From a virus, in IMG/VR virus record IMGVR_UViG_3300007512_002354, positions 1 through 54,584 of that record: 54,584 bases of DNA, one strand, 5' to 3'. The position numbers and the translations under genes are program-made. The notes beneath the pieces are model-generated. The model searched no databases. It saw nothing but the letters and a program-made list of their open reading frames with translations, and was not told the origin of the DNA. Below are positions 1 through 54,584 of the stretch, piece after piece (within the stretch, counting starts at the first letter, position 1; every line of letters begins with the position of its first letter).

Positions 1-444
1 CTTGAACCTCTCATTCAGAAGTTTATTGACGATAACCCCCTCGCACCTTGTGGTGGATGTAGCTGCAAAAAGGAACGTCACTATGGATGGAAAAGCTGGA
101 AGCCCGGTAAGTGTCTAGCGATACACGTCGATCCCGAGTCAGAGGAAGAGCCTCCTAATAACTACTTCGCATGTTTCTGTGACGGATATAGATCACCACA
201 CCCAAGAGCATCGCAGGTTAAAGAGAAGTTCGGTGGACTACGATTCTATATGACATGCGGTACTGACGAAATCTTTGATCTGATTTCCGAAGCAGAAGCC
301 TTATCTTATAAGACCTGTGAGAATTGTGGTGAACCGGGTGAGGAACGAAGTGGCGGCTGGATACACACTCTTTGCGATACATGCCACAAGAATTGGGATG
401 AGATTCGAGTCCCGCCACCGGTACCAATCAAATATATGGAATAA
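1..444 (+). CDS. Phage zinc-binding hypothetical protein, 5' end outside window
   Basis: The frame is open from base 1 to the stop at 442-444, so at least 147 residues are visible and the start lies upstream. Cysteine pairs CGGCSC, CFC, CENCG and CDTC suggest one or two zinc sites. The stretch KEKFGGLRFYMTCG followed by a CxxCG...GGWxxTLCDxC knuckle is a pattern I recognise from many phage and prophage hypothetical proteins. No function is known to me. An internal ATG at 250 would give only the C-terminal half and split the cysteine-rich region, so the longer frame is preferred. Confidence 0.75.
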   Translation, partial: LEPLIQKFIDDNPLAPCGGCSCKKERHYGWKSWKPGKCLAIHVDPESEEEPPNNYFACFCDGYRSPHPRASQVKEKFGGLRFYMTCGTDEIFDLISEAEALSYKTCENCGEPGEERSGGWIHTLCDTCHKNWDEIRVPPPVPIKYME

Positions 445-448
445 AACT

Positions 449-694
449 ATGAAAACTCATGATTACACTATTAATAAATGGGGGCACTCATACCATGTTG
501 TAAATTATGGAGATAAGGGTGCAACCATTAGTCTCGCAGGATGGGGCATTGGAATTAAACCAAATGATTTCATCTTACTCAGAAACGGATCAGATAGTAC
601 TCGCTACAAGATAACTTCAATTGAGTATACCAAAGACCCGGTCGATATGTGGTTTGCAGAAGCTTCATTCTCACCCAGAGAAGTTAAGGAGTAA
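449..694 (+). CDS. Hypothetical protein, 81 aa
   Basis: Unrecognised. The start at 449 lies 4 bases after the preceding stop and has only a weak GGA upstream. An in-frame ATG at 317 would overlap the upstream gene heavily and is rejected. The predicted protein is mostly beta (a run with GDKGATISLAGWGIG). Its last 11 bases overlap the end of the convergent reverse-strand lipoprotein gene. Confidence 0.6.
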   Translation: MKTHDYTINKWGHSYHVVNYGDKGATISLAGWGIGIKPNDFILLRNGSDSTRYKITSIEYTKDPVDMWFAEASFSPREVKE

Positions 695-1376
695 TTCCTA
701 AAGCTTCATCAACCCAACCGAAAACAGTGGCTTCATTCCAGCCATTTATTCCTTGAGTAAGAACCATATTGTTATCAATAACTACAAGTGTTGGCCAAGC
801 TGTAATTGGGTAACCACTTTGAGCAGAAAGATCTACTACATCTGCTCTGTTTCCCGCTAAAACCGGAGATGTTGTCATGCCGTATGTATTGGCCCAGTCC
901 TGAATTTCACTTAATTCAGGAGCATCTCCCGTTGCGTCTTCAACAAGCACTGTTACCCACATAAAATCATAGCCCCTGGCTACGTAGTCATCTACATGCC
1001 CTTGTACAGCGGGAGCTATATTTTTACAAACAGAACACCACATTGTGGAAAAGTCAATAACCATTACAGTTGGATAATTGTCATACAATGACCAATTATC
1101 ACCATTCTGATCTACAAAAGTAAAATCACAAGGATGATCGCCTGGTATTTGAGAACAATCTGTCCAGGTTACCCAATCGCGAGAAGGCTCCTCCTCTGGT
1201 TCGGGCTCTTCTGGAGAGGTATCTTGGGCACAGGCATCATCATTATCAGTTACAGTATCTTCTGTAACTTCACCTGCAGGCGGTTTATCATCGTTTGATT
1301 CACTACTACTTTCAAGAGAAGGCTGGCAACCAAGAACTACAGTTAATAAACTCAACAAAACTATTTTTTTAATCAT
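684..1376 (-). CDS. Thioredoxin-fold (TlpA/AhpC-like) lipoprotein
   Basis: This 230-aa protein has a signal peptide ending in the lipobox LTVVLGC (Cys near residue 17), so it should be lipidated and exported. An acidic, low-complexity linker rich in E, D and P follows to about residue 70. The C-terminal half is a thioredoxin-like domain with redox motif WCSVC after the strand VMVIDFSTM. A later cis-Pro candidate is WPTLVVID. Family knowledge suggests thiol-disulfide exchange in the periplasm or at the cell surface. The start is chosen at 1376 because GGAGG lies 8 bases upstream; the upstream ATG at 1391 has no SD. It is one of few reverse genes and is convergent with its left neighbour, so it is probably a moron-type gene transcribed alone. 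Substrate unknown. Confidence 0.8.
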   Translation of the reverse strand: MIKKIVLLSLLTVVLGCQPSLESSSESNDDKPPAGEVTEDTVTDNDDACAQDTSPEEPEPEEEPSRDWVTWTDCSQIPGDHPCDFTFVDQNGDNWSLYDNYPTVMVIDFSTMWCSVCKNIAPAVQGHVDDYVARGYDFMWVTVLVEDATGDAPELSEIQDWANTYGMTTSPVLAGNRADVVDLSAQSGYPITAWPTLVVIDNNMVLTQGINGWNEATVFGWVDEALGITP

Positions 1377-1455
1377 AACATATACCTCCATATCGGTGGT
1401 TATTTACATGATACATGAAAAAACTAGCCTGTGCAACACGAACAGGAGCATAATA

Positions 1456-1527
1456 GTGTCATCAATTGTTACCGCTGGAATAGTAGTAATAATTGCTTCC
1501 CTTGTTTATAGAATATTAACAGAATAG
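1456..1527 (+). CDS. Putative 23-aa membrane peptide
   Basis: A short frame starts with GTG 6 bases after AGGAG and encodes one hydrophobic segment (IVTAGIVVIIASLVY) ending in RILTE. It lies between the divergent lipoprotein gene and tRNA-Lys. The good SD and clean membrane helix support it, but the length makes it tentative. Confidence 0.35.
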   Translation: MSSIVTAGIVVIIASLVYRILTE

Positions 1528-1533
1528 TAATAT

Positions 1534-1609
1534 GGGCCCATAGCTCAACGGGCAGAGCAAAGGACTTTTAATCCTTAGGTTGTAGGTTCGAGTCCTACTG
1601 GGCTCACCA
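1534..1609 (+). tRNA. tRNA-Lys (anticodon UUU)
   Basis: The cloverleaf is complete: acceptor GGGCCCA pairs with TGGGCTC (one G-T), the D arm contains AGCTC...GAGC, the anticodon stem AAGGA/TCCTT encloses loop CTTTTAA with anticodon TTT at 1567-1569, and the T arm has GGTTCGAGTCC. Discriminator A and an encoded CCA (1607-1609) are present. It reads AAA, a very frequent codon in this AT-rich genome. Confidence 0.96.
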
Positions 1610-1624
1610 CTAAAGTGAGACAAT

Positions 1625-1987
1625 ATGTCAAAAAACAAATATACGCCATATGCGGCAAAACCAAAAACTTCAAAACCGTCATCAAAGCTTCTAAATCCAA
1701 AAAGTGGATATAATCCAATATATACTCCACCTGGATCTATTAGTTGGCCCAATGGAATGATTGGTGACTATGATGGAGATATAGATTTCCTAGTAGCAGG
1801 TCCTCCTCTAAAAGATCTACCAGAATTAGGAAAAAACTTTGAGATCATAGAAACAAAAGGTGTATATTACCTTGTAGAGCACAAAGTGCTCTCTATAAGA
1901 AAATGGGTATTAGACACTGCAATTACCTCGGAAGGTATTAAAAACGCCTTCTACGATGCGGATCAATTTTTTGATCCACCAGAATAA
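1625..1987 (+). CDS. Hypothetical protein with N-terminal YTPYAAK motif
   Basis: This 120-aa protein is not recognised. The basic, Ser/Pro/Lys-rich first 40 residues contain YTPYAAK at residues 6-12, nearly identical to the N-terminus of the protein at 10689 (YKPYAAK). The C-terminal half looks folded (FEIIETKGVYYLVEHKVLS...). The gene starts 15 bases after tRNA-Lys with a weak GTGAGA upstream. The shared motif with otherwise unrelated proteins suggests a common interaction or localisation tag (inference). Confidence 0.7.
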   Translation: MSKNKYTPYAAKPKTSKPSSKLLNPKSGYNPIYTPPGSISWPNGMIGDYDGDIDFLVAGPPLKDLPELGKNFEIIETKGVYYLVEHKVLSIRKWVLDTAITSEGIKNAFYDADQFFDPPE

Positions 1988-2003
1988 ATATTAAGGAAAT
2001 AAA

Positions 2004-2096
2004 ATGGCTACACTAACAACTCCAAAAACAGAACAAATTAATATCTATGGAGATGCAATCCATCTCACGGGAGCAGCAATTGGCTACCAAGGATAA
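2004..2096 (+). CDS. Putative 30-aa peptide
   Basis: The ATG is preceded by TAAGGAAATAAA, a good SD context. It encodes 30 residues with an end (GDAIHLTGAAIGYQG) typical of very small phage proteins. It overlaps the first part of the next gene in another frame, so one of the two may be translated by coupling. Confidence 0.4.
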   Translation: MATLTTPKTEQINIYGDAIHLTGAAIGYQG

Positions 2097-2286
2097 TGAA
2101 GTAATTACTCTTATTAAAGAGTGGAAAAAAGAAGCAAACAATCCTCGAAACGATGGTTGGGTAACAAAACATTATCAAACAAAACTTAAAGAAGTACAAA
2201 AGTATTTAGACAAAGCCTTAACGAAGGCTAATGTAACAGACTATGAAGAAGTTATTGAACTTCATAAAACTTATGGTGGAGACTAA
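2047..2286 (+). CDS. Hypothetical charged helical protein
   Basis: Unrecognised; a Lys/Glu-rich, mostly helical protein of 79 aa from the ATG at 2047. A TTG at 2080 preceded by GGGAG and 6 bases is a better ribosome site and would give 68 aa, so the start is uncertain. Conservation of the C-terminal helices would decide. Confidence 0.5.
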   Translation: MEMQSISREQQLATKDNEVITLIKEWKKEANNPRNDGWVTKHYQTKLKEVQKYLDKALTKANVTDYEEVIELHKTYGGD

Positions 2287-2356
2287 TTATGGCTTGTGAA
2301 TTTTGTTGTGGATCAGATTTCCAGCTGGATATTTAGATTAAAAAATCGAATATAAA

Positions 2357-2390
2357 AAACCAAATTCTGAAAAAATAATATTGCGGAATT
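2357..2390 (+). repeat. Intergenic repeat, copy 1 (possible phage promoter or leader)
   Basis: The stretch begins AAACCAAA and contains GAAAAAATAATATTGC then GAATT. It matches 8626-8660 with one difference over the 22-base core (2369-2390). Both copies precede genes that start after the same leader GGAATTTCAA, then ATG (2395) or TTG (8698). The conserved position suggests a promoter or mRNA leader element. Confidence 0.55.
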
Positions 2391-2394
2391 TCAA

Positions 2395-2829
2395 ATGTCT
2401 AAATCCAAACCACTTTCTATAAAAGAAGGTAGAAAATTTTCATGCACTATGTGTGGTAACTGTTGCTTTGGAAGCGGAGTTGTCCACTTACGTGAAGGTG
2501 AAATTGAAAAGATGGCTCAACATCTAGAAATACCTATAGAAGAATTTGTTAAAAAGTATAATATCAAATATTCTATAGAACTGGATAAAATTGTCATCCT
2601 GATAACTCGCGAACAAGACAGGTGTCCTCTACTTACAGAGGATAACAAATGCAGTGTTCACGCTGTTAAACCAGTCGAATGTATTACCTATCCATTCTGG
2701 TCAGAACTACTTGACGATGAGGAAGAGTGGGAGGCTGCTAAAGCCTTCTGCCCAGGCCTCGATAGTGGTAAAAAATATTCTTACAAAGAAATAATGAAGA
2801 TCAGAAAACAATATGAAAAAGGAAAATAA
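2395..2829 (+). CDS. YkgJ-family CxxCxxCC metal-cluster protein
   Basis: This 144-aa protein begins with a FSCTMCGNCCFGSG motif (residues 15-28), has a downstream CPLLTEDNKCSVHAVKPVEC block and a further C near residue 123 (AFCPGL). This spacing matches the YkgJ/UPF0153 family, thought to bind zinc or an Fe-S cluster, whose biochemical role is not settled. The ATG follows GGAATTTCAA. It lies downstream of the conserved intergenic repeat, so it may head a transcription unit including the next two genes. Confidence 0.85.
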   Translation: MSKSKPLSIKEGRKFSCTMCGNCCFGSGVVHLREGEIEKMAQHLEIPIEEFVKKYNIKYSIELDKIVILITREQDRCPLLTEDNKCSVHAVKPVECITYPFWSELLDDEEEWEAAKAFCPGLDSGKKYSYKEIMKIRKQYEKGK

Positions 2830-2830
2830 A

Positions 2831-3052
2831 ATGGCAAGAGGAATTAATCGAGGTCGCCAACGCAAGGAAGAGCGTCGTCAAAACGCTATACGCATAGCAG
2901 AAGATCGAGCTAAACGTACACCTGAGCAACAACTATCTCTACTGGATCAACGTCTAGGCAAGGGAGAAGGTGCTCAAAAAGAACGTAAAAAACTAAATAC
3001 AGAACTTCAATCAAATCAACCAAAGAAGAAGACATCTAAGAGAACAAAATGA
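2831..3052 (+). CDS. Small very basic protein
   Basis: Start at 2831 is chosen because of AAAGGAAAATAAA-ATG; an upstream in-frame ATG (2813) lies inside the previous gene. The 73-aa product is rich in Arg, Lys and Gln throughout, with no hydrophobic core visible, suggesting a nucleic-acid-binding or disordered protein. Unlike most neighbours it uses CGT and CGC arginine codons. Function unknown. Confidence 0.6.
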   Translation: MARGINRGRQRKEERRQNAIRIAEDRAKRTPEQQLSLLDQRLGKGEGAQKERKKLNTELQSNQPKKKTSKRTK

Positions 3053-3243
3053 AAATTTTAAAAGACTTCTTAAGTTTTCTTAGGGATCCATCAATTCTTT
3101 ACTTTGCAATGGGAATGAATGTTGCTTTATTTCTTCTATTCTTTATGCTTGGTAGTACAGATATGATGTTTCTAGCATTAGGCTCAGGACTTCTTTGCTA
3201 TCTTAGCGTCATGTTAAATGAAAAAAATGAAGAAGATGAATAA
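3049..3243 (+). CDS. Small membrane protein, two TM segments
   Basis: This 64-aa protein has two hydrophobic helices (around residues 16-34 and 38-54) and an acidic tail. The start overlaps the previous stop (ATGA), indicating translational coupling. Not recognised. Confidence 0.6.
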   Translation: MKILKDFLSFLRDPSILYFAMGMNVALFLLFFMLGSTDMMFLALGSGLLCYLSVMLNEKNEEDE

Positions 3244-3246
3244 CCT

Positions 3247-3262
3247 GCGGGCTTACGCCCGC
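3247..3262 (+). terminator. TTAC-loop hairpin 1
   Basis: A perfect stem of GCGGGC with GCCCGC encloses loop TTAC. It lies 4 bases after a stop and is followed by TTCTCTGTGAGG, which also provides the next SD. There is no T-run, so it may be an mRNA stability or processing hairpin rather than a true terminator. The same loop recurs at 10112, 12829, 18175, 21166 and 24187. Confidence 0.6.
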
Positions 3263-3282
3263 TTCTCTGTGAGGCAAATATT

Positions 3283-3483
3283 ATGCTAGACAATTTTAGT
3301 CATGAAGAACTTAAACTTGAGGCATGTAAATTTGCAGCCCTATTATGGGCGATAGAACAAGTAGTCCTTATGGATGACATAGCTCTATCAGACCTCTCTT
3401 CCATTCTAGGAATGGAAAACGAAGAGGTTGTGGAAATATTTAATATTGCCGTTGAGATATTCAACGAACAGGAAATTGTCTAA
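3283..3483 (+). CDS. Hypothetical acidic helical protein
   Basis: This 66-aa protein is predicted all-helical and acidic. The ATG follows GAGGCAAATATT, and the gene follows the first TTAC hairpin. The middle part (ALSDLSSILGMENEEVVEIF) could be a small helix-turn-helix-like element, but this is weak. Function unknown. Confidence 0.55.
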   Translation: MLDNFSHEELKLEACKFAALLWAIEQVVLMDDIALSDLSSILGMENEEVVEIFNIAVEIFNEQEIV

Positions 3484-3818
3484 TGACAACAAATAAACTT
3501 GAAAGACATGTATGGTGTCCAGGAAATGGGACAAGATATGATCTTTACCATGGGGAAACAAATGACAACCCCTCAAAAATCTTTATCTCTTGGATGAGAC
3601 ATGGTGGAAGCGGAGGATACTCCTTTGCCTTCACTAGAGATACATTTCTTCACTATTCTTATATAATGGAAAAAATGCAATTAAATGAAGCCGACGCCGC
3701 AGGTATTCTTTCATTTATAAGCAAGATCCTTTTTGTAAAAGTTGGAATGCCACCATCCTATAATAAAGATGGAATTTACTCTCCATCAACAAATAGTTGG
3801 AGCGGCAACACTGTATGA
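3483..3818 (+). CDS. Hypothetical protein, 111 aa
   Basis: Not recognised. It starts within the preceding stop (TAATG). It has an aromatic and Gly-rich first half (FISWMRHGGSGGYSFAF) and looks like a compact alpha/beta protein. The next small membrane gene overlaps its end by ATGA. Confidence 0.55.
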   Translation: MTTNKLERHVWCPGNGTRYDLYHGETNDNPSKIFISWMRHGGSGGYSFAFTRDTFLHYSYIMEKMQLNEADAAGILSFISKILFVKVGMPPSYNKDGIYSPSTNSWSGNTV

Positions 3819-3937
3819 TACCCAAAGCTAAACATAAGTTTACATATCTAATAGTAACTTATCCCAACACTACAGCGGCAGTGCTGGGAATACTTTGTGG
3901 AACTCTTCTTTCTTTACTGTCGTACTCGGTGCTATAG
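3815..3937 (+). CDS. Small single-TM protein, 40 aa
   Basis: The frame begins by overlapping the previous stop (ATGA) and encodes a basic start followed by one hydrophobic helix (TAAVLGILCGTLLSLLSYSVL). The coupling to an upstream gene and the clean membrane segment support translation. Function unknown. Confidence 0.5.
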   Translation: MIPKAKHKFTYLIVTYPNTTAAVLGILCGTLLSLLSYSVL

Positions 3938-3944
3938 TAGATGA

Positions 3945-4511
3945 ATGAGATTAACCCAGTCCATAGCTATATTAATAATTTGCTGTTTTGCTCAAGCAAA
4001 ACCAGCAGAACTACCTACACTTAGCGGATACTGGGTAATTGAACCATCGGTTAGGGTTTGTAAAACTGCTAACATTTCAGAAACAAGAGTTAGGAACGCG
4101 CTCAACTATTGGGAAAGACTAGGCTATAGCTTTGGTGAACTCGTCATGAATGACAAGTCGCCTGCTTGCCTGGGCAAGCCACATATGGGAGATATCACTA
4201 TTGATATTCCTGGCTCTCAATACGACTGGGATAAATTAGGTCTTACATTTAGAGCCACTCATGTCGATACAGGTATGATATTTTACTCAGCCATACAAAT
4301 ACAAACAACCGCTTTCTATAAAGAAAGAGTATTGGAGCATGAAATTGGTCATGCTCTTGGCTGGGATCACTCTCCCCAGAGGTACCATCTCATGTATGAA
4401 GAATGGCTAAATGGTGGATCTTTAAGTAGGGGACTTGAGCAAAAACGATATGCTCAATTAATAGAAATGATACCCCTACCAATATGTAACATCCCAAAGG
4501 AGAAAGAATAA
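3945..4511 (+). CDS. Secreted metzincin-like zinc metalloprotease
   Basis: The 188-aa product begins with a signal peptide (about residues 1-19, ending AQA). The zinc-binding motif HEIGHALGWDH fits HExxHxxGxxH of metzincins (matrixin type), and a downstream YHLMYEEW gives the expected Met-turn. A conserved-looking CKTANISETRVRNALNYW segment after the signal matches the N-terminal sheet/helix of matrixin-like catalytic domains. There is no obvious pro-domain cysteine switch. A secreted protease in a phage could act on host surface proteins, on the envelope at lysis, or on competitors. It is followed immediately by a zinc-ribbon gene that overlaps its stop. Confidence 0.85.
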   Translation: MRLTQSIAILIICCFAQAKPAELPTLSGYWVIEPSVRVCKTANISETRVRNALNYWERLGYSFGELVMNDKSPACLGKPHMGDITIDIPGSQYDWDKLGLTFRATHVDTGMIFYSAIQIQTTAFYKERVLEHEIGHALGWDHSPQRYHLMYEEWLNGGSLSRGLEQKRYAQLIEMIPLPICNIPKEKE

Positions 4512-4681
4512 TTCTACACTGTAATCATTGTGGTCATTATGGACCAGAAGAACACTTTGAACTAGATGTCTGGGAATATTTTATCTGTCCACATTGTGGC
4601 GGTGAAGATATTCTCATTTTTCGAGACGAGGAAGACGATGAGACAAACAAGAGAACTACTAAGAGATCTATGCACGTTTAG
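4511..4681 (+). CDS. Zinc-ribbon protein with non-canonical start
   Basis: The frame encodes CNHCG near the start and CPHCG about 27 residues later, a clear zinc ribbon, followed by an acidic and basic tail. No ATG, GTG or TTG opens this frame before the first cysteine. The SD AAGGAG sits 5 bases before ATA (4508) and 8 before ATT (4511), both overlapping the previous stop, so initiation at AUA or AUU by coupling is proposed. Length is 56-57 aa. The alternative is that a sequencing error removed a normal start. Confidence 0.55.
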   Translation: MLHCNHCGHYGPEEHFELDVWEYFICPHCGGEDILIFRDEEDDETNKRTTKRSMHV

Positions 4682-4769
4682 AGCCCACGAAGCAATGTAT
4701 ATCATTGCAGGTGGTGCCTTTTTCAACGGCGTTGTCTGTGGAGTAGCTATTGGACATTATTTACTATGA
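4638..4769 (+). CDS. Small single-TM protein, 43 aa
   Basis: The ATG at 4638 has GAGG 5-6 bases upstream and opens inside the end of the zinc-ribbon gene. The first half is basic and the second is a hydrophobic helix with small residues (IIAGGAFFNGVVCGVAIGHYLL). The in-frame ATG at 4566 has no SD and would overlap the zinc ribbon completely, so it is rejected. Function unknown. Confidence 0.55.
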   Translation: MRQTRELLRDLCTFRAHEAMYIIAGGAFFNGVVCGVAIGHYLL

Positions 4770-4936
4770 CCAATCAAGAACTAATCAAAATTATTGCTGA
4801 AGTAAAAGCATATGAAAAAACAATCAAAATCATGAGTGAGTCAATTGATAAAATTGAAGCAAAAATAATTCAAGAAGAAATAAGACCGCGAACTGAACAG
4901 CAAAACGTAGACCCTTTTGGTCTTCCCGAAGACTAA
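4766..4936 (+). CDS. Small helical (coiled-coil-like) protein, 56 aa
   Basis: Starts by overlapping the preceding TGA (ATGA). The first 45 residues have a heptad-like hydrophobic pattern (LIKIIAEVKAYEKTIKIM...), and the tail is NVDPFGLPED. It belongs to the same tightly coupled string of small genes. Function unknown. Confidence 0.5.
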   Translation: MTNQELIKIIAEVKAYEKTIKIMSESIDKIEAKIIQEEIRPRTEQQNVDPFGLPED

Positions 4937-4950
4937 AAATAGAGGTACAA

Positions 4951-5175
4951 ATGAGAATGATTCCCGCACTGTTAACAACAGTGCTATGGATTGGTACTAT
5001 TGACCAAATCCAAGGAGAACTCGCAACAGTTGAAGTCACTGCAAGTGATAACAAAATCAGATATATGGAAATGTCCACTTTGGTATTTCCATGCGAAGTA
5101 AAAGAACAGAGCATGTTTTACTTTATATATTCTGAAGGAGTAACTGAAATTAGATGTGGCGAGCCACCGGAATAA
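4951..5175 (+). CDS. Small exported protein, 74 aa
   Basis: A likely signal peptide covers residues 1-22 (MRMIPALLTTVLWIGT...), and the remaining 50 residues are beta-rich with two cysteines that could form a disulfide outside the cytoplasm. GAGG precedes the ATG by 5-6 bases. It ends 4 bases before tRNA-Arg. Not recognised. Confidence 0.55.
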   Translation: MRMIPALLTTVLWIGTIDQIQGELATVEVTASDNKIRYMEMSTLVFPCEVKEQSMFYFIYSEGVTEIRCGEPPE

Positions 5176-5179
5176 ATAA

Positions 5180-5256
5180 GCGCCCGTAGCTCAGCTGGAT
5201 AGAGCATCGGCCTTCTAAGCCGAGGGTCATAGGTTCGAATCCTATCGGGCGTGCCA
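5180..5256 (+). tRNA. tRNA-Arg (anticodon UCU)
   Basis: Acceptor GCGCCCG pairs with CGGGCGT (one G-T), the D arm contains AGCTC...GAGC, the anticodon stem TCGGC/GCCGA encloses CTTCTAA with anticodon TCT at 5214-5216, and the T arm has GGTTCGAATCC. CCA is encoded (5254-5256). It reads AGA, the dominant arginine codon in most genes of this window but rare in many GC-rich hosts, which would explain its retention. Confidence 0.96.
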
Positions 5257-5279
5257 TTTGCTAAAACATAGGAAATATT

Positions 5280-5495
5280 ATGGAAATATCTCTCGTAATA
5301 GAAACAAACAAAGGAAGCGTTAAAGTTTATAGAAACTCTAACGATATAAAAACTCAATACGATTCAGTACTAAATTGTATTCGACAATTAGAATTGATCG
5401 AAAATCAAGACAACGTACCCCAACAAATTGCCAATCTAGACGAAGTCCTTGACCTCTTGGGTCAACTACTACTAGTGGCTGAAGAAGATTTTTAA
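5280..5495 (+). CDS. Hypothetical protein, 71 aa
   Basis: Not recognised. The ATG follows AGGAAATATT. The product has a short beta start and a long helical end with alternating Leu residues. The stop overlaps the next start (TAATG). Confidence 0.5.
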   Translation: MEISLVIETNKGSVKVYRNSNDIKTQYDSVLNCIRQLELIENQDNVPQQIANLDEVLDLLGQLLLVAEEDF

Positions 5496-5698
5496 TGACA
5501 AATTATATTGGCTTATGCGAACTTTGTAGTTCGCCGGAACCCTGCAACCAGTGCCTTGGGTTACCCCTCCTGAAAGAGAAAATCAAAACAATTAATTCAG
5601 ATAAAACTAAACATGAAACAGAATGGATAAATATCTCTGACAAGACAAACAAAGCAACTCTTTACAATATGATTAAATCATTAAAAGAGAATAAATAA
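5495..5698 (+). CDS. Small cysteine-rich (zinc-knuckle-like) protein
   Basis: The N-terminus contains CELC...PCNQC, four cysteines that could bind zinc, followed by a Lys-rich hydrophilic tail (67 aa). The start overlaps the previous stop and the end overlaps the next start. Function unknown. Confidence 0.5.
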   Translation: MTNYIGLCELCSSPEPCNQCLGLPLLKEKIKTINSDKTKHETEWINISDKTNKATLYNMIKSLKENK

Positions 5699-5925
5699 TG
5701 GATGGATATATTATCGAAAGATGTGGTGTCAGCTGGAATAAAAGATTCTGGATTGATATGCCATCAGTAGGCGTTAAAGGCTTTGGCGAAGACAAACGTG
5801 CACGCATCTTTTTTACTAAAAAGGAAGCGGAAGATACACTCAGGGAAATCGATCAAGAATTTGGATGTCACTGTTTTGTGACAAAACTATCTGATCTCTA
5901 TCCATCTTTTACCGAGGGTATGTAA
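5698..5925 (+). CDS. Hypothetical protein, 75 aa
   Basis: Not recognised. The alpha/beta-looking sequence ARIFFTKKEAEDTLREIDQEFG resembles the helix of small phage proteins that present a sheet plus one helix. Coupled to both neighbours by overlapping stop and start codons. Confidence 0.55.
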   Translation: MDGYIIERCGVSWNKRFWIDMPSVGVKGFGEDKRARIFFTKKEAEDTLREIDQEFGCHCFVTKLSDLYPSFTEGM

Positions 5926-6026
5926 TGAACTTAGTTGAACAATATTTATTGGCAGCATTTCTCATCCTCTCAATACCAATAGGTTTTTTACTATATATTC
6001 TTTACAGTATTTCTTCAGTAATATAA
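5925..6026 (+). CDS. Small single-TM protein, 33 aa
   Basis: The ATG overlaps the previous TAA. The product is essentially one membrane helix (LLAAFLILSIPIGFLLYILYSI). Translational coupling is the main support. Confidence 0.45.
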   Translation: MNLVEQYLLAAFLILSIPIGFLLYILYSISSVI

Positions 6027-6027
6027 A

Positions 6028-6243
6028 ATGTGGTGGAAAATATACAAGTGGGACGGAAGGTACATTCAGGGTGAATATATTAGCAAACACAAAACAAAAG
6101 AAAAAGCTCTAGAAAAAGCTAAGATAGCTACTAATTATTTTTACGATACTTATGAAAAGAATGATAACGAAGAAAGGATATGGCTTGATAATAAAAACCA
6201 TATTCCTGTCGGGATCATTATTCGGAAAACAAATGACATATGA
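6028..6243 (+). CDS. Hypothetical protein, 71 aa
   Basis: Not recognised. Begins MWWKIYKWDG and contains a Lys-rich helix (KTKEKALEKAKIATNYFYDT), resembling small sheet-helix phage proteins. It starts one base after the previous stop and its end overlaps the next gene by 11 bases. Confidence 0.5.
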   Translation: MWWKIYKWDGRYIQGEYISKHKTKEKALEKAKIATNYFYDTYEKNDNEERIWLDNKNHIPVGIIIRKTNDI

Positions 6244-6517
6244 AGACACTGTTAAAAAATGGAACAGCTCTTGTCCAGAATGCAATTCTCCAATTATCTG
6301 GAGTCTTGCCAGCGGCAGACCTGGGGCTGAAGCTTCAGCTATCTGTGCTAACAATATGACTGTATCAATTAATATACCAATCAATCAGCTGCGCAATCAC
6401 GCCTATTGTTTCTGGCGAGGTGCTGCGGTACGACAAAAAGATCAATCAGTAAGAATCAAAAACCTTGATAATTCTTGGTTGAACGAACACTACAGGAAAA
6501 ACAATGTCCAGACATAA
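6233..6517 (+). CDS. Hypothetical protein with CPEC motif
   Basis: The start at 6233 is chosen because of GGA 6 bases upstream; the longer frame from 6152 lies inside the previous gene. The 94-aa product has CPEC at about residues 14-17 and a third cysteine in SAICANN, possibly a single zinc site. Function unknown. Confidence 0.5.
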   Translation: MTYEDTVKKWNSSCPECNSPIIWSLASGRPGAEASAICANNMTVSINIPINQLRNHAYCFWRGAAVRQKDQSVRIKNLDNSWLNEHYRKNNVQT

Positions 6518-6746
6518 CGACTTTCTTAGCTACCTATCCAGAACTCCGAAGGAGATCCAAGGAGATAAAGCAATAAAAAATAATAATGAAGCACACCTTA
6601 TGCTTGATAAGCACGATATACCTAGATTCGAAACATATCTTACAGATGAGAACGAATGTAAAATGAAATATTACTCACTTGTAGAAAGAATAGAAATGTA
6701 TGGAAAGTCACGAAACATTCCAAGCTTAACTAGAGGAAATTCCTAA
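6504..6746 (+). CDS. Hypothetical protein, 80 aa
   Basis: Not recognised. AGGAAAAACA precedes the ATG. A hydrophilic alpha-helical protein. Its last 21 bases overlap the end of the convergent HNH gene. Confidence 0.5.
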   Translation: MSRHNDFLSYLSRTPKEIQGDKAIKNNNEAHLMLDKHDIPRFETYLTDENECKMKYYSLVERIEMYGKSRNIPSLTRGNS

Positions 6747-7148
6747 CTTTCTTAAAAGAAGTTCACCTCTTGCTACATCTCTACTTAAGTATATCTTTCG
6801 TAGTTGAGCTATTAAATCAGTTCTAGGTTTTGCTTTACCGTGCACTCCTCCTGCACCCATATGGCAAACTTTACATAGTGTAATACCATTATTTATGTTA
6901 TAAGCATGTTTAGGTACATAGTATTTAGAAACTATATGATGTGCATGCAATCTTTTCTTTGAACCACAAGAAAGACAAACGAACTTATCTCTATTTCGTA
7001 TAGCAATAGACCAACCAGACAAAATAACTCTATCTAAAGTGTTCTTTTTCTGACTGGTTTTAATATGTCGCAAGTTTCTTTTTTTAGACTTACGCTTTTT
7101 AACCTTACGCTTCATTTTCTTAAAGCGTTTCAAATTTTTAACACTCAT
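6726..7148 (-). CDS. HNH endonuclease
   Basis: The 140-aa protein starts with about 35 very basic residues, then has CLSCG and the HNH core HAHHIVSKYYV with N-N-G-I-T-L-C-KVCH, i.e. a zinc-bracketed beta-beta-alpha-metal fold. The length and lone reverse orientation fit a free-standing homing or mobile HNH endonuclease. The start at 7148 is chosen as the ATG nearest the conserved part outside the opposite SD; no strong SD is seen, so the basic extension could be shorter. It interrupts a run of plus-strand genes. Confidence 0.85.
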   Translation of the reverse strand: MSVKNLKRFKKMKRKVKKRKSKKRNLRHIKTSQKKNTLDRVILSGWSIAIRNRDKFVCLSCGSKKRLHAHHIVSKYYVPKHAYNINNGITLCKVCHMGAGGVHGKAKPRTDLIAQLRKIYLSRDVARGELLLRKLGISSS

Positions 7149-7168
7149 AAAATACCAAGGAAATAAAA

Positions 7169-7396
7169 ATGAATTTACTATATGATGCACTAGTTGCACA
7201 CTTTGATGCCCAGAGACGTAGCGCTCTCGCTACCCTCGAACTATATCTTACCAAACCTGTTTCTGTCCACGCCAATGTAGCGGTACAGGAAGCAGTTGAA
7301 CAAGTTAGTCTTCTTGCAGAGTCAGAAGATGCACTTCGCGTACTGTCTTCAATGGTTAAGCCTCCAGAAGAAACACCTGTACCTGAAGAAGGATGA
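7169..7396 (+). CDS. Hypothetical helical protein, 75 aa
   Basis: Not recognised. AAGGAAATAAAA precedes the ATG. An all-helical protein with a Pro/Glu tail. It uses CGT/CGC arginine and CTC/CTT codons more than its neighbours, a hint of higher expression. Confidence 0.55.
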   Translation: MNLLYDALVAHFDAQRRSALATLELYLTKPVSVHANVAVQEAVEQVSLLAESEDALRVLSSMVKPPEETPVPEEG

Positions 7397-7614
7397 AAGA
7401 AATGAATTGGACTGCAATTATTTCAAAACCCCTAGAAGACACAATTGTTGTTGAAGAGTTTCAAGGGCCTCATGGAAGTTCAGCTGCAGAAAAGCATTTC
7501 AAAGACTATCTTGAAAATAGTGAAAATATCCTTCTAGCTATAATTCCAGGCTGCCATGCAAGTGGAGCACATGTTGTGCAAACTTATTATGTTCCTGAAA
7601 AATTGCTTACCTAA
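7393..7614 (+). CDS. Hypothetical protein, 70-73 aa
   Basis: Not recognised. The start at 7393 overlaps the previous stop (ATGA); an ATG at 7402 with AAGGA 7 bases upstream is equally possible. The predicted sheet-helix-sheet pattern includes GPHGSSAAEKHFKDYL. Confidence 0.5.
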   Translation: MKEMNWTAIISKPLEDTIVVEEFQGPHGSSAAEKHFKDYLENSENILLAIIPGCHASGAHVVQTYYVPEKLLT

Positions 7615-8336
7615 TGGAAAAATCAATATATTTATATGGAGACGACATTGGAAGAGTTGATTATGTTGAACATATGGGCACCGACCTCACTATCGTCAAC
7701 AGTGCCCGCGTTAGTTTTGGTAAACATAAAGAAGAAATAGATAAACAAGATGAACGTCTCATTAATTACCTGGTTAAACACAGGCACACTAGTACATTTG
7801 AACACAACGTTGTTACTTTTCGTTTTGTGGTTCCTCTTTTTGTCAGGTCTCAGCATCATCGGCATAGGACTTGGTCATATAATGAAATATCACGGAGATA
7901 TACTAAAGAGAACTTACAGTTTTACGAACCTGAAGAATTCAGAACACAACACGAATCAAATAGACAAGCCTCCAACACAACTGAACTCTGCAACCCGTTA
8001 ATTTCTTACCCAAGAATTAACTATGCAGCGTTACAAGCTTCTGACGCCCTAAAGGAGCACTCTAGGATTAGTAGAGCGCTATACGAAAGGCTGATGGAAG
8101 CTGGCATTTGTAGAGAACAAGCACGAGGAGTTCTTCCTCAAAACATGTATACCGAGTATTATGGTACAGTAAACTTAAATAATCTATTAAAGTTTATTGA
8201 ACTACGTAGTCACCAAGGTGCTCAATGGGAAATACAAAAAGTGGCTGAAGCTTGCTTAGAAATTGCAACTAGCTTATGGCCAATTGCAGTTGATGCTTAT
8301 AAGAGTGCAAGAAATGAGTTACAAACCTCTACCTAA
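7614..8336 (+). CDS. thyX: Flavin-dependent thymidylate synthase ThyX
   Basis: ThyX makes dTMP from dUMP using FAD, NADPH and methylenetetrahydrofolate. The diagnostic motif RHRTWSYNEISRRY (RHRxxSxNxxSxRY) is present at about residues 82-95, and QARGVLPQNMYTEYYGTVNLNN downstream corresponds to the usual C-terminal active-site region. At 240 aa it is full length. It starts by overlapping the previous stop. With the RNR, MazG and dCMP deaminase it forms the phage nucleotide supply set. Confidence 0.97.
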   Translation: MEKSIYLYGDDIGRVDYVEHMGTDLTIVNSARVSFGKHKEEIDKQDERLINYLVKHRHTSTFEHNVVTFRFVVPLFVRSQHHRHRTWSYNEISRRYTKENLQFYEPEEFRTQHESNRQASNTTELCNPLISYPRINYAALQASDALKEHSRISRALYERLMEAGICREQARGVLPQNMYTEYYGTVNLNNLLKFIELRSHQGAQWEIQKVAEACLEIATSLWPIAVDAYKSARNELQTST

Positions 8337-8607
8337 ATTTCTATACATTGGTAAATCTCCAATAGAGGGCTTCGGGTTATTTACCTCTGAAGATATAAAA
8401 GCGAACACTGTTCTCGGCGTTTCACATGTACAGGATATGAGATTCAGTAATGGATATATAAGAACACCCTTAGGGGGCTTCTACAATCATTCTGATAAAC
8501 CAAACTGTGAAACATATGCTGAGGGTGATTTAATTATGCTAAGAACTATCAAAAATATTTTAGCAAAAGAAGAACTAACTGCCCTTTACACTCTTTATAA
8601 AATATAA
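8314..8607 (+). CDS. Minimal SET-domain protein
   Basis: The 97-aa protein shows SET-domain hallmarks: SPIEGFGLFTSEDIKANTVLG at the start, GGFYNHSDKPNC (the NH-S pseudoknot motif) and EELTALYTLY at the end. Family members are SAM-dependent lysine methyltransferases, and short viral and phage SET proteins of about 100-120 aa exist. Pre- and post-SET cysteines are absent, so activity is uncertain. It overlaps thyX by 23 bases. The target could be a host or phage protein. Confidence 0.75.
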   Translation: MSYKPLPKFLYIGKSPIEGFGLFTSEDIKANTVLGVSHVQDMRFSNGYIRTPLGGFYNHSDKPNCETYAEGDLIMLRTIKNILAKEELTALYTLYKI

Positions 8608-8625
8608 AGAAAAATCGCTATAGGG

Positions 8626-8660
8626 AAACCAAAAATCGGAAAAAATAATATTGCAGAATT
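8626..8660 (+). repeat. Intergenic repeat, copy 2
   Basis: Same element as 2357-2390 (AAACC then GAAAAAATAATATTGC, A in place of G, then GAATT). Followed by an AT-rich segment with short inverted repeats (GGAAAAA/TTTTTCC) and then the leader GGAATTTCAA before a TTG start. Candidate promoter or leader. Confidence 0.55.
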
Positions 8661-8697
8661 AGGAAATTGATTTTTCCAATTCTTTTTGGAATTTCAA

Positions 8698-8940
8698 TTG
8701 AAAAAATTATTTAGGCTCGCAAAACAATCAGTACTTTCTTATATACTATCTAATATTATTACTGGAATAGAGGGAGGAATAGGAATAGTACTACTTCATT
8801 TTGTTTGGGAATATAGTTTCGAAACAAGTATGGCTATAGTAATACCCATCTTATATCCAGTGCTAATTATACAAATGATAATCATTTACTTGGTTTTAAA
8901 TAAACTTGGAACACAATCAAAAGAAATTACTACTGATTAA
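8698..8940 (+). CDS. Membrane protein, probable TTG start
   Basis: About 80 aa with two hydrophobic helices. TTG at 8698 is chosen because the leader GGAATTTCAA preceding it is identical to that before the ATG of the 2395 gene; the TTG at 8686 lacks an SD. Function unknown. Confidence 0.5.
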   Translation: MKKLFRLAKQSVLSYILSNIITGIEGGIGIVLLHFVWEYSFETSMAIVIPILYPVLIIQMIIIYLVLNKLGTQSKEITTD

Positions 8941-9139
8941 AGCTTTGGTATGGCGATTCTTCATAGCTATACCAATGGGCATAATCATAACTTATTTATA
9001 CATCGGAAAACTTTGGGAAACAATTGAGTTCACCATATTGATCAATGTGATCAGTACTATATTTTACTATCTATTTGATCTCTTCTGGTGTAAAATAACA
9101 GGGAAAAGAAATGAAAGAAAAAATACAAAAAACAATTAA
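8906..9139 (+). CDS. DUF2061-like membrane protein
   Basis: The sequence KALVWRFFIAIPMGIIITYLYIG then LWETIEFTILINVISTIFYYLFDLFW matches the pattern of DUF2061 small membrane proteins (KaisWR..a...T....w..tG....a......e...k...Y..HER.W), without known function. The frame opens with TTG at 8906 inside the previous gene. Its end overlaps the Fe-S carrier genes, so it is in the same operon. Confidence 0.55.
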   Translation: MEHNQKKLLLIKALVWRFFIAIPMGIIITYLYIGKLWETIEFTILINVISTIFYYLFDLFWCKITGKRNERKNTKNN

Positions 9140-9365
9140 TGAAGACATAAATCCAATGTTAGCTCAGCATCATGGATCGGTTTCTATTGACAAAATAGAA
9201 GTAAAAGAAGCCAGTTACAGGGTATATCTCACATTCGAAGGCTTATGTCAGGGATGTCCATCAGCATTTACTGGCACCCTTAAAATGATTGAGTTCCATC
9301 TAAGAGAGGAGCTAAACCTACCAGGACTTACAGTTATAAATAGTGAAGGTATGCAATGGGAATAA
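9111..9365 (+). CDS. Nfu-type Fe-S cluster carrier (NifU C-terminal domain)
   Basis: The 84-aa protein is a single NifU-like domain with the CxxC cluster ligand motif in EGLCQGCPSAFTGTLKMIE. Such domains assemble and deliver [4Fe-4S] clusters. It overlaps the next gene, an A-type carrier, by 10 bases. Likely clients in this phage are the family-4 UDG and the Cas4-like nucleases. Confidence 0.9.
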   Translation: MKEKIQKTINEDINPMLAQHHGSVSIDKIEVKEASYRVYLTFEGLCQGCPSAFTGTLKMIEFHLREELNLPGLTVINSEGMQWE

Positions 9366-9685
9366 AATTAACTGAACAAGCAAAAACAAATATATTAAAG
9401 ATTAAAAAGAAAACTGCACCAAATGAAAAATATTTGAGAGTTGGATTGAAGTCAGGCGGATGCTCTGGGTTCTCATATTCTTATGAGTTCACGAACATTA
9501 CCAATGAAAACGACAAACTCTTTAAATTTGGTGATCTCACAATCTGTATAGATAAGAAATCATATTTTTATTTAAACGGATTAACAATTGACTATAAAGA
9601 AGATCTTTTTAAATCTGGCTTAGAATTCAAAGCCCCAAATGCTACAAGATCTTGTGGCTGTGGGGAATCCATAGCTTTCGAATGA
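9356..9685 (+). CDS. A-type Fe-S carrier (IscA/ErpA/HesB family)
   Basis: The 109-aa product contains the three conserved cysteines: GGCSGF at about residues 34-39 and SCGCGESI near the C-terminus. It carries [2Fe-2S] or [4Fe-4S] clusters. The pairing with Nfu in an overlapping operon is consistent with the cellular ErpA-NfuA relay. Whether it belongs to the IscA, ErpA or SufA subgroup cannot be told by eye. Confidence 0.92.
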   Translation: MGIKLTEQAKTNILKIKKKTAPNEKYLRVGLKSGGCSGFSYSYEFTNITNENDKLFKFGDLTICIDKKSYFYLNGLTIDYKEDLFKSGLEFKAPNATRSCGCGESIAFE

Positions 9686-10107
9686 TCCGCATTTATACAG
9701 ACGGAGCATACAGGAAGTTACTTGATTCTGCTGGTGCTGGAGTATTGATTATATGGGAGGATGGAAAACTATCCTCTTATTGTAAATACTTAGGCGACAC
9801 AACAAATAATCGTGCAGAATTACAAGCAATAAAGTATGGATTAACTATAGCTCTGATAGAAACAGGAGGATCTACTCCTGTAAAAGTATTATCTGATTCA
9901 ACATATGCTCTTGGTATTGCTGGCAATACTATGAAAGCAAAAGCTAACAAAGAGTTAGCTGAAGAAACACGAGCTATAGTTTCAGAATTCAGTGATATAA
10001 AATTTGTATGGGTAAAAGGTCATTCAAAAGATAGGTACAATCGATTGGCAGATCTGTTAGCTAATGTAGCTATAGATCAACACCTAGGTTTGGATACAAA
10101 GTATTAA
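9682..10107 (+). CDS. rnhA: Ribonuclease HI
   Basis: RNase HI cleaves RNA in RNA-DNA hybrids and would remove primers or R-loops. Catalytic residues are visible: D in IYTDGAYR, E in NRAELQAI, D in VLSDSTYA and D in RLADLLAN, plus GHS before the last Asp. Length 141 aa is normal. The start at 9682 (ATGA overlap with the previous stop) is preferred over the longer frame at 9652. It ends just before a TTAC hairpin and T-run. Confidence 0.95.
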   Translation: MIRIYTDGAYRKLLDSAGAGVLIIWEDGKLSSYCKYLGDTTNNRAELQAIKYGLTIALIETGGSTPVKVLSDSTYALGIAGNTMKAKANKELAEETRAIVSEFSDIKFVWVKGHSKDRYNRLADLLANVAIDQHLGLDTKY

Positions 10108-10111
10108 TTGG

Positions 10112-10157
10112 GCGGGCTTACGCCCGCTCGGCTCTATGGCGGCTGCTTTATCTGTCG
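10112..10157 (+). terminator. TTAC-loop hairpin 2 with downstream T-run
   Basis: GCGGGC and GCCCGC enclose loop TTAC at 10112-10127. About 25 bases later a weaker GC stem is followed by seven Ts. It separates the rnhA operon from ssb and is a plausible terminator or processing site. Confidence 0.65.
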
Positions 10158-10191
10158 CTTTTTTTAATAACAAACTGGAGAATACAAACCA

Positions 10192-10611
10192 ATGAACGTT
10201 TTTTACGGTATTGGAAACTTGGGCAAGGACCCTGAGCTGCGAACCACCCCCAGTGGACGTAGTGTTACAAACTTTAACCTCGCTATTGATCGTCGCTATT
10301 ACACTGGCGCTGATGGTGAGGACCGTCGTCTAATTCGAGAAACCGACTGGACGCCTGTAGTTGTTTGGAATGGGCTTGCCGAAGTCTGTGCGTCTTATTT
10401 GCAGAAGGGCAGCAAGGTCTGTGTTGAGGGTTCTTTGCGACCGCGTCAGTACACTGATCGTGATGGCGTAAAGCATAACACCTTCGAGATTGTAGCAAGG
10501 AATGTTCACTTCCTTGATCGCATCCGTTCCTCTGAGGAGGTTGACGGTGCTGAGGCAATCTCTGAGATCGTTCCGAGCATGGATGCCGCAATGGCAGAGA
10601 TGTCGGGTTGA
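10192..10611 (+). CDS. ssb: Single-stranded DNA-binding protein
   Basis: The 139-aa protein has a typical OB-fold SSB domain: GIGNLGKDPELRTTPSGRSVTNFNLAID, then W in ETDWTPVVVWNGLAE, YLQKGSKVCVEGSL and YTDRDGVKHNTFEIVA. The C-terminal tail is unusual: it lacks the bacterial DDDIPF tip and ends MDAAMAEMSG. Codons are richer in GC and in CGT/CGC than surrounding genes, a signature of high expression. ACTGGAGAATACAAACCA precedes the ATG. It stands alone between two terminator-like hairpins, so it is probably transcribed from its own promoter. Confidence 0.96.
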   Translation: MNVFYGIGNLGKDPELRTTPSGRSVTNFNLAIDRRYYTGADGEDRRLIRETDWTPVVVWNGLAEVCASYLQKGSKVCVEGSLRPRQYTDRDGVKHNTFEIVARNVHFLDRIRSSEEVDGAEAISEIVPSMDAAMAEMSG

Positions 10612-10615
10612 TACT

Positions 10616-10629
10616 CTAAATTAATTTAG
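10616..10629. promoter_or_regulatory. 14-bp perfect palindrome
   Basis: CTAAATTAATTTAG is a perfect palindrome 4 bases after the ssb stop. It may be an operator or simply part of the terminator region. Confidence 0.3.
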
Positions 10630-10632
10630 TGC

Positions 10633-10680
10633 ATAATGGGGCATGAGTACTTGGTACTTGTGCCCCATTATATTTTATAG
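10633..10680 (+). terminator. Strong hairpin terminator after ssb
   Basis: An 11-bp perfect stem (ATAATGGGGCA with TGCCCCATTAT) encloses a second small stem AGTAC/GTACT, followed by ATTTTATAG. It is the expected terminator of ssb. Confidence 0.8.
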
Positions 10681-10688
10681 GATAAAAA

Positions 10689-11123
10689 ATGTCAGATGAA
10701 TACAAGCCCTACGCGGCAAAAAAATTAAGCCAGAATGAACAAAAAAGAGTCGACGAGGTTGAAGAATTACTCAAAACAATATATAACCTAGACAAGGAAC
10801 AAAAGATTACACTGTTCCTTGGGTTAAGCCAACTAGTAGCCAATACGTGTCCAATCGAAACTAAGTCAGCATTATCTGCTGCCATTGTTGAGGGAACCGT
10901 TAATGATGGCTCTGATTTTGGTAGCATTTCTCTAATGTTCGGGATAACCTTTGCCGAAGTAAGAGATCAGTTATCATTAGCCGATCTACAAACGCCTTCA
11001 GAAGAAGATATAGCAAGCCTGATGCAAGAAATTCAGTCCTCTATTCAGGGACTATCAGGTGACACAAATATAGAGTCTTTTTTATTCAATAAAAAGAATG
11101 ATAAGGATGATTTAATAAACTAA
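10689..11123 (+). CDS. Acidic protein with N-terminal YKPYAAK motif
   Basis: The 144-aa, mostly helical, acidic protein is not recognised. Residues 5-11 (YKPYAAK) match residues 6-12 of the protein at 1625 (YTPYAAK) although the rest differs, suggesting an N-terminal tag. TAGGATAAAAA precedes the ATG. The end is Lys/Asp-rich (NKKNDKDDLIN). It is the first gene after the ssb terminator. Confidence 0.7.
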   Translation: MSDEYKPYAAKKLSQNEQKRVDEVEELLKTIYNLDKEQKITLFLGLSQLVANTCPIETKSALSAAIVEGTVNDGSDFGSISLMFGITFAEVRDQLSLADLQTPSEEDIASLMQEIQSSIQGLSGDTNIESFLFNKKNDKDDLIN

Positions 11124-11141
11124 TAAAGTAGAGGTAATAAT

Positions 11142-11435
11142 ATGGCCAAGCAACAAGTAGTAAAAAAGAAAACTAACAGAGTATTAAGCACCATAACTGG
11201 TGCTGCTTCTTTTCTGAAAGATACAGTCTCAGGATTGTTTAACTCAGGAAAGAGTGTTCTAGATCTCCTCGTACATAAAGTGATCAGTAGAAAATTGCTT
11301 ACCTTTGGTATTGCAACCACACTATTGTCACAAGGCAATCTCGAGTCTTCAGACTGGACAATTATTGCCTGCATCTACATAGGAGTCCAAGGTGCAATTG
11401 ATTTCTGGAAAGTCAGACACGGAGTGTCTGGCTAA
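11142..11435 (+). CDS. Small membrane protein (holin-like)
   Basis: The 97-aa product has a basic N-terminus, an amphipathic region and one or two hydrophobic segments (KLLTFGIATTLL; DWTIIACIYIGVQGAIDFW). The short end pattern resembles phage holins and other host-membrane proteins, but this is only a resemblance. GAGGTAATAAT precedes the ATG. It overlaps the UDG gene. Confidence 0.5.
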   Translation: MAKQQVVKKKTNRVLSTITGAASFLKDTVSGLFNSGKSVLDLLVHKVISRKLLTFGIATTLLSQGNLESSDWTIIACIYIGVQGAIDFWKVRHGVSG

Positions 11436-11997
11436 TATCTCTAGAAGATTAGAATCGTGTACTAGATGTACACTATACAAAACAGCAACGCGCATAGTAC
11501 CAGGAAAGCTCATTGGCAATCCGAATACTGTGCGCGTTATGTTTATTGGGGAAGGACCTGGTGCAGATGAAGATCGCACTGGCTTACCGTTTGTCGGGAG
11601 GGCAGGACAGCTGCTTCAAAGAATATTAAATGACATCGGATTAATTGATAATATCTATATCACAAATATTATGAAGCATCGCCCCCCAAATAATAGAAAA
11701 CCCACAATAGAAGAAATGGATCACTGTGCTAATGAAGCATTGATTCGTGAAATAGAAACACTAAGACCCAAAAAGATTGTATGTTTGGGTAGAAGCCCTG
11801 CCGAATACATGATGACACTTGCTGATGGTGGCAGAGGTATACAAAAAGCAGGAAGCCTTAGAGGGCTTAAATTTAACATCACTCATGATGATGGCTGGTC
11901 TATACCAGTACTCTGTACGTGGCATCCAGCATTTATTTTAAGAAGACCAGAAAAAAGACATGAGCTTGAGGAAGATTTAAATCTTCTCATAACCTGA
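11392..11997 (+). CDS. Family-4 type uracil-DNA glycosylase (Fe-S)
   Basis: The 201-aa protein removes uracil from DNA. Motifs: MFIGEGPGADEDRTGLPFVGRAG (active-site and uracil pocket), TNIMKHRPPNNR, and TWHPAFILR near the end. Cys pairs CTRC near residues 23-26 and two more (DHC and KIVC, 19 apart) match the 4Fe-4S ligands of families 4/5. The GTG start at 11392 has GGAG 6 bases upstream, so it is well supported despite overlapping the previous gene by 44 bases. Its convergent neighbour overlaps the end by 21 bases. Confidence 0.93.
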   Translation: MQLISGKSDTECLANISRRLESCTRCTLYKTATRIVPGKLIGNPNTVRVMFIGEGPGADEDRTGLPFVGRAGQLLQRILNDIGLIDNIYITNIMKHRPPNNRKPTIEEMDHCANEALIREIETLRPKKIVCLGRSPAEYMMTLADGGRGIQKAGSLRGLKFNITHDDGWSIPVLCTWHPAFILRRPEKRHELEEDLNLLIT

Positions 11998-12399
11998 AGG
12001 ATCGTTAGCCCATCGAACGTATTCGAATAAGCAAGTTACTCTGACTTTATTATATTTTTTATAATCTAGTCCAAGTCCAAGCTTCTCAGCTAATTCCCAG
12101 CCAAGCTCCCATGCGATAATTTCTTCATGTATAACGTCAACTCTATATCTGTGATGATATATTTTCTTTTCACGACGCGCAGGCCACTCTCGAACGGTTC
12201 GAGTTAGAGCATGGCCTGCCTCGTGTAAGAGAGTGTAAAGTTGATCTTCTAAAGTTTGACTACTGTCAATCTTTATTATTTCCTCATCAGTATAATAATA
12301 ATTACCTGGTTGAGGCGAATACTCTACGGGAATGTTATATTTTATCGAAAGATACCTTTCGACCTTCTTTATACCTCTACCAAACTTCTTATTGCTCAT
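11977..12399 (-). CDS. HEAGH zinc metallopeptidase-like protein (ImmA/IrrE-like)
   Basis: The 140-aa protein contains LYTLLHEAGHALTRT, a HExxH zinc motif, with a downstream EEIIAWELGWELAEKLG helix giving the third ligand. This order (short N-terminal helix, strand, HExxH, EExxA) is seen in ImmA/IrrE-type peptidases, which cleave repressors, and in SprT-like proteins. No HTH domain is fused. The start at 12399 is chosen because GGA lies about 9 bases upstream; the longer frame to 12456 has no SD. Reverse-strand gene, likely expressed separately. Confidence 0.7.
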   Translation of the reverse strand: MSNKKFGRGIKKVERYLSIKYNIPVEYSPQPGNYYYTDEEIIKIDSSQTLEDQLYTLLHEAGHALTRTVREWPARREKKIYHHRYRVDVIHEEIIAWELGWELAEKLGLGLDYKKYNKVRVTCLFEYVRWANDPSGYEKI

Positions 12400-12560
12400 A
12401 ATATAATCCAAAAAGCTCTTTAGCTTTTGCCAAAAACAAAGTATAATCTTATACACATGAATACCCTAGCTACATAAACATTACTAATAACTATCATACA
12501 TTTATTATAAGGAAAGAATCATGCCATCTGTACTATAAAAGAATAAAAAACCATCCTGCA

Positions 12561-12920
12561 ATGATGATTGATCCACCTGGTGGGCAACGACACTTTGCTT
12601 TTGCTAAGGTTGGAAAAGTCTTATACATAGGTTGGAACAACCTTAAAACAAGACCACAATTATTGCATTGGAAAGAAAACGGATCATCTGTTGCTTGCTA
12701 TCATGCTGAAACACATGTCCTTTTCAAAATACCCAAACATAAAAGAAGTAGGGCAAAGATACATGTTATGCGTGTTAAAGCAGAAGGCAGACTTGCCTTT
12801 AGCAAGCCTTGTCACCATTGCCTTACGACCCTCCTTACGGAGGGCGTCTCTATGAAAAACATTTTTTACACAGACCATAATGGCGAGTGGAGGAATATAT
12901 ATAATGACACTCATATATGA
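12561..12920 (+). CDS. CDA-fold deaminase-like protein (possible frameshifted N-terminus)
   Basis: The zinc deaminase motifs are clear: CYHAETHVL (HAE) and KPCHHCLTTLL (PCxxC), 40-45 residues apart, with a final YTDHNGEW strand. It could deaminate nucleotides or nucleic-acid cytosines or adenines. The ATG at 12561 has no SD, whereas an ATG at 12521 has AAGGA 7 bases upstream but meets TAA after five codons. The +1 frame continues protein-like (YYKRIKNHPAMM) into this gene, so the true N-terminus may need a +1 shift or an indel is present. A TTAC hairpin lies in the coding region at 12829. Confidence 0.75.
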   Translation: MMIDPPGGQRHFAFAKVGKVLYIGWNNLKTRPQLLHWKENGSSVACYHAETHVLFKIPKHKRSRAKIHVMRVKAEGRLAFSKPCHHCLTTLLTEGVSMKNIFYTDHNGEWRNIYNDTHI

Positions 12921-13149
12921 TCAAGAAAAAACTATAAAAGCAGGTACTGAATTCTTCTTAAGTGTAAGGGGACATAAAGGATTTTATTATCCTGATAGAA
13001 ATAATATTGTTACCCTGTCTAAAGATATAAGTGCAACGAGAATAAGTTGGACATGTGGAAGTGATGAATACGCTCCATACAGAGTTGACATAGACGAACT
13101 CAAAGCATTAAGCCCTTCAGTCAACGTAGTGTGGCTGGAAAAGGAGTAA
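12904..13149 (+). CDS. Hypothetical protein with YAPY motif
   Basis: The 81-aa protein is beta-rich and not recognised. It contains EYAPYRV near residue 59. Start 12904 is chosen because GGAGG lies upstream; the longer frame from 12880 lies inside the deaminase gene. It overlaps the deaminase by 17 bases. Confidence 0.55.
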   Translation: MTLIYDQEKTIKAGTEFFLSVRGHKGFYYPDRNNIVTLSKDISATRISWTCGSDEYAPYRVDIDELKALSPSVNVVWLEKE

Positions 13150-13151
13150 AC

Positions 13152-13361
13152 ATGTTTGACCAAAACTTAGAAGACTTATTAAAATGGAGAAAAGCATACC
13201 AGGCAAAGTTGCTTGAAAATAAACAACTTATAAATGCTCTTGAAAAAAAGAACGAATTAATTGAAGACCTTATGAGTAAAATAGAAAAACTTACTACTAA
13301 AAAAACTACAAGAAAAAAGAAAGACTCTTCAAAAGAGGAAGCTTCTAATAAGGAGAAGTAA
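13152..13361 (+). CDS. Small coiled-coil protein with Lys-rich tail
   Basis: AAAGGAG sits 5 bases before the ATG. Residues 10-45 form a heptad pattern (LLENKQLINALEKKNELIEDLMSKIEKL), and the tail is Lys/Thr/Ser-rich and probably disordered. 69 aa. Function unknown, possibly a structural or scaffold-like protein. Confidence 0.55.
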   Translation: MFDQNLEDLLKWRKAYQAKLLENKQLINALEKKNELIEDLMSKIEKLTTKKTTRKKKDSSKEEASNKEK

Positions 13362-13363
13362 GG

Positions 13364-13609
13364 ATGAATATACCTAATGAAGTGATGCTTATTTTTGCAT
13401 TCATTGGTTTTATTTCCAGTGCTTACTTCCTACCAATACTGGTAACTTATATATTTTCTTGGATAAAATTTAAGACTCCTCCAAAGACAATTCAAGAGGA
13501 GAAAAACGATTTATTACAAGATGAACTAGACAGATTAAACCAAAAATTATCTCAATTAGAGAAAGAAAATGAAGATATGACTCGTGCAGTCATCCAACAA
13601 CTAAGGTAA
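13364..13609 (+). CDS. Single-TM protein with coiled-coil cytoplasmic domain
   Basis: 81 aa: an N-terminal TM helix (LIFAFIGFISSAYFLPILVTYIF) followed by a coiled coil (LLQDELDRLNQKLSQLEKENEDM). The architecture resembles an inner-membrane spanin or an anchor protein, but no lysis cassette is nearby. It starts 2 bases after the preceding stop. Confidence 0.55.
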   Translation: MNIPNEVMLIFAFIGFISSAYFLPILVTYIFSWIKFKTPPKTIQEEKNDLLQDELDRLNQKLSQLEKENEDMTRAVIQQLR

Positions 13610-13614
13610 TTAAT

Positions 13615-14085
13615 ATGAACACTTATACCGTTGTCTTAAGGGGCAACCCCGTCAACAGTACGGAAACCTGTACTGCGACTTATGATGATGTTGTAGCCTC
13701 TAACAGTCTCCATGCTGAAGAAGAAGCTGCTGCTCTAGCATCTTATGATGGCTATGAAAATGTTTCTATTGTGAGTGTAAACCAAAATCCCACTAGCACT
13801 AGAAGTTATACTCCCTATGATCGCCATACTTATCAGACCAACGTATCATCTACACAAAACTATACTTATCAGGATGAACCCTCCTACACTCCATATGGTG
13901 GCGTCAGTGTTGCAGAGAGTGAACCCACTGAGGATGGTAGCAACTACCAGCCCTATGCAAGCGTGAATACAGCTACATCTGCAAGCTCAGCTCCTGAGTC
14001 TTGGCACTCAACGATGAGTAATGGCTATTGTCCATATCGCTCCTTCCGGAATGCGTTGCCTTTCGGATATAAGCCTACTACTTGA
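13615..14085 (+). CDS. Tyr/Thr/Ser-rich low-complexity protein with repeated YxPY motifs
   Basis: The 156-aa protein has a folded-looking first 55 residues, then a disordered tail rich in T, S, Y, P with YTPYDR, YTPYGG, YQPYAS, YCPYRS and a final GYKPTT. It holds the highest density of the Y-x-P-Y motif found in this window. This could be a multivalent hub that binds the same partner as the single-motif proteins (inference). Function unknown. Confidence 0.65.
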   Translation: MNTYTVVLRGNPVNSTETCTATYDDVVASNSLHAEEEAAALASYDGYENVSIVSVNQNPTSTRSYTPYDRHTYQTNVSSTQNYTYQDEPSYTPYGGVSVAESEPTEDGSNYQPYASVNTATSASSAPESWHSTMSNGYCPYRSFRNALPFGYKPTT

Positions 14086-14103
14086 ACCCAGGATTAGGAA
14101 AAG

Positions 14104-14147
14104 ATATGATTGAAGGTAGGGGGATATCCCTCCTACCTCAATCATAT
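14104..14147 (+). promoter_or_regulatory. Long hairpin in the lon-like leader, with a possible leader peptide
   Basis: A near-perfect inverted repeat of about 20 bp per arm (outer ATATGATTGA with TCAATCATAT, centre GGGATATCCC) ends 17 bases before the gene start. An ATG at 14106 with AGGA upstream opens a 29-codon frame that runs through the hairpin and overlaps the lon-like start. It may be a terminator for the upstream gene or a translational attenuator. Confidence 0.55.
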
Positions 14148-14163
14148 GGCTTGGGGAGAGTAT

Positions 14164-15927
14164 ATGGAGCTAATACCATTACAAATAATATCTAAGGATC
14201 AAGGCGTTCCGATACCTAATGTTGCCTTCACTTTTAGTATACCTTTAATAAGTGAAAGTACAAAATTTGAAACTTCAAGAATAGAAATTAAAGAAACATA
14301 TGTTGACGAAGTATTTGTAATAGGAATTTCAGAAGAAGACGAACTTAGCCTTAATCTCTGCCTAACACCAGAAGAAACGTTAGATTCTATTGGTGGAATA
14401 GGTGTACTATGCATTGCCAAGAATATAGAAAGATCTAATACTAAGATAGAGATCTTATGTCATCCAATATTTAGAGTAAAAGTCAATAAACTTTTTGCTA
14501 AATCAAGCAATCTTTCTGTTGAATTTACACGCTTGCAAGACGCATTCTTGCCAGGCGAACATAGCCTTGCTGCAGATCTTAAACAACTAATTGTACATAT
14601 GGTTGTTAATAAGAATCTTGTAACAGAAAGAGTAAAGCAAAGAATAGAAGCAGCTAATGATTTAATTAAGATAACTAATCTTTTAGCTGCATCATTGTCT
14701 TTAACTAATACTGAAAAAAATATATACATACAAACTGAAAATAATATAGAAAGAATAAATATTATTATTCAGAAATTAATTTACAGACTCAATAGAGATA
14801 AAGATAACAAGTTAAAGAAAAAGAAATCTCAAAATATAAATCTAGATACTCTGAAGCCTTTTCTTGAACAAATTATTGCTCAACAAGATCATGAAGAAAA
14901 TGGGTTCCAAATCTTAGATGAAGAAAATGATAACTCTTCTCAAATCCCTCATCACATCCTAAAAAGAATTAAGAAAGAAAGAGATCGTTTAGAAACTCTT
15001 CCTCCCCAATCTCTTGAGTACCAAACGGTAATGGAATACCTGTCATGGATTAATGATATCCCATGGACAAAGTATTCTTACAAAGAATTAGAGTTAAAAA
15101 AACTAACCGCTATACTCGATGAGACACACTATGGGTTAGCTGATGTTAAAGAACACATCTTAGAACACATGACTATAGAACACATAACTAAATCATCAAA
15201 AGGATCTGTATTGTGTTTTATAGGGCCGCCAGGGACTGGAAAGACCAGTATAGCTAAACAAATTGCTAAGGCTACCAACCGATCAATTATTAAAATTGCA
15301 CTCGGAGGCATGCATGATGAATCAGAAATCAGAGGTCACAGACGCACATATGTGGCAGCTCGGCCTGGAAGAATAATTGTTGGACTCAAAGATGCAGAAA
15401 CTATGGATCCTCTTTTTCTTCTAGACGAAGTTGATAAAATGGATAGCAAAAGAGGAGATCCAACTTCTGCTTTACTAGAACTTTTAGATCCAGAACAAAA
15501 TCCAGAATTTATTGACAGGTATATCGAAATACCAGTTGACTTATCAAGAGCAATGTTTATTTGCACTGCAAATTACATTGAAAATATACCGCCACCATTA
15601 TTAGACAGATTAGAACTAATAACATTTAGAGAATATAAAAAGGCGGAACGATTAATAATCTTAAGAGATTTTTTAATACCTAATATTAAAGAATCCTATC
15701 AATTAAACGAGGCAAATATTACGATTACAGATGAAGCTATCGATTACATAGCAAAAACAGTATCAATTAGAAGTATTGAAAAGCTTATGAAGAAATTATT
15801 TAGAAAAGCAGCAGTAAGAATATTTGTGAGAGATGAAGAATCAGTTATTATTGATGCTAATTTTGTCAAATCAACGACAAGTGTAGAAGACCTTACCTTA
15901 GAGAAAAAAATAGGATTCACTCATTAA
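14164..15927 (+). CDS. Lon-like AAA+ ATPase lacking the protease domain
   Basis: The 587-aa protein has a Lon N-terminal substrate domain (MELIPLQIISKDQGVPIPN...), a helical linker, then a full AAA+ module: Walker A GPPGTGKTS, the Lon signature GGMHDESEIRGHRRTYV, Walker B LFLLDEVDKM, sensor-1 FICTANYIE, Arg-finger LLDRLE and a sensor-2-like SIRSIEKLMKK. Bacterial Lon is near 780 aa; here the chain stops just where the Ser-Lys protease domain should start, and the sequence after the stop does not continue it. It may unfold proteins for another protease, remodel complexes, or poison host Lon hexamers. Start 14164 is set by GGGGAG 5-6 bases upstream. Confidence 0.88.
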   Translation: MELIPLQIISKDQGVPIPNVAFTFSIPLISESTKFETSRIEIKETYVDEVFVIGISEEDELSLNLCLTPEETLDSIGGIGVLCIAKNIERSNTKIEILCHPIFRVKVNKLFAKSSNLSVEFTRLQDAFLPGEHSLAADLKQLIVHMVVNKNLVTERVKQRIEAANDLIKITNLLAASLSLTNTEKNIYIQTENNIERINIIIQKLIYRLNRDKDNKLKKKKSQNINLDTLKPFLEQIIAQQDHEENGFQILDEENDNSSQIPHHILKRIKKERDRLETLPPQSLEYQTVMEYLSWINDIPWTKYSYKELELKKLTAILDETHYGLADVKEHILEHMTIEHITKSSKGSVLCFIGPPGTGKTSIAKQIAKATNRSIIKIALGGMHDESEIRGHRRTYVAARPGRIIVGLKDAETMDPLFLLDEVDKMDSKRGDPTSALLELLDPEQNPEFIDRYIEIPVDLSRAMFICTANYIENIPPPLLDRLELITFREYKKAERLIILRDFLIPNIKESYQLNEANITITDEAIDYIAKTVSIRSIEKLMKKLFRKAAVRIFVRDEESVIIDANFVKSTTSVEDLTLEKKIGFTH

Positions 15928-15939
15928 ACTGGAGTGAGT

Positions 15940-16887
15940 ATGATAAGGAAAATTCCTTATAATAAAAATGCGATCCCTCATATCGCCAATATAATTAATA
16001 TACATTCTAACATGTCTATTATTAATTCAATTAATGAGTACAAACCTCTATTTGCTGGTGGATACCCAATGGCACTTCTGTTCGCACCGCGAAGAGAAAC
16101 CAACGCTTTAGAAATAGCTCCAGGATATTTCTCTGACTATGATATGTATTTTCAGAGTAAAAAAGATTTTGAATCTGCTTTAGAGGTTCTAAAATTTGAA
16201 TACACTGGAGAAGCGGGAAACACAAAGAAAGATTACTACATAAGTGAATCAATAAGCACTGATAATGCTGTTACACTTATTATGTCGCGTACACAACGGC
16301 TTAATCCACAGCCTGCACCCCTTGTATTACAACTTATACGAAGTAGAATCGCTCCACCTGAAGAACTACTCTCTACTTTTGATTTTACTAACTGCGCTAT
16401 TGGGTTTTCTCCTGCAGAAAAAGCTTTTTACTGCCATCGTGATACTCTTAGAGACCATCACGAGAGAACGCTAGAGATTCTAAACCCTTGGATGTTAGAT
16501 AATATAACACAAGAAAACATACAAAATATAATTGTTCAAATAGCTAGATTTATAAAGTATTCTCAAAGATGGGAATACACACTAAGTAATAAATCATTTG
16601 ACAAATTAATAGAAGTATACAATGATCACCCGAACATAGTGACTAACACTAATATTGTTTACAATGGATCTGAAACTTACAATGGACTGTCTTTCATTGC
16701 AAGGCAAAATCAAAATGTTTGGGAGGCCATTGCCCCTTTGCTCCGTGCTCATTCAAAATGGTTGTCTTTTAAAGACCAGCACGGAATTATATCTGGTAAA
16801 CCCGTTCCTTTAGAAAATAGTACTACAGAACAAAACACAGCTTCAGGAGTATTAGCTTCTGAAGTAGTATCCGACGTACCCTTTTAA
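15940..16887 (+). CDS. Nucleotidyltransferase-fold protein
   Basis: The 315-aa protein has a pol-beta-type core near its N-terminus: LFAGGYPMALLFA followed by FSDYDMYFQS (GG then D-x-D), which fits nucleotidyltransferase motifs of poly(A)-polymerase, AbiEii and similar families. The next block VTLIMSRTQ...PLVLQLIRSRI could hold the third acidic region. The rest is unrecognised. GGAG then 5 bases precede the ATG at 15940; a GTG at 15934 is less likely. It follows the Lon-like gene by 12 bases. Confidence 0.65.
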   Translation: MIRKIPYNKNAIPHIANIINIHSNMSIINSINEYKPLFAGGYPMALLFAPRRETNALEIAPGYFSDYDMYFQSKKDFESALEVLKFEYTGEAGNTKKDYYISESISTDNAVTLIMSRTQRLNPQPAPLVLQLIRSRIAPPEELLSTFDFTNCAIGFSPAEKAFYCHRDTLRDHHERTLEILNPWMLDNITQENIQNIIVQIARFIKYSQRWEYTLSNKSFDKLIEVYNDHPNIVTNTNIVYNGSETYNGLSFIARQNQNVWEAIAPLLRAHSKWLSFKDQHGIISGKPVPLENSTTEQNTASGVLASEVVSDVPF

Positions 16888-16896
16888 GGAGAAATA

Positions 16897-17085
16897 ATGA
16901 CCAATTCATTGAATATTTATGGTCTTACTGCCGACGGCTCCACTCTTCCTAACGTTCTCTTCACTTCTCGTGAAGATGCTCGCGTACATAAGCGCAAGCT
17001 CTCCGCTATGCGCAAGCATACGGACACTACGTTTAAGATTTGGCGTGTAGCTGTTAACGACAGTAATGTTACCTGGATCCGCTAG
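16897..17085 (+). CDS. Small protein with highly expressed codon use
   Basis: The 62-aa protein is not recognised. It has an exceptionally strong SD (AAGGAGAAATA) and uses CGT, CGC, CTC and AAG codons, like ssb and the Ubl gene, unlike AGA-rich neighbours. A predicted sheet-helix-sheet layout includes FTSREDARVHKRKLSAMRKH. It may be an abundant early protein. Its end abuts the convergent protease gene. Confidence 0.65.
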   Translation: MTNSLNIYGLTADGSTLPNVLFTSREDARVHKRKLSAMRKHTDTTFKIWRVAVNDSNVTWIR

Positions 17086-17835
17086 CTAGTATAGCCACAC
17101 ATTTTGAATGGGGACTACGAGAACTTGGTTTTCTTGTGGTCCCCATTCACTAACAGCTATAGCTACAGTGATACCAATAAGCTTTCCTTGTTCATTATAT
17201 ACCCCGCCACCAGAAAAGCCTGGTGCAGCAAAACCAGTTACAAACATAACCTGCTCCCCATTGTCACCCGTGAACCAGGAAACCAAACCTTTAGAAAGCC
17301 AAGGGCTTCGACCCCAAGGCATTCCAATCAGAAATACGTTATCCCCTATACTTGCATCTCTTTGAGCAATGCGAGCTGGCTTGGTTCCTTCTGGCGGATT
17401 ATCTACTTTAAAGATAGCCCAGTCAGTAACAAGACTTTCATCTAAATCTACAACCGCAGTACCAAGAGATACACATTCTGTTTCATCTATTATAGAGCAA
17501 GCATACAGATCATTAGTCCATGAGGCTATGGCTACGTGCTCTGCTGTTAATATAGTAGAACCAAATCTCTGACTTTTCATTACAATACCAGTACCAATTG
17601 CAGTTGTAGTCCCGAAAGGACCCCTGATATTAATTGAAACAGTACTTTTGAGAATTGTTCGAGGTACACTCAAGCTCTGATGTCCAACATCAATGAACTC
17701 AAATGCACTATCATGAAAGGAACTCAACTGACTTTTTGGACTGTGGCTCACATCTAAATTTAGTAGTCCTAATACTAAGCAAGAAATAGCCATTACCATT
17801 ACTGTAAAATACTTTAAACTTCGAAAGAATCTCAT
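17086..17835 (-). CDS. Membrane-anchored trypsin-like serine protease
   Basis: 249 aa: an N-terminal hydrophobic segment (about residues 8-26) acts as signal peptide or anchor, then a chymotrypsin-fold domain with the triad His in LTAEHVA, Asp in VTDWAIFKVD and Ser in APGFSGGGV. GSTILTAEH and LIGITVAI match HtrA-like core strands, but there is no PDZ domain. It would act outside the inner membrane. AAGGCGG precedes the ATG. It is reverse-oriented and faces an operator-like region. With the metzincin it makes two exported proteases in this phage. Confidence 0.88.
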   Translation of the reverse strand: MRFFRSLKYFTVMVMAISCLVLGLLNLDVSHSPKSQLSSFHDSAFEFIDVGHQSLSVPRTILKSTVSINIRGPFGTTTAIGTGIVMKSQRFGSTILTAEHVAIASWTNDLYACSIIDETECVSLGTAVVDLDESLVTDWAIFKVDNPPEGTKPARIAQRDASIGDNVFLIGMPWGRSPWLSKGLVSWFTGDNGEQVMFVTGFAAPGFSGGGVYNEQGKLIGITVAIAVSEWGPQENQVLVVPIQNVWLY

Positions 17836-17860
17836 TACAACACCGCCTTAATACAAACAT

Positions 17861-17905
17861 TACACTCTATCTAGCAACACTAAGTTACCTATAATATAGA
17901 GTGTA
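17861..17905 (+). promoter_or_regulatory. Promoter with flanking inverted repeat
   Basis: A TATAAT box lies at 17890-17895 and is embraced by TACACTCTAT (17861-17870) and its reverse complement ATAGAGTGTA (17896-17905). The -35 region is weak. The position between divergent genes at 17835 and 17925 suggests a regulated promoter; the arms may be an operator. Confidence 0.55.
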
Positions 17906-17924
17906 GCATCTCTGGAGTATAAAA

Positions 17925-18173
17925 ATGAAGCTTGTCTGTATAGATAAAGATAATTGCGGATACATCGAGTACAACTGCGAATATGAAGAGACAGAAGAAA
18001 CAATAACTTCTTGTCCTGCTTGCGGTTACGCTGCCGGTATATTTAGTGACGAATATGAACCATTATCAACCCAAGGAGAAGATGAAATAAATTACTTACT
18101 CCTCAGGGTCTATGGACTCCTACATACTGCTGAAAAAATATTTAAAAACAAAATTGATAAAGAACCTGAATAG
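17925..18173 (+). CDS. Small zinc-ribbon-like protein
   Basis: 82 aa with cysteines in CIDKDNCGY, NCEYEE and SCPACGYAAG, a rubredoxin or zinc-ribbon pattern at the N-terminal half; the rest is helical (INYLLLRVYGLLHTAEKIF). CTGGAG precedes the ATG. It is the first gene after the operator-like promoter and precedes the large 975-aa gene. Confidence 0.65.
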   Translation: MKLVCIDKDNCGYIEYNCEYEETEETITSCPACGYAAGIFSDEYEPLSTQGEDEINYLLLRVYGLLHTAEKIFKNKIDKEPE

Positions 18174-18174
18174 C

Positions 18175-18190
18175 GCTCCCTTACGGGAGC
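18175..18190 (+). terminator. TTAC-loop hairpin 3
   Basis: GCTCCC and GGGAGC enclose TTAC directly after the stop. It is followed by TGCTTTGTGAA and a second small stem (TGTGAA/TTCACA). The stem sequence differs from hairpins 1 and 2 while the loop is kept. Confidence 0.6.
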
Positions 18191-18222
18191 TGCTTTGTGA
18201 ACTTTTCACATAGGAAAACATT

Positions 18223-21150
18223 ATGCCATCTATTAATTATAATAATTTTATAGCTATTACATCATTGTATTTAACACGAGCACGACGAGATCAAGTTCGA
18301 GATGGTAATACCGAAACCAACTTAAGAATGTGGGCAGCAACGAACTTTGACCGTTGGATCAACACAAGAAGCAATAGAATACAGACTGCCCAACAATGGA
18401 GGCAGTATAATGGTGATCAAGACGATGCACATGCACGAGACGTAGCGCTACGTGATGTAAACTCTGACACCATTATAAATCCATCAGAACATTTTCACAT
18501 TATTCGATACCCATACACTCGTTTCGACAGAAACGTAAGAAACGTCTGTGAGCAACGAGATTATTATCGAAGAAGAAATGCTGATGAAACTACTCCAGCT
18601 CCAACTGATGCTGGTCACATACAAAAATTCAGTTACACTGAGCAAACAGAAAACGAACTACTTATTAGTGCGTTTCCAAAAGAAATAATAGAATACTTTG
18701 GTGAACCTATTGATTTCAGTGGAGAAGAAATATTCGGCCACCTGAAGACAGCAATAGGAGAACAATACACGGAGACGGCGGCAGGGTTAACAGCTGCTAC
18801 TTGGGAGAGCGATGCCCTGTATATTACCAACTTTACAATGGGAATCGTTACTACAAGAGAGTCTCCATATGCCAGAAGAAGAAAATTTGAAGACTGGAAA
18901 GAAGGAGATGTGCCATTAGACATAATTGCACCATTCTCTTTTCTTCCCAATAATGGACCTTTGAAAACTGCTATCTCAGCAGGAAATGAAAATACAAAAC
19001 GGAATACTGTACATTTGTCCAACCTTTATAGAGGTGGTACAACTGGATGTGTTACCCCAATAAAAAAAGAAGCAAGACTTCAGAAAATTCTAAAGGGTGG
19101 ACATATATTCTCATTTAAAATTCCAGTCATGATTCTAGATCAAGAAACAACTGAATGGAAAATAGCAAAAATGATTTGCCTTGGTACCTTTGATGAACTC
19201 CATAAGGTTCTCAAGTACAAAAGGTCGAGAGCCTTCCTTCCTGAATATATTAAAACCTTATGGGTAGACAATGGTGAAAGATGGTTAGACTGGGAAGGTT
19301 ATCAGAGAAGAATTGCAGAAAGATATGGCGACCATGTCGCCTATTGGGATGGAATTAAAACTATATGGGGTAGCAAATTACCAGAATCAGCTACCATTGC
19401 AATAAAGGTTGATGAAAACGCAACAATTATCAAGCACAATGATCTTGGCTTTCTTGGTACAGCTAAAAGTATTGACACCTCTCCAGAATACATACAATAT
19501 TCTAAAATTCATAAAGCAAAAACAGAGCTTACGGCAAAGCAAGCAAGTTTAAATAGTACGATTACTAGTTGTAATAGAACAATTCAGTCAAAAAATTCAG
19601 ATATCGAAGCCTATAAAGGGTATATTGAAAGATATGAACAAGAAGTATTAGATTTAGAAAAGCAAAGAAAAGAAGCAACATCAACAAGAGAAGGTATCTC
19701 GGGCGGTATAACCGCCATTGCAGCTGAATATGAAACAACTAAAGAGATGTGGAGTAATTTTATTGAAAATTTTGACACCAGTACTAGTGAATCAGAAATA
19801 GGACGAAAGTTCCTTGAAAATCTAGAAAAAACTGGAATCATAATTGAAGATATTTTCTACCATGACCCTTCAGTAGGCCACAGAGTTTCTGTTAAGAGCA
19901 ATCCAAAGCTTGCTTTAGATGCAAAGCTTCAGACACTAACAAATCCAGAAGAACAAAGCCGCGCAGGGCGACGAGCTAGAAGCTGCCATCTAGATAGTAT
20001 TGTTTTTAGGACAACAAAACCCTTGGTGATCAATGTAGATGCAGGTAAAGATGGGTTAGAAAAGTGTAGAAAAATAGTAGGTGGACCATATAGGGTCATA
20101 GTAAGTTCTGCTCCCAATATTAAGGTTCAACTATTACAGACAAATGCCTGCTTTGGATTACTTGAACAAAACTTCTGGATTCACCCTCATACCCCAACTC
20201 AGACATTAAGCACATACAGTAATGGATCTGGATATACAGATGAGCAAAGATGGAAATACTTTAAAGATTGCATCTTGAATGCTGAAGGTAATGCTTGTCT
20301 GGGTGAAGCTAGTCCACCTTTGTGGGATGCATTTGTATGCAACGATCCAAAAAGGGTACTGTTCGCAGCAATGACATGGTTAACCAATGCTAATTCTACA
20401 GATGCTTGGGGAAAACACTTTAAATACTTCCCAAAACTTCAAGACGTTAGACTTGATGGACAACTCGTAGATAAGGACACTGAAACAACCGAAACAGTCG
20501 AAGAGTTAATTTCAAGTGAAGAGGGAATGGAAGCTATTGCTGAACAAATGCTAACCAATCTTGAAGAACCTGATAATATTACTGAACGATTTGCAGAAGT
20601 TGCTGAGCAAGTTGCAGAAACTTGGAGAGAACTACCTGACGATGAAGCAGATGAAGCAGATGATATCGCTACAGCTACACTCATTGCGGCGCTGACTGAT
20701 GAAGATCAGTTTGAATTGATCAACCCAGTTGCCGAAGGACGTGGACTTCCACCCCTTGTTGAAGCTTTAGAGCAAGTATTGCGTACCGAAGTTGCACCAG
20801 AAGAACAAGAGCCAAATCCAGGTATTGAAGAAGCTAATGTTGGAATCGTAGCAGATGCTTGGCAGAATGCTAGAGACAGAGCAGATCAAATTGAAGAAGA
20901 TGAAGCTGTTCTATTTCCACCTGATCAAGCTCTTGATCCAACAGTAGATACTTCTGAACTAAGAGAAACCAATGACTTTGGTGAGGATTGTACTTGCGAA
21001 ACCTGTCATGAGTATAGGATGAGAGTTGGGTTACCAGCCCATCCAAGTTACGAGTATGACGAAGATCATGACCAAGAACCCCCAACACGTAGATTGAGGC
21101 ATGCAGGGTATAGCGGTTACCGCCCCTATTCGCCTCCACCTACAACTTAA
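18223..21150 (+). CDS. Large protein with possible E2/UBC-like region, coiled coil and C-terminal YRPY tail
   Basis: 975 aa, not recognised as a whole. Residues 1-420 look globular; about 430-495 form a coiled coil. Near 640-725 there is WIHPHTPTQ (H654-P-H656), then NACLGEASPPLWDAF with C692, then MTWLTNANSTDAWG. A His-Pro-x motif before a Cys-Leu-Gly and a following helix and Asn/Asp turn recall E2 conjugating enzymes, with a longer insertion than usual between HPx and Cys. Residues 740-920 are acidic; C923, C925 and C928 form a CxCxxCH knuckle; the tail ends GYRPYSPPPTT. Downstream genes encode a JAMM isopeptidase, E1-like enzyme and Ubl candidate, which supports but does not prove an E2 role. 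It might instead be a virion protein. Confidence 0.6.
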   Translation: MPSINYNNFIAITSLYLTRARRDQVRDGNTETNLRMWAATNFDRWINTRSNRIQTAQQWRQYNGDQDDAHARDVALRDVNSDTIINPSEHFHIIRYPYTRFDRNVRNVCEQRDYYRRRNADETTPAPTDAGHIQKFSYTEQTENELLISAFPKEIIEYFGEPIDFSGEEIFGHLKTAIGEQYTETAAGLTAATWESDALYITNFTMGIVTTRESPYARRRKFEDWKEGDVPLDIIAPFSFLPNNGPLKTAISAGNENTKRNTVHLSNLYRGGTTGCVTPIKKEARLQKILKGGHIFSFKIPVMILDQETTEWKIAKMICLGTFDELHKVLKYKRSRAFLPEYIKTLWVDNGERWLDWEGYQRRIAERYGDHVAYWDGIKTIWGSKLPESATIAIKVDENATIIKHNDLGFLGTAKSIDTSPEYIQYSKIHKAKTELTAKQASLNSTITSCNRTIQSKNSDIEAYKGYIERYEQEVLDLEKQRKEATSTREGISGGITAIAAEYETTKEMWSNFIENFDTSTSESEIGRKFLENLEKTGIIIEDIFYHDPSVGHRVSVKSNPKLALDAKLQTLTNPEEQSRAGRRARSCHLDSIVFRTTKPLVINVDAGKDGLEKCRKIVGGPYRVIVSSAPNIKVQLLQTNACFGLLEQNFWIHPHTPTQTLSTYSNGSGYTDEQRWKYFKDCILNAEGNACLGEASPPLWDAFVCNDPKRVLFAAMTWLTNANSTDAWGKHFKYFPKLQDVRLDGQLVDKDTETTETVEELISSEEGMEAIAEQMLTNLEEPDNITERFAEVAEQVAETWRELPDDEADEADDIATATLIAALTDEDQFELINPVAEGRGLPPLVEALEQVLRTEVAPEEQEPNPGIEEANVGIVADAWQNARDRADQIEEDEAVLFPPDQALDPTVDTSELRETNDFGEDCTCETCHEYRMRVGLPAHPSYEYDEDHDQEPPTRRLRHAGYSGYRPYSPPPTT

Positions 21151-21165
21151 ATCCACTATGAGCGG

Positions 21166-21181
21166 TGCGGCTTACGCCGCA
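21166..21181 (+). terminator. TTAC-loop hairpin 4
   Basis: TGCGGC and GCCGCA enclose TTAC, with an outer GAGC/GCTC pair of arms. It separates the 975-aa gene from the JAMM gene. CTCTGTGGGAGG follows, like the CTCTGTGAGG after hairpin 1, and supplies the next SD. Confidence 0.6.
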
Positions 21182-21201
21182 TTAGCTCTGTGGGAGGAAA
21201 A

Positions 21202-21948
21202 ATGAAACCAATTGGATCGTTAAGAATCCTCAATAGGCAGCCATGTATGCTTATTAGTCACTATGACCTATGTGCTATTCAGCATATTGTTGACCTAGCA
21301 CCTAAGGAAGCACAATGGTTTCACAGACTGGAAAGAATTGATGCTGGTTCACATACAGTTTACAGAATCTTCGGAATGTATATTCCAGAGCAATATTGTT
21401 CTGGTGCCGAAGTTGAAAGTGAACCTGAAATGATGATGAACTTCTATAAAGAACTCCGTGACGAAAATGGACAGGATGAAGCCAATGAAATTATGGCGAA
21501 CCTAACTGTCTGGTGTCACAGTCATCATAATATGGGTGTAAACCCAAGTGGACAAGACACAAAGCAATTCAGAGAACAAATCGATAATGCAAAAGAGCAA
21601 AATGTTGATCTTCCTCAAGTAATGATAATTTTCAATAAGAAAAATCAATACTATTGTCGTATTTGGGATCCAGAAAATGAAATCATGTATGAAAATGTAG
21701 ACTTAATTATTGGTAATTACGACTTCAAAGATCTTACAGAACAAACAAAAACAAAATTCAAGAAGAAGCCTGTAAAAGTATTCGCTCCAGGTAGAACGTA
21801 TAATACTGACCGCTCAGGAGTAATTGAGTGGGGTTATTCCGATGGCCTATTCAGTGGTACTGCTACCAAGCCTTCGGGCAAAGCTAAAAAAAAACAGGCG
21901 AAGCAGTCCTACAGGGCGTATCAAACTGTAGTGAAGAAGCCTTTCTAG
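21202..21948 (+). CDS. JAMM/JAB (MPN+) metallo-isopeptidase
   Basis: 248 aa. The zinc motif HSHHNMGVNPSGQD (H106, H108, S116, D119) fits HxHx7SxxD exactly. JAMM enzymes remove ubiquitin-like proteins from targets or process their C-termini. C-terminal residues from about 200 are basic, Gly/Lys-rich and end with a YRAY segment similar to the YxPY motif. GGGAGGAAAA precedes the ATG at 21202; the GTG at 21190 is inside that SD. The next genes are an unknown, an E1-like enzyme and a Ubl candidate, so it is probably the deconjugating or processing enzyme of this cassette. Phage tail-assembly JAMM proteins fused to NlpC are a different arrangement. Confidence 0.9.
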   Translation: MKPIGSLRILNRQPCMLISHYDLCAIQHIVDLAPKEAQWFHRLERIDAGSHTVYRIFGMYIPEQYCSGAEVESEPEMMMNFYKELRDENGQDEANEIMANLTVWCHSHHNMGVNPSGQDTKQFREQIDNAKEQNVDLPQVMIIFNKKNQYYCRIWDPENEIMYENVDLIIGNYDFKDLTEQTKTKFKKKPVKVFAPGRTYNTDRSGVIEWGYSDGLFSGTATKPSGKAKKKQAKQSYRAYQTVVKKPF

Positions 21949-21950
21949 GA

Positions 21951-22424
21951 ATGGTAACAGAAGCATGGGGAGCACTTATCCCCGAAGACAATGCTTCTGA
22001 AGAAATGGAAGAACTCTTAGACATAATAAATGAGAGTAATAATTCATTAGATGAAATTGAAAAGCTTACCAAGCTGCTCACAGATACTTTGACTCCTCAA
22101 GAATTTGTCATCTTTGAAACTCTTATCAATGGATCAGAAAAAGAAATCTGGGAATATGAAAACCCAGCTCAATTACTTCTCATAGATGAGCAGTCTGTAA
22201 CAGATTCAATGTGTGAGCTTAACTTATTGCTAAGTGATACCGTATTGGATATTGAAGTACTAGTTAACGCGGTAGCATGTGCTAAAGCTATTGCAGCGGG
22301 AACAAAAGAAGAAGATATCGAACCATTTATTGATATGTGGATTGAGTTCTTTAACTACAGCCTAGACGACTATGAGGAGTATACCGAGTATATCTCACAT
22401 GTTAGTAGGAGTTCAGATGGCTGA
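21951..22424 (+). CDS. Acidic helical protein inside the Ubl cassette
   Basis: 157 aa, strongly acidic and all-helical, unrecognised. It lies between the JAMM and E1-like genes with 2-base spacing upstream and an 8-base overlap downstream, so it is co-translated with them and may be an adaptor or substrate. The SD is poor (GGA directly before the ATG), consistent with coupling. Confidence 0.6.
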   Translation: MVTEAWGALIPEDNASEEMEELLDIINESNNSLDEIEKLTKLLTDTLTPQEFVIFETLINGSEKEIWEYENPAQLLLIDEQSVTDSMCELNLLLSDTVLDIEVLVNAVACAKAIAAGTKEEDIEPFIDMWIEFFNYSLDDYEEYTEYISHVSRSSDG

Positions 22425-23106
22425 AGTAAGCTTTTTAAGACATGCTGGATGGTTTGGTCCAGAAGATGCAAATGAACACACACTAAATATTATTGGAGTT
22501 GGAGCTACCGGCTCATACATTGGGCTGATTGCAGCTAAAATGGGATTCCATAACTTTAGAGTTTGGGATGCAGACATTGTAGAAGACCATAACCTTCCAA
22601 ACCAAATTTATGAAATCGAAGATGTGAATAAGAAAAAAGTAGATGCATTTGAAAGAGTTCTGACAGCGTTCAACCCGAGAATCAAGGTTGAAAAGCATGA
22701 CTATTTCTTCAAGAAGGAACATAAAGATCTTCTTGAAGGGCCATTGGTCCTGACTGTAGACACCATGTCAGCTCGAAAAGAAATCTATGATGCATTCTAC
22801 TTCAATTGGAAAGTTAATAAAGTTTTTGAAACCAGAGTCGGTTTCGACTATGCCGAAGTAAATATTATTGATAATATGAATAGCGTACATATGAATGAGT
22901 GGAAAAATACCCTGAGGGATGACAGTGAAATTCCCGATGGTCCTTGTAACCTCCGAATATGTACAACACTGGTATCAATGATTGCAGCGTATGCAACACA
23001 TACGATCTGCAATATGCTTTCGTCAAGTAGAAGAAATGAAAATTGGGATTATAGTAAGAAAACTATTTTTAATATTAATCCACAAATCACAACATATACC
23101 TTATAA
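22417..23106 (+). CDS. ThiF/E1-like adenylating enzyme
   Basis: 229 aa. The Rossmann motif GVGATG (G27-G32), then VWDADIVEDHNLPNQ (ATP and Mg site), then LVLTVDTMSARKEIYDAF are the standard ThiF/MoeB/E1 series. Cysteines C177 and C182 in GPCNLRICTT are candidates for the thioester-forming residue. Such enzymes adenylate the C-terminus of a ubiquitin-like protein. The start at 22417 has AGGAG with 5-base spacing; the ORF from 22372 starts inside the previous gene. The end is 9 bases before the Ubl candidate. Confidence 0.92.
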   Translation: MAEVSFLRHAGWFGPEDANEHTLNIIGVGATGSYIGLIAAKMGFHNFRVWDADIVEDHNLPNQIYEIEDVNKKKVDAFERVLTAFNPRIKVEKHDYFFKKEHKDLLEGPLVLTVDTMSARKEIYDAFYFNWKVNKVFETRVGFDYAEVNIIDNMNSVHMNEWKNTLRDDSEIPDGPCNLRICTTLVSMIAAYATHTICNMLSSSRRNENWDYSKKTIFNINPQITTYTL

Positions 23107-23115
23107 GGAAAACAA

Positions 23116-23331
23116 ATGCGATACGTAACATTAGTATTGGTTCCCGGTCCTGGCGCTTCAAGCGTTGAGGTTTCCGAAGGAACGACTCTCGCACAATTTG
23201 CTGCTGACCACGGGTTGAACGGACGTCAGCTGATCGTCGATGGTGAAGGCGTGGCTCCAGATAGCTGGGCAACTGTCACTCTCGATGGTGCTACTGAGAT
23301 CTTTGCAACTGGTGCAGTTAAGGGTAATTAA
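23116..23331 (+). CDS. Small beta-grasp (ubiquitin-like/ThiS-like) protein candidate
   Basis: 71 aa with the layout strand, strand, helix, strand, strand of ThiS/MoaD and ubiquitin-like folds: YVTLVLVPG, SVEVSEGTTLAQFAADHG, RQLIVDGEGV, WATVTLDGATEIFATGAVKGN. The typical Gly after the helix and the last strand DGATEIFAT fit ThiS/PRTRC-C-like proteins. The C-terminus is KGN, not GG, so the penultimate Gly would need trimming or a different chemistry. TAAGGAAAACAA precedes the ATG. It uses CGT, CTC and GTC codons and is GC-rich, as in ssb, suggesting an abundant product. It follows the E1-like gene directly. Confidence 0.7.
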   Translation: MRYVTLVLVPGPGASSVEVSEGTTLAQFAADHGLNGRQLIVDGEGVAPDSWATVTLDGATEIFATGAVKGN

Positions 23332-23340
23332 AAAACCTAT

Positions 23341-23446
23341 ACTGACTGCTTCAGTCTACTATGATTATCAGTCATAGTATTTGCGATTGTAAAAAGATTA
23401 GTAGCACGAAGGGTCCAAGCGTAAGCTTGGGCCCTTCATTTTTTTA
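23341..23446 (+). ncRNA. Structured intergenic region ending in an intrinsic terminator
   Basis: Three consecutive stem-loops: ACTGA/TCAGT at 23341-23355, TACTATGA/TCATAGTA at 23357-23379, and a 13-bp stem at 23408-23437 (one G-U) with GNRA loop GTAA followed by seven Ts. The last is a canonical terminator for the Ubl cassette. The first two are more structure than a terminator needs, so a small regulatory RNA or processed 3' UTR RNA is possible. Confidence 0.55.
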
Positions 23447-23468
23447 ACACCAGGAGGATTATGACGCG

Positions 23469-23846
23469 GTGAAAATACAAATCATAGGCCTGCCCTGTTC
23501 AGGCAAAACAACAGCTATTAAGGAGTTTCTCAAAGAGAAGGAAGATATATTATATATAGATATAAAAGATTACGAAGGTAAAAAACGACAAGGACTATAT
23601 CGGAAGGCAATCCAAAAAGCAAGCAAACCTATCATTGCAGAAAGTGCTTGCGGCGTAAATATAAGAAATACTCATATTATAAGATTGGAAGTACCAGTTC
23701 ATCTGGTGTACACTAGATCTATGAATAGAGATCACATCATAGATGAGGACTATATGTCCTTACTAGAAGGTCAGATGCTACCAGCAAAGTATACTGTGAC
23801 AACAAAGGAAGCATTGATAAAGTTATTAAATAATCTCTTAACGTGA
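23469..23846 (+). CDS. P-loop NTPase / small kinase-like protein
   Basis: 125 aa starting with a Walker A motif, IIGLPCSGKTTAIKEF (GxPxSGKTT), typical of small nucleoside or polynucleotide kinases such as T4 PseT-like or adenylylsulfate-kinase-like folds. Later strands IYIDIKDY and PVHLVYTRSMNRDH (possible LID arginines) fit. GTG start at 23469; AGGAGG lies 11 bases upstream, with a three-codon ATG frame between them. First gene after the terminator. Confidence 0.7.
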   Translation: MKIQIIGLPCSGKTTAIKEFLKEKEDILYIDIKDYEGKKRQGLYRKAIQKASKPIIAESACGVNIRNTHIIRLEVPVHLVYTRSMNRDHIIDEDYMSLLEGQMLPAKYTVTTKEALIKLLNNLLT

Positions 23847-23855
23847 GTGTAATAA

Positions 23856-24749
23856 ATGAAAGAATATTGTGGATTAGTGAACCTGTCTGTAGATAAAGAT
23901 GTAATTAACAAATTGAAGAAAAAGGGAGTTGCTAAATTCGAAAACACAATAGATGGAAACCCTCTAAACACCTACTACCTATTACAATCGGAAGATGGTG
24001 AAAGCCTACTTGCTCGTCAGACAAGTAAGCATGTCCTTGAAAAATTAAATATAAGACCCTCTACAAAATTATGTGGGATTCAACCCCGAGATGCGAGGCA
24101 AGCCTCTTTTGTAGATTCTCTAATAAATAAAGATAATCCGCTATCTATAGCTTTGGGACCAGCCGGTACTGGTAAAACTACATTAGCGATTGCTTACGCA
24201 ATCGATAGCTGGATGGAAGAAAGCAAGCCTATACTTCTTTGCAAATCGACAAAGCTAGTTGGGGCTTCACGAGCCTTCGGGCCCGTTCCAGGAGACATAC
24301 AAGAAAAGTATGCTCCACATATTTCTTCGTATGAAATAGTTCTTAAGAAACTATTAGGTGGCAAAAGTGAAAACTATATATCTCTTTTAAAACAAAAAAA
24401 AGCAATAGAATATATACCCGTAGAATATGTAAGAGGTTGTACTTTTGAGAAGTGCACTTTTATTTTAGATGAGGTACAAAATTTAACTTGGCATGAGTTA
24501 AAAACCGTGATATCTAGAATGGGTGAAGACACAAAGTTAATTATTTTAGGTGACCCGCTTCAAGCTGATATAAATTTCAAAAATGAAAAAAGTGGAATAG
24601 AGATATTGCTTGCCTCTGAGGCATTTAAGAAATCCCCAATTACTAGCGCGGTCTACCTTGAGACACAGTATCGAAGTGAAGTAGCTCAACTAATCGCTGA
24701 TATTGACAAGGAATTAAGCAATGACTCAAAACGAAGAGGTGCTTCATAA
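23856..24749 (+). CDS. phoH: PhoH-like ATPase
   Basis: 297 aa. Walker A ALGPAGTGKTTLAIAYA, then SKPILLCKSTK, Walker B CTFILDEVQNLTW, and sensor-type LIILGDPLQADI, ending with an arginine-containing VYLETQYRSEVAQLI. This is the PhoH/NYN-associated ATPase family, common in marine phages; an RNA helicase or RNA-processing role is suspected. An extra 90-residue N-terminal domain precedes the ATPase. A TTAC hairpin lies within the codons after Walker A (24187-24204). Confidence 0.93.
   Translation: MKEYCGLVNLSVDKDVINKLKKKGVAKFENTIDGNPLNTYYLLQSEDGESLLARQTSKHVLEKLNIRPSTKLCGIQPRDARQASFVDSLINKDNPLSIALGPAGTGKTTLAIAYAIDSWMEESKPILLCKSTKLVGASRAFGPVPGDIQEKYAPHISSYEIVLKKLLGGKSENYISLLKQKKAIEYIPVEYVRGCTFEKCTFILDEVQNLTWHELKTVISRMGEDTKLIILGDPLQADINFKNEKSGIEILLASEAFKKSPITSAVYLETQYRSEVAQLIADIDKELSNDSKRRGAS
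24187..24204 (+). repeat. TTAC-loop hairpin inside phoH coding sequence
   Basis: CGATTGC and GCAATCG enclose loop TTAC, a perfect 7-bp stem. It lies in codons encoding AIAYAID. A similar coding-region copy is at 12829-12844 (CCCTCC/GGAGGG). These may be chance or may mark the same RNA signal as the intergenic ones. Confidence 0.45.
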
Positions 24750-24984
24750 GATAGTGAGTCAACTAGACTCATTAGCTACAGATGCACAAGTTGAAGTCTT
24801 AGCAAATCTGTTTATTAGAATAGGAATAAAAGGTATTAAGAATCTGGATGCAGACGACATAAGTACTGCAAATGTTTTTAATATCGTTATGAACGATGTG
24901 GAAAATAATGGAGAAACTATAAGCAATGCCTTAGTTAGGCAGGGATTGCTATTACTATCATGGATTGATAAGGAAAAAATATGA
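24721..24984 (+). CDS. Hypothetical helical protein, 87 aa
   Basis: Not recognised. A helical, acidic protein starting inside the end of phoH (29-base overlap; AAGGAATTAAGCA precedes the ATG). Its stop overlaps the next start (ATGA). Confidence 0.55.
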   Translation: MTQNEEVLHKIVSQLDSLATDAQVEVLANLFIRIGIKGIKNLDADDISTANVFNIVMNDVENNGETISNALVRQGLLLLSWIDKEKI

Positions 24985-25430
24985 GACAATACCCAGGAAC
25001 ATTTAGTATATATAAAAAGAGTGGTGCCGCTCAGTTTACGATAATCCCTCCAAGAGAGAGTGAAAATGGCAGAATTGAAAAGAACGGAGCAGTTCTTTTA
25101 GAAACAGCTGCAGGACAAGGTGAGAAATCATACAGTTGGAATGAAAAGATTACTTTTGCAATAGGTATGTCAGACCTATGCAATGTCTTTGAGAATCCAG
25201 ACTCACCACCAAAACTTATCCACCAGATGCCAGGTTCAGATCTAACTAAGTCGTTAGAACTAGTGCCTGGAGAAGGTAGATACAGTGGCACATTTATGTT
25301 AAAATTAGGAGAGAAGAACAAGTCTACTGACACGTATAAAAATGTAACCGTACCAATAAGTGGTGGCGAATATACAGTGTTACTAAGACTATTTATGGCG
25401 GCAGCGCCAGTACTTATTGGCTGGAATTAA
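24981..25430 (+). CDS. Hypothetical protein, possible Whirly-like ssDNA-binding fold
   Basis: 149 aa. The pattern of two similar halves, strands such as TFSIYKKSGAAQFTIIPP and VLLETAAGQGEKSYSWNEKITFAIG, and a later GTFMLKLGEK...ITVPISGGEYTVLLRLF, reminds me of Whirly/MRP-type single-strand nucleic-acid-binding proteins. This is a shape resemblance only. It is translationally coupled to both neighbours. Confidence 0.55.
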   Translation: MRQYPGTFSIYKKSGAAQFTIIPPRESENGRIEKNGAVLLETAAGQGEKSYSWNEKITFAIGMSDLCNVFENPDSPPKLIHQMPGSDLTKSLELVPGEGRYSGTFMLKLGEKNKSTDTYKNVTVPISGGEYTVLLRLFMAAAPVLIGWN

Positions 25431-25753
25431 TGGAATTCAAAGTAAGCACAAAATCACAAGAAGATGGAGTAGTACTTCAGCTGGAATCACTTCTTGATAT
25501 ATTGATGGGTAGAGTTGTGCAAGAGCCCAAAGACGATCACGTCGCTCTTGCTTCTGCACTTTGCTCATTCTTACAATCAAGAGAAAGTCTTGGTCCAGCA
25601 AGCATCGAACAAATAATGACTATTGCTTTTTCCACTGGATACTTTTATAGAGTATTCTTAGAGAAAAACAATGTTGAAATATTAGGAGAAGAAAGTGAAG
25701 AAATGGTTACTAACCCTAACAGCGAATCCAGCAGTACGAAAAGTGATGGCTGA
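25430..25753 (+). CDS. Hypothetical helical protein, 107 aa
   Basis: Not recognised. Starts in the previous stop (TAATG). Helical core with a Ser/Asn/Thr-rich tail. Overlaps the next gene by 59 bases. Confidence 0.5.
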   Translation: MEFKVSTKSQEDGVVLQLESLLDILMGRVVQEPKDDHVALASALCSFLQSRESLGPASIEQIMTIAFSTGYFYRVFLEKNNVEILGEESEEMVTNPNSESSSTKSDG

Positions 25754-25940
25754 AGTTGCTGAATTCGTACTAGAATCAGTAGCAACACTAGCAGCCGTTT
25801 ATATTATTGAACTTAGAAAAAGAAACGCAACAACCAAGTTAACAGAAGGAAAAACAGAAGATGTTCAGTTACACAGTAAAAGTAAACACAATCAAGAGCC
25901 CGAAGGGGAAGGTAGTAGCCTTCGGGTCCTTAGTCATTGA
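25695..25940 (+). CDS. Small membrane protein, GTG start
   Basis: 81 aa with one hydrophobic helix (VLESVATLAAVYIIEL) and a hydrophilic tail. GGAG with 6-base spacing precedes the GTG at 25695. It overlaps both neighbours (59 and 80 bases), which is a lot; the tail beyond the membrane helix could be dispensable. Confidence 0.4.
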   Translation: MKKWLLTLTANPAVRKVMAEVAEFVLESVATLAAVYIIELRKRNATTKLTEGKTEDVQLHSKSKHNQEPEGEGSSLRVLSH

Positions 25941-26223
25941 TGAAGTATTTGAAGTCAATGGCTTTAGAATCGTAGACGGTGCAAACGGTCTATTTGTTTC
26001 ACCCCCTCAACACAAGGGTAAGGACAGAGAAGGTAATGATACCTACTTTGATGATGCTCGATTTCTCGGTGACAACCGTGAAGACATCAGAGATGAAATC
26101 TATAAGACATTTATAGATTCTTACACAGCTAGCGCAGGCAGTAACGCTCGTGCAGCAACAGCTTCAGCTCAATCCGAAAGAAACACAACGACAAGCGAAA
26201 ACGACCGTAGACCACTCTGGTAA
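25861..26223 (+). CDS. SpoVG-like nucleic-acid-binding protein
   Basis: 120 aa. Residues 5-75 match the SpoVG pattern: VAFGSLVIDEVFEVNGFRIVDGANGLFVSPP (the FVxxxRIxxGxxGLFVxxP signature), then NREDIRDEIYKTFIDSY (the usual C-terminal helix). SpoVG binds RNA and DNA and regulates many genes in Gram-positive bacteria and spirochaetes. The C-terminal 35 residues are Ala/Ser/Thr/Asn-rich. The leader has AAGGA. Codons 13-22 form an 8-bp hairpin (CCCGAAGG/CCTTCGGG at 25899-25926), which may affect translation or bind the protein itself. Confidence 0.82.
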   Translation: MFSYTVKVNTIKSPKGKVVAFGSLVIDEVFEVNGFRIVDGANGLFVSPPQHKGKDREGNDTYFDDARFLGDNREDIRDEIYKTFIDSYTASAGSNARAATASAQSERNTTTSENDRRPLW

Positions 26224-26245
26224 TATAGCTCAAACTACTAACGAG

Positions 26246-26283
26246 ATCCCCAGTCAGATTTTTCTGGCTGGGGATTCTTTATA
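26246..26283 (+). terminator. Terminator after the SpoVG-like gene
   Basis: ATCCCCAG-T-CAGA pairs with TCTG-G-CTGGGGAT (13 bp, one G-U) around a TTTT loop, then TCTTTATAG. It probably terminates the phoH-SpoVG transcription unit. Confidence 0.75.
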
Positions 26284-26292
26284 GGAACAACC

Positions 26293-26877
26293 ATGATGAC
26301 CGCTAAAGAAACCAAAGAAGAAATCACTTCTGAAAAAAATGATGAACCAGCCGGATATGAAGTATCTCCAGATACAATCGTGGAAGTTGTTAAAGAGGGA
26401 GCGGCAATATATTCAGAAATAACTGCATCATTTATACAGGAGTTTGTCTTTTATGACAAAACACTATATGAATGGGCAACCGATTTAATGATAGAGATTC
26501 CAAGAGAAAGTCTAGATGAGGTACGATTCAGAGCCCTACTGATAACACTAGCAAACAACATACAGATTGCTAGCAATTACCACAGCGTTGCATCTTCTAT
26601 GGCAGAAGCTATAAGCGGAGGCAACTCTATTAAGAAATCAGATGTAGTAAATGCAATAGTAATGAACTTTGCTAAGCGTGGCGCTAAGCGCCCAGCTGCC
26701 TCTGTGATAGAGCGTATGGCTGAAAGCTATATGTCTAGTACAGTATCAGCTAGAGTCGCCGCAAAGATCGTTAAGAGCTTCTGGAGACAAAGGTTAGACA
26801 CCCTCCTAGAAGTAAGGAAAGTGCTTGAACAAATAGGCATGAGCCTGCACATGGAGATGAAATGGACGAGCCAGTAA
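26293..26877 (+). CDS. Hypothetical helical protein, 194 aa
   Basis: Not recognised. An acidic start, then several amphipathic helices; the last 60 residues are basic (RGAKRPAASVIERMAESY... SFWRQRLDTLLEVRKVLEQ). ATAGGAACAACC precedes the ATG pair. First gene after a terminator. It overlaps the next small gene. Confidence 0.55.
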   Translation: MMTAKETKEEITSEKNDEPAGYEVSPDTIVEVVKEGAAIYSEITASFIQEFVFYDKTLYEWATDLMIEIPRESLDEVRFRALLITLANNIQIASNYHSVASSMAEAISGGNSIKKSDVVNAIVMNFAKRGAKRPAASVIERMAESYMSSTVSARVAAKIVKSFWRQRLDTLLEVRKVLEQIGMSLHMEMKWTSQ

Positions 26878-27032
26878 AAGCATACCGAATCTGCTACCGT
26901 ATGGAGTGCTTTGTAAAAGCAAAAGATGAAGACGAAGCAAAATATATGTTTCAAGAAGGCCAAGGAGATGATGCAGAGTATGTCGAGTTCATGTCAATAG
27001 AAGAGGTGAACGAAAACCACACACCTAAATAA
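26862..27032 (+). CDS. Hypothetical protein, 56 aa
   Basis: ATG preceded by GGAG and 5 bases, overlapping the previous gene by 16 bases. Sequence pattern KAYRICYRMECFVKAKDEDEAKYMF resembles small sheet-helix proteins. Function unknown. Confidence 0.5.
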   Translation: MDEPVKAYRICYRMECFVKAKDEDEAKYMFQEGQGDDAEYVEFMSIEEVNENHTPK

Positions 27033-27042
27033 GGGAAAGATT

Positions 27043-27324
27043 ATGTTCGACGGAGCAATACTTGGTGTAATAACCTGGGCAAGCATGGTGTTTACCTTCA
27101 TGCACTTACCCAGATTTATAAAAAGATTCCTATTGAGGCATTTTATCATATCGGATATAATAGCCACAGGAATCACATTCTTTTTATTAAGTAGTATATC
27201 CCATAGTATTATGGCTGTAGTTGGATCAATAACTTGTGGACTCTTAGTGAACATATCATTAATGGCCGTAAACAAATTCCAACTTGGAGATAGTAATGCT
27301 AAGCAAACTGCAAGCTCTCTCTGA
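27043..27324 (+). CDS. Membrane protein, about three TM segments
   Basis: 93 aa with three hydrophobic stretches (about residues 5-23, 38-55 and 57-77). AAGGGAAAGATT precedes the ATG. It resembles small phage membrane proteins but no family is recognised. Overlaps the next gene by 29 bases. Confidence 0.6.
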   Translation: MFDGAILGVITWASMVFTFMHLPRFIKRFLLRHFIISDIIATGITFFLLSSISHSIMAVVGSITCGLLVNISLMAVNKFQLGDSNAKQTASSL

Positions 27325-27562
27325 AGAAAAGAGAGAGATTTTCTTAGAATTTGTATTGCAAGATATAGGTAGCGAATGTAGTATTATCTCAGGAGAAGAA
27401 TACGAAGAATTTAAAAATATCTTAACACAAATACTTGAAAGCAAGAATACAATTGCCATCAGATTACTGTCTTTCTTACTAGGGGAACAAGATTTTGAAT
27501 CTTATTATGACAAATGTCTACCCATGATAGAGGATATTATTGGTGATATAAATGAAGAATAA
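27296..27562 (+). CDS. Hypothetical helical protein, 88 aa
   Basis: Start 27296 is chosen by GGAG with 6-base spacing; the TTG at 27284 is less likely. All-helical, acidic. Not recognised. Confidence 0.55.
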   Translation: MLSKLQALSEEKREIFLEFVLQDIGSECSIISGEEYEEFKNILTQILESKNTIAIRLLSFLLGEQDFESYYDKCLPMIEDIIGDINEE

Positions 27563-27773
27563 GAGAGATAGTCTTAGTCAAAGACTAATAGGTTTCTGGA
27601 CGAAGACCAAGTATCTCGTGAGAAAACTATTCATTCAGTTACTCTCCTATATTTTACAAATACTGGCTATTATTCTTGCAATAATCATAGTTATAATAGT
27701 GATTATCAGTGTAATAATAGTTACATTAGTTAAAGCTCTCTACGAGAAAAATGAATCTAAGAAATACGAATAA
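27552..27773 (+). CDS. Single-TM protein, 73 aa
   Basis: A basic N-terminus is followed by a long Ile/Val-rich hydrophobic helix and a charged tail. It overlaps the previous gene by 11 bases and ends 11 bases before nrdJ. Function unknown. Confidence 0.5.
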   Translation: MKNKRDSLSQRLIGFWTKTKYLVRKLFIQLLSYILQILAIILAIIIVIIVIISVIIVTLVKALYEKNESKKYE

Positions 27774-27784
27774 CTGGAGAATAT

Positions 27785-29800
27785 ATGTTTATATCACAAT
27801 ATAGTGACGGGAGAAAGATTAGAATATTTTCTCTCAGTGAATCCTTTATAGATCAATATAAAGACAAGCAACCCAATTGGGGCCCAGTAGGTTACTTTAC
27901 TTTTAAAAGAACATACGCACGCCCATCAGATCTGAATGGTACGGAAGAATTCTGGGAAACCTGTAAGAGAGTCGTAGAGGGAGTATACAATATACAGAAA
28001 CAACACTGTCGTGTACTACGTTTACCGTGGGATGACCGACAAGCCCAAGCTTCAGCTCAAGAAATGTTTAAAAGAATGTGGGAGTTTAAATTCACCCCAC
28101 CTGGACGCGGCCTATGGATGATGGGTACAGACCTTGTATATGACAAAGGTGCTGCGGCACTAAACAATTGTGCTTTTGTTTCGACGGAAAACATTCATGT
28201 TGAATTTGCAGAACCGTTTTGCTTTCTCATGGATATGTCAATGCTCGGAGTAGGAGTAGGTGGAGACTGCAGAGGTGCAGGAGTAATTAAGCTACAAACA
28301 CCCAAGTATACAGACGAACCTTATGTTGTAGAAGATTCTAGAGAAGGATGGATAGAACTAGTTAGAACGGTGCTGAATTCTTTTACAGGCCGTGGTTCTT
28401 ATCCGTTAACTGTAGATTACTCTAAAGTTCGACCAAGGGGTAGCGCCATTAAAGGTTTTGGTGGCGTAGCGTCTGGTCCAGATCCACTGATAAGATTGAT
28501 TGACAACCTCACTGAATTGTTAACGCCTACAGATGGAAAGAGCTACGCTGTTAGCTCCTCACAAATCGTTGACATATTTAATTATATAGGAAAGTGTGTA
28601 GTTTCAGGTGGAGTACGTCGCACAGCTGAAATAATGTTCGGCAATCCAAACGATGAAGAATTCATAAAGCTAAAGCAAGACAAACATGCATTAATGGATA
28701 GAAGGTGGGCAAGTAATAATTCAATCTTTGCTGAAGTTGGAATGGACTACTCTACCATAGCAGACTCTATTGCCCTAAATGGTGAACCAGGAGCTATCTG
28801 GTTAGAGAACATGAGACATTATGGAAGAATGGCTGACCCATATAATGGTAAAGACTTACGCGTTATGGGTTCGAACCCATGTTCGGAGCAGTCTCTAGAA
28901 GACCACGAACTCTGCTGTTTGGTTGAAACATTTCCAGCTCATCATGAAGATCTAGAAGATTATAAACGAACGCTTAAGTACGCATATCTTTATGCGAAGA
29001 CCGTTACACTGATTCCTACTCATAACAGTAAAACAAATGCAGTTATGATGAGAAACAGAAGAATAGGCTGCAGCATGAGTGGTATTGTACAAGCAATGGA
29101 AAAACTAGGAAGAAGAGAGTTTCTTTCCTGGTGTGACAAGGGGTACAAAACGATTAAAGATTGGGATGACATCTATTCAGAATGGCTCTGTATTCCAAGG
29201 TCCATAAAAGTAACAAGTGTTAAGCCTAGTGGAACAGTATCTCTGCTCTGCGGAGCAACCCCAGGTATACACTACCCCCACAGTGAGTATTATATTAGAA
29301 ATATAAGAGTACAAAATACATCTCCACTTTTAGAAGCGTGTCTTAAAGCGGGGTATCCCGTTGAAGAAGATGCTTATTCAGACGACACATCGGTTGTATC
29401 ATTTCCAGTTCAAGAATCATTTTATTCTAAATCGAAAAACGATATAACTATTTGGGAACAGTTCGCAAATGCAGCTGCGCTCCAAAAGTGGTGGGCTGAC
29501 AATCAAGTATCAATTACTATTACATTCACTAGTGCAGAGGCCAGTGTTATTAAAACGTGTTTAGAAATATATGAAACACAACTTAAATCCGTATCTCTTT
29601 TACCATTAAATGAAAAAGAACATGGATATGTACAGGCCCCATATGTCGAGATCACTAAAAATGAATATGAAAGCATGCTTAAGGTGTTAAAACCTTTGGA
29701 TCTATCCTTGGCAACTCACGAAGCAGAAGACAAATTCTGTGACGGAGAAACGTGTGAAATAAAATTTGACACAAACGAGAGTGAAGATCATGCAAATTAA
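27785..29800 (+). CDS. nrdJ: Class II (B12-dependent) ribonucleoside-triphosphate reductase
   Basis: 671 aa. Reduces ribonucleotides to deoxyribonucleotides using adenosylcobalamin. Motifs: FTPPGRGLWMMGT, AALNNCAFVST (first active-site Cys), GGVRRTAEI, SNPCSEQSLEDHELCCLVE (radical Cys and Glu-type region), PSGTVSLLCGATPGIHYP and a C-terminal CDGETC (Cx4C redox pair). This is the monomeric RTPR type known from Lactobacillus and many phages. No intein is present. CTGGAGAATAT precedes the ATG. Genes for MazG and dCMP deaminase follow. Confidence 0.96.
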   Translation: MFISQYSDGRKIRIFSLSESFIDQYKDKQPNWGPVGYFTFKRTYARPSDLNGTEEFWETCKRVVEGVYNIQKQHCRVLRLPWDDRQAQASAQEMFKRMWEFKFTPPGRGLWMMGTDLVYDKGAAALNNCAFVSTENIHVEFAEPFCFLMDMSMLGVGVGGDCRGAGVIKLQTPKYTDEPYVVEDSREGWIELVRTVLNSFTGRGSYPLTVDYSKVRPRGSAIKGFGGVASGPDPLIRLIDNLTELLTPTDGKSYAVSSSQIVDIFNYIGKCVVSGGVRRTAEIMFGNPNDEEFIKLKQDKHALMDRRWASNNSIFAEVGMDYSTIADSIALNGEPGAIWLENMRHYGRMADPYNGKDLRVMGSNPCSEQSLEDHELCCLVETFPAHHEDLEDYKRTLKYAYLYAKTVTLIPTHNSKTNAVMMRNRRIGCSMSGIVQAMEKLGRREFLSWCDKGYKTIKDWDDIYSEWLCIPRSIKVTSVKPSGTVSLLCGATPGIHYPHSEYYIRNIRVQNTSPLLEACLKAGYPVEEDAYSDDTSVVSFPVQESFYSKSKNDITIWEQFANAAALQKWWADNQVSITITFTSAEASVIKTCLEIYETQLKSVSLLPLNEKEHGYVQAPYVEITKNEYESMLKVLKPLDLSLATHEAEDKFCDGETCEIKFDTNESEDHAN

Positions 29801-30116
29801 TGAGCTTGTCAAAGAAGCTCATAAGCTTTCAGTGGAGAAGGGATGGCACCAAATCGAAAGATCGGTGCCTGAACTTCTCTGCTTAATACATTCTGAGTTA
29901 AGTGAAGCTTTAGAAGAATACCGAAACGGCAAAGATACAAATGAGATATACTATGTAAGTGGTAAGCCCGAAGGGATACCTATAGAACTTGCTGACGCTG
30001 TTATAAGAATTGCAGATTTATGCGGACTGCATAATATAGATCTAGAAGAGGCAATAAAAATAAAAGCTACTTACAATAAAACACGATCCCACCGACACGG
30101 TGGGAAAGTCTGCTAG
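29790..30116 (+). CDS. MazG-like nucleotide pyrophosphohydrolase
   Basis: 108 aa. The motif ELLCLIHSELSEALEEYRNG (ExxE) and PIELADAVIRIADLCG (ExxD) are the Mg2+-binding helices of the all-alpha NTP-PPase family. Products hydrolyse (d)NTPs or (p)ppGpp-like nucleotides; phage MazG is proposed to adjust the nucleotide pool. The tail NKTRSHRHGGK is also typical. Start 29790 overlaps nrdJ by 11 bases. Confidence 0.9.
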   Translation: MQINELVKEAHKLSVEKGWHQIERSVPELLCLIHSELSEALEEYRNGKDTNEIYYVSGKPEGIPIELADAVIRIADLCGLHNIDLEEAIKIKATYNKTRSHRHGGKVC

Positions 30117-30131
30117 AAATAGGGTATTTAT

Positions 30132-30710
30132 ATGGGATCAGAAGATTACAACACGTTGCTACACGCAATACTCAAACAGGCCATGGATGACTATATAAAA
30201 TTACAGCATCCAAAATTTAGAAAAAAGAAATATTTACAAGAAGCATTCGATAGCGCTGTTGATATGTTTTTTGATTCAGAATTCAGTATGCTTCACCTAA
30301 CAAATGATATGGGTGAAGAAATGAATCTAAAAGATATGATAACTCAATTACTCGATGATGATAGAGCCAATCTAGATAAAATGAGAAAACATATTATTGA
30401 AGGCGCCAGATCTTTTTGGGAAACAAAACTAGTGAACACTCTTTACATACCTAAAAGCTTTATTTACGACGGACATGTTTATATAGTACAACACACAGAA
30501 GAACTCGATCCAGAAATAGATTTTGAAAAAAAGATTATTACTTTAAATCGAAAAGAAGAAGATTCTGAAAATCAAGAAAGATTTGTCTTAGTGGCTTTGC
30601 AAGTAATGCTATATCATGAAGACATAGGTATCAGTCAAAAGAATATAGAGAAACTAGGTAAAGCACTATTTCGGATGCTTCGAATAAACTCATGCTTTAC
30701 TGGTGACTAA
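30132..30710 (+). CDS. Hypothetical protein, 192 aa
   Basis: Not recognised. Helical first half (residues 1-100), then strands around PKSFIYDGHVYIVQH and a helical tail. Its stop overlaps the convergent nucleotidyltransferase gene by 4 bases. Confidence 0.55.
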   Translation: MGSEDYNTLLHAILKQAMDDYIKLQHPKFRKKKYLQEAFDSAVDMFFDSEFSMLHLTNDMGEEMNLKDMITQLLDDDRANLDKMRKHIIEGARSFWETKLVNTLYIPKSFIYDGHVYIVQHTEELDPEIDFEKKIITLNRKEEDSENQERFVLVALQVMLYHEDIGISQKNIEKLGKALFRMLRINSCFTGD

Positions 30711-31135
30711 GAAAACTTATTGAATTTCTCAAAAGCACTGTCAGGTAAAACCTCAACCAGTTCTGTAGAGTTATATTCTTTGTCAGCTGGATGAATGATT
30801 AGCTTTGCACCGACAGCCTTGACGGTGCTAGCTTCATACAGTGTATCTTCAGAATAATCTGGCCCCTTAATATAGTACTTAGGCTTTAAAGTCCTAATTA
30901 ATTTAGAAGGCTCGTCTTCTATAAAGACAACTACATCCTTAACAAAAATATTATTTCTCAATACATAAGCTCTGTCAACAAGAGGTACTGCATTGTCTCC
31001 ATACTTCTTTTGTAAGTATGGATCTGCATTAATGCCAACTGTGACCTCTCCATACTTACTGGCAAACTCTAATAAACGAACATGTCCAGCATGAACGATA
31101 TTAAAAGTACCAGTAACTAATACTTCTACAGACAA
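30707..31135 (-). CDS. Cytidylyltransferase-type nucleotidyltransferase (HldE C-terminal-like)
   Basis: 142 aa. GTFNIVHAGHVRLLEFA is the HxGH nucleotidyltransferase signature after a GxFD/N strand; GINADPYLQKKYG and KYYIKGPDYSED continue the HldE C-domain pattern, and NSTELVE matches the closing STxLI motif. Such enzymes attach a nucleotide to a sugar phosphate, e.g. ADP-heptose synthesis. The partner sugar kinase is encoded at 45004. The TTG at 31135 has GGAG with 6-base spacing; a TTG at 31147 is possible. Reverse strand; divergent to the next gene. Confidence 0.82.
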   Translation of the reverse strand: MSVEVLVTGTFNIVHAGHVRLLEFASKYGEVTVGINADPYLQKKYGDNAVPLVDRAYVLRNNIFVKDVVVFIEDEPSKLIRTLKPKYYIKGPDYSEDTLYEASTVKAVGAKLIIHPADKEYNSTELVEVLPDSAFEKFNKFS

Positions 31136-31146
31136 GGGGAACTCCA

Positions 31147-31671
31147 ATGATGGAAATAGAAGCAGGATACGTTTTCCTGTTCGTGATAATTACGCTTCTT
31201 GGATTGCTTCTCTATTTTATACAAAAAACTAACTTCCTAAAGAGAGAGATTAAACAAATATGTGTTAATAATAACATGTTGAGTGCTAAATTTACCTCTT
31301 TGGAGAGGGAATATAACATAAAATATGAATCTTGGCGTACAACTCAAGAGCGAAAAGTAAGAAAAGACGCAACAAAAAGATCTCGTAACATAATGAGAGG
31401 ACAGGCCACAGAGCACTTGGCCCCGTATATGTTTACAAATAAATTAAATCCGAAAGACTTTAGATTTCTTGGGAACCCAATAGATTATATTGTGTTCTCT
31501 GGATGCTCAGATGTCACCGATGGTGTATCTGACACAATCGAAAAAGTTATATTAATAGATATTAAAACAGGTACAAGTAAACTAAACAAAGTCCAACGCA
31601 GGATAAGAGATGCGGTAAAAGAAGGAAGAGTTGAATTCTTAACCTATAACCCTGATAAAACAAATGACTAA
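31147..31671 (+). CDS. Membrane-anchored Holliday-junction-resolvase-like endonuclease
   Basis: 174 aa with an N-terminal TM helix (residues 8-24), a coiled helix, and a PD-(D/E)xK-type core: RGQATEHLAPYM, DFRFLGNPIDYIVFSG, then VILIDIKTGTSKLNKVQRRIRDAV. This layout matches the Endonuclease_Holl family (predicted nuclease related to archaeal resolvases). The catalytic series would be E in ATEHL, D in NPIDYI and D-x-K in LIDIKTG. GGGGA precedes the ATG. Confidence 0.8.
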   Translation: MMEIEAGYVFLFVIITLLGLLLYFIQKTNFLKREIKQICVNNNMLSAKFTSLEREYNIKYESWRTTQERKVRKDATKRSRNIMRGQATEHLAPYMFTNKLNPKDFRFLGNPIDYIVFSGCSDVTDGVSDTIEKVILIDIKTGTSKLNKVQRRIRDAVKEGRVEFLTYNPDKTND

Positions 31672-32107
31672 TCAAAGAACAAACTGGAACCAATACTTTA
31701 TTGATGTTGCTTACGTTGTTGCTTCACGAGCAACATGTAGTAGAAAGCATGTAGGTGCAGTTATAGTCAGAGATAAAAGAATTTTATCTACTGGGTATAA
31801 TGGGTCAATATCGGGTCAACCACACTGTAACGACGAAGGACACATGTTAGAAAATAATCATTGTGTCAGAACCATTCATGCCGAAATGAATGCAATTGCT
31901 CAAGCTGCGAGAAGCGGCGTAGCAATAGATAATGCAGATATATACGTAACAGCATCACCTTGTTGGAACTGTTTTAAAGTTATAATTAATAGTGGTATTA
32001 AGAAAATATACTATGATGAGTTCTACAATGATGATAGAATATTTCCCATAGCAGAGGCTGCTAGTATTAAGTTAGAGCAAATTAAAAGGAGTTCACATGG
32101 AAAATGA
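31664..32107 (+). CDS. Deoxycytidylate (dCMP) deaminase
   Basis: 147 aa. TIHAEMNAIAQAA (HAE) and ASPCWNCFKVIINSGIKKIYY (PCxxC) are the zinc deaminase motifs; CSRKHVGAVIVRDKRILSTGYNG is the typical dCMP deaminase start. The enzyme makes dUMP, substrate of ThyX. Overlaps the previous gene by 8 bases. Confidence 0.95.
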   Translation: MTNQRTNWNQYFIDVAYVVASRATCSRKHVGAVIVRDKRILSTGYNGSISGQPHCNDEGHMLENNHCVRTIHAEMNAIAQAARSGVAIDNADIYVTASPCWNCFKVIINSGIKKIYYDEFYNDDRIFPIAEAASIKLEQIKRSSHGK

Positions 32108-32429
32108 TATTAAAGATGATCTAAAACCTAAACCGCCTGCTAAGTTAGCCCCACAGGGCATTAGAACCTTTACAGTCTGCAGACAAGTAGACGAAACTGG
32201 TGTATCTGGCGAAGGTATTGTGATCGAGGGAGCCGTGCTTGGAACTGGTCAGTGTATTGTTCACTGGCTATATCCACCGCCTAGAGGTGGTATAGCAATC
32301 TTCGACTCTATGAATGATTTTCTGAACGTACATGTATTTCCACACCCTGCAAATCGGACCATTATTACATTTGCAGATGGAGAGCAAGAAATGTATCCAC
32401 CCCTAACAACGAGTGAAAACTCACAGTAA
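32097..32429 (+). CDS. Hypothetical protein, 110 aa
   Basis: Beta-rich, with GEGIVIEGAVLGTGQCIVHWL. Not recognised with confidence; similar short proteins sit near recA in phages. AAAGGAGTTCAC precedes the ATG. Overlaps dCMP deaminase by 11 bases. Confidence 0.6.
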   Translation: MENDIKDDLKPKPPAKLAPQGIRTFTVCRQVDETGVSGEGIVIEGAVLGTGQCIVHWLYPPPRGGIAIFDSMNDFLNVHVFPHPANRTIITFADGEQEMYPPLTTSENSQ

Positions 32430-32438
32430 AAGGAAAAA

Positions 32439-33539
32439 ATGGCAATCAAGAAAATTACAGGCATCAACGAGATTGATGCAATAGCTCATGCACTTTCGAA
32501 AAAGTTTGGTGGAAAAGATATTCTTTCACTTGGTCCAAAGTTTGAAACTGCAAACCCAATATCAACTGGTAGCCTCTACCTAGACTGTCAACTAGGCATA
32601 GGTGGTATTCCAGATGATAGGGTAATTGAAATATTCGGCCCCCCATCAGCCGGTAAGACCTCTTTGGCCTTACAATTGGTGGCAAATTATATAAATCAGA
32701 GAGGCTATGATAGGCCTCCCGTGTTTATTGACCTAGAAAGAACAACTGGTATCGACCTTGTTAAATCAATGGGTATTGATCCTGATAAAGTAATCTTTTG
32801 TTATCCTGATACTGCAGAAGAAGCATTACAAGTAGCAATTGATCTAGGTCTAAGCGGAGCTGTAGGACTAGTTATCTTCGATTCAATCGATGCAGCTCAA
32901 GCTGAAAAAGAAACTAAACGACAAATGTCAGAAATGGGTGTTGGTGATTTACCTAGAATAATGTCCAAAGCAATGAGAACGATATCAAAAGTCTGTGTTG
33001 ACAAGCAGGTTTGTTACATTTTTATTAATCAAATAAGAATGAAAATCGGCGTAATGTATGGTAATCCAGAAACTACAAGTGGTGGAAATGCTCTTCCATT
33101 TTACTCATCAGTAAGAATGAGAGTATCTTCAAAGCCTTCCAAAGAGAAGCCAAATACACTTGAAATGAAAGTTGTAGTTAAGAAAAATAAAATGGCACCT
33201 GCCTTAAACAAGGCGGCTGAATTTGATTTTATCTGCGGACAAGGAACGGATCCCTATACAGATCTAATTACATTCTGTAAAGATATGGGTATCCTGCGAT
33301 TTGCAGGTTCAGCTGTTAAGATGAGGTTGCCAGAACAAGAAGAAACAACCATATGTACTGGAGGAAAAGCTGGTGCAATCCAATACCTCAAACTTAACGA
33401 AGAAGCTTATACAGAACTTAGAGAGGCTTGCTATTCCCAGAGCGGAATATCCGCTCCTGGAGGAGAAGATACAAGAGGTGATAAGAATGATCAAGAAGCA
33501 GGAAAAGTTATCCCCCTTACAAAAGAAAGCAGTAGCTGA
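32439..33539 (+). CDS. recA: RecA recombinase
   Basis: 366 aa, full length. ISTGSLYLDCQLGIGGIPDDRVIEIFGPPSAGKTS (Walker A), VFIDLERTTGID, VGLVIFDSID (Walker B), VCYIFINQIRMKIGVMYGNPETTSGGNALPFYSSVRM (L2 and neighbouring). In E. coli RecA the E96-like residue is in DAEHALDP; here DLERTTGI. The C-terminal 25 residues are hydrophilic. AAAAGGAAAAA precedes the ATG. Drives homologous recombination and repair of phage DNA. Confidence 0.96.
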   Translation: MAIKKITGINEIDAIAHALSKKFGGKDILSLGPKFETANPISTGSLYLDCQLGIGGIPDDRVIEIFGPPSAGKTSLALQLVANYINQRGYDRPPVFIDLERTTGIDLVKSMGIDPDKVIFCYPDTAEEALQVAIDLGLSGAVGLVIFDSIDAAQAEKETKRQMSEMGVGDLPRIMSKAMRTISKVCVDKQVCYIFINQIRMKIGVMYGNPETTSGGNALPFYSSVRMRVSSKPSKEKPNTLEMKVVVKKNKMAPALNKAAEFDFICGQGTDPYTDLITFCKDMGILRFAGSAVKMRLPEQEETTICTGGKAGAIQYLKLNEEAYTELREACYSQSGISAPGGEDTRGDKNDQEAGKVIPLTKESSS

Positions 33540-33801
33540 TAACGTATCAGAAATCGTTCTTGCGTTTGAAGATAACTCTGGTAATGAACTGACAGTTCAA
33601 TGCCAAACTACTGGCAAGGATATTTTTGTAATGCAAAACGGAAAGAAAACTTCAATTGACAGTCACGGAAAATGTCGAGACTGTGGAGTGTACTTCCATA
33701 TTGATGGACTTGAAACTGGTGAAGGAATGAGCAGGGCTTCATGGCCAATCTGCTACAAGGGATTTTATTGCTTAGAGTGCTATAGCAAACCAATTGACTA
33801 A
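33487..33801 (+). CDS. Small zinc-binding protein
   Basis: 104 aa from the ATG at 33487 (GAGG 8 bases upstream), overlapping the end of recA by 53 bases. CRDCGVYFHIDG and CYKGFYCLEC form four zinc ligands, like a small treble-clef finger. Function unknown. Confidence 0.6.
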   Translation: MIKKQEKLSPLQKKAVADNVSEIVLAFEDNSGNELTVQCQTTGKDIFVMQNGKKTSIDSHGKCRDCGVYFHIDGLETGEGMSRASWPICYKGFYCLECYSKPID

Positions 33802-33816
33802 CTAAAGGAGACCGAC

Positions 33817-35106
33817 ATGAAAGATTTTGTACATCTTCATGTTCATACGGAGTACTCCCTTTTAGATGGTATCAACCGAGTCAAAACATTACCTGAGCAT
33901 ATAAAGAACCTCGGGCAACGTTCACTCGCGATTACAGATCACGGAAATGTAAGCGGATCTTATAGATTTTATAAATCTTGTAAAAAAGTAGGGATACAAC
34001 CAATTATAGGTATGGAAGCCTACTATACTATCAACGATAGAACAGTTAGAGAAGTAGACGACTTAGGAGAATCTTATTACCACCTGATACTAATAGCTCT
34101 AAACAATAAAGGACTACACAACTTATATAAGTTATCAAGTTTCGCCTATACGCAAGGCATGTATAGGAAGCCAAGACTTGATGATATCCTACTCGGTGAA
34201 TATGGCGAAGGCATTTGTGCAACAACCGCCTGCCTTGGATCCAGGATATCCCAACTAATATTAAAAGACAGAGTAAAAGAAGCTGAAATGATGATTGATC
34301 ATCATAGAGCTTTGTTCTCTAATAGATTCTTAATAGAGCTACAACTCCACGAAATGGAAGATCAACAAATAGTAAATAAAGTTCTTATGGAAATAGCATT
34401 GAGAAAAAACATCCCAATGGTATTAACTAATGACTGTCACTATACTCATGAATTAGATAAACAACTACACGAAGCTGCTCTATGCATGCAAACTAAGACA
34501 ACACTATCCAATGAGAATAGATTCACTTTTGGAGAAATAGATGTCCATGTTGCTTCCCATGATTGGATGAAAGCAAAAGCTGAAGAGCAAGGAATACCCT
34601 ACGAAGCAATTCGGAATACAGTACATGTAGCAGACATGGTGGATTCTAACGATTACTTCACTGATAGAATGAATCGCTATCCTAGGTATAAAGATGTTCC
34701 AGAGAATCTAAAGTCTTGGCAATTTTTAGAGATAGAAGCAAAGCAAGGCCTGTATAATAGATTCAAAGGTATGCCACCTGACAGCTACAAAAGCAGATTA
34801 GACGAAGAGCTTACTACAATTAAGAAGATGGGCTTCTCAGACTACATGCTTATTGTTGCACAGTTTATGAACGGTGCAAGGGATGTAGGAGTGCTACATG
34901 GACCCGGAAGGGGTTCTGCAGCAGGCTCATTGGTTGCTTATGCATTAAAAATAACCGAAGTAGATCCAATTAAATATGGATTGCTCTTCGCTAGATTTTT
35001 AAACAGTGGCAGAGGAGCTACTCCTCTAATATTTGATCAAGAGCTAGCAAGTAAAATTGATTGCAGTAAGCATCATCCTAACGGCAAGTGCCCCTCCTGT
35101 GAGTAA
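33817..35106 (+). CDS. dnaE: DNA polymerase III alpha, fragment 1 (PHP and part of palm)
   Basis: 429 aa. Starts with a PHP domain (HLHVHTEYSLLDG, ITDHGNVSG) and continues through the palm-entry region (YKSRLDEELTTIKKMGFSDYMLIVAQFM, GVLHGPGRGSAAGSLVAYAL). It ends KYGLLFARFLNSGRGATPLIF...CSKHHPNGKCPSCE, i.e. before the catalytic PDIDID motif, which is on the next fragment. The break is in what looks like a lineage-specific insertion after RFLN. The final codons lie in a perfect hairpin. AAAGGAGACCGAC precedes the ATG. It must assemble in trans with fragment 2. Confidence 0.92.
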   Translation: MKDFVHLHVHTEYSLLDGINRVKTLPEHIKNLGQRSLAITDHGNVSGSYRFYKSCKKVGIQPIIGMEAYYTINDRTVREVDDLGESYYHLILIALNNKGLHNLYKLSSFAYTQGMYRKPRLDDILLGEYGEGICATTACLGSRISQLILKDRVKEAEMMIDHHRALFSNRFLIELQLHEMEDQQIVNKVLMEIALRKNIPMVLTNDCHYTHELDKQLHEAALCMQTKTTLSNENRFTFGEIDVHVASHDWMKAKAEEQGIPYEAIRNTVHVADMVDSNDYFTDRMNRYPRYKDVPENLKSWQFLEIEAKQGLYNRFKGMPPDSYKSRLDEELTTIKKMGFSDYMLIVAQFMNGARDVGVLHGPGRGSAAGSLVAYALKITEVDPIKYGLLFARFLNSGRGATPLIFDQELASKIDCSKHHPNGKCPSCE

Positions 35107-35115
35107 CAGGAGGGG
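35091..35115 (+). terminator. Hairpin spanning the dnaE fragment 1 stop
   Basis: CCCCTCCTGT and ACAGGAGGGG form a perfect 10-bp stem around GAGTA; the stop TAA (35104-35106) lies at the loop edge. There is no immediate T-run, although TTTTT occurs 15 bases later. It could end transcription or slow ribosomes at the fragment end. Confidence 0.55.
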
Positions 35116-35179
35116 ATACTTAACAACCGTTTTTACACCTAGCTACTGGTCGCAACATCCATCTTTTCATACTACACCT

Positions 35180-35560
35180 CTACCAAAGTATTAGAGTCAT
35201 AACACCCGTCAGAGCAGTATCAGTCACAGTACCACACTCAAAAGACTCAATACCCAAGCCCTCTGGGGTGCGGGGAAGAGTTGAATCTAAAGTAATTGTA
35301 GCAATATTTGCTGCAGTAGGTAGCAGCCACTTTAAAACGGTAACATCACACTGACTCTCTCTCGGAGATACGACTCTCCGAAGATTGTTGAGAACAATAT
35401 CAACTTCATCATTTGTTGGATCTACTATTACTGCTTGTATACCTCTTGCAGGTCGACCAAGTATTGCCTTGCAATCGATTTGATTTCCCGAAGAAACGTC
35501 GACTGTAGCACTTTGTAAAGTATTATAGCGACCGGTTGAAGAACTTGAAGAAAAACCCAT
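35180..35560 (-). CDS. Hypothetical protein in dnaE break 1
   Basis: 126 aa, beta-rich, starting MGFSSSSSTGRYNTLQ, with ITLDS and GVMTLILW strands; no family recognised. The Ser/Thr/Gly-rich, strand-heavy composition resembles small virion (decoration or fibre-base) proteins, as in the other dnaE break, but this is inference. AGGAG with 8-base spacing precedes the ATG at 35560; a GTG at 35569 is less likely. Its SD and that of dnaE fragment 2 share one palindromic GGAGCACTCC site. Confidence 0.6.
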   Translation of the reverse strand: MGFSSSSSTGRYNTLQSATVDVSSGNQIDCKAILGRPARGIQAVIVDPTNDEVDIVLNNLRRVVSPRESQCDVTVLKWLLPTAANIATITLDSTLPRTPEGLGIESFECGTVTDTALTGVMTLILW

Positions 35561-35573
35561 TTGGAGCACTCCT

Positions 35574-37166
35574 ATGATTAAACAAATTAAAAAATACTAT
35601 ATACCTGATCGTTTATCTCAAGTAGACAGTGACTTCCTTTCTTTCGAGGAGGAAATGATCTCCTCTACAGATCAGGAAAGAATACTAACACTATTAAATA
35701 ACAATATGAAAGCAAAAATCTCTAACCCTTACAATAGTATCATATTATATATATGCGGTCTAAGCAATGAATTCAACTTTCAGACAGAAAGATCTGAAAC
35801 TATTGACGGTAGTCCACCTGATATCGATATTGATCATGACGCTTTAGAACGTGAAAAAGCAATTGAATGGGCTGTTGAATACTGGGGTAGAGATCAAGTC
35901 GCCAACATAATTACACACGGAACTTTTAAGCCAAAATCATTAGCAAGATCTTATTACAGGGTTACTGAAGGCCCAACTACAGAGCTGAGTGATATCTTAA
36001 AGATGATACCTCCTCCCAAATACGGGAGAGAAGCAACTCTTGAAGAAATCACAACAGCACATCCTGAATTAAAAGAAGATAAAACATACGACAGCTTTTA
36101 CTCAGCTGCAGAAAAGCTTGAGAATATGGTATCAAACTTTGGAATCCATGCCGCAGGTATTGTTATATCCAATTTTCCAATTTCAGATGTTGTTCCAACC
36201 TGGAAAAACGGAAAAGCAGACTTGATCACCCAGTTTGATAAAAACGAAGTAGAAGAACTAGGCTTAATCAAATTCGATTTCCTAGGAATTGATACACTAT
36301 CTATTATAAAAGAAGCTCTCAGCTTGATAAAGCAAGAGAAAGATTTGGAAATAGATCCATATGCAATTGAAGATGAAGATCCAAAAACCTATACTATGAT
36401 GGAACACGGATTACTAACTGGAGTATTCCAGATGGAAACTTCAGGTATGGCAAAGAGACTAATAAAAAGAATTAAGCCAAAAAATATTAACGAGCTAAGC
36501 GACATTAGTGCACTCAATAGACCTGGGCCTTTACAGGCCCAGCTTGACGAACAATATATATTAAACAAAAACAACGGATACCCACCAGACGATCTACCAT
36601 CAGAACTTGCTAAAGTTCTTGAAGGAAGCTATTGGACACTAGTATACCAAGAGCAAGTAATGGCAATTTGTTCTGACCTTGCAGGATTCACAGAGAAAGA
36701 GTCTGATGATATCAGAAGAGCAATGGGAAAGAAGGATGCAAAAGTGCTAAACGCTTATAAAGAGAAATTCCTAAAAGGAATCTCAGAAAACGGAGCACTT
36801 AGCACCAGCTATAGTGAAGACCTATGGGAATCTCTAGTTGGTTTTGCAGACTATTGTCTTGAAGGAAGCACAAGAATACTAACCATTGAAAATGGACCAG
36901 TATCTGTTCGTGAAATAGTTGAAAATAAGCAAAAGGTAACTGTACTATCTGTAGATCAAGATGATATGATAGTTGCTCAAGAGATTAGTCAATGGCATAA
37001 TAATGGCCACAAAGATGTATACAGGTATACACTGTCAAATGAATTAGAAATTATTTGTACAGAAGATCATAAATTTATGACTGAAGATGGAGAAATGAAA
37101 ACCATAGATGATATCTATAGTAACGATTTGTCAATCTCAGTTAAAAAATTAATCTATTTATCGTAG
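35574..37166 (+). CDS. dnaE: DNA polymerase III alpha, fragment 2 fused to N-terminal split intein
   Basis: 530 aa. Residues 1-80 are a poorly conserved lead; then GSPPDIDIDHD supplies the catalytic Asp pair, IITHGTFKPKSLARSYYR, IHAAGIVIS, IKFDFLGIDTL (third catalytic Asp), GLLTGVFQMET, DISALNRPGPL, YWTLVYQEQVMAI and LVGFADY. At residue 428 the sequence turns into an intein: CLEGSTRILTIENG to the end (103 residues). The junction LVGFADY|C is the same site as in cyanobacterial DnaE split inteins. Translation needs the RBS GGAG at 35563. Confidence 0.94.
   Translation: MIKQIKKYYIPDRLSQVDSDFLSFEEEMISSTDQERILTLLNNNMKAKISNPYNSIILYICGLSNEFNFQTERSETIDGSPPDIDIDHDALEREKAIEWAVEYWGRDQVANIITHGTFKPKSLARSYYRVTEGPTTELSDILKMIPPPKYGREATLEEITTAHPELKEDKTYDSFYSAAEKLENMVSNFGIHAAGIVISNFPISDVVPTWKNGKADLITQFDKNEVEELGLIKFDFLGIDTLSIIKEALSLIKQEKDLEIDPYAIEDEDPKTYTMMEHGLLTGVFQMETSGMAKRLIKRIKPKNINELSDISALNRPGPLQAQLDEQYILNKNNGYPPDDLPSELAKVLEGSYWTLVYQEQVMAICSDLAGFTEKESDDIRRAMGKKDAKVLNAYKEKFLKGISENGALSTSYSEDLWESLVGFADYCLEGSTRILTIENGPVSVREIVENKQKVTVLSVDQDDMIVAQEISQWHNNGHKDVYRYTLSNELEIICTEDHKFMTEDGEMKTIDDIYSNDLSISVKKLIYLS
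36855..37163 (+). other. Split intein, N-terminal half (DnaE type)
   Basis: 103 residues: CLEGSTRILTIENG (block A), VTVLSVDQ, QWHNNGHKDVYRYTL, ICTEDHKFMTEDG (block B, with TxxH) and a Lys-rich end. Length and motifs match the N-halves of cyanobacterial split DnaE inteins. The first Cys is the nucleophile. It should trans-splice with the half at 39972. Confidence 0.92.
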
Positions 37167-37176
37167 GAGGCTAGAT

Positions 37177-37617
37177 ATGCCAAAAATTAGACAGGTATCA
37201 GGCTCAGTGGCGCTCAGAGGGCGCCTTTATCATGAGCAATCAGCTGTTGACAACACTGCTTGGACTTGGTCTGAATTCACCGTACCTACCGAAGGTATAA
37301 TTCATCGAGTCCGAGTTGTTCAACAAAATAAAGCAGATGAACTCGAAGTAATGGTTATGGAAAAAGATCCAGACGATGAAATGCCTTTAGCAGATGAAGA
37401 CCATCCACCCCTTTCCGTTATACTTAAATATGCTTCATCAGCTGGTCAATTAGACAGCGAAGAGTTTACATATTTTAAAGTGCCCCAAGACAGCGACCTT
37501 ACAGACGGAGAAGGTGCAGATATGAAGCGCCATGGATCTCTATTCGTAGGTCTTAAATCAAATAACGGGGCGGCACAACCGGTTAAGATTTTGATTGACT
37601 TTGAAGTAGTAGCATAG
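37177..37617 (+). CDS. Probable virion protein 1 in intein gap
   Basis: 146 aa, beta-rich (VSGSVALRGRLYHEQSAV, GIIHRVRVVQQ, SLFVGLKSNNGAAQPVKILIDFEVVA), acidic. No family recognised, but the composition and the neighbouring LamG protein suggest a virion or head-decoration protein. Starts 10 bases after the intein stop; GGAGG precedes the ATG. Confidence 0.55.
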   Translation: MPKIRQVSGSVALRGRLYHEQSAVDNTAWTWSEFTVPTEGIIHRVRVVQQNKADELEVMVMEKDPDDEMPLADEDHPPLSVILKYASSAGQLDSEEFTYFKVPQDSDLTDGEGADMKRHGSLFVGLKSNNGAAQPVKILIDFEVVA

Positions 37618-37629
37618 AAGGAGGGTACA

Positions 37630-38829
37630 ATGGGTTATTATAGTAAAAAAATAGCAACATCAAGAGTTGTCCCTCCCGCCCCCTCGGGGGGAGGGGGAGG
37701 CAATCCTGATCTTGTTCCCCCTCTTGCAGAGATAGGTCCACACCATGAGAACGCTGGCACAACTAGTAAAAGCGTTTCATTTAATGCCTTTACTGGTGGC
37801 TCTGGCTCTCATACTGTAACTGGAAGCTTGATTAAACCTGGTGGATCGCCAGCAACACTATCTGGTACTGGATTGTCCTACACTATTAACAATATGAGAG
37901 ATGGAGAGTCCTATAGACTGACAGCTTATGCAACAGATGACGGTGACGGACAGAAAGCGCAAACAAGTGTAGTCGTTTCTGTGGAACAAGCAGTAACAAC
38001 CACTCCACCATTCCAAATGGTAAGCGGTGATCTAACTTGGAAAACCCATATATCCGTTGACAGTCTCAGCAATGTAGACATGGCTAACCAAGTCTCAGCA
38101 CTTCCACTGTTGGCACCAAGCTCAGCATATGGTTCCATTAAAATAACTGACGCAACTTCAGATTCATATATAGACACTGGCGTAGATATTGGGAACACAA
38201 CCGATACGACTATTTCCATCTGGGTGAAAACCAGTGAGAATGATGGAACTATAATGTCAACAGATGAGGGTGGCTATGACTGGACTCTAGGAATGGACAA
38301 CGGCAACTGGAGATTTGCAAATGGTAGCAATTGGCATAATACGAATATAGCTTACATTCATGACCAATGGTATCACCTATCAGCTGTATTTGATGTTGCC
38401 GCTAGTACTCTATATTTCTATATCGATGGAGTACAGGTTTGGACAAAAAGTATTACTACCGATGTCAATACAGGTAGCTGGTATATAGGCAGGAGCCCTC
38501 ACTATGCAGCCAATAGATTCGAGGGAGAAGTTGCAGGAGTAACAATATGGGACAAAGCGCTTACTGGACCAGAAATTACCGACATATATGGAGGCGGTTA
38601 CACATTTGATGTAACAACAAATTCAGGCAACTACGCATCATCTGCTGATGTTCTATCTCATATCAAAAGGGGAGAAATTCCTAATAGCAGGGGCTATAAC
38701 AAAAATCCAGATACCGGAGAAGAAACCCCTCTTGGTGCCGAAGCGGCATTACAAACTTTAGACATGCCGGTTGATACTGGCAACACAGTTATCGGCCCTC
38801 AAACATTTTTAGGAACATCTGTTCCGTAA
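37630..38829 (+). CDS. LamG-domain protein, probable tail or fibre component
   Basis: 399 aa. Residues 20-125 resemble an Ig/fibronectin-like domain (GTTSKSVSFNAFTGGSGSHTV). Residues about 155-320 are a LamG/concanavalin-like lectin: SDSYIDTGVDIGNTTDTTISIWVKTSEND, WYHLSAVFDVAASTLYFYIDGVQV, VAGVTIWDKALTGPEITDIYGGG. Such domains bind glycans and are common in phage tail fibres and adhesins. A Pro/Gly-rich linker is near residue 22. GAAGGAGGGTACA precedes the ATG. Confidence 0.82.
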   Translation: MGYYSKKIATSRVVPPAPSGGGGGNPDLVPPLAEIGPHHENAGTTSKSVSFNAFTGGSGSHTVTGSLIKPGGSPATLSGTGLSYTINNMRDGESYRLTAYATDDGDGQKAQTSVVVSVEQAVTTTPPFQMVSGDLTWKTHISVDSLSNVDMANQVSALPLLAPSSAYGSIKITDATSDSYIDTGVDIGNTTDTTISIWVKTSENDGTIMSTDEGGYDWTLGMDNGNWRFANGSNWHNTNIAYIHDQWYHLSAVFDVAASTLYFYIDGVQVWTKSITTDVNTGSWYIGRSPHYAANRFEGEVAGVTIWDKALTGPEITDIYGGGYTFDVTTNSGNYASSADVLSHIKRGEIPNSRGYNKNPDTGEETPLGAEAALQTLDMPVDTGNTVIGPQTFLGTSVP

Positions 38830-38841
38830 TAGGAGTAAATT

Positions 38842-39954
38842 ATGCCAGTTATACCATTAAATGATTTAACATGGAAACAATCAGCACTAACAAACCACTC
38901 AGTCTCAGCTGTAGGAAAGCTAAAAGCCATAAGAGATATTGTAGATGCGATAGACTCAAACGGCGGCGACTGGGAAGTTAAAGACTTCTGCCTTGAAGGT
39001 GAAACCAAATTCAATGGTGGCGCCAATACTGCATCTGGTAACGGAACGCTTATCATAGGCAATAAAAACAGTAGTGCTATACCTAACCAAAGGATTGTAT
39101 TTGGTGGCAATTCAGCCGGAAAGAACATGAACAATTATGGCTGCCCACCACACAATGAGTCGTCTACAAATCAAACCAGTGAGCAAGTATTTGGCGGCTA
39201 CGCACCGGATGGATTTGGTGTTGATGCTGGCGCAATTCAGCCAAGCGGAAACACTTTAACAAGCAGCGATGATGAAGCATGGTATACTCAAGACCCATCT
39301 GGCAACGGCTCTAAGCCCTGGACAAAGTATGCCCTTGTTACGTCTCAGCCAGGAGATCAAACCTGGATAATTCACTCTGAAGATATATTGTGTATAGGGC
39401 ATAGAAAAGTTTCTGAAAACAAGTGTCATCTATGGGCAGCTGGACGCATACTTGAAGCAGCAGATACGGAAAGTGGCTGGACCGATTGGGATAAAGGCAT
39501 ACCAGGTATGTTCGCTGGAGGTGGAGAAGCAGGCAATGCTTCTTACTGGACTCCTAGCAACTTCTGGAACCTAGGCTTCAATACCAATGGAGGCTTTATG
39601 AATGGCTCTAGTGTCCAAAATGAACTTAAAAAACCTGTATTCGCAATATTGTCACCAGAGAATGAGAACTTACACGAAAAAATAAGAAGAATTCACAACG
39701 AAACTCTTCTTGAACCAAACGGTCTTGGCTATCTAACAACCACAAGCGGAAAGCAAGTCTTTCTGCCAGTCCATTATTGTAGAGCAGAAGGATATTATCA
39801 ATATATAGGCAAGCTCCGCAACATGGGCTATGCTAATGATGCCATCTGCAGGCAACAGCTACATGACAACAATGATTATTTACACGTTATATATTTCTCA
39901 AGGAGTACTACTACAGCTGGAGACGCACTAGCTTTTGTAAATCCAGCACCATAA
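38842..39954 (+). CDS. Probable virion protein 3 in intein gap
   Basis: 370 aa, rich in Gly, Asn, Ser, Trp, not assigned to a family. Features such as SGNGTLIIGNKNSSAIPNQRI, GYAPDGFGVDAGAIQPSGN and YWTPSNFWNLGFNTN look like tail-fibre or appendage beta structure. AGGAGTAAATT precedes the ATG. It ends 17 bases before the C-intein gene. Confidence 0.6.
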   Translation: MPVIPLNDLTWKQSALTNHSVSAVGKLKAIRDIVDAIDSNGGDWEVKDFCLEGETKFNGGANTASGNGTLIIGNKNSSAIPNQRIVFGGNSAGKNMNNYGCPPHNESSTNQTSEQVFGGYAPDGFGVDAGAIQPSGNTLTSSDDEAWYTQDPSGNGSKPWTKYALVTSQPGDQTWIIHSEDILCIGHRKVSENKCHLWAAGRILEAADTESGWTDWDKGIPGMFAGGGEAGNASYWTPSNFWNLGFNTNGGFMNGSSVQNELKKPVFAILSPENENLHEKIRRIHNETLLEPNGLGYLTTTSGKQVFLPVHYCRAEGYYQYIGKLRNMGYANDAICRQQLHDNNDYLHVIYFSRSTTTAGDALAFVNPAP

Positions 39955-39971
39955 TCGCACGGAGGATCTTA

Positions 39972-40076
39972 ATGAAGATCATATCTAGAGAGTATGTTGG
40001 GGAGAGCGAAGTCTATGACATTGGCCTTCCCGATATACACAACTTTATTCTAGAAAATGGAACCGTCGCTAGCAAC
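39972..40076 (+). other. Split intein, C-terminal half (DnaE type)
   Basis: 35 residues (KIISREYVGE...DIHNFILENGTVASN) ending in SN before Cys. The penultimate residue is Ser, not His, as in cyanobacterial DnaE inteins. The block F/G pattern matches the N-half at 36855. Confidence 0.92.
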
Positions 40077-41225
40077 TGTTTTAATAAAGCTCATAGCGTT
40101 AGCTATAGTATGCTAACATATATATCTGCCTACCTTAAGGCAAACTATGCTTCAGAATTTTTCTGTGCACTAATGACTGTTAGATCCAAGTCCCTACAAC
40201 CTAAAACTTGGGCAACAAAAGCACCTGAATATATTCAAGAGGCACAAGCATTTGGAGTAGAAATACACCCGCCTTCGATAAATTCATCAAACCTCGGATT
40301 TAGTATTAGAGACGAAGATGTTTACTTTGGCCTAAATGCAATTAGAGATGTAGGTAAAACTGCTGCTCGGACGATAGTCCGAGCGAGAGGAGAGGCACCC
40401 TATAAAAGTGTCTTCGACTTTCTCCAAAGAGTAAACCTACAAAAAGTAACAACCAAAACATTCATAAGCCTTGTCAAGGCTGGAGCGTTTGATATGTTGG
40501 GGTATGATCGCAGTGATCTTATCCAAAACTCTCAAGCACTATATGATTATATTAGAGATGTAGTAGAATATGAGCAAAGAAAAATTGATCTTGTTGTTAG
40601 AGAAAAGGAAATTGAAGACTTGACTGTAGTCATTGACAAAAGAAATATTTTGCGCAAAGAACTAAAGAAAATAGAAAAAGAACTTAAGAAAGTAGAAGAC
40701 AAAAATTTATTATCAAGGAAGTTAGAAGTAGAAGAAGAGCTTTTTCCTCTAGAACAAATGAATCTAAGAAGAAAGCCAAGGCTTAAACCTAAACAAGAAC
40801 CACAAAAACCTGAACTAGTCAGATCCGAAGAAGTTGAAATAAATATTCATCAGATAATGGAACAGGCACACTATATCGGTTGCTATATTGGGACTCACCC
40901 AGCACAACTAATAAATAGTTCAGGCACAGTTAAGATAAAGAACCTTTATAAAGGGCAAAAGACATATGTATGTGGAGTCATAAATTCACTAAAAGTTATA
41001 CGCACTCGAAAGGGTCACGAAATGGCTTTCTGTGAAATTGACGACTCGACCAGTACAGCTGAGGTAACTATTTTTCCAAGAACTTGGAAGAATGCAAAAC
41101 TAAATAATATCTCAGAAAACAAACTGGTAAGAATGAAAATAAAAACAGAGCAAGAAGAGCCAGTAATCAAGCTTATTGCAGACTCAATTGTGGTCTATCA
41201 GGAGAATATAGATGAAATGGCGTGA
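39972..41225 (+). CDS. dnaE: Split intein C-half fused to DNA polymerase III alpha fragment 3
   Basis: 417 aa. Residues 1-35 are the C-terminal intein half (KIISREYVGESEVYDIGLP, HNFILENGTVASN), ending at Asn-35|Cys-36. Cys-36 starts the extein CFNKAHSVSYSMLTYISAYLKANYASEFF, the usual DnaE finger/thumb entry region. Later residues contain an HhH-like KVTTKTFISLVKAGAFDML, a coiled-coil linker and an OB-fold domain (VKIKNLYKGQKTYVCGVINSL). CACGGAGGATCTTA precedes the ATG. After trans-splicing, fragments 2 and 3 would make a chain of about 809 residues. Confidence 0.94.
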   Translation: MKIISREYVGESEVYDIGLPDIHNFILENGTVASNCFNKAHSVSYSMLTYISAYLKANYASEFFCALMTVRSKSLQPKTWATKAPEYIQEAQAFGVEIHPPSINSSNLGFSIRDEDVYFGLNAIRDVGKTAARTIVRARGEAPYKSVFDFLQRVNLQKVTTKTFISLVKAGAFDMLGYDRSDLIQNSQALYDYIRDVVEYEQRKIDLVVREKEIEDLTVVIDKRNILRKELKKIEKELKKVEDKNLLSRKLEVEEELFPLEQMNLRRKPRLKPKQEPQKPELVRSEEVEINIHQIMEQAHYIGCYIGTHPAQLINSSGTVKIKNLYKGQKTYVCGVINSLKVIRTRKGHEMAFCEIDDSTSTAEVTIFPRTWKNAKLNNISENKLVRMKIKTEQEEPVIKLIADSIVVYQENIDEMA

Positions 41226-42285
41226 AGAAGAAGAACACCTACTGCGACTTCTAATTCCTACAAACAGCTACAACGAAATAGCTGAAGAATTTAGAAGACG
41301 ACATGACCTGGGTATACCAGGTCACAATACAGTAAGATCAGCTGAGGCCATTCGAAAGAAATGCCAAAGAGAAGATATTAATTCGAACATCGAGTATGAA
41401 GATCCATACGAAAACCGTTGGAAGAAAATCAAAAAGATGCAAGAAGAATATCTAATGGATGCAGAAACAAATACTACCGGAATAGTAGATAACGCAAGTA
41501 GAAAGATTCTGACCCTGTCAGATATTCACTTTCCTTTCGCACTAGTAGATGAGCTAGAAAAAGCACTAACACTGCATGCAGATGCTGATATTGTTGTACT
41601 CAATGGAGATATTTTAGATGGTTACATCTTCTCAACATATGGTACAGCAAAAAGAATTGCAGCTCTAAAAGAATATCGAGCTGCCTTCAACTTAGTTAAA
41701 CAAATCTCTGAAAACTTTCCAGAGGTAGTTATAGTTAGTGGTAACCATGATAGAAGACCAGCAAAAGCTTTATCAAAAGCAGACTTTAAGAAAGAGGCAT
41801 CACAAGTATTAAGACCAGACCTATTAGCTAGGATAGCTAATGGTGAAGTATTGAATGAATACGGTGAAGTTACAGACATATTAAAGTTTGACAACGTCAC
41901 TTATCAGAAGTATGATAGCTGGTACGTGCGAATTGGTAAAACAATATTTGCTCACCCAGATGCATATTTTGGTAGTTGGCCTGGACAGACTGTGGTAAAA
42001 TTGATGGACTACTTTACAAAAAGATTAGGTAGTGATAAATTCGATTCCGTTGTAGTGGGACATACACACAGAATATATAAAGGTATCTTTTTTAATAAGA
42101 TGTTAATAGAACAAGGGGCTATGGCAGCACGCATGCCCTATCAACACAGAGCTGACTTGAGGTTTCCTCATGCTATGAATGGTTACGCAGTAATCTTTCA
42201 AGATGAAGAAGGAAATACAGACTTCACAAAAAGTAAAGTCTATTACCTCGGAAGTCAGCTACCTCCTAAAAAGGAAATACTCTAA
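41212..42285 (+). CDS. Calcineurin-like metallophosphoesterase with N-terminal Myb/SANT-like domain
   Basis: 357 aa. Residues 1-60 (MKWREEEEHLLRLLIPTNSYNEIAEEF...NTVRSAEAIRKKC) look like a Myb/SANT DNA-binding helix set. The phosphoesterase motifs are LSDIHFP (DxH), LNGDILDGY, VSGNHDRR and VVGHTH. Such phage enzymes act on cyclic nucleotides, DNA ends or proteins. Overlaps the dnaE fragment 3 end by 14 bases. Substrate unknown. Confidence 0.85.
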   Translation: MKWREEEEHLLRLLIPTNSYNEIAEEFRRRHDLGIPGHNTVRSAEAIRKKCQREDINSNIEYEDPYENRWKKIKKMQEEYLMDAETNTTGIVDNASRKILTLSDIHFPFALVDELEKALTLHADADIVVLNGDILDGYIFSTYGTAKRIAALKEYRAAFNLVKQISENFPEVVIVSGNHDRRPAKALSKADFKKEASQVLRPDLLARIANGEVLNEYGEVTDILKFDNVTYQKYDSWYVRIGKTIFAHPDAYFGSWPGQTVVKLMDYFTKRLGSDKFDSVVVGHTHRIYKGIFFNKMLIEQGAMAARMPYQHRADLRFPHAMNGYAVIFQDEEGNTDFTKSKVYYLGSQLPPKKEIL

Positions 42286-42680
42286 TGGCTAGTAGAACTA
42301 GAAAAGGTGGCACCACCACCAAAAAGAAAACCGCAAAGAATACTACTACTAAAGCAACTCAAAGCCAAGCAGCAAGTACTCCGCAAACTCCCCCAAGCTT
42401 AGAAGATGGACAACTCCTCCAGATTCTAACTGGTTTACGAGTTCGTGTAGACGCTGCTAACGCACAGTTGGTACAACTAGGACTTCTTGTGGAATACCTG
42501 TATGAAAGACTTGAAGCTTCGGAAAGCGTAGACGTTCAGTCAGATGCTTTCCCCGAGTGGGCTAAGAATCGCTATGAAGAAATTCAAACAGCAGCTCAAG
42601 AAGCAATGAAGGGTGATTTGATGGATACGTTTAAGGAAGCGCAGGCAGAAGTAGAGAAAGAAATCAATCTAACTGAATAG
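42285..42680 (+). CDS. Hypothetical protein with basic N-terminal tail
   Basis: 131 aa. The first 35 residues are Lys/Thr-rich and disordered, then a helical segment (LLQILTGLRVRVDAANAQLVQLGLLVEYLYERLEA). It may bind DNA. Starts in the preceding stop (TAATG). Function unknown. Confidence 0.55.
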   Translation: MASRTRKGGTTTKKKTAKNTTTKATQSQAASTPQTPPSLEDGQLLQILTGLRVRVDAANAQLVQLGLLVEYLYERLEASESVDVQSDAFPEWAKNRYEEIQTAAQEAMKGDLMDTFKEAQAEVEKEINLTE

Positions 42681-42688
42681 GAGACACC

Positions 42689-43726
42689 ATGTCAGAATGG
42701 TCATTTATAACTCATATAACTGACTATATGGCTAGACCAAGACTTGGTGATTCAAAGCCCCCTACACTTTGGCCCTCTGAGGCATCCGCTGTTTTAGTCA
42801 ATGAATATGACGAAGAACATGTGGTCGGTAAGTGTAGGAGGGCTTCCTATTTTAGATTACTATTAGATAGTTACGATTACTTTGAAGACAAGTACAGCTT
42901 TTATAAGCCTATAGTCGAAGCCTTGCACTTAGAAAAAATTCCAGTAGAACCATATGTTCGGTGGCTCTGGAAGCAAGGCGACCTTTACGAACAATTTTGT
43001 ATAGACATAGCGAAGAATTCTGGTACATATATAGCAGACCAAGTTCAAGTATATATACCAGAGCTAAATATCTCTGGTAAAATAGATATAATTGTTATTG
43101 ATCCTACAACGAAACAATTAAGAATTGTAGAATGTAAATCCATATACGGTTATAATGCAAATACGATATTGGGCACACCTGCCGAACGCAAAAGAGGAAA
43201 ACTTGGAACACCAAGAGAGTCTTATTTAATGCAGCTAGGTATATATCAGTACTGGACTGGCGCAAAAGAAGAGTATGGAGACGCACTCTTAGTGACTGGC
43301 GCCAGAGATACCGGAAGGTATGCAGAGTTCAACTTGGTTGTAAAGCAGGACGAATCCATAGAAGATGACAACAGTAACTACATCTTCTACAGCGGTAACT
43401 CTCCGTGCCAAACGGAGGAAGTTAACTCTGGGATAAGTATAGAGAATATATTTGAACAATATCAAAGCACTACAAAATGTCTCGACTCGGGAACAATTCC
43501 TAAGCGAGACTTCGAGCTTCAATTCTCTCAAGACAAGATTGACAAACTCTACGACAGAGGACTCTTAAGCAAGAAGGACACCGAGCAACACCGAAAGCGC
43601 AAAGAACAAATCGCAGCAGGTAAAGCTAGACCGGTAAAAGCAGTTGATAAAGGAGATTGGCAATGTCGCCTTTGTGCCTATAAGAATATCTGCTATCAAG
43701 AAGATAATACTCCTAGAGATTTATAG
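42689..43726 (+). CDS. Cas4/RecB-like PD-(D/E)xK exonuclease with Fe-S cysteines
   Basis: 345 aa. The N-terminal CRRASYFRLLL (first Cys), the core GDLYEQFCID, NISGKIDIIVID, LRIVECKSIYGY (D and E-x-K), SYLMQLGIYQYW, and C-terminal CRLCAYKNIC (three Cys) match the Cas4/AddB-like nuclease layout with a 4Fe-4S cluster. It would process DNA ends during recombination. No cas genes or CRISPR array are near. AGGAGACACC precedes the ATG. Confidence 0.85.
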   Translation: MSEWSFITHITDYMARPRLGDSKPPTLWPSEASAVLVNEYDEEHVVGKCRRASYFRLLLDSYDYFEDKYSFYKPIVEALHLEKIPVEPYVRWLWKQGDLYEQFCIDIAKNSGTYIADQVQVYIPELNISGKIDIIVIDPTTKQLRIVECKSIYGYNANTILGTPAERKRGKLGTPRESYLMQLGIYQYWTGAKEEYGDALLVTGARDTGRYAEFNLVVKQDESIEDDNSNYIFYSGNSPCQTEEVNSGISIENIFEQYQSTTKCLDSGTIPKRDFELQFSQDKIDKLYDRGLLSKKDTEQHRKRKEQIAAGKARPVKAVDKGDWQCRLCAYKNICYQEDNTPRDL

Positions 43727-43734
43727 GAGCTATT

Positions 43735-43989
43735 ATGATTCCTGATACCTACTTCTTGGTTAAGGTGTGGATCGATAAGGATGAGTATACGTATGGTCCC
43801 TATTTTGAATTAGACTATGCAATGCTCATTCTTGTCGATCATGTTCCAGATATCGTTACAGCAAAAGTAGAAAAAAAACACTTTAACTATAAAGCAGAAA
43901 TACATGAATGTATTTTAGGCAGGAACCCTACATGGATAATAGTCTCAATACCGATTACGGAGAACGAGTGCCGAAAAACTCGACACTAG
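43735..43989 (+). CDS. Hypothetical protein, 84 aa
   Basis: Not recognised. Contains YTYGPYFELDYAMLIL (a YGPY occurrence). Overlaps the start of the IMPDH-like gene by 58 bases in another frame. AGGAGCTATT precedes the ATG. Confidence 0.5.
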   Translation: MIPDTYFLVKVWIDKDEYTYGPYFELDYAMLILVDHVPDIVTAKVEKKHFNYKAEIHECILGRNPTWIIVSIPITENECRKTRH

Positions 43990-45014
43990 AGAATCAACAT
44001 CTTACTACTAACGATGTAACACTGAAGCCAAAGCTTGGAGTACTTAAGTCCAGATCAGATGCAGAGCTAAATAAATTTATTTATAGTTCGCCAATGGATA
44101 CTGTAACTGGCTTGAGTATGACAACTGCTATGGTTGATGCTGGGGAACACCCCGTGGTCTGTCGCTTTATTCCGGATTGGAATGATGCATTCTTGGCATA
44201 CCATGAAAATCCTGATGTCTTCTTTGCAATAGGAACCAAAAAAGAAGATACAGTAAAGCTGGTACAAATTCTCGAAAAGCTGTATCCAGAAGATAGTACC
44301 TCTGAATTTAGTCCAGTATCTATATCTCTAGACATAGCTCACGGAGACTCCAGGATTGGCCATGCCACTACCCAGTGGCTGTCACAGTGGGAGTTCATTG
44401 GTAATATAATGTCCGGTACTGTGTGCACCCCTGAGGGCGCACTAAGAGCTATTGCTTCTGGATGTACACACATTAGAGTCGGAGTCGGCTCTGGCAGTGC
44501 GTGTACTACTAGATTGATGACTGGATGTGGCATGCCGAACCTCACCGCTGTTTATAAAATACATAGAGCAATATCAAATATGCACGGAATCGAGAACAGA
44601 AAAAACTATAAGATCATTGCAGATGGTGGGATTAAGTATCCTGGCGATGCGGTAAAGTATATTGCAGCTGGAGCAGATGCCGTTATGCTGGGTAATGCCC
44701 TGTCTAAGTGTCCAGAAACACCTGGCTGGCATATAGAAGATGGCATTCCATTTAAACATTATAGAGGTCAGGCCTCTAGACAATTCCAAGAAGAACTTCT
44801 TGGAAGAACTCCTGATTGTGCAGAAGGTGCCGTTGGCCCAAGAATTGGCCATGGTCAAACCTGCGAAGAAACAATAACAATGTTTAGAGGCGGTATGAGA
44901 TCAGCGTTAAGTTACTTAGGTCTAACTTCTATGTCCACACTGAAGCCAGAGAACGTCGATTTTGTTCAGCTGACTGCAGCGGGGTTCACAGAAGGAACCC
45001 CTCATGGAACATGA
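43932..45014 (+). CDS. IMP dehydrogenase / GMP reductase family enzyme
   Basis: 360 aa. The catalytic loop GVGSGSACTTRLMTGCGMPNLTAV fits the IMPDH/GMPR signature with nucleophile Cys, followed by IIADGGIKYPGDAVKYIAAGADAVMLGN and a C-terminal FRGGMRSALSYLGL. There are no CBS domains, as in GMP reductase, but sequence alone does not decide between the two reactions. It would adjust the GTP/dGTP or IMP pool. Start 43932 has AGGA with 7-base spacing. Phage IMPDH genes are known hosts of split inteins, but this one is unbroken. Confidence 0.88.
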   Translation: MDNSLNTDYGERVPKNSTLENQHLTTNDVTLKPKLGVLKSRSDAELNKFIYSSPMDTVTGLSMTTAMVDAGEHPVVCRFIPDWNDAFLAYHENPDVFFAIGTKKEDTVKLVQILEKLYPEDSTSEFSPVSISLDIAHGDSRIGHATTQWLSQWEFIGNIMSGTVCTPEGALRAIASGCTHIRVGVGSGSACTTRLMTGCGMPNLTAVYKIHRAISNMHGIENRKNYKIIADGGIKYPGDAVKYIAAGADAVMLGNALSKCPETPGWHIEDGIPFKHYRGQASRQFQEELLGRTPDCAEGAVGPRIGHGQTCEETITMFRGGMRSALSYLGLTSMSTLKPENVDFVQLTAAGFTEGTPHGT

Positions 45015-45843
45015 TGCAGAAATCATTATTTGCGGAGACCCTATAAAGGATATATATGTAGAAGAATATCTCGCATACAATCAAAAAGTTTTAACAGAGA
45101 AAGTGGTGACCTGTAGTGGTGGCGCTCTAAATGTATATGAAAATCTAAAATCTATTCTCAGAGAAGACGTAGTAACCCTTGTGGGCCCCACCTGTTATCA
45201 ACGCCAAGATATATATAGTATTATTAGGTCAAGCTTTGTCGGTAGAGATATATATCTAGTTCCTGAATCTGAAAGAAGCTCCTTTTATCATAATGCTCCA
45301 GACCCTACTCATAGTATAAATAGTTCTACTGAAATAAGAAACGATGGAAGACCAATGGGACTGGTACTATCAGACTATAATAGAGGTTTACTAAATAGGC
45401 AAAGCTATGCCGAGCCCATAACGTATCCTTTTGAATTCTGCGTAGTGGACTCAAAAGAACGCACTATAAATATAGACCTATTTAAAAGTTCTAAACTTAA
45501 AATTTGGCATGCCACAGGCAATGAGTATTGTTCAGAATTTGCTAAGAACTTTGACTGGGTTTACCACACTAATGCAGAAGGACCAGTACTGATAACCAGC
45601 GGAGACAATGACATGTCTCTGCACCCCATTTGGGTACCCGATACTAAAGTTATAAATACCTGTGGCGCAGGCGATACTTTTACCGCAGCCATAGCTAGTT
45701 ATCTTACAAAAATAAATCAAGAAAGACTCACAGAAGAAGATCTTCTTCAAGCTGGAGCCTTTGCTATTGCGTGTTGTCAAGAAGTTATTACTAAACCATA
45801 CACCTCAATAACAAACCATAAATTGGATGAAACATGTACATAA
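45004..45843 (+). CDS. PfkB-type sugar kinase (HldE N-terminal-like)
   Basis: 279 aa. The C-terminal signature INTCGAGDTFTAAIASYL is the PfkB ATP/anion-hole motif with catalytic Asp; GLVLSDYNRGLL and CSGGALNVYENL match the HldE kinase (heptose-7-phosphate kinase) pattern. Together with the nucleotidyltransferase at 30707 it gives the two halves of HldE as separate genes 14 kb apart. It may modify sugars used for LPS or DNA glycosylation. Overlaps the previous and next genes by about 10 bases each. Confidence 0.85.
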   Translation: MEHDAEIIICGDPIKDIYVEEYLAYNQKVLTEKVVTCSGGALNVYENLKSILREDVVTLVGPTCYQRQDIYSIIRSSFVGRDIYLVPESERSSFYHNAPDPTHSINSSTEIRNDGRPMGLVLSDYNRGLLNRQSYAEPITYPFEFCVVDSKERTINIDLFKSSKLKIWHATGNEYCSEFAKNFDWVYHTNAEGPVLITSGDNDMSLHPIWVPDTKVINTCGAGDTFTAAIASYLTKINQERLTEEDLLQAGAFAIACCQEVITKPYTSITNHKLDETCT

Positions 45844-48344
45844 CAAATGTAAATGAAGTGCTACCCCTACTGAGGGGAAAGCTCAAAGAATATTTGTCAA
45901 TTAAATTAGGTGTTCGCTCCAATGCGCGTAAAATACAATGCTTTGTTCACAACGATGAAAACCCTAGTATGTATTTTAATCCAAAGGCTAACGATGAACT
46001 TGTTAAATGCTTTAGCTGCGGATGGAATGGAGATATTTTTGCAGCTGCAGAACATATAGAAAATCTGCCAAGTTCAGGTCCTACCTGGATTACAGAAACT
46101 ATTCCGCACCTATGCAAGCTTCTAGAGATCCCTATAAAATTGGGAGAACCATCTACTATCGAAAGAGAGAAGATGACTTTCTATAAGCTTGCTCAAGACA
46201 TCACTGATATCTTGTTAGAAAACAGTCCTGAAGATATAGAGTATCTTAAAACTAGAAATTGGGAACAAGACTCAATTGCTATTGGAACCATCAGTGAAGA
46301 TATCCTAATATCTAAACTGGTTAAACTTGGCTGGGACTCCGGAGATATTAATCGCTCTATGCTAATCCGAACGAAGAATTTTTCTTTCTTCGGAGAAGAT
46401 AAAATCACTTTTGTGATTAAAGATTATAGACGGAGACCTATCGGATTTATTACCAAGCCACTTAATGATACAGATACTAGGAAGTATATAAACTCAGCAG
46501 AAAGCCCAATCTATGAAAAAAGCAAAACTCTATTAGGAATAGACAGTGCTCTTACTGAAGCAAAGAAACACGGCCTCTATGTAGTAGAGGGACCTGGTGA
46601 TCTAGCTCAGCTCCATAGGCTTGGCATATATAATTCTGTAGCAGTATGTGGTACCGCTTTTACAGAGCACCATTTACTTCTGCTGAAAAGCTTAGGCATA
46701 CGAAGAGTATTCCTAAACTTTGATTGGGACAATGCGGGGCACATAGCAACTCAAAGAGTACTAGAGAATGTTCTTAAAGCTACAAGCGGAATAACTGCAT
46801 ACATTGTCGTTTCTCCATCAGATAGCTTTGAAAACTATAATGATTTTCCAAAAGATCCTGATGAATATCTAAAGAATACTAAAGATCCAAATGAATACTT
46901 AGAGCTAACTAAGGTAACAGCTTTTGAATGGCAACTTGCTCAAGCTTCAGATAATGATTCTCCAGACATTATCTGTCGAAGAATGATTCCAATCATTGCT
47001 TCAGAGGAAGCAGCTGTAAAAAGAGAGATCCTTATAAAGACCCTCTCAGATTTTACAAACATGTCATTCCAAGCAATAGCAACCGATGTTAGTGCACTAA
47101 GAAGTGACAAGTTTGCTAAAAGAAGAGAGAACCTGGTTACTACGGCAGAACAATATATTCAAGAAGTAGGAGAAGATCCTGACAATATCATGGCTTATCT
47201 TGCTCAACATGAAAAGCGTATTGAAAAGATAGAAAAAGAATTCAATAGAAATACTGTTGGTATAAATTATCAACTAGCAAGGTATGAAGCAACGCAAGAA
47301 AATAGATTGAACCTAGACAATGAAGCCAGTATGAGTACCTTTAAAATGAATTATTTTTCAGAATTCGAAAATGGTATGTCTGGTGGAATGAACTGGGCTA
47401 GTGGCTGCTTAATGTATGTCGGAGGAAGAGCTAACAGTGGTAAAACAGCAACAGTACTAGCGCTAGGATGTGACATTGCTATGTCTGATCCCAATACTAC
47501 TGTAATCATTCATTCGACAGATGACAGTTACGAACAAATAGAACCAAGAATAAAATCTAATTTGTTTGCAATGTCAGAGCCAAATGGAGTGAAACTAAGT
47601 ATTGGAATGATAGTTCAACCTAAAGTTTATCTATCTTCAAAGTCTAAAGCGTTTCACACTGCTTATGAAAATGCTGGAATTCTATTAAAGACTCTACTAA
47701 ATGAAGAAAAACTTGTTATAATAGATGCTGAAGACGGATCAACGTTAACAGTACTTGAAAGACATTTACGCTACTATAGATCAAGATATCCAGGTAGAAA
47801 GATAATGGTAATCTGTGATAATACTCATAATTATATGGACTTTACCAATATGGATCAGACATCTCGCATGACTATGATATCAAACCAGCAAAAAACACTG
47901 GTGGCAAAATACCATGCATGCATGATAGCTACAGCGGAATATCGTAAAAACATGCCGATGGATTATTCAAAGTTTAAACTTCCTGTTGACGATGATCTTG
48001 CTGATGCAAGAGCATTAATGTATAGACCTAATGTTATTTTCCATGTATACAATGACTTACACGATAGAAAGGAACATGCTGAAATCTTCTGGACAGCAGA
48101 AGATGGAAAGACATGTCCACGACTTCTATTGCACTTTACAAAGAATAAAATATCGAGCTTTAAAGAGAAAATAGTATTAGATCTTGACCCAATCACCGTA
48201 GCTTTAAGACCTCGGGTAACTCAAGAAGCTTTAGCAGAAGCTGAAACTTTTAGAGACTTGAAAACCCAAGGACGTGCTAAACTGGTTGACAACAGTGTTG
48301 TATACTCAGCAACTGAGTATGAAGAACAAGAATATGGAGTATAA
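45834..48344 (+). CDS. Primase-helicase fusion (DnaG TOPRIM plus DnaB-like)
   Basis: 836 aa. An N-terminal CHC2-type zinc finger (IQCFVHNDENPSM...VKCFSCGWNGDIFAAA), a TOPRIM domain (LYVVEGPGDLAQLHRLG, FLNFDWDNAGHIATQ), a linker, then a RecA-like helicase: Walker A GGRANSGKTATVLAL, IIHSTDDSYEQIEPR, KIMVICDNTHNYMDF (Walker B region) and LADARALMYRPNVIFH. This is the T7 gp4-like combination. It starts 10 bases inside the kinase gene. Primes and unwinds DNA at the phage fork with the DnaE fragments and SSB. Confidence 0.93.
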   Translation: MYITNVNEVLPLLRGKLKEYLSIKLGVRSNARKIQCFVHNDENPSMYFNPKANDELVKCFSCGWNGDIFAAAEHIENLPSSGPTWITETIPHLCKLLEIPIKLGEPSTIEREKMTFYKLAQDITDILLENSPEDIEYLKTRNWEQDSIAIGTISEDILISKLVKLGWDSGDINRSMLIRTKNFSFFGEDKITFVIKDYRRRPIGFITKPLNDTDTRKYINSAESPIYEKSKTLLGIDSALTEAKKHGLYVVEGPGDLAQLHRLGIYNSVAVCGTAFTEHHLLLLKSLGIRRVFLNFDWDNAGHIATQRVLENVLKATSGITAYIVVSPSDSFENYNDFPKDPDEYLKNTKDPNEYLELTKVTAFEWQLAQASDNDSPDIICRRMIPIIASEEAAVKREILIKTLSDFTNMSFQAIATDVSALRSDKFAKRRENLVTTAEQYIQEVGEDPDNIMAYLAQHEKRIEKIEKEFNRNTVGINYQLARYEATQENRLNLDNEASMSTFKMNYFSEFENGMSGGMNWASGCLMYVGGRANSGKTATVLALGCDIAMSDPNTTVIIHSTDDSYEQIEPRIKSNLFAMSEPNGVKLSIGMIVQPKVYLSSKSKAFHTAYENAGILLKTLLNEEKLVIIDAEDGSTLTVLERHLRYYRSRYPGRKIMVICDNTHNYMDFTNMDQTSRMTMISNQQKTLVAKYHACMIATAEYRKNMPMDYSKFKLPVDDDLADARALMYRPNVIFHVYNDLHDRKEHAEIFWTAEDGKTCPRLLLHFTKNKISSFKEKIVLDLDPITVALRPRVTQEALAEAETFRDLKTQGRAKLVDNSVVYSATEYEEQEYGV

Positions 48345-48818
48345 ATGTCAGATGGAATAACAGACATGTATCGAAGTGGTATGATTACCAGTTCGTGGTC
48401 TAGTGGTCGTAAGAGTGACGAGCCAGTGGTAACCCCACTGGCCGTCACAGGTCACAACCGTGGAAAAAGCGGTTATAGCGGAAACGTGCACCCTGGATAT
48501 ATCCCCAAAACTTGGGGAGAAGAAAGAATATATCAAAACAACGATAAGTATTGCTGTAAACTACTAATCATAGAACCCCTTAAGTCTACTTCTATGCACT
48601 TTCATCTTGACAAACATGAAACAATGCTAGTGGTTGAAGGCGTTCTTGCTATTGATTATATTGTAAACAAAGAAAAGAAAACTCAAATGGTAGAAGCGTA
48701 TAATGCTTTCACCATTGCCCCCGGCCTTCCACACTCACTAAGAGCCTTGGAAAAAGAAGTTAGACTAGTAGAATCCTCTACACCATCACATGATGAAGAC
48801 TCAATAAGGATAAAATAA
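48345..48818 (+). CDS. Cupin-domain protein
   Basis: 157 aa. The cupin motifs SMHFHLDKHETMLVVEG (HxHxxxxE) and APGLPHSLRAL are clear, with the metal His pair. This layout is that of mannose-6-phosphate-isomerase type II or WxcM/sugar epimerase-like cupins, which fits the nearby sugar kinase. It begins one base after the primase stop. Substrate unknown. Confidence 0.82.
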   Translation: MSDGITDMYRSGMITSSWSSGRKSDEPVVTPLAVTGHNRGKSGYSGNVHPGYIPKTWGEERIYQNNDKYCCKLLIIEPLKSTSMHFHLDKHETMLVVEGVLAIDYIVNKEKKTQMVEAYNAFTIAPGLPHSLRALEKEVRLVESSTPSHDEDSIRIK

Positions 48819-48819
48819 A

Positions 48820-49119
48820 ATGGATGATAACAGCTTAGGTATCTATGTTGTAAAAGAAAAAACCTTTTACTATCTCGAATCTGGAAAAGTATACATAAGA
48901 AATACTGTCGACAGGTTAAAGAGGGTTCTGTCTCAAAGACAACTGATAGAATTTTCACAACACGATTATCTAAATACAAACGATTATAAAGTGATGTCAT
49001 GCAGAGATGCAAAAATTGACGATCTAGAAATGAAAGCAATCTATGTTTCAAAACATGTACAAGAGTCAATGGAGAAGCAAAAAGCCGAAGAAAGCGAGAA
49101 GAAATCTTCCTGGGGATAA
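48820..49119 (+). CDS. Hypothetical protein, 99 aa
   Basis: Not recognised. Beta strands at the start (LGIYVVKEKTFYYLESGKVYIR), a helical, Glu/Lys-rich end. Starts one base after the preceding stop. Confidence 0.5.
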   Translation: MDDNSLGIYVVKEKTFYYLESGKVYIRNTVDRLKRVLSQRQLIEFSQHDYLNTNDYKVMSCRDAKIDDLEMKAIYVSKHVQESMEKQKAEESEKKSSWG

Positions 49120-49122
49120 GCC

Positions 49123-50004
49123 ATGGGTACACTTACCAAGCTTTTAGGTGAATTTAAATCACTAGCTATACTAGTATTTATTTTAATTCTATGCTTTGCT
49201 TCTGGATTCTTTCTTTCAGATTGTCAGTCTGGAAATAAGTATAATTCACTATTAACAAATTACACAGATGTTAGCGATCAACTAACTGTAAGCAAGAATA
49301 GAGTTCAATCTCTAGACGTAGCCTTGCGAGGCAAAGATGAAGAAGCACAAGAGCTTCGGAATATTATTGCTAGCTTTGAAGATCGCCCAGCTGAAATAAG
49401 GTATATAGTAAAAACAGAAACAATTATTGAGGGGAGCACTGAGGTGGTAGTTGAATTACCACCGAACTATCTTCACAGATTGGAGAATGGCTTACCAGTC
49501 GCAAGCTTTCTGCAAAGTGTAGGAGAAAATAGCAATGACGATTACCAATATGAATTTACTACATTCGACTTAACATTTAATACCAATGTGATTGTCTCTG
49601 AAGACGAAACAGCAGTCATGCTTGCTGCTACCTCTTCTCATGAGCCAGGACAAACGTATAATATACCAGTACAAAGCGTTGACGTAACCAGAATAAGAGA
49701 GCATAAAATATTTGAACCTCACTTACTGGTAGGCATGACAGTACCTATAGAGTTTGCTCCTCCCGCTGTAGATGCAACAGCATCGTTTGCTGTATCCTTC
49801 TTCCATCCTGTTGAGGAGGTTGATCTACTCGCTCCAAGAATTTCGTTTAATAATAAACAATTCAGAATAGGCTTAGATGTCGTTGGCTACAACCTTGGGC
49901 ATAAAATTCCAATAATTACAGACCTTTGGGTTAGCGCAGGAACATCCATAGCGATAGGTGATCAATATCCTAGCCTAGATATCAGTATAGGGAGTAAATT
50001 CTGA
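49123..50004 (+). CDS. Single-TM protein with coiled-coil and beta-rich C-terminal domain
   Basis: 293 aa. Residues 15-33 are a hydrophobic TM helix, followed by a heptad-like stalk (residues 50-90) and a beta-rich C-terminal domain from about residue 115. The architecture (anchor, coiled coil) is spanin- or adhesin-like, but no family is recognised. GGGGATAAGCC precedes the ATG. Its stop overlaps the unusual start of the next gene. Confidence 0.6.
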   Translation: MGTLTKLLGEFKSLAILVFILILCFASGFFLSDCQSGNKYNSLLTNYTDVSDQLTVSKNRVQSLDVALRGKDEEAQELRNIIASFEDRPAEIRYIVKTETIIEGSTEVVVELPPNYLHRLENGLPVASFLQSVGENSNDDYQYEFTTFDLTFNTNVIVSEDETAVMLAATSSHEPGQTYNIPVQSVDVTRIREHKIFEPHLLVGMTVPIEFAPPAVDATASFAVSFFHPVEEVDLLAPRISFNNKQFRIGLDVVGYNLGHKIPIITDLWVSAGTSIAIGDQYPSLDISIGSKF

Positions 50005-50768
50005 TCAATGATATACCATCTACTGCCGGGAAAATTTTAAATGAAGAAGACATCAGGGCCTTTGCGAAGTGTTCTGAATTCTATCATTTAGGTGGTCGCG
50101 TTCGGCAATCTTTTCCCTTGAGGGTAGTGAAGAATACAATTGAAAGACTTACTATATTACACATACGGGGGAAACTCAAAGATCCACTAAGAGACCTCCA
50201 TTCAACATTATTGTCTGCGATAACAGATGAAAATAAAACAGAACAACTCCTTGAACCTCAGTTAAATAGGTATATGCATACCTGCTTACTTTGGCTTAAG
50301 GAGTTTTTTAATATATTTAGCTTCAATACATACATTCCAGTTTATGGTCCTCTTAAGCCGAAGATAAAAATATCTAAGACCCCCATGCAGTTGGACATAT
50401 CAGGCGTTTACCGATCCAAAAAGAATCAAACTTTACACATCATAACTTTTGCCACATATAATAGTGAACACTCAATGATAAATGATCCGACCCTACACCT
50501 AAAGTTAAACATAATAAAACCATTAGTAAAAGAACACACAAGTAGTGGGAGACCTCAAGCGGTAATTCATTCTTTTGGCTACGGAAAGAATGATAATCTT
50601 AATTATTATTCTTTGCAGTCAGACAAGGCAGATAACAACTTCATAAAAATGATAGAACTATTAGTGAAACAAATAGAAGATGGTTATCACTTTCCAGTGA
50701 TACCATGTAACCATAGATGTAAGTATAAGTCTGTATGCTTTCCTAAAAATTGGAAGAACAATGAGTAA
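50001..50768 (+). CDS. Cas4-like nuclease-family protein, degenerate, non-canonical start
   Basis: Up to 255 aa. Residues about 28-37 (FAKCSEFYHL) give the first Fe-S-type Cys, and CNHRCKYKSVC near the C-terminus gives three more, as in Cas4-like proteins. The acidic nuclease core (LDISGVYRS... IITFATYNS) lacks the usual E-x-K, so catalysis is doubtful. No ATG, GTG or TTG opens the frame before the first Cys; a TTG at 50118 would lose it. SD GGGAG sits 6 bases before CTG (50001) and 9 before ATC (50004), both overlapping the previous stop. So a CUG, AUC or AUU start or a sequence error is implied. Confidence 0.6.
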   Translation: MINDIPSTAGKILNEEDIRAFAKCSEFYHLGGRVRQSFPLRVVKNTIERLTILHIRGKLKDPLRDLHSTLLSAITDENKTEQLLEPQLNRYMHTCLLWLKEFFNIFSFNTYIPVYGPLKPKIKISKTPMQLDISGVYRSKKNQTLHIITFATYNSEHSMINDPTLHLKLNIIKPLVKEHTSSGRPQAVIHSFGYGKNDNLNYYSLQSDKADNNFIKMIELLVKQIEDGYHFPVIPCNHRCKYKSVCFPKNWKNNE

Positions 50769-51072
50769 AGCTTTTGGCACCGACTTCGTCATTATAAATG
50801 ACGTTCAACAAATCTTAAATCCAAAAGTATTTGGTGGTGGACCTTGGATACACCTAGCTACAATAGTTAGGGGTTTCAAAGAGTATATGTGCTTTAAACA
50901 CCAGCCAACAGAATTGGTGTACATAGAAGAGGTAGATCCAACTCATCCTACGCTCTTGAAAAAAATACAAGACCAAACAGAATTTAAAGACCTGGAAGAG
51001 TTTCTAACTCTGAGAGGCATCCTTGCAATCGCAAAAGACAAGGAGTTTAAAGTTGCAACAAAAAAGGACTAG
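50761..51072 (+). CDS. Hypothetical protein, 103 aa
   Basis: Not recognised. Beta-rich with PWIHLATIVRGFKEYMCFK and a helical tail. Overlaps the previous gene by 8 bases and the next by 20. Confidence 0.5.
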   Translation: MSKAFGTDFVIINDVQQILNPKVFGGGPWIHLATIVRGFKEYMCFKHQPTELVYIEEVDPTHPTLLKKIQDQTEFKDLEEFLTLRGILAIAKDKEFKVATKKD

Positions 51073-51487
51073 CTGGAAAACTCAGTACCAGCAGATTGAG
51101 TCTGCTTCAGACTTTCACGAAGCAGTAAGACAAATATTTATCTCTGATCCCTTTTTTAAAAACTTAAACTGCTTTCAAGAAGTTCCCGTGTCTGCCTTAG
51201 TCGAAACTTATGGAGACAACAGGCATCATATTGACTGGTACATAGATGAATTGGGAACTGTGATAGAATTACATGGAGAACAACATTATAAGATGACTAA
51301 CTTCGGTAATATATCTTATGAGAAAGCAGAGAAAGCATTTAATCAAATGAAGTATAGAGATAATCAAAAGAAATACGCAATAATTGATGCAGGCTATGAA
51401 TACCGTGAAATCAATTATAAGCTAAAAAGAAAGCTCAGCTCTGAGCTTTTAAAAGAAATTATATTCCAAGGGAGTAACCATGGATAA
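51053..51487 (+). CDS. PD-(D/E)xK/Vsr-like endonuclease
   Basis: 144 aa from the TTG at 51053, which has AAGGAG with 7-base spacing; the TTG at 51023 lacks SD. HIDWYIDELGTVIELHGEQHYK gives D...E-x-x-Q as in restriction-endonuclease-fold and Vsr-like nucleases, followed by RDNQKKYAIIDAGYEYREI, a K/RD...GY pattern common in that group. It could resolve or nick DNA. The catalytic Lys is replaced by Gln or lies later, so activity is uncertain. Confidence 0.65.
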   Translation: MQQKRTSWKTQYQQIESASDFHEAVRQIFISDPFFKNLNCFQEVPVSALVETYGDNRHHIDWYIDELGTVIELHGEQHYKMTNFGNISYEKAEKAFNQMKYRDNQKKYAIIDAGYEYREINYKLKRKLSSELLKEIIFQGSNHG

Positions 51488-52100
51488 TGAGCCTACTGAG
51501 AGTATGGTAGCAGTTCCAATGTTTGAGGCGTGGTCGCCAGGAGATATTCTATATTTTGGACCATCGTCTAGATCCATTGCAGTATTTGGACAGATAGGTA
51601 CAGAATTGGTACTACCAGTTATTTCCCAAATATTAGAACTAGACGGAAGAGAAAGTAGTGAGCCAATACGTATACATGTGAATACAGAAGGGGGAAGTTT
51701 GTCCGATGGCTTTGCCGTTTATGACGCAGCAAGATCTGTTAAGTCACCTATTGTGACCATAGCTACAGGGCTATGTGCTTCTGCAGGACTACTAATCCTC
51801 GCTGCAGGCGACTTGAGGCTTGCAACAGAATCAACAGTATTCTTTTACCATCAAGCAATTCTTCCATCCGATGGCTTTCAGTCTATAGCTCAATTAGATG
51901 CTACAGCAGAAGGCTATCAGATAGCACAGCAAAGTTATGATAATGTTATCATGGGTAGAAACAAGATAAAGAAAACAGTATGGAAGAAAGAGTTCGAAGG
52001 AAAAACAGCTAAATACTTTAATGCGCAACAAGCGTTAGAGTACGGTATAATTAATGGTATCATTCCAAATAACAAAAAGAAGAAAGTTCCAGGAGTTTAA
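51480..52100 (+). CDS. ClpP-like serine protease
   Basis: 206 aa. GLCASAGLLILAAGD contains the Ser nucleophile (S101) and FFYHQAILP the His (H124). IRIHVNTEGGSLSDGFAVYD is the ClpP IxxxxNSxGG motif equivalent. In ClpP the third residue (Asp in DRFLSAPEAVEYG) aligns with Ala in AKYFNAQQALEYG, so the triad is incomplete unless another residue replaces it. Phage ClpP-like proteins often mature capsid or processing substrates; here a Lon-like ATPase without protease also occurs. GGGAGTAACC precedes the ATG. Confidence 0.85.
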   Translation: MDNEPTESMVAVPMFEAWSPGDILYFGPSSRSIAVFGQIGTELVLPVISQILELDGRESSEPIRIHVNTEGGSLSDGFAVYDAARSVKSPIVTIATGLCASAGLLILAAGDLRLATESTVFFYHQAILPSDGFQSIAQLDATAEGYQIAQQSYDNVIMGRNKIKKTVWKKEFEGKTAKYFNAQQALEYGIINGIIPNNKKKKVPGV

Positions 52101-52101
52101 A

Positions 52102-52449
52102 ATGGCATCAAGAGGAAGAGGCGCCCGCATAAAGGGAGCAAACTTCGAACGAGAACTAGCACGGATAATCTCTGAGAAAACACCCCTGGAAGCAAGGCGT
52201 GGCCTTGCTCAAACTAGGGGTGGAGGTGCAGAAGTTTCAGATGTAGAGATACAGTATATACACATCGAGGCCAAGAGGCACAAGCGCTGTAATATCAAAT
52301 CAGCACTCGAACAGGCTATTAATGATTCTAAAGTTAATGGTAAGATACCTGTAGCAATAACAAAGGACGATAGAAAAGAGATTCTGTGTACCATGTTGCT
52401 TAAAGATTGGATTGAACTGTTTAACGCTTTTATAGAAAAGAAAACCTAA
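52102..52449 (+). CDS. Hjc-like Holliday-junction-resolvase/PD-(D/E)xK nuclease
   Basis: 115 aa starting at 52102 (AGGAG with 6-base spacing). GANFERELARII, EVSDVEIQYIHIEAKRHK (D, E-x-K) and a helical end match small archaeal-type Hjc or phage resolvase-like nucleases. It would cleave branched DNA before packaging. A second, membrane-linked resolvase-like protein is at 31147. Confidence 0.8.
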   Translation: MASRGRGARIKGANFERELARIISEKTPLEARRGLAQTRGGGAEVSDVEIQYIHIEAKRHKRCNIKSALEQAINDSKVNGKIPVAITKDDRKEILCTMLLKDWIELFNAFIEKKT

Positions 52450-53126
52450 TGTATAAAACCCTCCCAAAAAATATGAGATCACTACCACTTACTGTGGACG
52501 GGAGGGTATTCTCTGAAGAATGGTTAAAATGTATAGGCGATCCTAAATCAGACCTAACCAAACTAATAGAAATGATGAAGCCAGTGTTTATCCACTGGGA
52601 GAAAAAACTCTTGTCATTAGACTTGAGTGATGATATAAACTATTTAACTTTGTGTAAATTAATTTCATTAAATCTTGATGAAGCACTAAAACATATTAAT
52701 ATTTGGATTGAGTGGGCTGTAAACACTTCGAGCATACAAGAAGAACTAGAATATATTTTCATACAAAGAATGCGAAAATTTAAATATAAACCAGCTCTTG
52801 CTAAGCCTGGTATGATAGAATATATTGTTGCTAGAGACTTCAAATTGGGTATACATCATCATATGAGATCCATAAACAGACTGGCGACCAGAGACGCTCT
52901 GTTTACTGCAGAAAGCTTGGAAGACTACGATATTATTGATGAAGTTGATTTTCCAGACTTTTTTCTGTTAGAAACAATAAAGGGAAATGACTGGAATTCA
53001 TATTTATTTCATATGATCGCAAATGGTTATACATCTACAGAAAGATCTCAAATCGTAAAAATTCATAGAAGAAATCTTTATAAAGAGGAACAACAAATAT
53101 GGCAATTACTAAAGCAGAAGCTATAA
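52449..53126 (+). CDS. Possible sigma-factor-like or HTH protein
   Basis: 225 aa, helical. Region around IEYIVARDFKLGIHHHMRSINRL resembles a sigma region-2-like helix, and the C-terminal LFHMIANGYTSTERSQIVKIHRRNLYKEEQQIWQLL is compatible with region 4/HTH. Phage late sigma factors such as T4 gp55 are divergent, so the resemblance is weak. Begins one base inside the previous stop. Confidence 0.45.
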   Translation: MYKTLPKNMRSLPLTVDGRVFSEEWLKCIGDPKSDLTKLIEMMKPVFIHWEKKLLSLDLSDDINYLTLCKLISLNLDEALKHINIWIEWAVNTSSIQEELEYIFIQRMRKFKYKPALAKPGMIEYIVARDFKLGIHHHMRSINRLATRDALFTAESLEDYDIIDEVDFPDFFLLETIKGNDWNSYLFHMIANGYTSTERSQIVKIHRRNLYKEEQQIWQLLKQKL

Positions 53127-53593
53127 AACAATTAGGAACTGGCAATCTAAGCAACCAGGAATCACTCGTTAAGAAGATTCAAGGTCGTGAAGCGATTAAG
53201 CCGGTCAAGCGAACTATACCTGGTGGCAAGCATATGACTGAGTCTCTAGATAAAACTACACTACCTAACGCTGTCTATACCTGGCTAAGACACTGCAGGC
53301 ACTTTACAGAAGGCACTGTATCTTTATGCACAGACTACACAGCACACAAAACTAAGAGAACTAGAGTAGTAGACTTTGATCCAAATTCAAGAAATGCTGA
53401 ATGGGAACTCAGAGGAAAGCGATGGCTTGCAGAGCGAGTAGCCGAAGTACTATACATGGATAACGTCCTAGCTGTAGTAATTGAACGTGAAGGCCTCTAC
53501 GGTATCTTCGATACGGAAAAAAAGTTTAACTCTAAGAGCGAAGACTGGGAGCCATACGTAGAGTTAATTCCCTTTAAGCCGCCCACATTCTAA
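53099..53593 (+). CDS. Hypothetical protein, 164 aa
   Basis: Not recognised. Basic N-terminal 50 residues, then an alpha/beta region with CRHFTEGTVSLC. Overlaps the previous gene by 28 bases; AGAGGAACAACAAAT precedes the ATG. Confidence 0.55.
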   Translation: MAITKAEAIKQLGTGNLSNQESLVKKIQGREAIKPVKRTIPGGKHMTESLDKTTLPNAVYTWLRHCRHFTEGTVSLCTDYTAHKTKRTRVVDFDPNSRNAEWELRGKRWLAERVAEVLYMDNVLAVVIEREGLYGIFDTEKKFNSKSEDWEPYVELIPFKPPTF

Positions 53594-53602
53594 GGAAAAA
53601 CA

Positions 53603-53890
53603 ATGAACAGAATACAAACGGAAAAACTTCTCAATAAATTAAAACGAGACCTTCGAGATGCTCAAGAGCAGCTAGCAGAAGCTGGTGACAACAGCGAACT
53701 CGAAAGAGAAGTAGAAAAACTCAAATCTCAGCTAAGAGCATCAAAGTCTCAAGTAACTAAACTTTCTAAAGAACGCGACAAGCTAAAACAAGAGCGTGAC
53801 GATCTCAAGAGAGGGGCTGCTAAGGCAGAAGCTTCTCTTGAAGCTTTACTGTTGGATCAGGCCAAGGCTGAAGGTGATGAGTCAAAGTAA
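53603..53890 (+). CDS. Coiled-coil protein, 95 aa
   Basis: Nearly entirely heptad repeats (LREAQEQLAEA..., LKSQLRASKSQVTKLSKERDKLKQERDDLK), likely a long parallel coiled coil. AAGGAAAAACA precedes the ATG. May be a structural or scaffolding factor; function unknown. Confidence 0.6.
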   Translation: MNRIQTEKLLNKLKRDLRDAQEQLAEAGDNSELEREVEKLKSQLRASKSQVTKLSKERDKLKQERDDLKRGAAKAEASLEALLLDQAKAEGDESK

Positions 53891-54026
53891 GTTACTAGAT
53901 GAGTTGAGAAGAGAAATTCAAGCTCTAAAAAAGGAAAACGAGCAACTACAAAAGGTGCTTGCTGTCCTGCAATCTAGGTTAGACGAGAAGAAGAATGATT
54001 CTTCTCGTCTAATTTTTAGAGACTAA
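53877..54026 (+). CDS. Small coiled-coil protein, 49 aa
   Basis: Overlaps the previous gene by 14 bases. Leucine heptads (LLDELRREIQALKKENEQLQKVLAVLQSRL) indicate a coiled coil that may pair with the preceding protein. Its 3' end contains an intrinsic terminator, and its stop overlaps the next start (TAATG). Confidence 0.55.
   Translation: MSQSKLLDELRREIQALKKENEQLQKVLAVLQSRLDEKKNDSSRLIFRD
53979..54017 (+). terminator. Intrinsic terminator inside the 3' end of a gene
   Basis: A perfect 14-bp stem (TTAGACGAGAAGAA with TTCTTCTCGTCTAA, 6-base loop) is followed by TTTTT. It lies entirely inside the coding region of the 53877 gene, just before the sulfotransferase start, so it limits transcription into the next gene. 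Confidence 0.8.
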
Positions 54027-54584
54027 TGATATCTTTTACTAATAAGTTTGTGTACCACCACGTACCCAAGTGTGGTGGTACTAGTGTCGAGAATGCTCTC
54101 TCAGACTACTGGCCTGTGGTGCACAATACTGGAATGAAAAAGCTCAACAAATGGAGAACTGGTGAAGTCTGGACAATTAATTTTCAGCACGCCTTACCTG
54201 AAGAAATACTAGGTTATTTTCCAGAAACAAAAGACTTCAAGTCCTTTACTACTGTTCGAAATCCCTGGTCAAGAATGGTGTCTTATTTCTATCATCTTAA
54301 AAGGCTGTTAAGAATTAGAGAAGACGTAACCTTTGATGAATTTGTTGAGATTTTAGCTAATGAAGCAAGAACCAAAGCCAGATATCAGGTGGGTCACTTT
54401 GGAAACGTCCATTGTCCAGCTGACTTTATCATGCCCTATACAGACTGGTTCTCTGAGAGGGAGCCAGACATGTACGTTCGACTTGAAGGGCTTAGTGAGG
54501 GGTTCGATGTTGTATGCGACTACATTGATGTAGAAAAAACAACTCTGCCGCACTTAAATAAAACTGACCATAAGCATTATTCTA
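54026..54584 (+). CDS. Sulfotransferase-family protein, 3' end outside window
   Basis: 186 residues visible. HVPKCGGTSVENAL is the 5' PAPS-binding loop (PSB) and FTTVRNPWSRMVSYFYHLKR the 3' phosphate loop (RDP/RNP type), both typical of carbohydrate sulfotransferase (Sulfotransfer family 2). LNKTDHKHYS is also common in that family. It would use PAPS to sulfate a glycan; in phages such genes may modify the virion or host surface. The ATG overlaps the previous stop. The frame runs off the window. Confidence 0.88.
   Translation, partial: MISFTNKFVYHHVPKCGGTSVENALSDYWPVVHNTGMKKLNKWRTGEVWTINFQHALPEEILGYFPETKDFKSFTTVRNPWSRMVSYFYHLKRLLRIREDVTFDEFVEILANEARTKARYQVGHFGNVHCPADFIMPYTDWFSEREPDMYVRLEGLSEGFDVVCDYIDVEKTTLPHLNKTDHKHYS

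What the first reader, a model, noticed from the sequence alone, without database searches (positions are those of the whole stretch)
33817..41225. dnaE in three pieces with virion-like genes inside the break of a split intein
DNA polymerase III alpha is encoded as three separated frames. Break 2 is bridged by an N-intein (103 aa) and C-intein (35 aa) at the same site as cyanobacterial DnaE (LVGFADY|C ... SN|CFN). Between the halves lie three genes, of which one is a LamG protein and the others look like virion proteins. Published fractured genes with split inteins usually carry homing endonucleases in the gap; here structural-type genes occupy the gap, so dnaE expression and appendage genes are interleaved.
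Basis: partly seen in the sequence, partly recalled or inferred. Interest (0 to 1): 0.92.

Follow-up and report, generated by a model that had tools for sequence, protein, structure and literature searches.

The report
Tail-fibre genes inside split polymerase gene
In a whole group of large bacterial viruses the gene for the DNA-copying enzyme is cut into three pieces, and genes for the virus's host-gripping tail parts sit in the cuts, one of which is mended at the protein level by a self-splicing pair of protein tags; this is a new version of a known oddity and it suggests that a core gene brackets a fast-changing host-recognition module.

Summary
Confirmed and extended. dnaE in the window lies in three frames (33817-35106, 35574-37166, 39972-41225). 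Break 2 is bridged by a split intein homologous to the cyanobacterial DnaE intein (E about 1e-20), at the same FADY|CFN site, with all splicing residues kept. Its 2.8 kb gap holds a LamG protein and two beta-rich or unassigned proteins. Break 1 has no intein or intron; it falls in a clade-specific linker just before the catalytic PDIDID motif and holds one small minus-strand beta-sandwich gene.

It is not a misassembly: about 15 distinct phages share the split intein. In all 11 with a fully readable gap (2.1-9.3 kb), the gap carries fibre/appendage-type genes; Pfam finds no homing endonuclease among 69 gap proteins. Close relatives have a fused, intein-free dnaE reading FADYCFNKAHS, i.e. the empty site; there the fibre cassette sits in break 1 or between neighbouring replication genes. 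The main virion module is a separate block on the opposite strand.

Best reading: a fractured gene in which a fast-turnover tail-fibre cassette occupies the place usually held by a homing endonuclease, with polymerase restored by trans-splicing (break 2) and chain association (break 1). Splicing, virion location and cassette exchange remain untested.

The parts
33817..35106 (+). DnaE fragment F1: PHP domain and N-terminal part of the palm, ending in a short Cys/His-rich tail
   Evidence: Pfam PHP 3e-45, DNA_pol3_alpha 3e-35; PHROG DNA polymerase 2.5e-123; 77% and 60% identical to F1 of L003 and L004
35091..35115 (.). Perfect hairpin CCCCTCCTG-TGAGTAA-CAGGAGGGG spanning the F1 stop codon, between the convergent ends of F1 and the minus-strand gene; possible two-way terminator
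   Evidence: -26 kcal/mol, z -5.8; strong hairpins of unrelated sequence at the same place in six of 13 other genomes examined
35180..35560 (-). gapA: small beta-sandwich protein with LGRPAR motif, alone in break 1, reading against dnaE
   Evidence: Found at break 1 in 13 genomes and three more; AlphaFold pLDDT 81 beta sandwich; only weak jelly-roll/galectin-like fold matches
35561..35573 (.). 13-bp spacer between divergent start codons with GGAGCACTCC, giving a Shine-Dalgarno-like GGAG on each strand
   Evidence: sequence
35574..36854 (+). DnaE fragment F2 (extein): linker head, catalytic PDIDID motif, rest of palm, fingers, up to ..SLVGFADY
   Evidence: Pfam DNA_pol3_finger 7e-47, DNA_pol3_alpha 1.5e-35; alignments
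36855..37166 (+). N-intein, 103 aa, starting CLEGSTRILT, with block B TEDH
   Evidence: PDB best match Npu DnaE intein 1e-20; 43% identity to Npu N half
37177..37617 (+). gap gene 1, 146 aa, beta-rich; family tied to fibre cassettes
   Evidence: Homologues in L049, L053, L059, L138, L324; AlphaFold pLDDT 71, jelly-roll-like viral coat and phage baseplate matches at low TM
37630..38829 (+). gap gene 2, 399 aa, LamG/concanavalin-like lectin protein
   Evidence: Pfam Laminin_G_3 2.2e-20
38842..39954 (+). gap gene 3, 370 aa, unassigned; DDEAWYTQD stretch shared with a gene of another phage (L397) whose neighbours look baseplate-like by eye
   Evidence: no family; 26-aa match 62% in L397
39972..40076 (+). 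C-intein, 35 aa, ending HNFILENGTVASN
   Evidence: splice junction SN|CFN; same kind of end in nine C-inteins
40077..41225 (+). DnaE fragment F3 (extein), starting CFNKAHSVSY, HHH and OB domains
   Evidence: Pfam HHH_6 4e-27; PHROG DNA polymerase 1.5e-50

Best explanation
This is a fractured replicative polymerase gene that carries a tail-fibre (host-recognition) cassette. Break 1 lies in a roughly 100-aa linker inserted in the palm just before the catalytic aspartates; F1 and F2 are separate chains that most likely associate non-covalently. Break 2 is a split intein of the cyanobacterial DnaE type; its halves trans-splice F2 to F3, giving ..GFADY-CFNKAHS... The gap that usually holds a homing endonuclease instead holds fibre/appendage genes, translated from their own starts on the same strand as dnaE. 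The cassette turns over much faster than the dnaE pieces and has moved among a few places around dnaE. SHOWN by sequence: anatomy, intein homology and intact residues, conservation across the clade, fibre-type genes in relatives' gaps, no detectable homing nuclease, empty-site alleles, cassette relocation. INFERRED: splicing in vivo, F1-F2 association, virion location of the gap proteins, and the role of dnaE as a conserved bracket for cassette exchange.
For: Pieces and domains. Clade-wide layout. Splicing residues in 12 N- and 9 C-inteins. PDB matches to cyanobacterial-type DnaE inteins. Empty-site alleles FADYCFNKAHS in L053 and L059, FADYCFNKSHS in L324. 69 gap proteins from 11 phages: collagen, LamG, peptidase M15, PHROG tail-fibre families, no homing nuclease, while the same library flags LAGLIDADG in interrupters of L061, L063, L067, L068. 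Cassette family gap146 in the intein gap (window, L049), break 1 (L138, L059) and upstream of dnaE (L053, L324, L004). Turnover: window vs L003 dnaE 66% mean identity, 0/3 gap genes shared; L003 vs L049 flanking genes 10/14 shared, gap 0/4. Linker contiguous in L067, split without insert in L112. Main virion block elsewhere on the opposite strand.
Against: No splicing, proteomic or transcript data. The window's 370-aa protein has no assigned family and the 146-aa protein only homology-by-position and weak fold hints. Break 1 assembly is untested. The turnover comparison uses few pairs, and gap genes could simply evolve fast in place. The L050 group holds other kinds of gene in break 1 (e.g. 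an 858-aa protein), so break 1 is not restricted to virion-type genes.
Confidence: 0.75

Rival explanations
1. Neutral relic: a mobile split intein once carried a homing endonuclease; the nuclease was lost and the gap, a tolerated insertion site, was filled by whatever recombined in. The fibre genes are there by accident and the interleaving has no function.
For: Neighbouring-site inteins in other phages do carry LAGLIDADG or HNH-like nucleases; fibre cassettes also sit at non-intein places near dnaE, so the intein is not needed to house them.
Against: In 11 of 11 readable gaps the content is fibre/appendage-type, with no recognised metabolic or nuclease gene; intein-free relatives keep the cassette close to dnaE.
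Confidence: 0.35
2. Regulatory coupling: interleaving polymerase and virion genes, with gapA reading against dnaE, times or limits polymerase production late in infection.
For: gapA is antisense at break 1 with divergent start codons within about 1-65 bp of each other in most genomes checked, and strong hairpins mark the convergent ends in seven of 14.
Against: The intein-gap cassette lies on the dnaE strand in the window; no late-promoter signal was found (TATAAATA at chance level; sigma-70-like sites at chance level); relatives lacking gapA exist.
Confidence: 0.1
3. Broken or misassembled dnaE: the pieces are decayed or artefactually joined.
For: None beyond the odd layout.
Against: Open frames with every polymerase and intein motif kept across about 15 phages, three in two assemblies each.
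Confidence: 0.02

Closest known systems
Fractured genes with split inteins (Dassa et al. 2009, known here only from citations and memory); phage example: PolB of Pseudomonas phage MIJ3 (PMC6892783)
   Same: Essential replication gene in separate ORFs, intein halves at the facing ends, foreign gene(s) in the gap
   Different: MIJ3 has an HNH homing endonuclease in the gap; here the gap holds a fibre cassette of up to about 16 genes and no detectable nuclease, and a second, intein-less break is present
Cyanobacterial DnaE split intein (Npu, Ssp DnaE)
   Same: Same protein, same FAxY|CFN site, N half 34-46% identical to Npu over about 93 residues, same block residues
   Different: In cyanobacteria the halves are at distant chromosomal loci (PMC7765530); here they bracket 2.1-9.3 kb of phage genes at one locus
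Neighbouring-site dnaE inteins in other phages (Rhodococcus phage Grayson, L112; split in L067, L068)
   Same: Intein in the same short stretch of DnaE
   Different: Inserted 4 or 6 residues downstream; contiguous, or split around a LAGLIDADG nuclease gene
Group I introns in dnaE of L004, L061, L063
   Same: Interrupt F2 of the same gene in sister phages
   Different: RNA-level splicing; LAGLIDADG ORFs in L061 and L063; none found in the window

Membership tests
Fractured gene with split intein | Host gene in separate ORFs ending and starting with complementary intein halves | tested here: met
Fractured gene with split intein | Intact splicing residues in both halves | tested here: met
   C1, TEDH, HNF, SN|C
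Fractured gene with split intein | Homing endonuclease gene in the gap (usual, not a strict requirement) | tested here: not met
   No nuclease family among window gap genes or 69 gap proteins; library sensitivity shown
Cyanobacterial-type DnaE split intein | Insertion at FAxY|CFN | tested here: met
Cyanobacterial-type DnaE split intein | Sequence homology to the solved DnaE inteins | tested here: met
   E 1.3e-20 to the best DnaE intein chain (Npu by sequence), 6e-17 to 1zd7
Cyanobacterial-type DnaE split intein | Halves at distant loci | tested here: not met
   2805 nt apart in the window, 2.1-9.3 kb in relatives
Split intein | Protein trans-splicing activity | not testable with these tools
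   needs expression; empty-site alleles show the expected product sequence
LamG/concanavalin-like lectin | Profile match above curated cut-off (399-aa gap protein) | tested here: met
   73.8 bits vs 27.6 cut-off
Phage tail fibre/appendage proteins | Family match of the window's own gap proteins | tested here: inconclusive
   No PHROG match; relatives' gap proteins match tail-fibre PHROGs and collagen
Intron-interrupted gene (break 1 or 2 of the window) | Group I/II intron at the break | tested here: not met
   No Rfam match with E up to 1 at 34900-40200; introns are found in L004, L061, L063

The most novel reading that the evidence does not exclude
The essential, fractured polymerase gene works as a selectable bracket for exchanging host-range cassettes: recombination in conserved dnaE pieces swaps the fibre genes, and the split intein lets the polymerase tolerate multi-kilobase cassettes while selection on dnaE removes faulty exchanges. 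A linked possibility is that cyanobacterial DnaE split inteins descend from such phage loci.
Probability: 0.3. Interest if true: 0.88.

Novelty: new variant of a known kind. Interest (0 to 1): 0.74.

Why it matters
Fractured genes are normally read as the footprint of homing nucleases. Here a clade keeps the split intein while the gap carries genes of the kind that decide which host is recognised, so an essential replication gene and a fast-changing adhesion module share one locus. That offers a natural test of why split inteins persist, gives the widely used Npu/Ssp DnaE intein a set of diverse phage relatives (possible new trans-splicing tools), and points to where to look for host-range genes in these phages.

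Tried and rejected
Misassembly or decay: rejected by recurrence in many phages and assemblies. Intron at the window's breaks: no Rfam match. Intein at break 1: no N- or C-intein motif seen there; the linker head resembles linker sequence in L067 and L112. Late-promoter signature: TATAAATA and sigma-70-like sites at chance level. Host: the one scan of bacterial genomes found only dnaE at 33-38% identity, apparently cellular, so the host is unknown. Relatives of the gap proteins in 50,697 phage records: none for the 146- and 370-aa proteins. LamG protein in IMG/VR: none. Fold of gapA: no confident match. Single origin of the split intein: a tree with all split-intein phages as one clade is not rejected (p-AU 0.064), so loss in the L053/L059 group versus one gain is open. 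The 'same site' I first assumed for L067, L068, L112 and Grayson was wrong: they lie 4 or 6 residues downstream. A collection scan with the gapA alignment was not possible for lack of conserved stretches. Dassa et al. 2009 is not held in the library; its content is used from memory and citations.

Full report
WHAT IS THERE. The window (a 54.6 kb phage record) encodes DnaE in three frames. F1 (33817-35106) has the PHP domain and the first 102 positions of the DNA_pol3_alpha profile. F2 (35574-37166) has the rest of that profile, including the catalytic PDIDID motif, the finger domain, and a 103-aa N-intein. F3 (39972-41225) begins with a 35-aa C-intein. The splice junctions are GFADY|C and VASN|CFN. 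Between F2 and F3 lie three genes: 146 aa, 399 aa (Laminin_G_3, 2e-20) and 370 aa. Between F1 and F2 lies one minus-strand gene of about 126 aa.

THE INTEIN. The closest solved relatives of the N half are DnaE inteins of the cyanobacterial type (best chain 1.3e-20, Npu by its sequence; another entry, 1zd7, 6e-17). Twelve phage N halves are 34-46% identical to Npu. All twelve keep C1 and T..H; all nine C halves examined keep HNF and A[S/A]N|C. Intein-free relatives L053 and L059 read GFADYCFNKAHS and L324 GFADYCFNKSHS without a break. The intein thus sits exactly at an empty site known in nature, and splicing would restore that sequence. Splicing itself was not tested.

THE CLADE. Scans of IMG/VR gave about 15 distinct phages with this split intein, three of them seen in two assemblies each. 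In 11 the whole gap is readable: 2.1 to 9.3 kb. The content is fibre-type throughout: collagen-like fibres of about 900-1280 aa, companion proteins of about 1100-1210 aa, and up to about 16 small tail-like genes in L326 and L327. Of 69 gap proteins, Pfam matches collagen (4), LamG (1) and peptidase M15 (2), and no homing-nuclease family. PHROGs gives tail-fibre families. As a control, the same Pfam library finds LAGLIDADG in interrupters of L061, L063, L067 and L068. Many of the small gap proteins match no family, so 'fibre-type' for those rests on their sequence character and on company.

BREAK 1. It is more widespread than break 2: it is also present in clade members without the intein (L004, L053, L061, L063, L138, L139, L142, L329). 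It falls in a linker of about 100 aa between RFLN and PDIDID. The linker is one continuous chain in L067, is split into overlapping frames without insert in L112, and is absent from L062 and Streptomyces phage Navo. No RNA family is found there. Thirteen genomes carry gapA at this place, three more. Its model is a beta sandwich (pLDDT 81) with only weak fold matches. In seven of 14 genomes a strong hairpin of unrelated sequence marks the end of F1 where it meets the minus-strand gene. I infer that F1 and F2 are separate chains that associate.

THE CASSETTE MOVES AND TURNS OVER. The family of the window's 146-aa gene lies in the intein gap (window, L049), in break 1 (L138 on plus, L059 on minus), between replication genes upstream of dnaE (L053, L324), and just before F1 (L004). 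A 331-aa family is in the intein gap of L049 and upstream of dnaE in L053. Window and L003 share 66% identity in dnaE but none of three gap genes; L003 and L049 share 10 of 14 flanking genes and none of four gap genes. The flank denominator for the window is inflated by its extra length, so the L003-L049 pair is the fairer one.

WHERE THE OTHER VIRION GENES ARE. In two 161 kb relatives the terminase (both) and the portal, sheath and baseplate genes (identified in G013) form a block of about 70-80 kb on the strand opposite to dnaE. The gap genes are therefore a detached appendage module inside the replication region, in phages with contractile tails.

COMPARISON. The closest kind is the fractured gene with split intein. 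Pseudomonas phage MIJ3 is a described phage case, with an HNH nuclease between PolB halves (PMC6892783). Here the gap differs in kind, and there is a second, intein-less break. The intein is a relative of the cyanobacterial DnaE split intein at the same site, but with its halves bracketing a local cassette. I found no report of this arrangement in the held library, which is not the whole literature.

VERDICT. I rate it a new variant of a known kind. The bracket-for-exchange function is a hypothesis at about 0.3.

Noticed in passing
L068:7201-13566, L069:7353-11244: DnaE of other phages has a second split intein at GRG|S; in L068 the gap ORF there is TnsA-like by a weak match (below the Pfam cut-off) and the downstream gap has a LAGLIDADG nuclease gene.
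   Followed up: partly
L004:11183-11511, L061:9735-9950, L063:11953-12189: Group I introns (Rfam) interrupt F2 of dnaE in sister phages, next to LAGLIDADG ORFs in L061 and L063, so the same gene is hit by both introns and inteins.
   Followed up: partly
G013:C1:55151-59332 (L215): The ribonucleotide-reductase-like gene is 1393 aa against 671 aa in the window, suggesting one or more inteins.
   Followed up: no
L050:7332-9908: An 858-aa protein of unknown function, not virion-like, lies in break 1 of the L050 group.
   Followed up: partly
L142:13492-14603: The stretch between gapA and F2 looks by eye like a minus-strand cytosine methyltransferase gene inside break 1.
   Followed up: no
L004:6825-7688 (minus): A patatin-like protein (GGGARG, GNSIG by eye) lies in break 1 among structural-type genes.
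   Followed up: no
L053:1665-2048 (minus): Second gapA copy at the head of a fibre cassette placed between replication genes about 6 kb upstream of dnaE.
   Followed up: partly
window:35061-35103: F1 ends in a Cys/His-rich tail (CxHSH in many relatives), possibly metal-binding or an F1-F2 contact.
   Followed up: no
window:30707-31147 (minus): A cytidylyltransferase-like gene reads against the replication operon at a conserved place; the relocated fibre cassette of L053 and L324 sits beside it.
   Followed up: no
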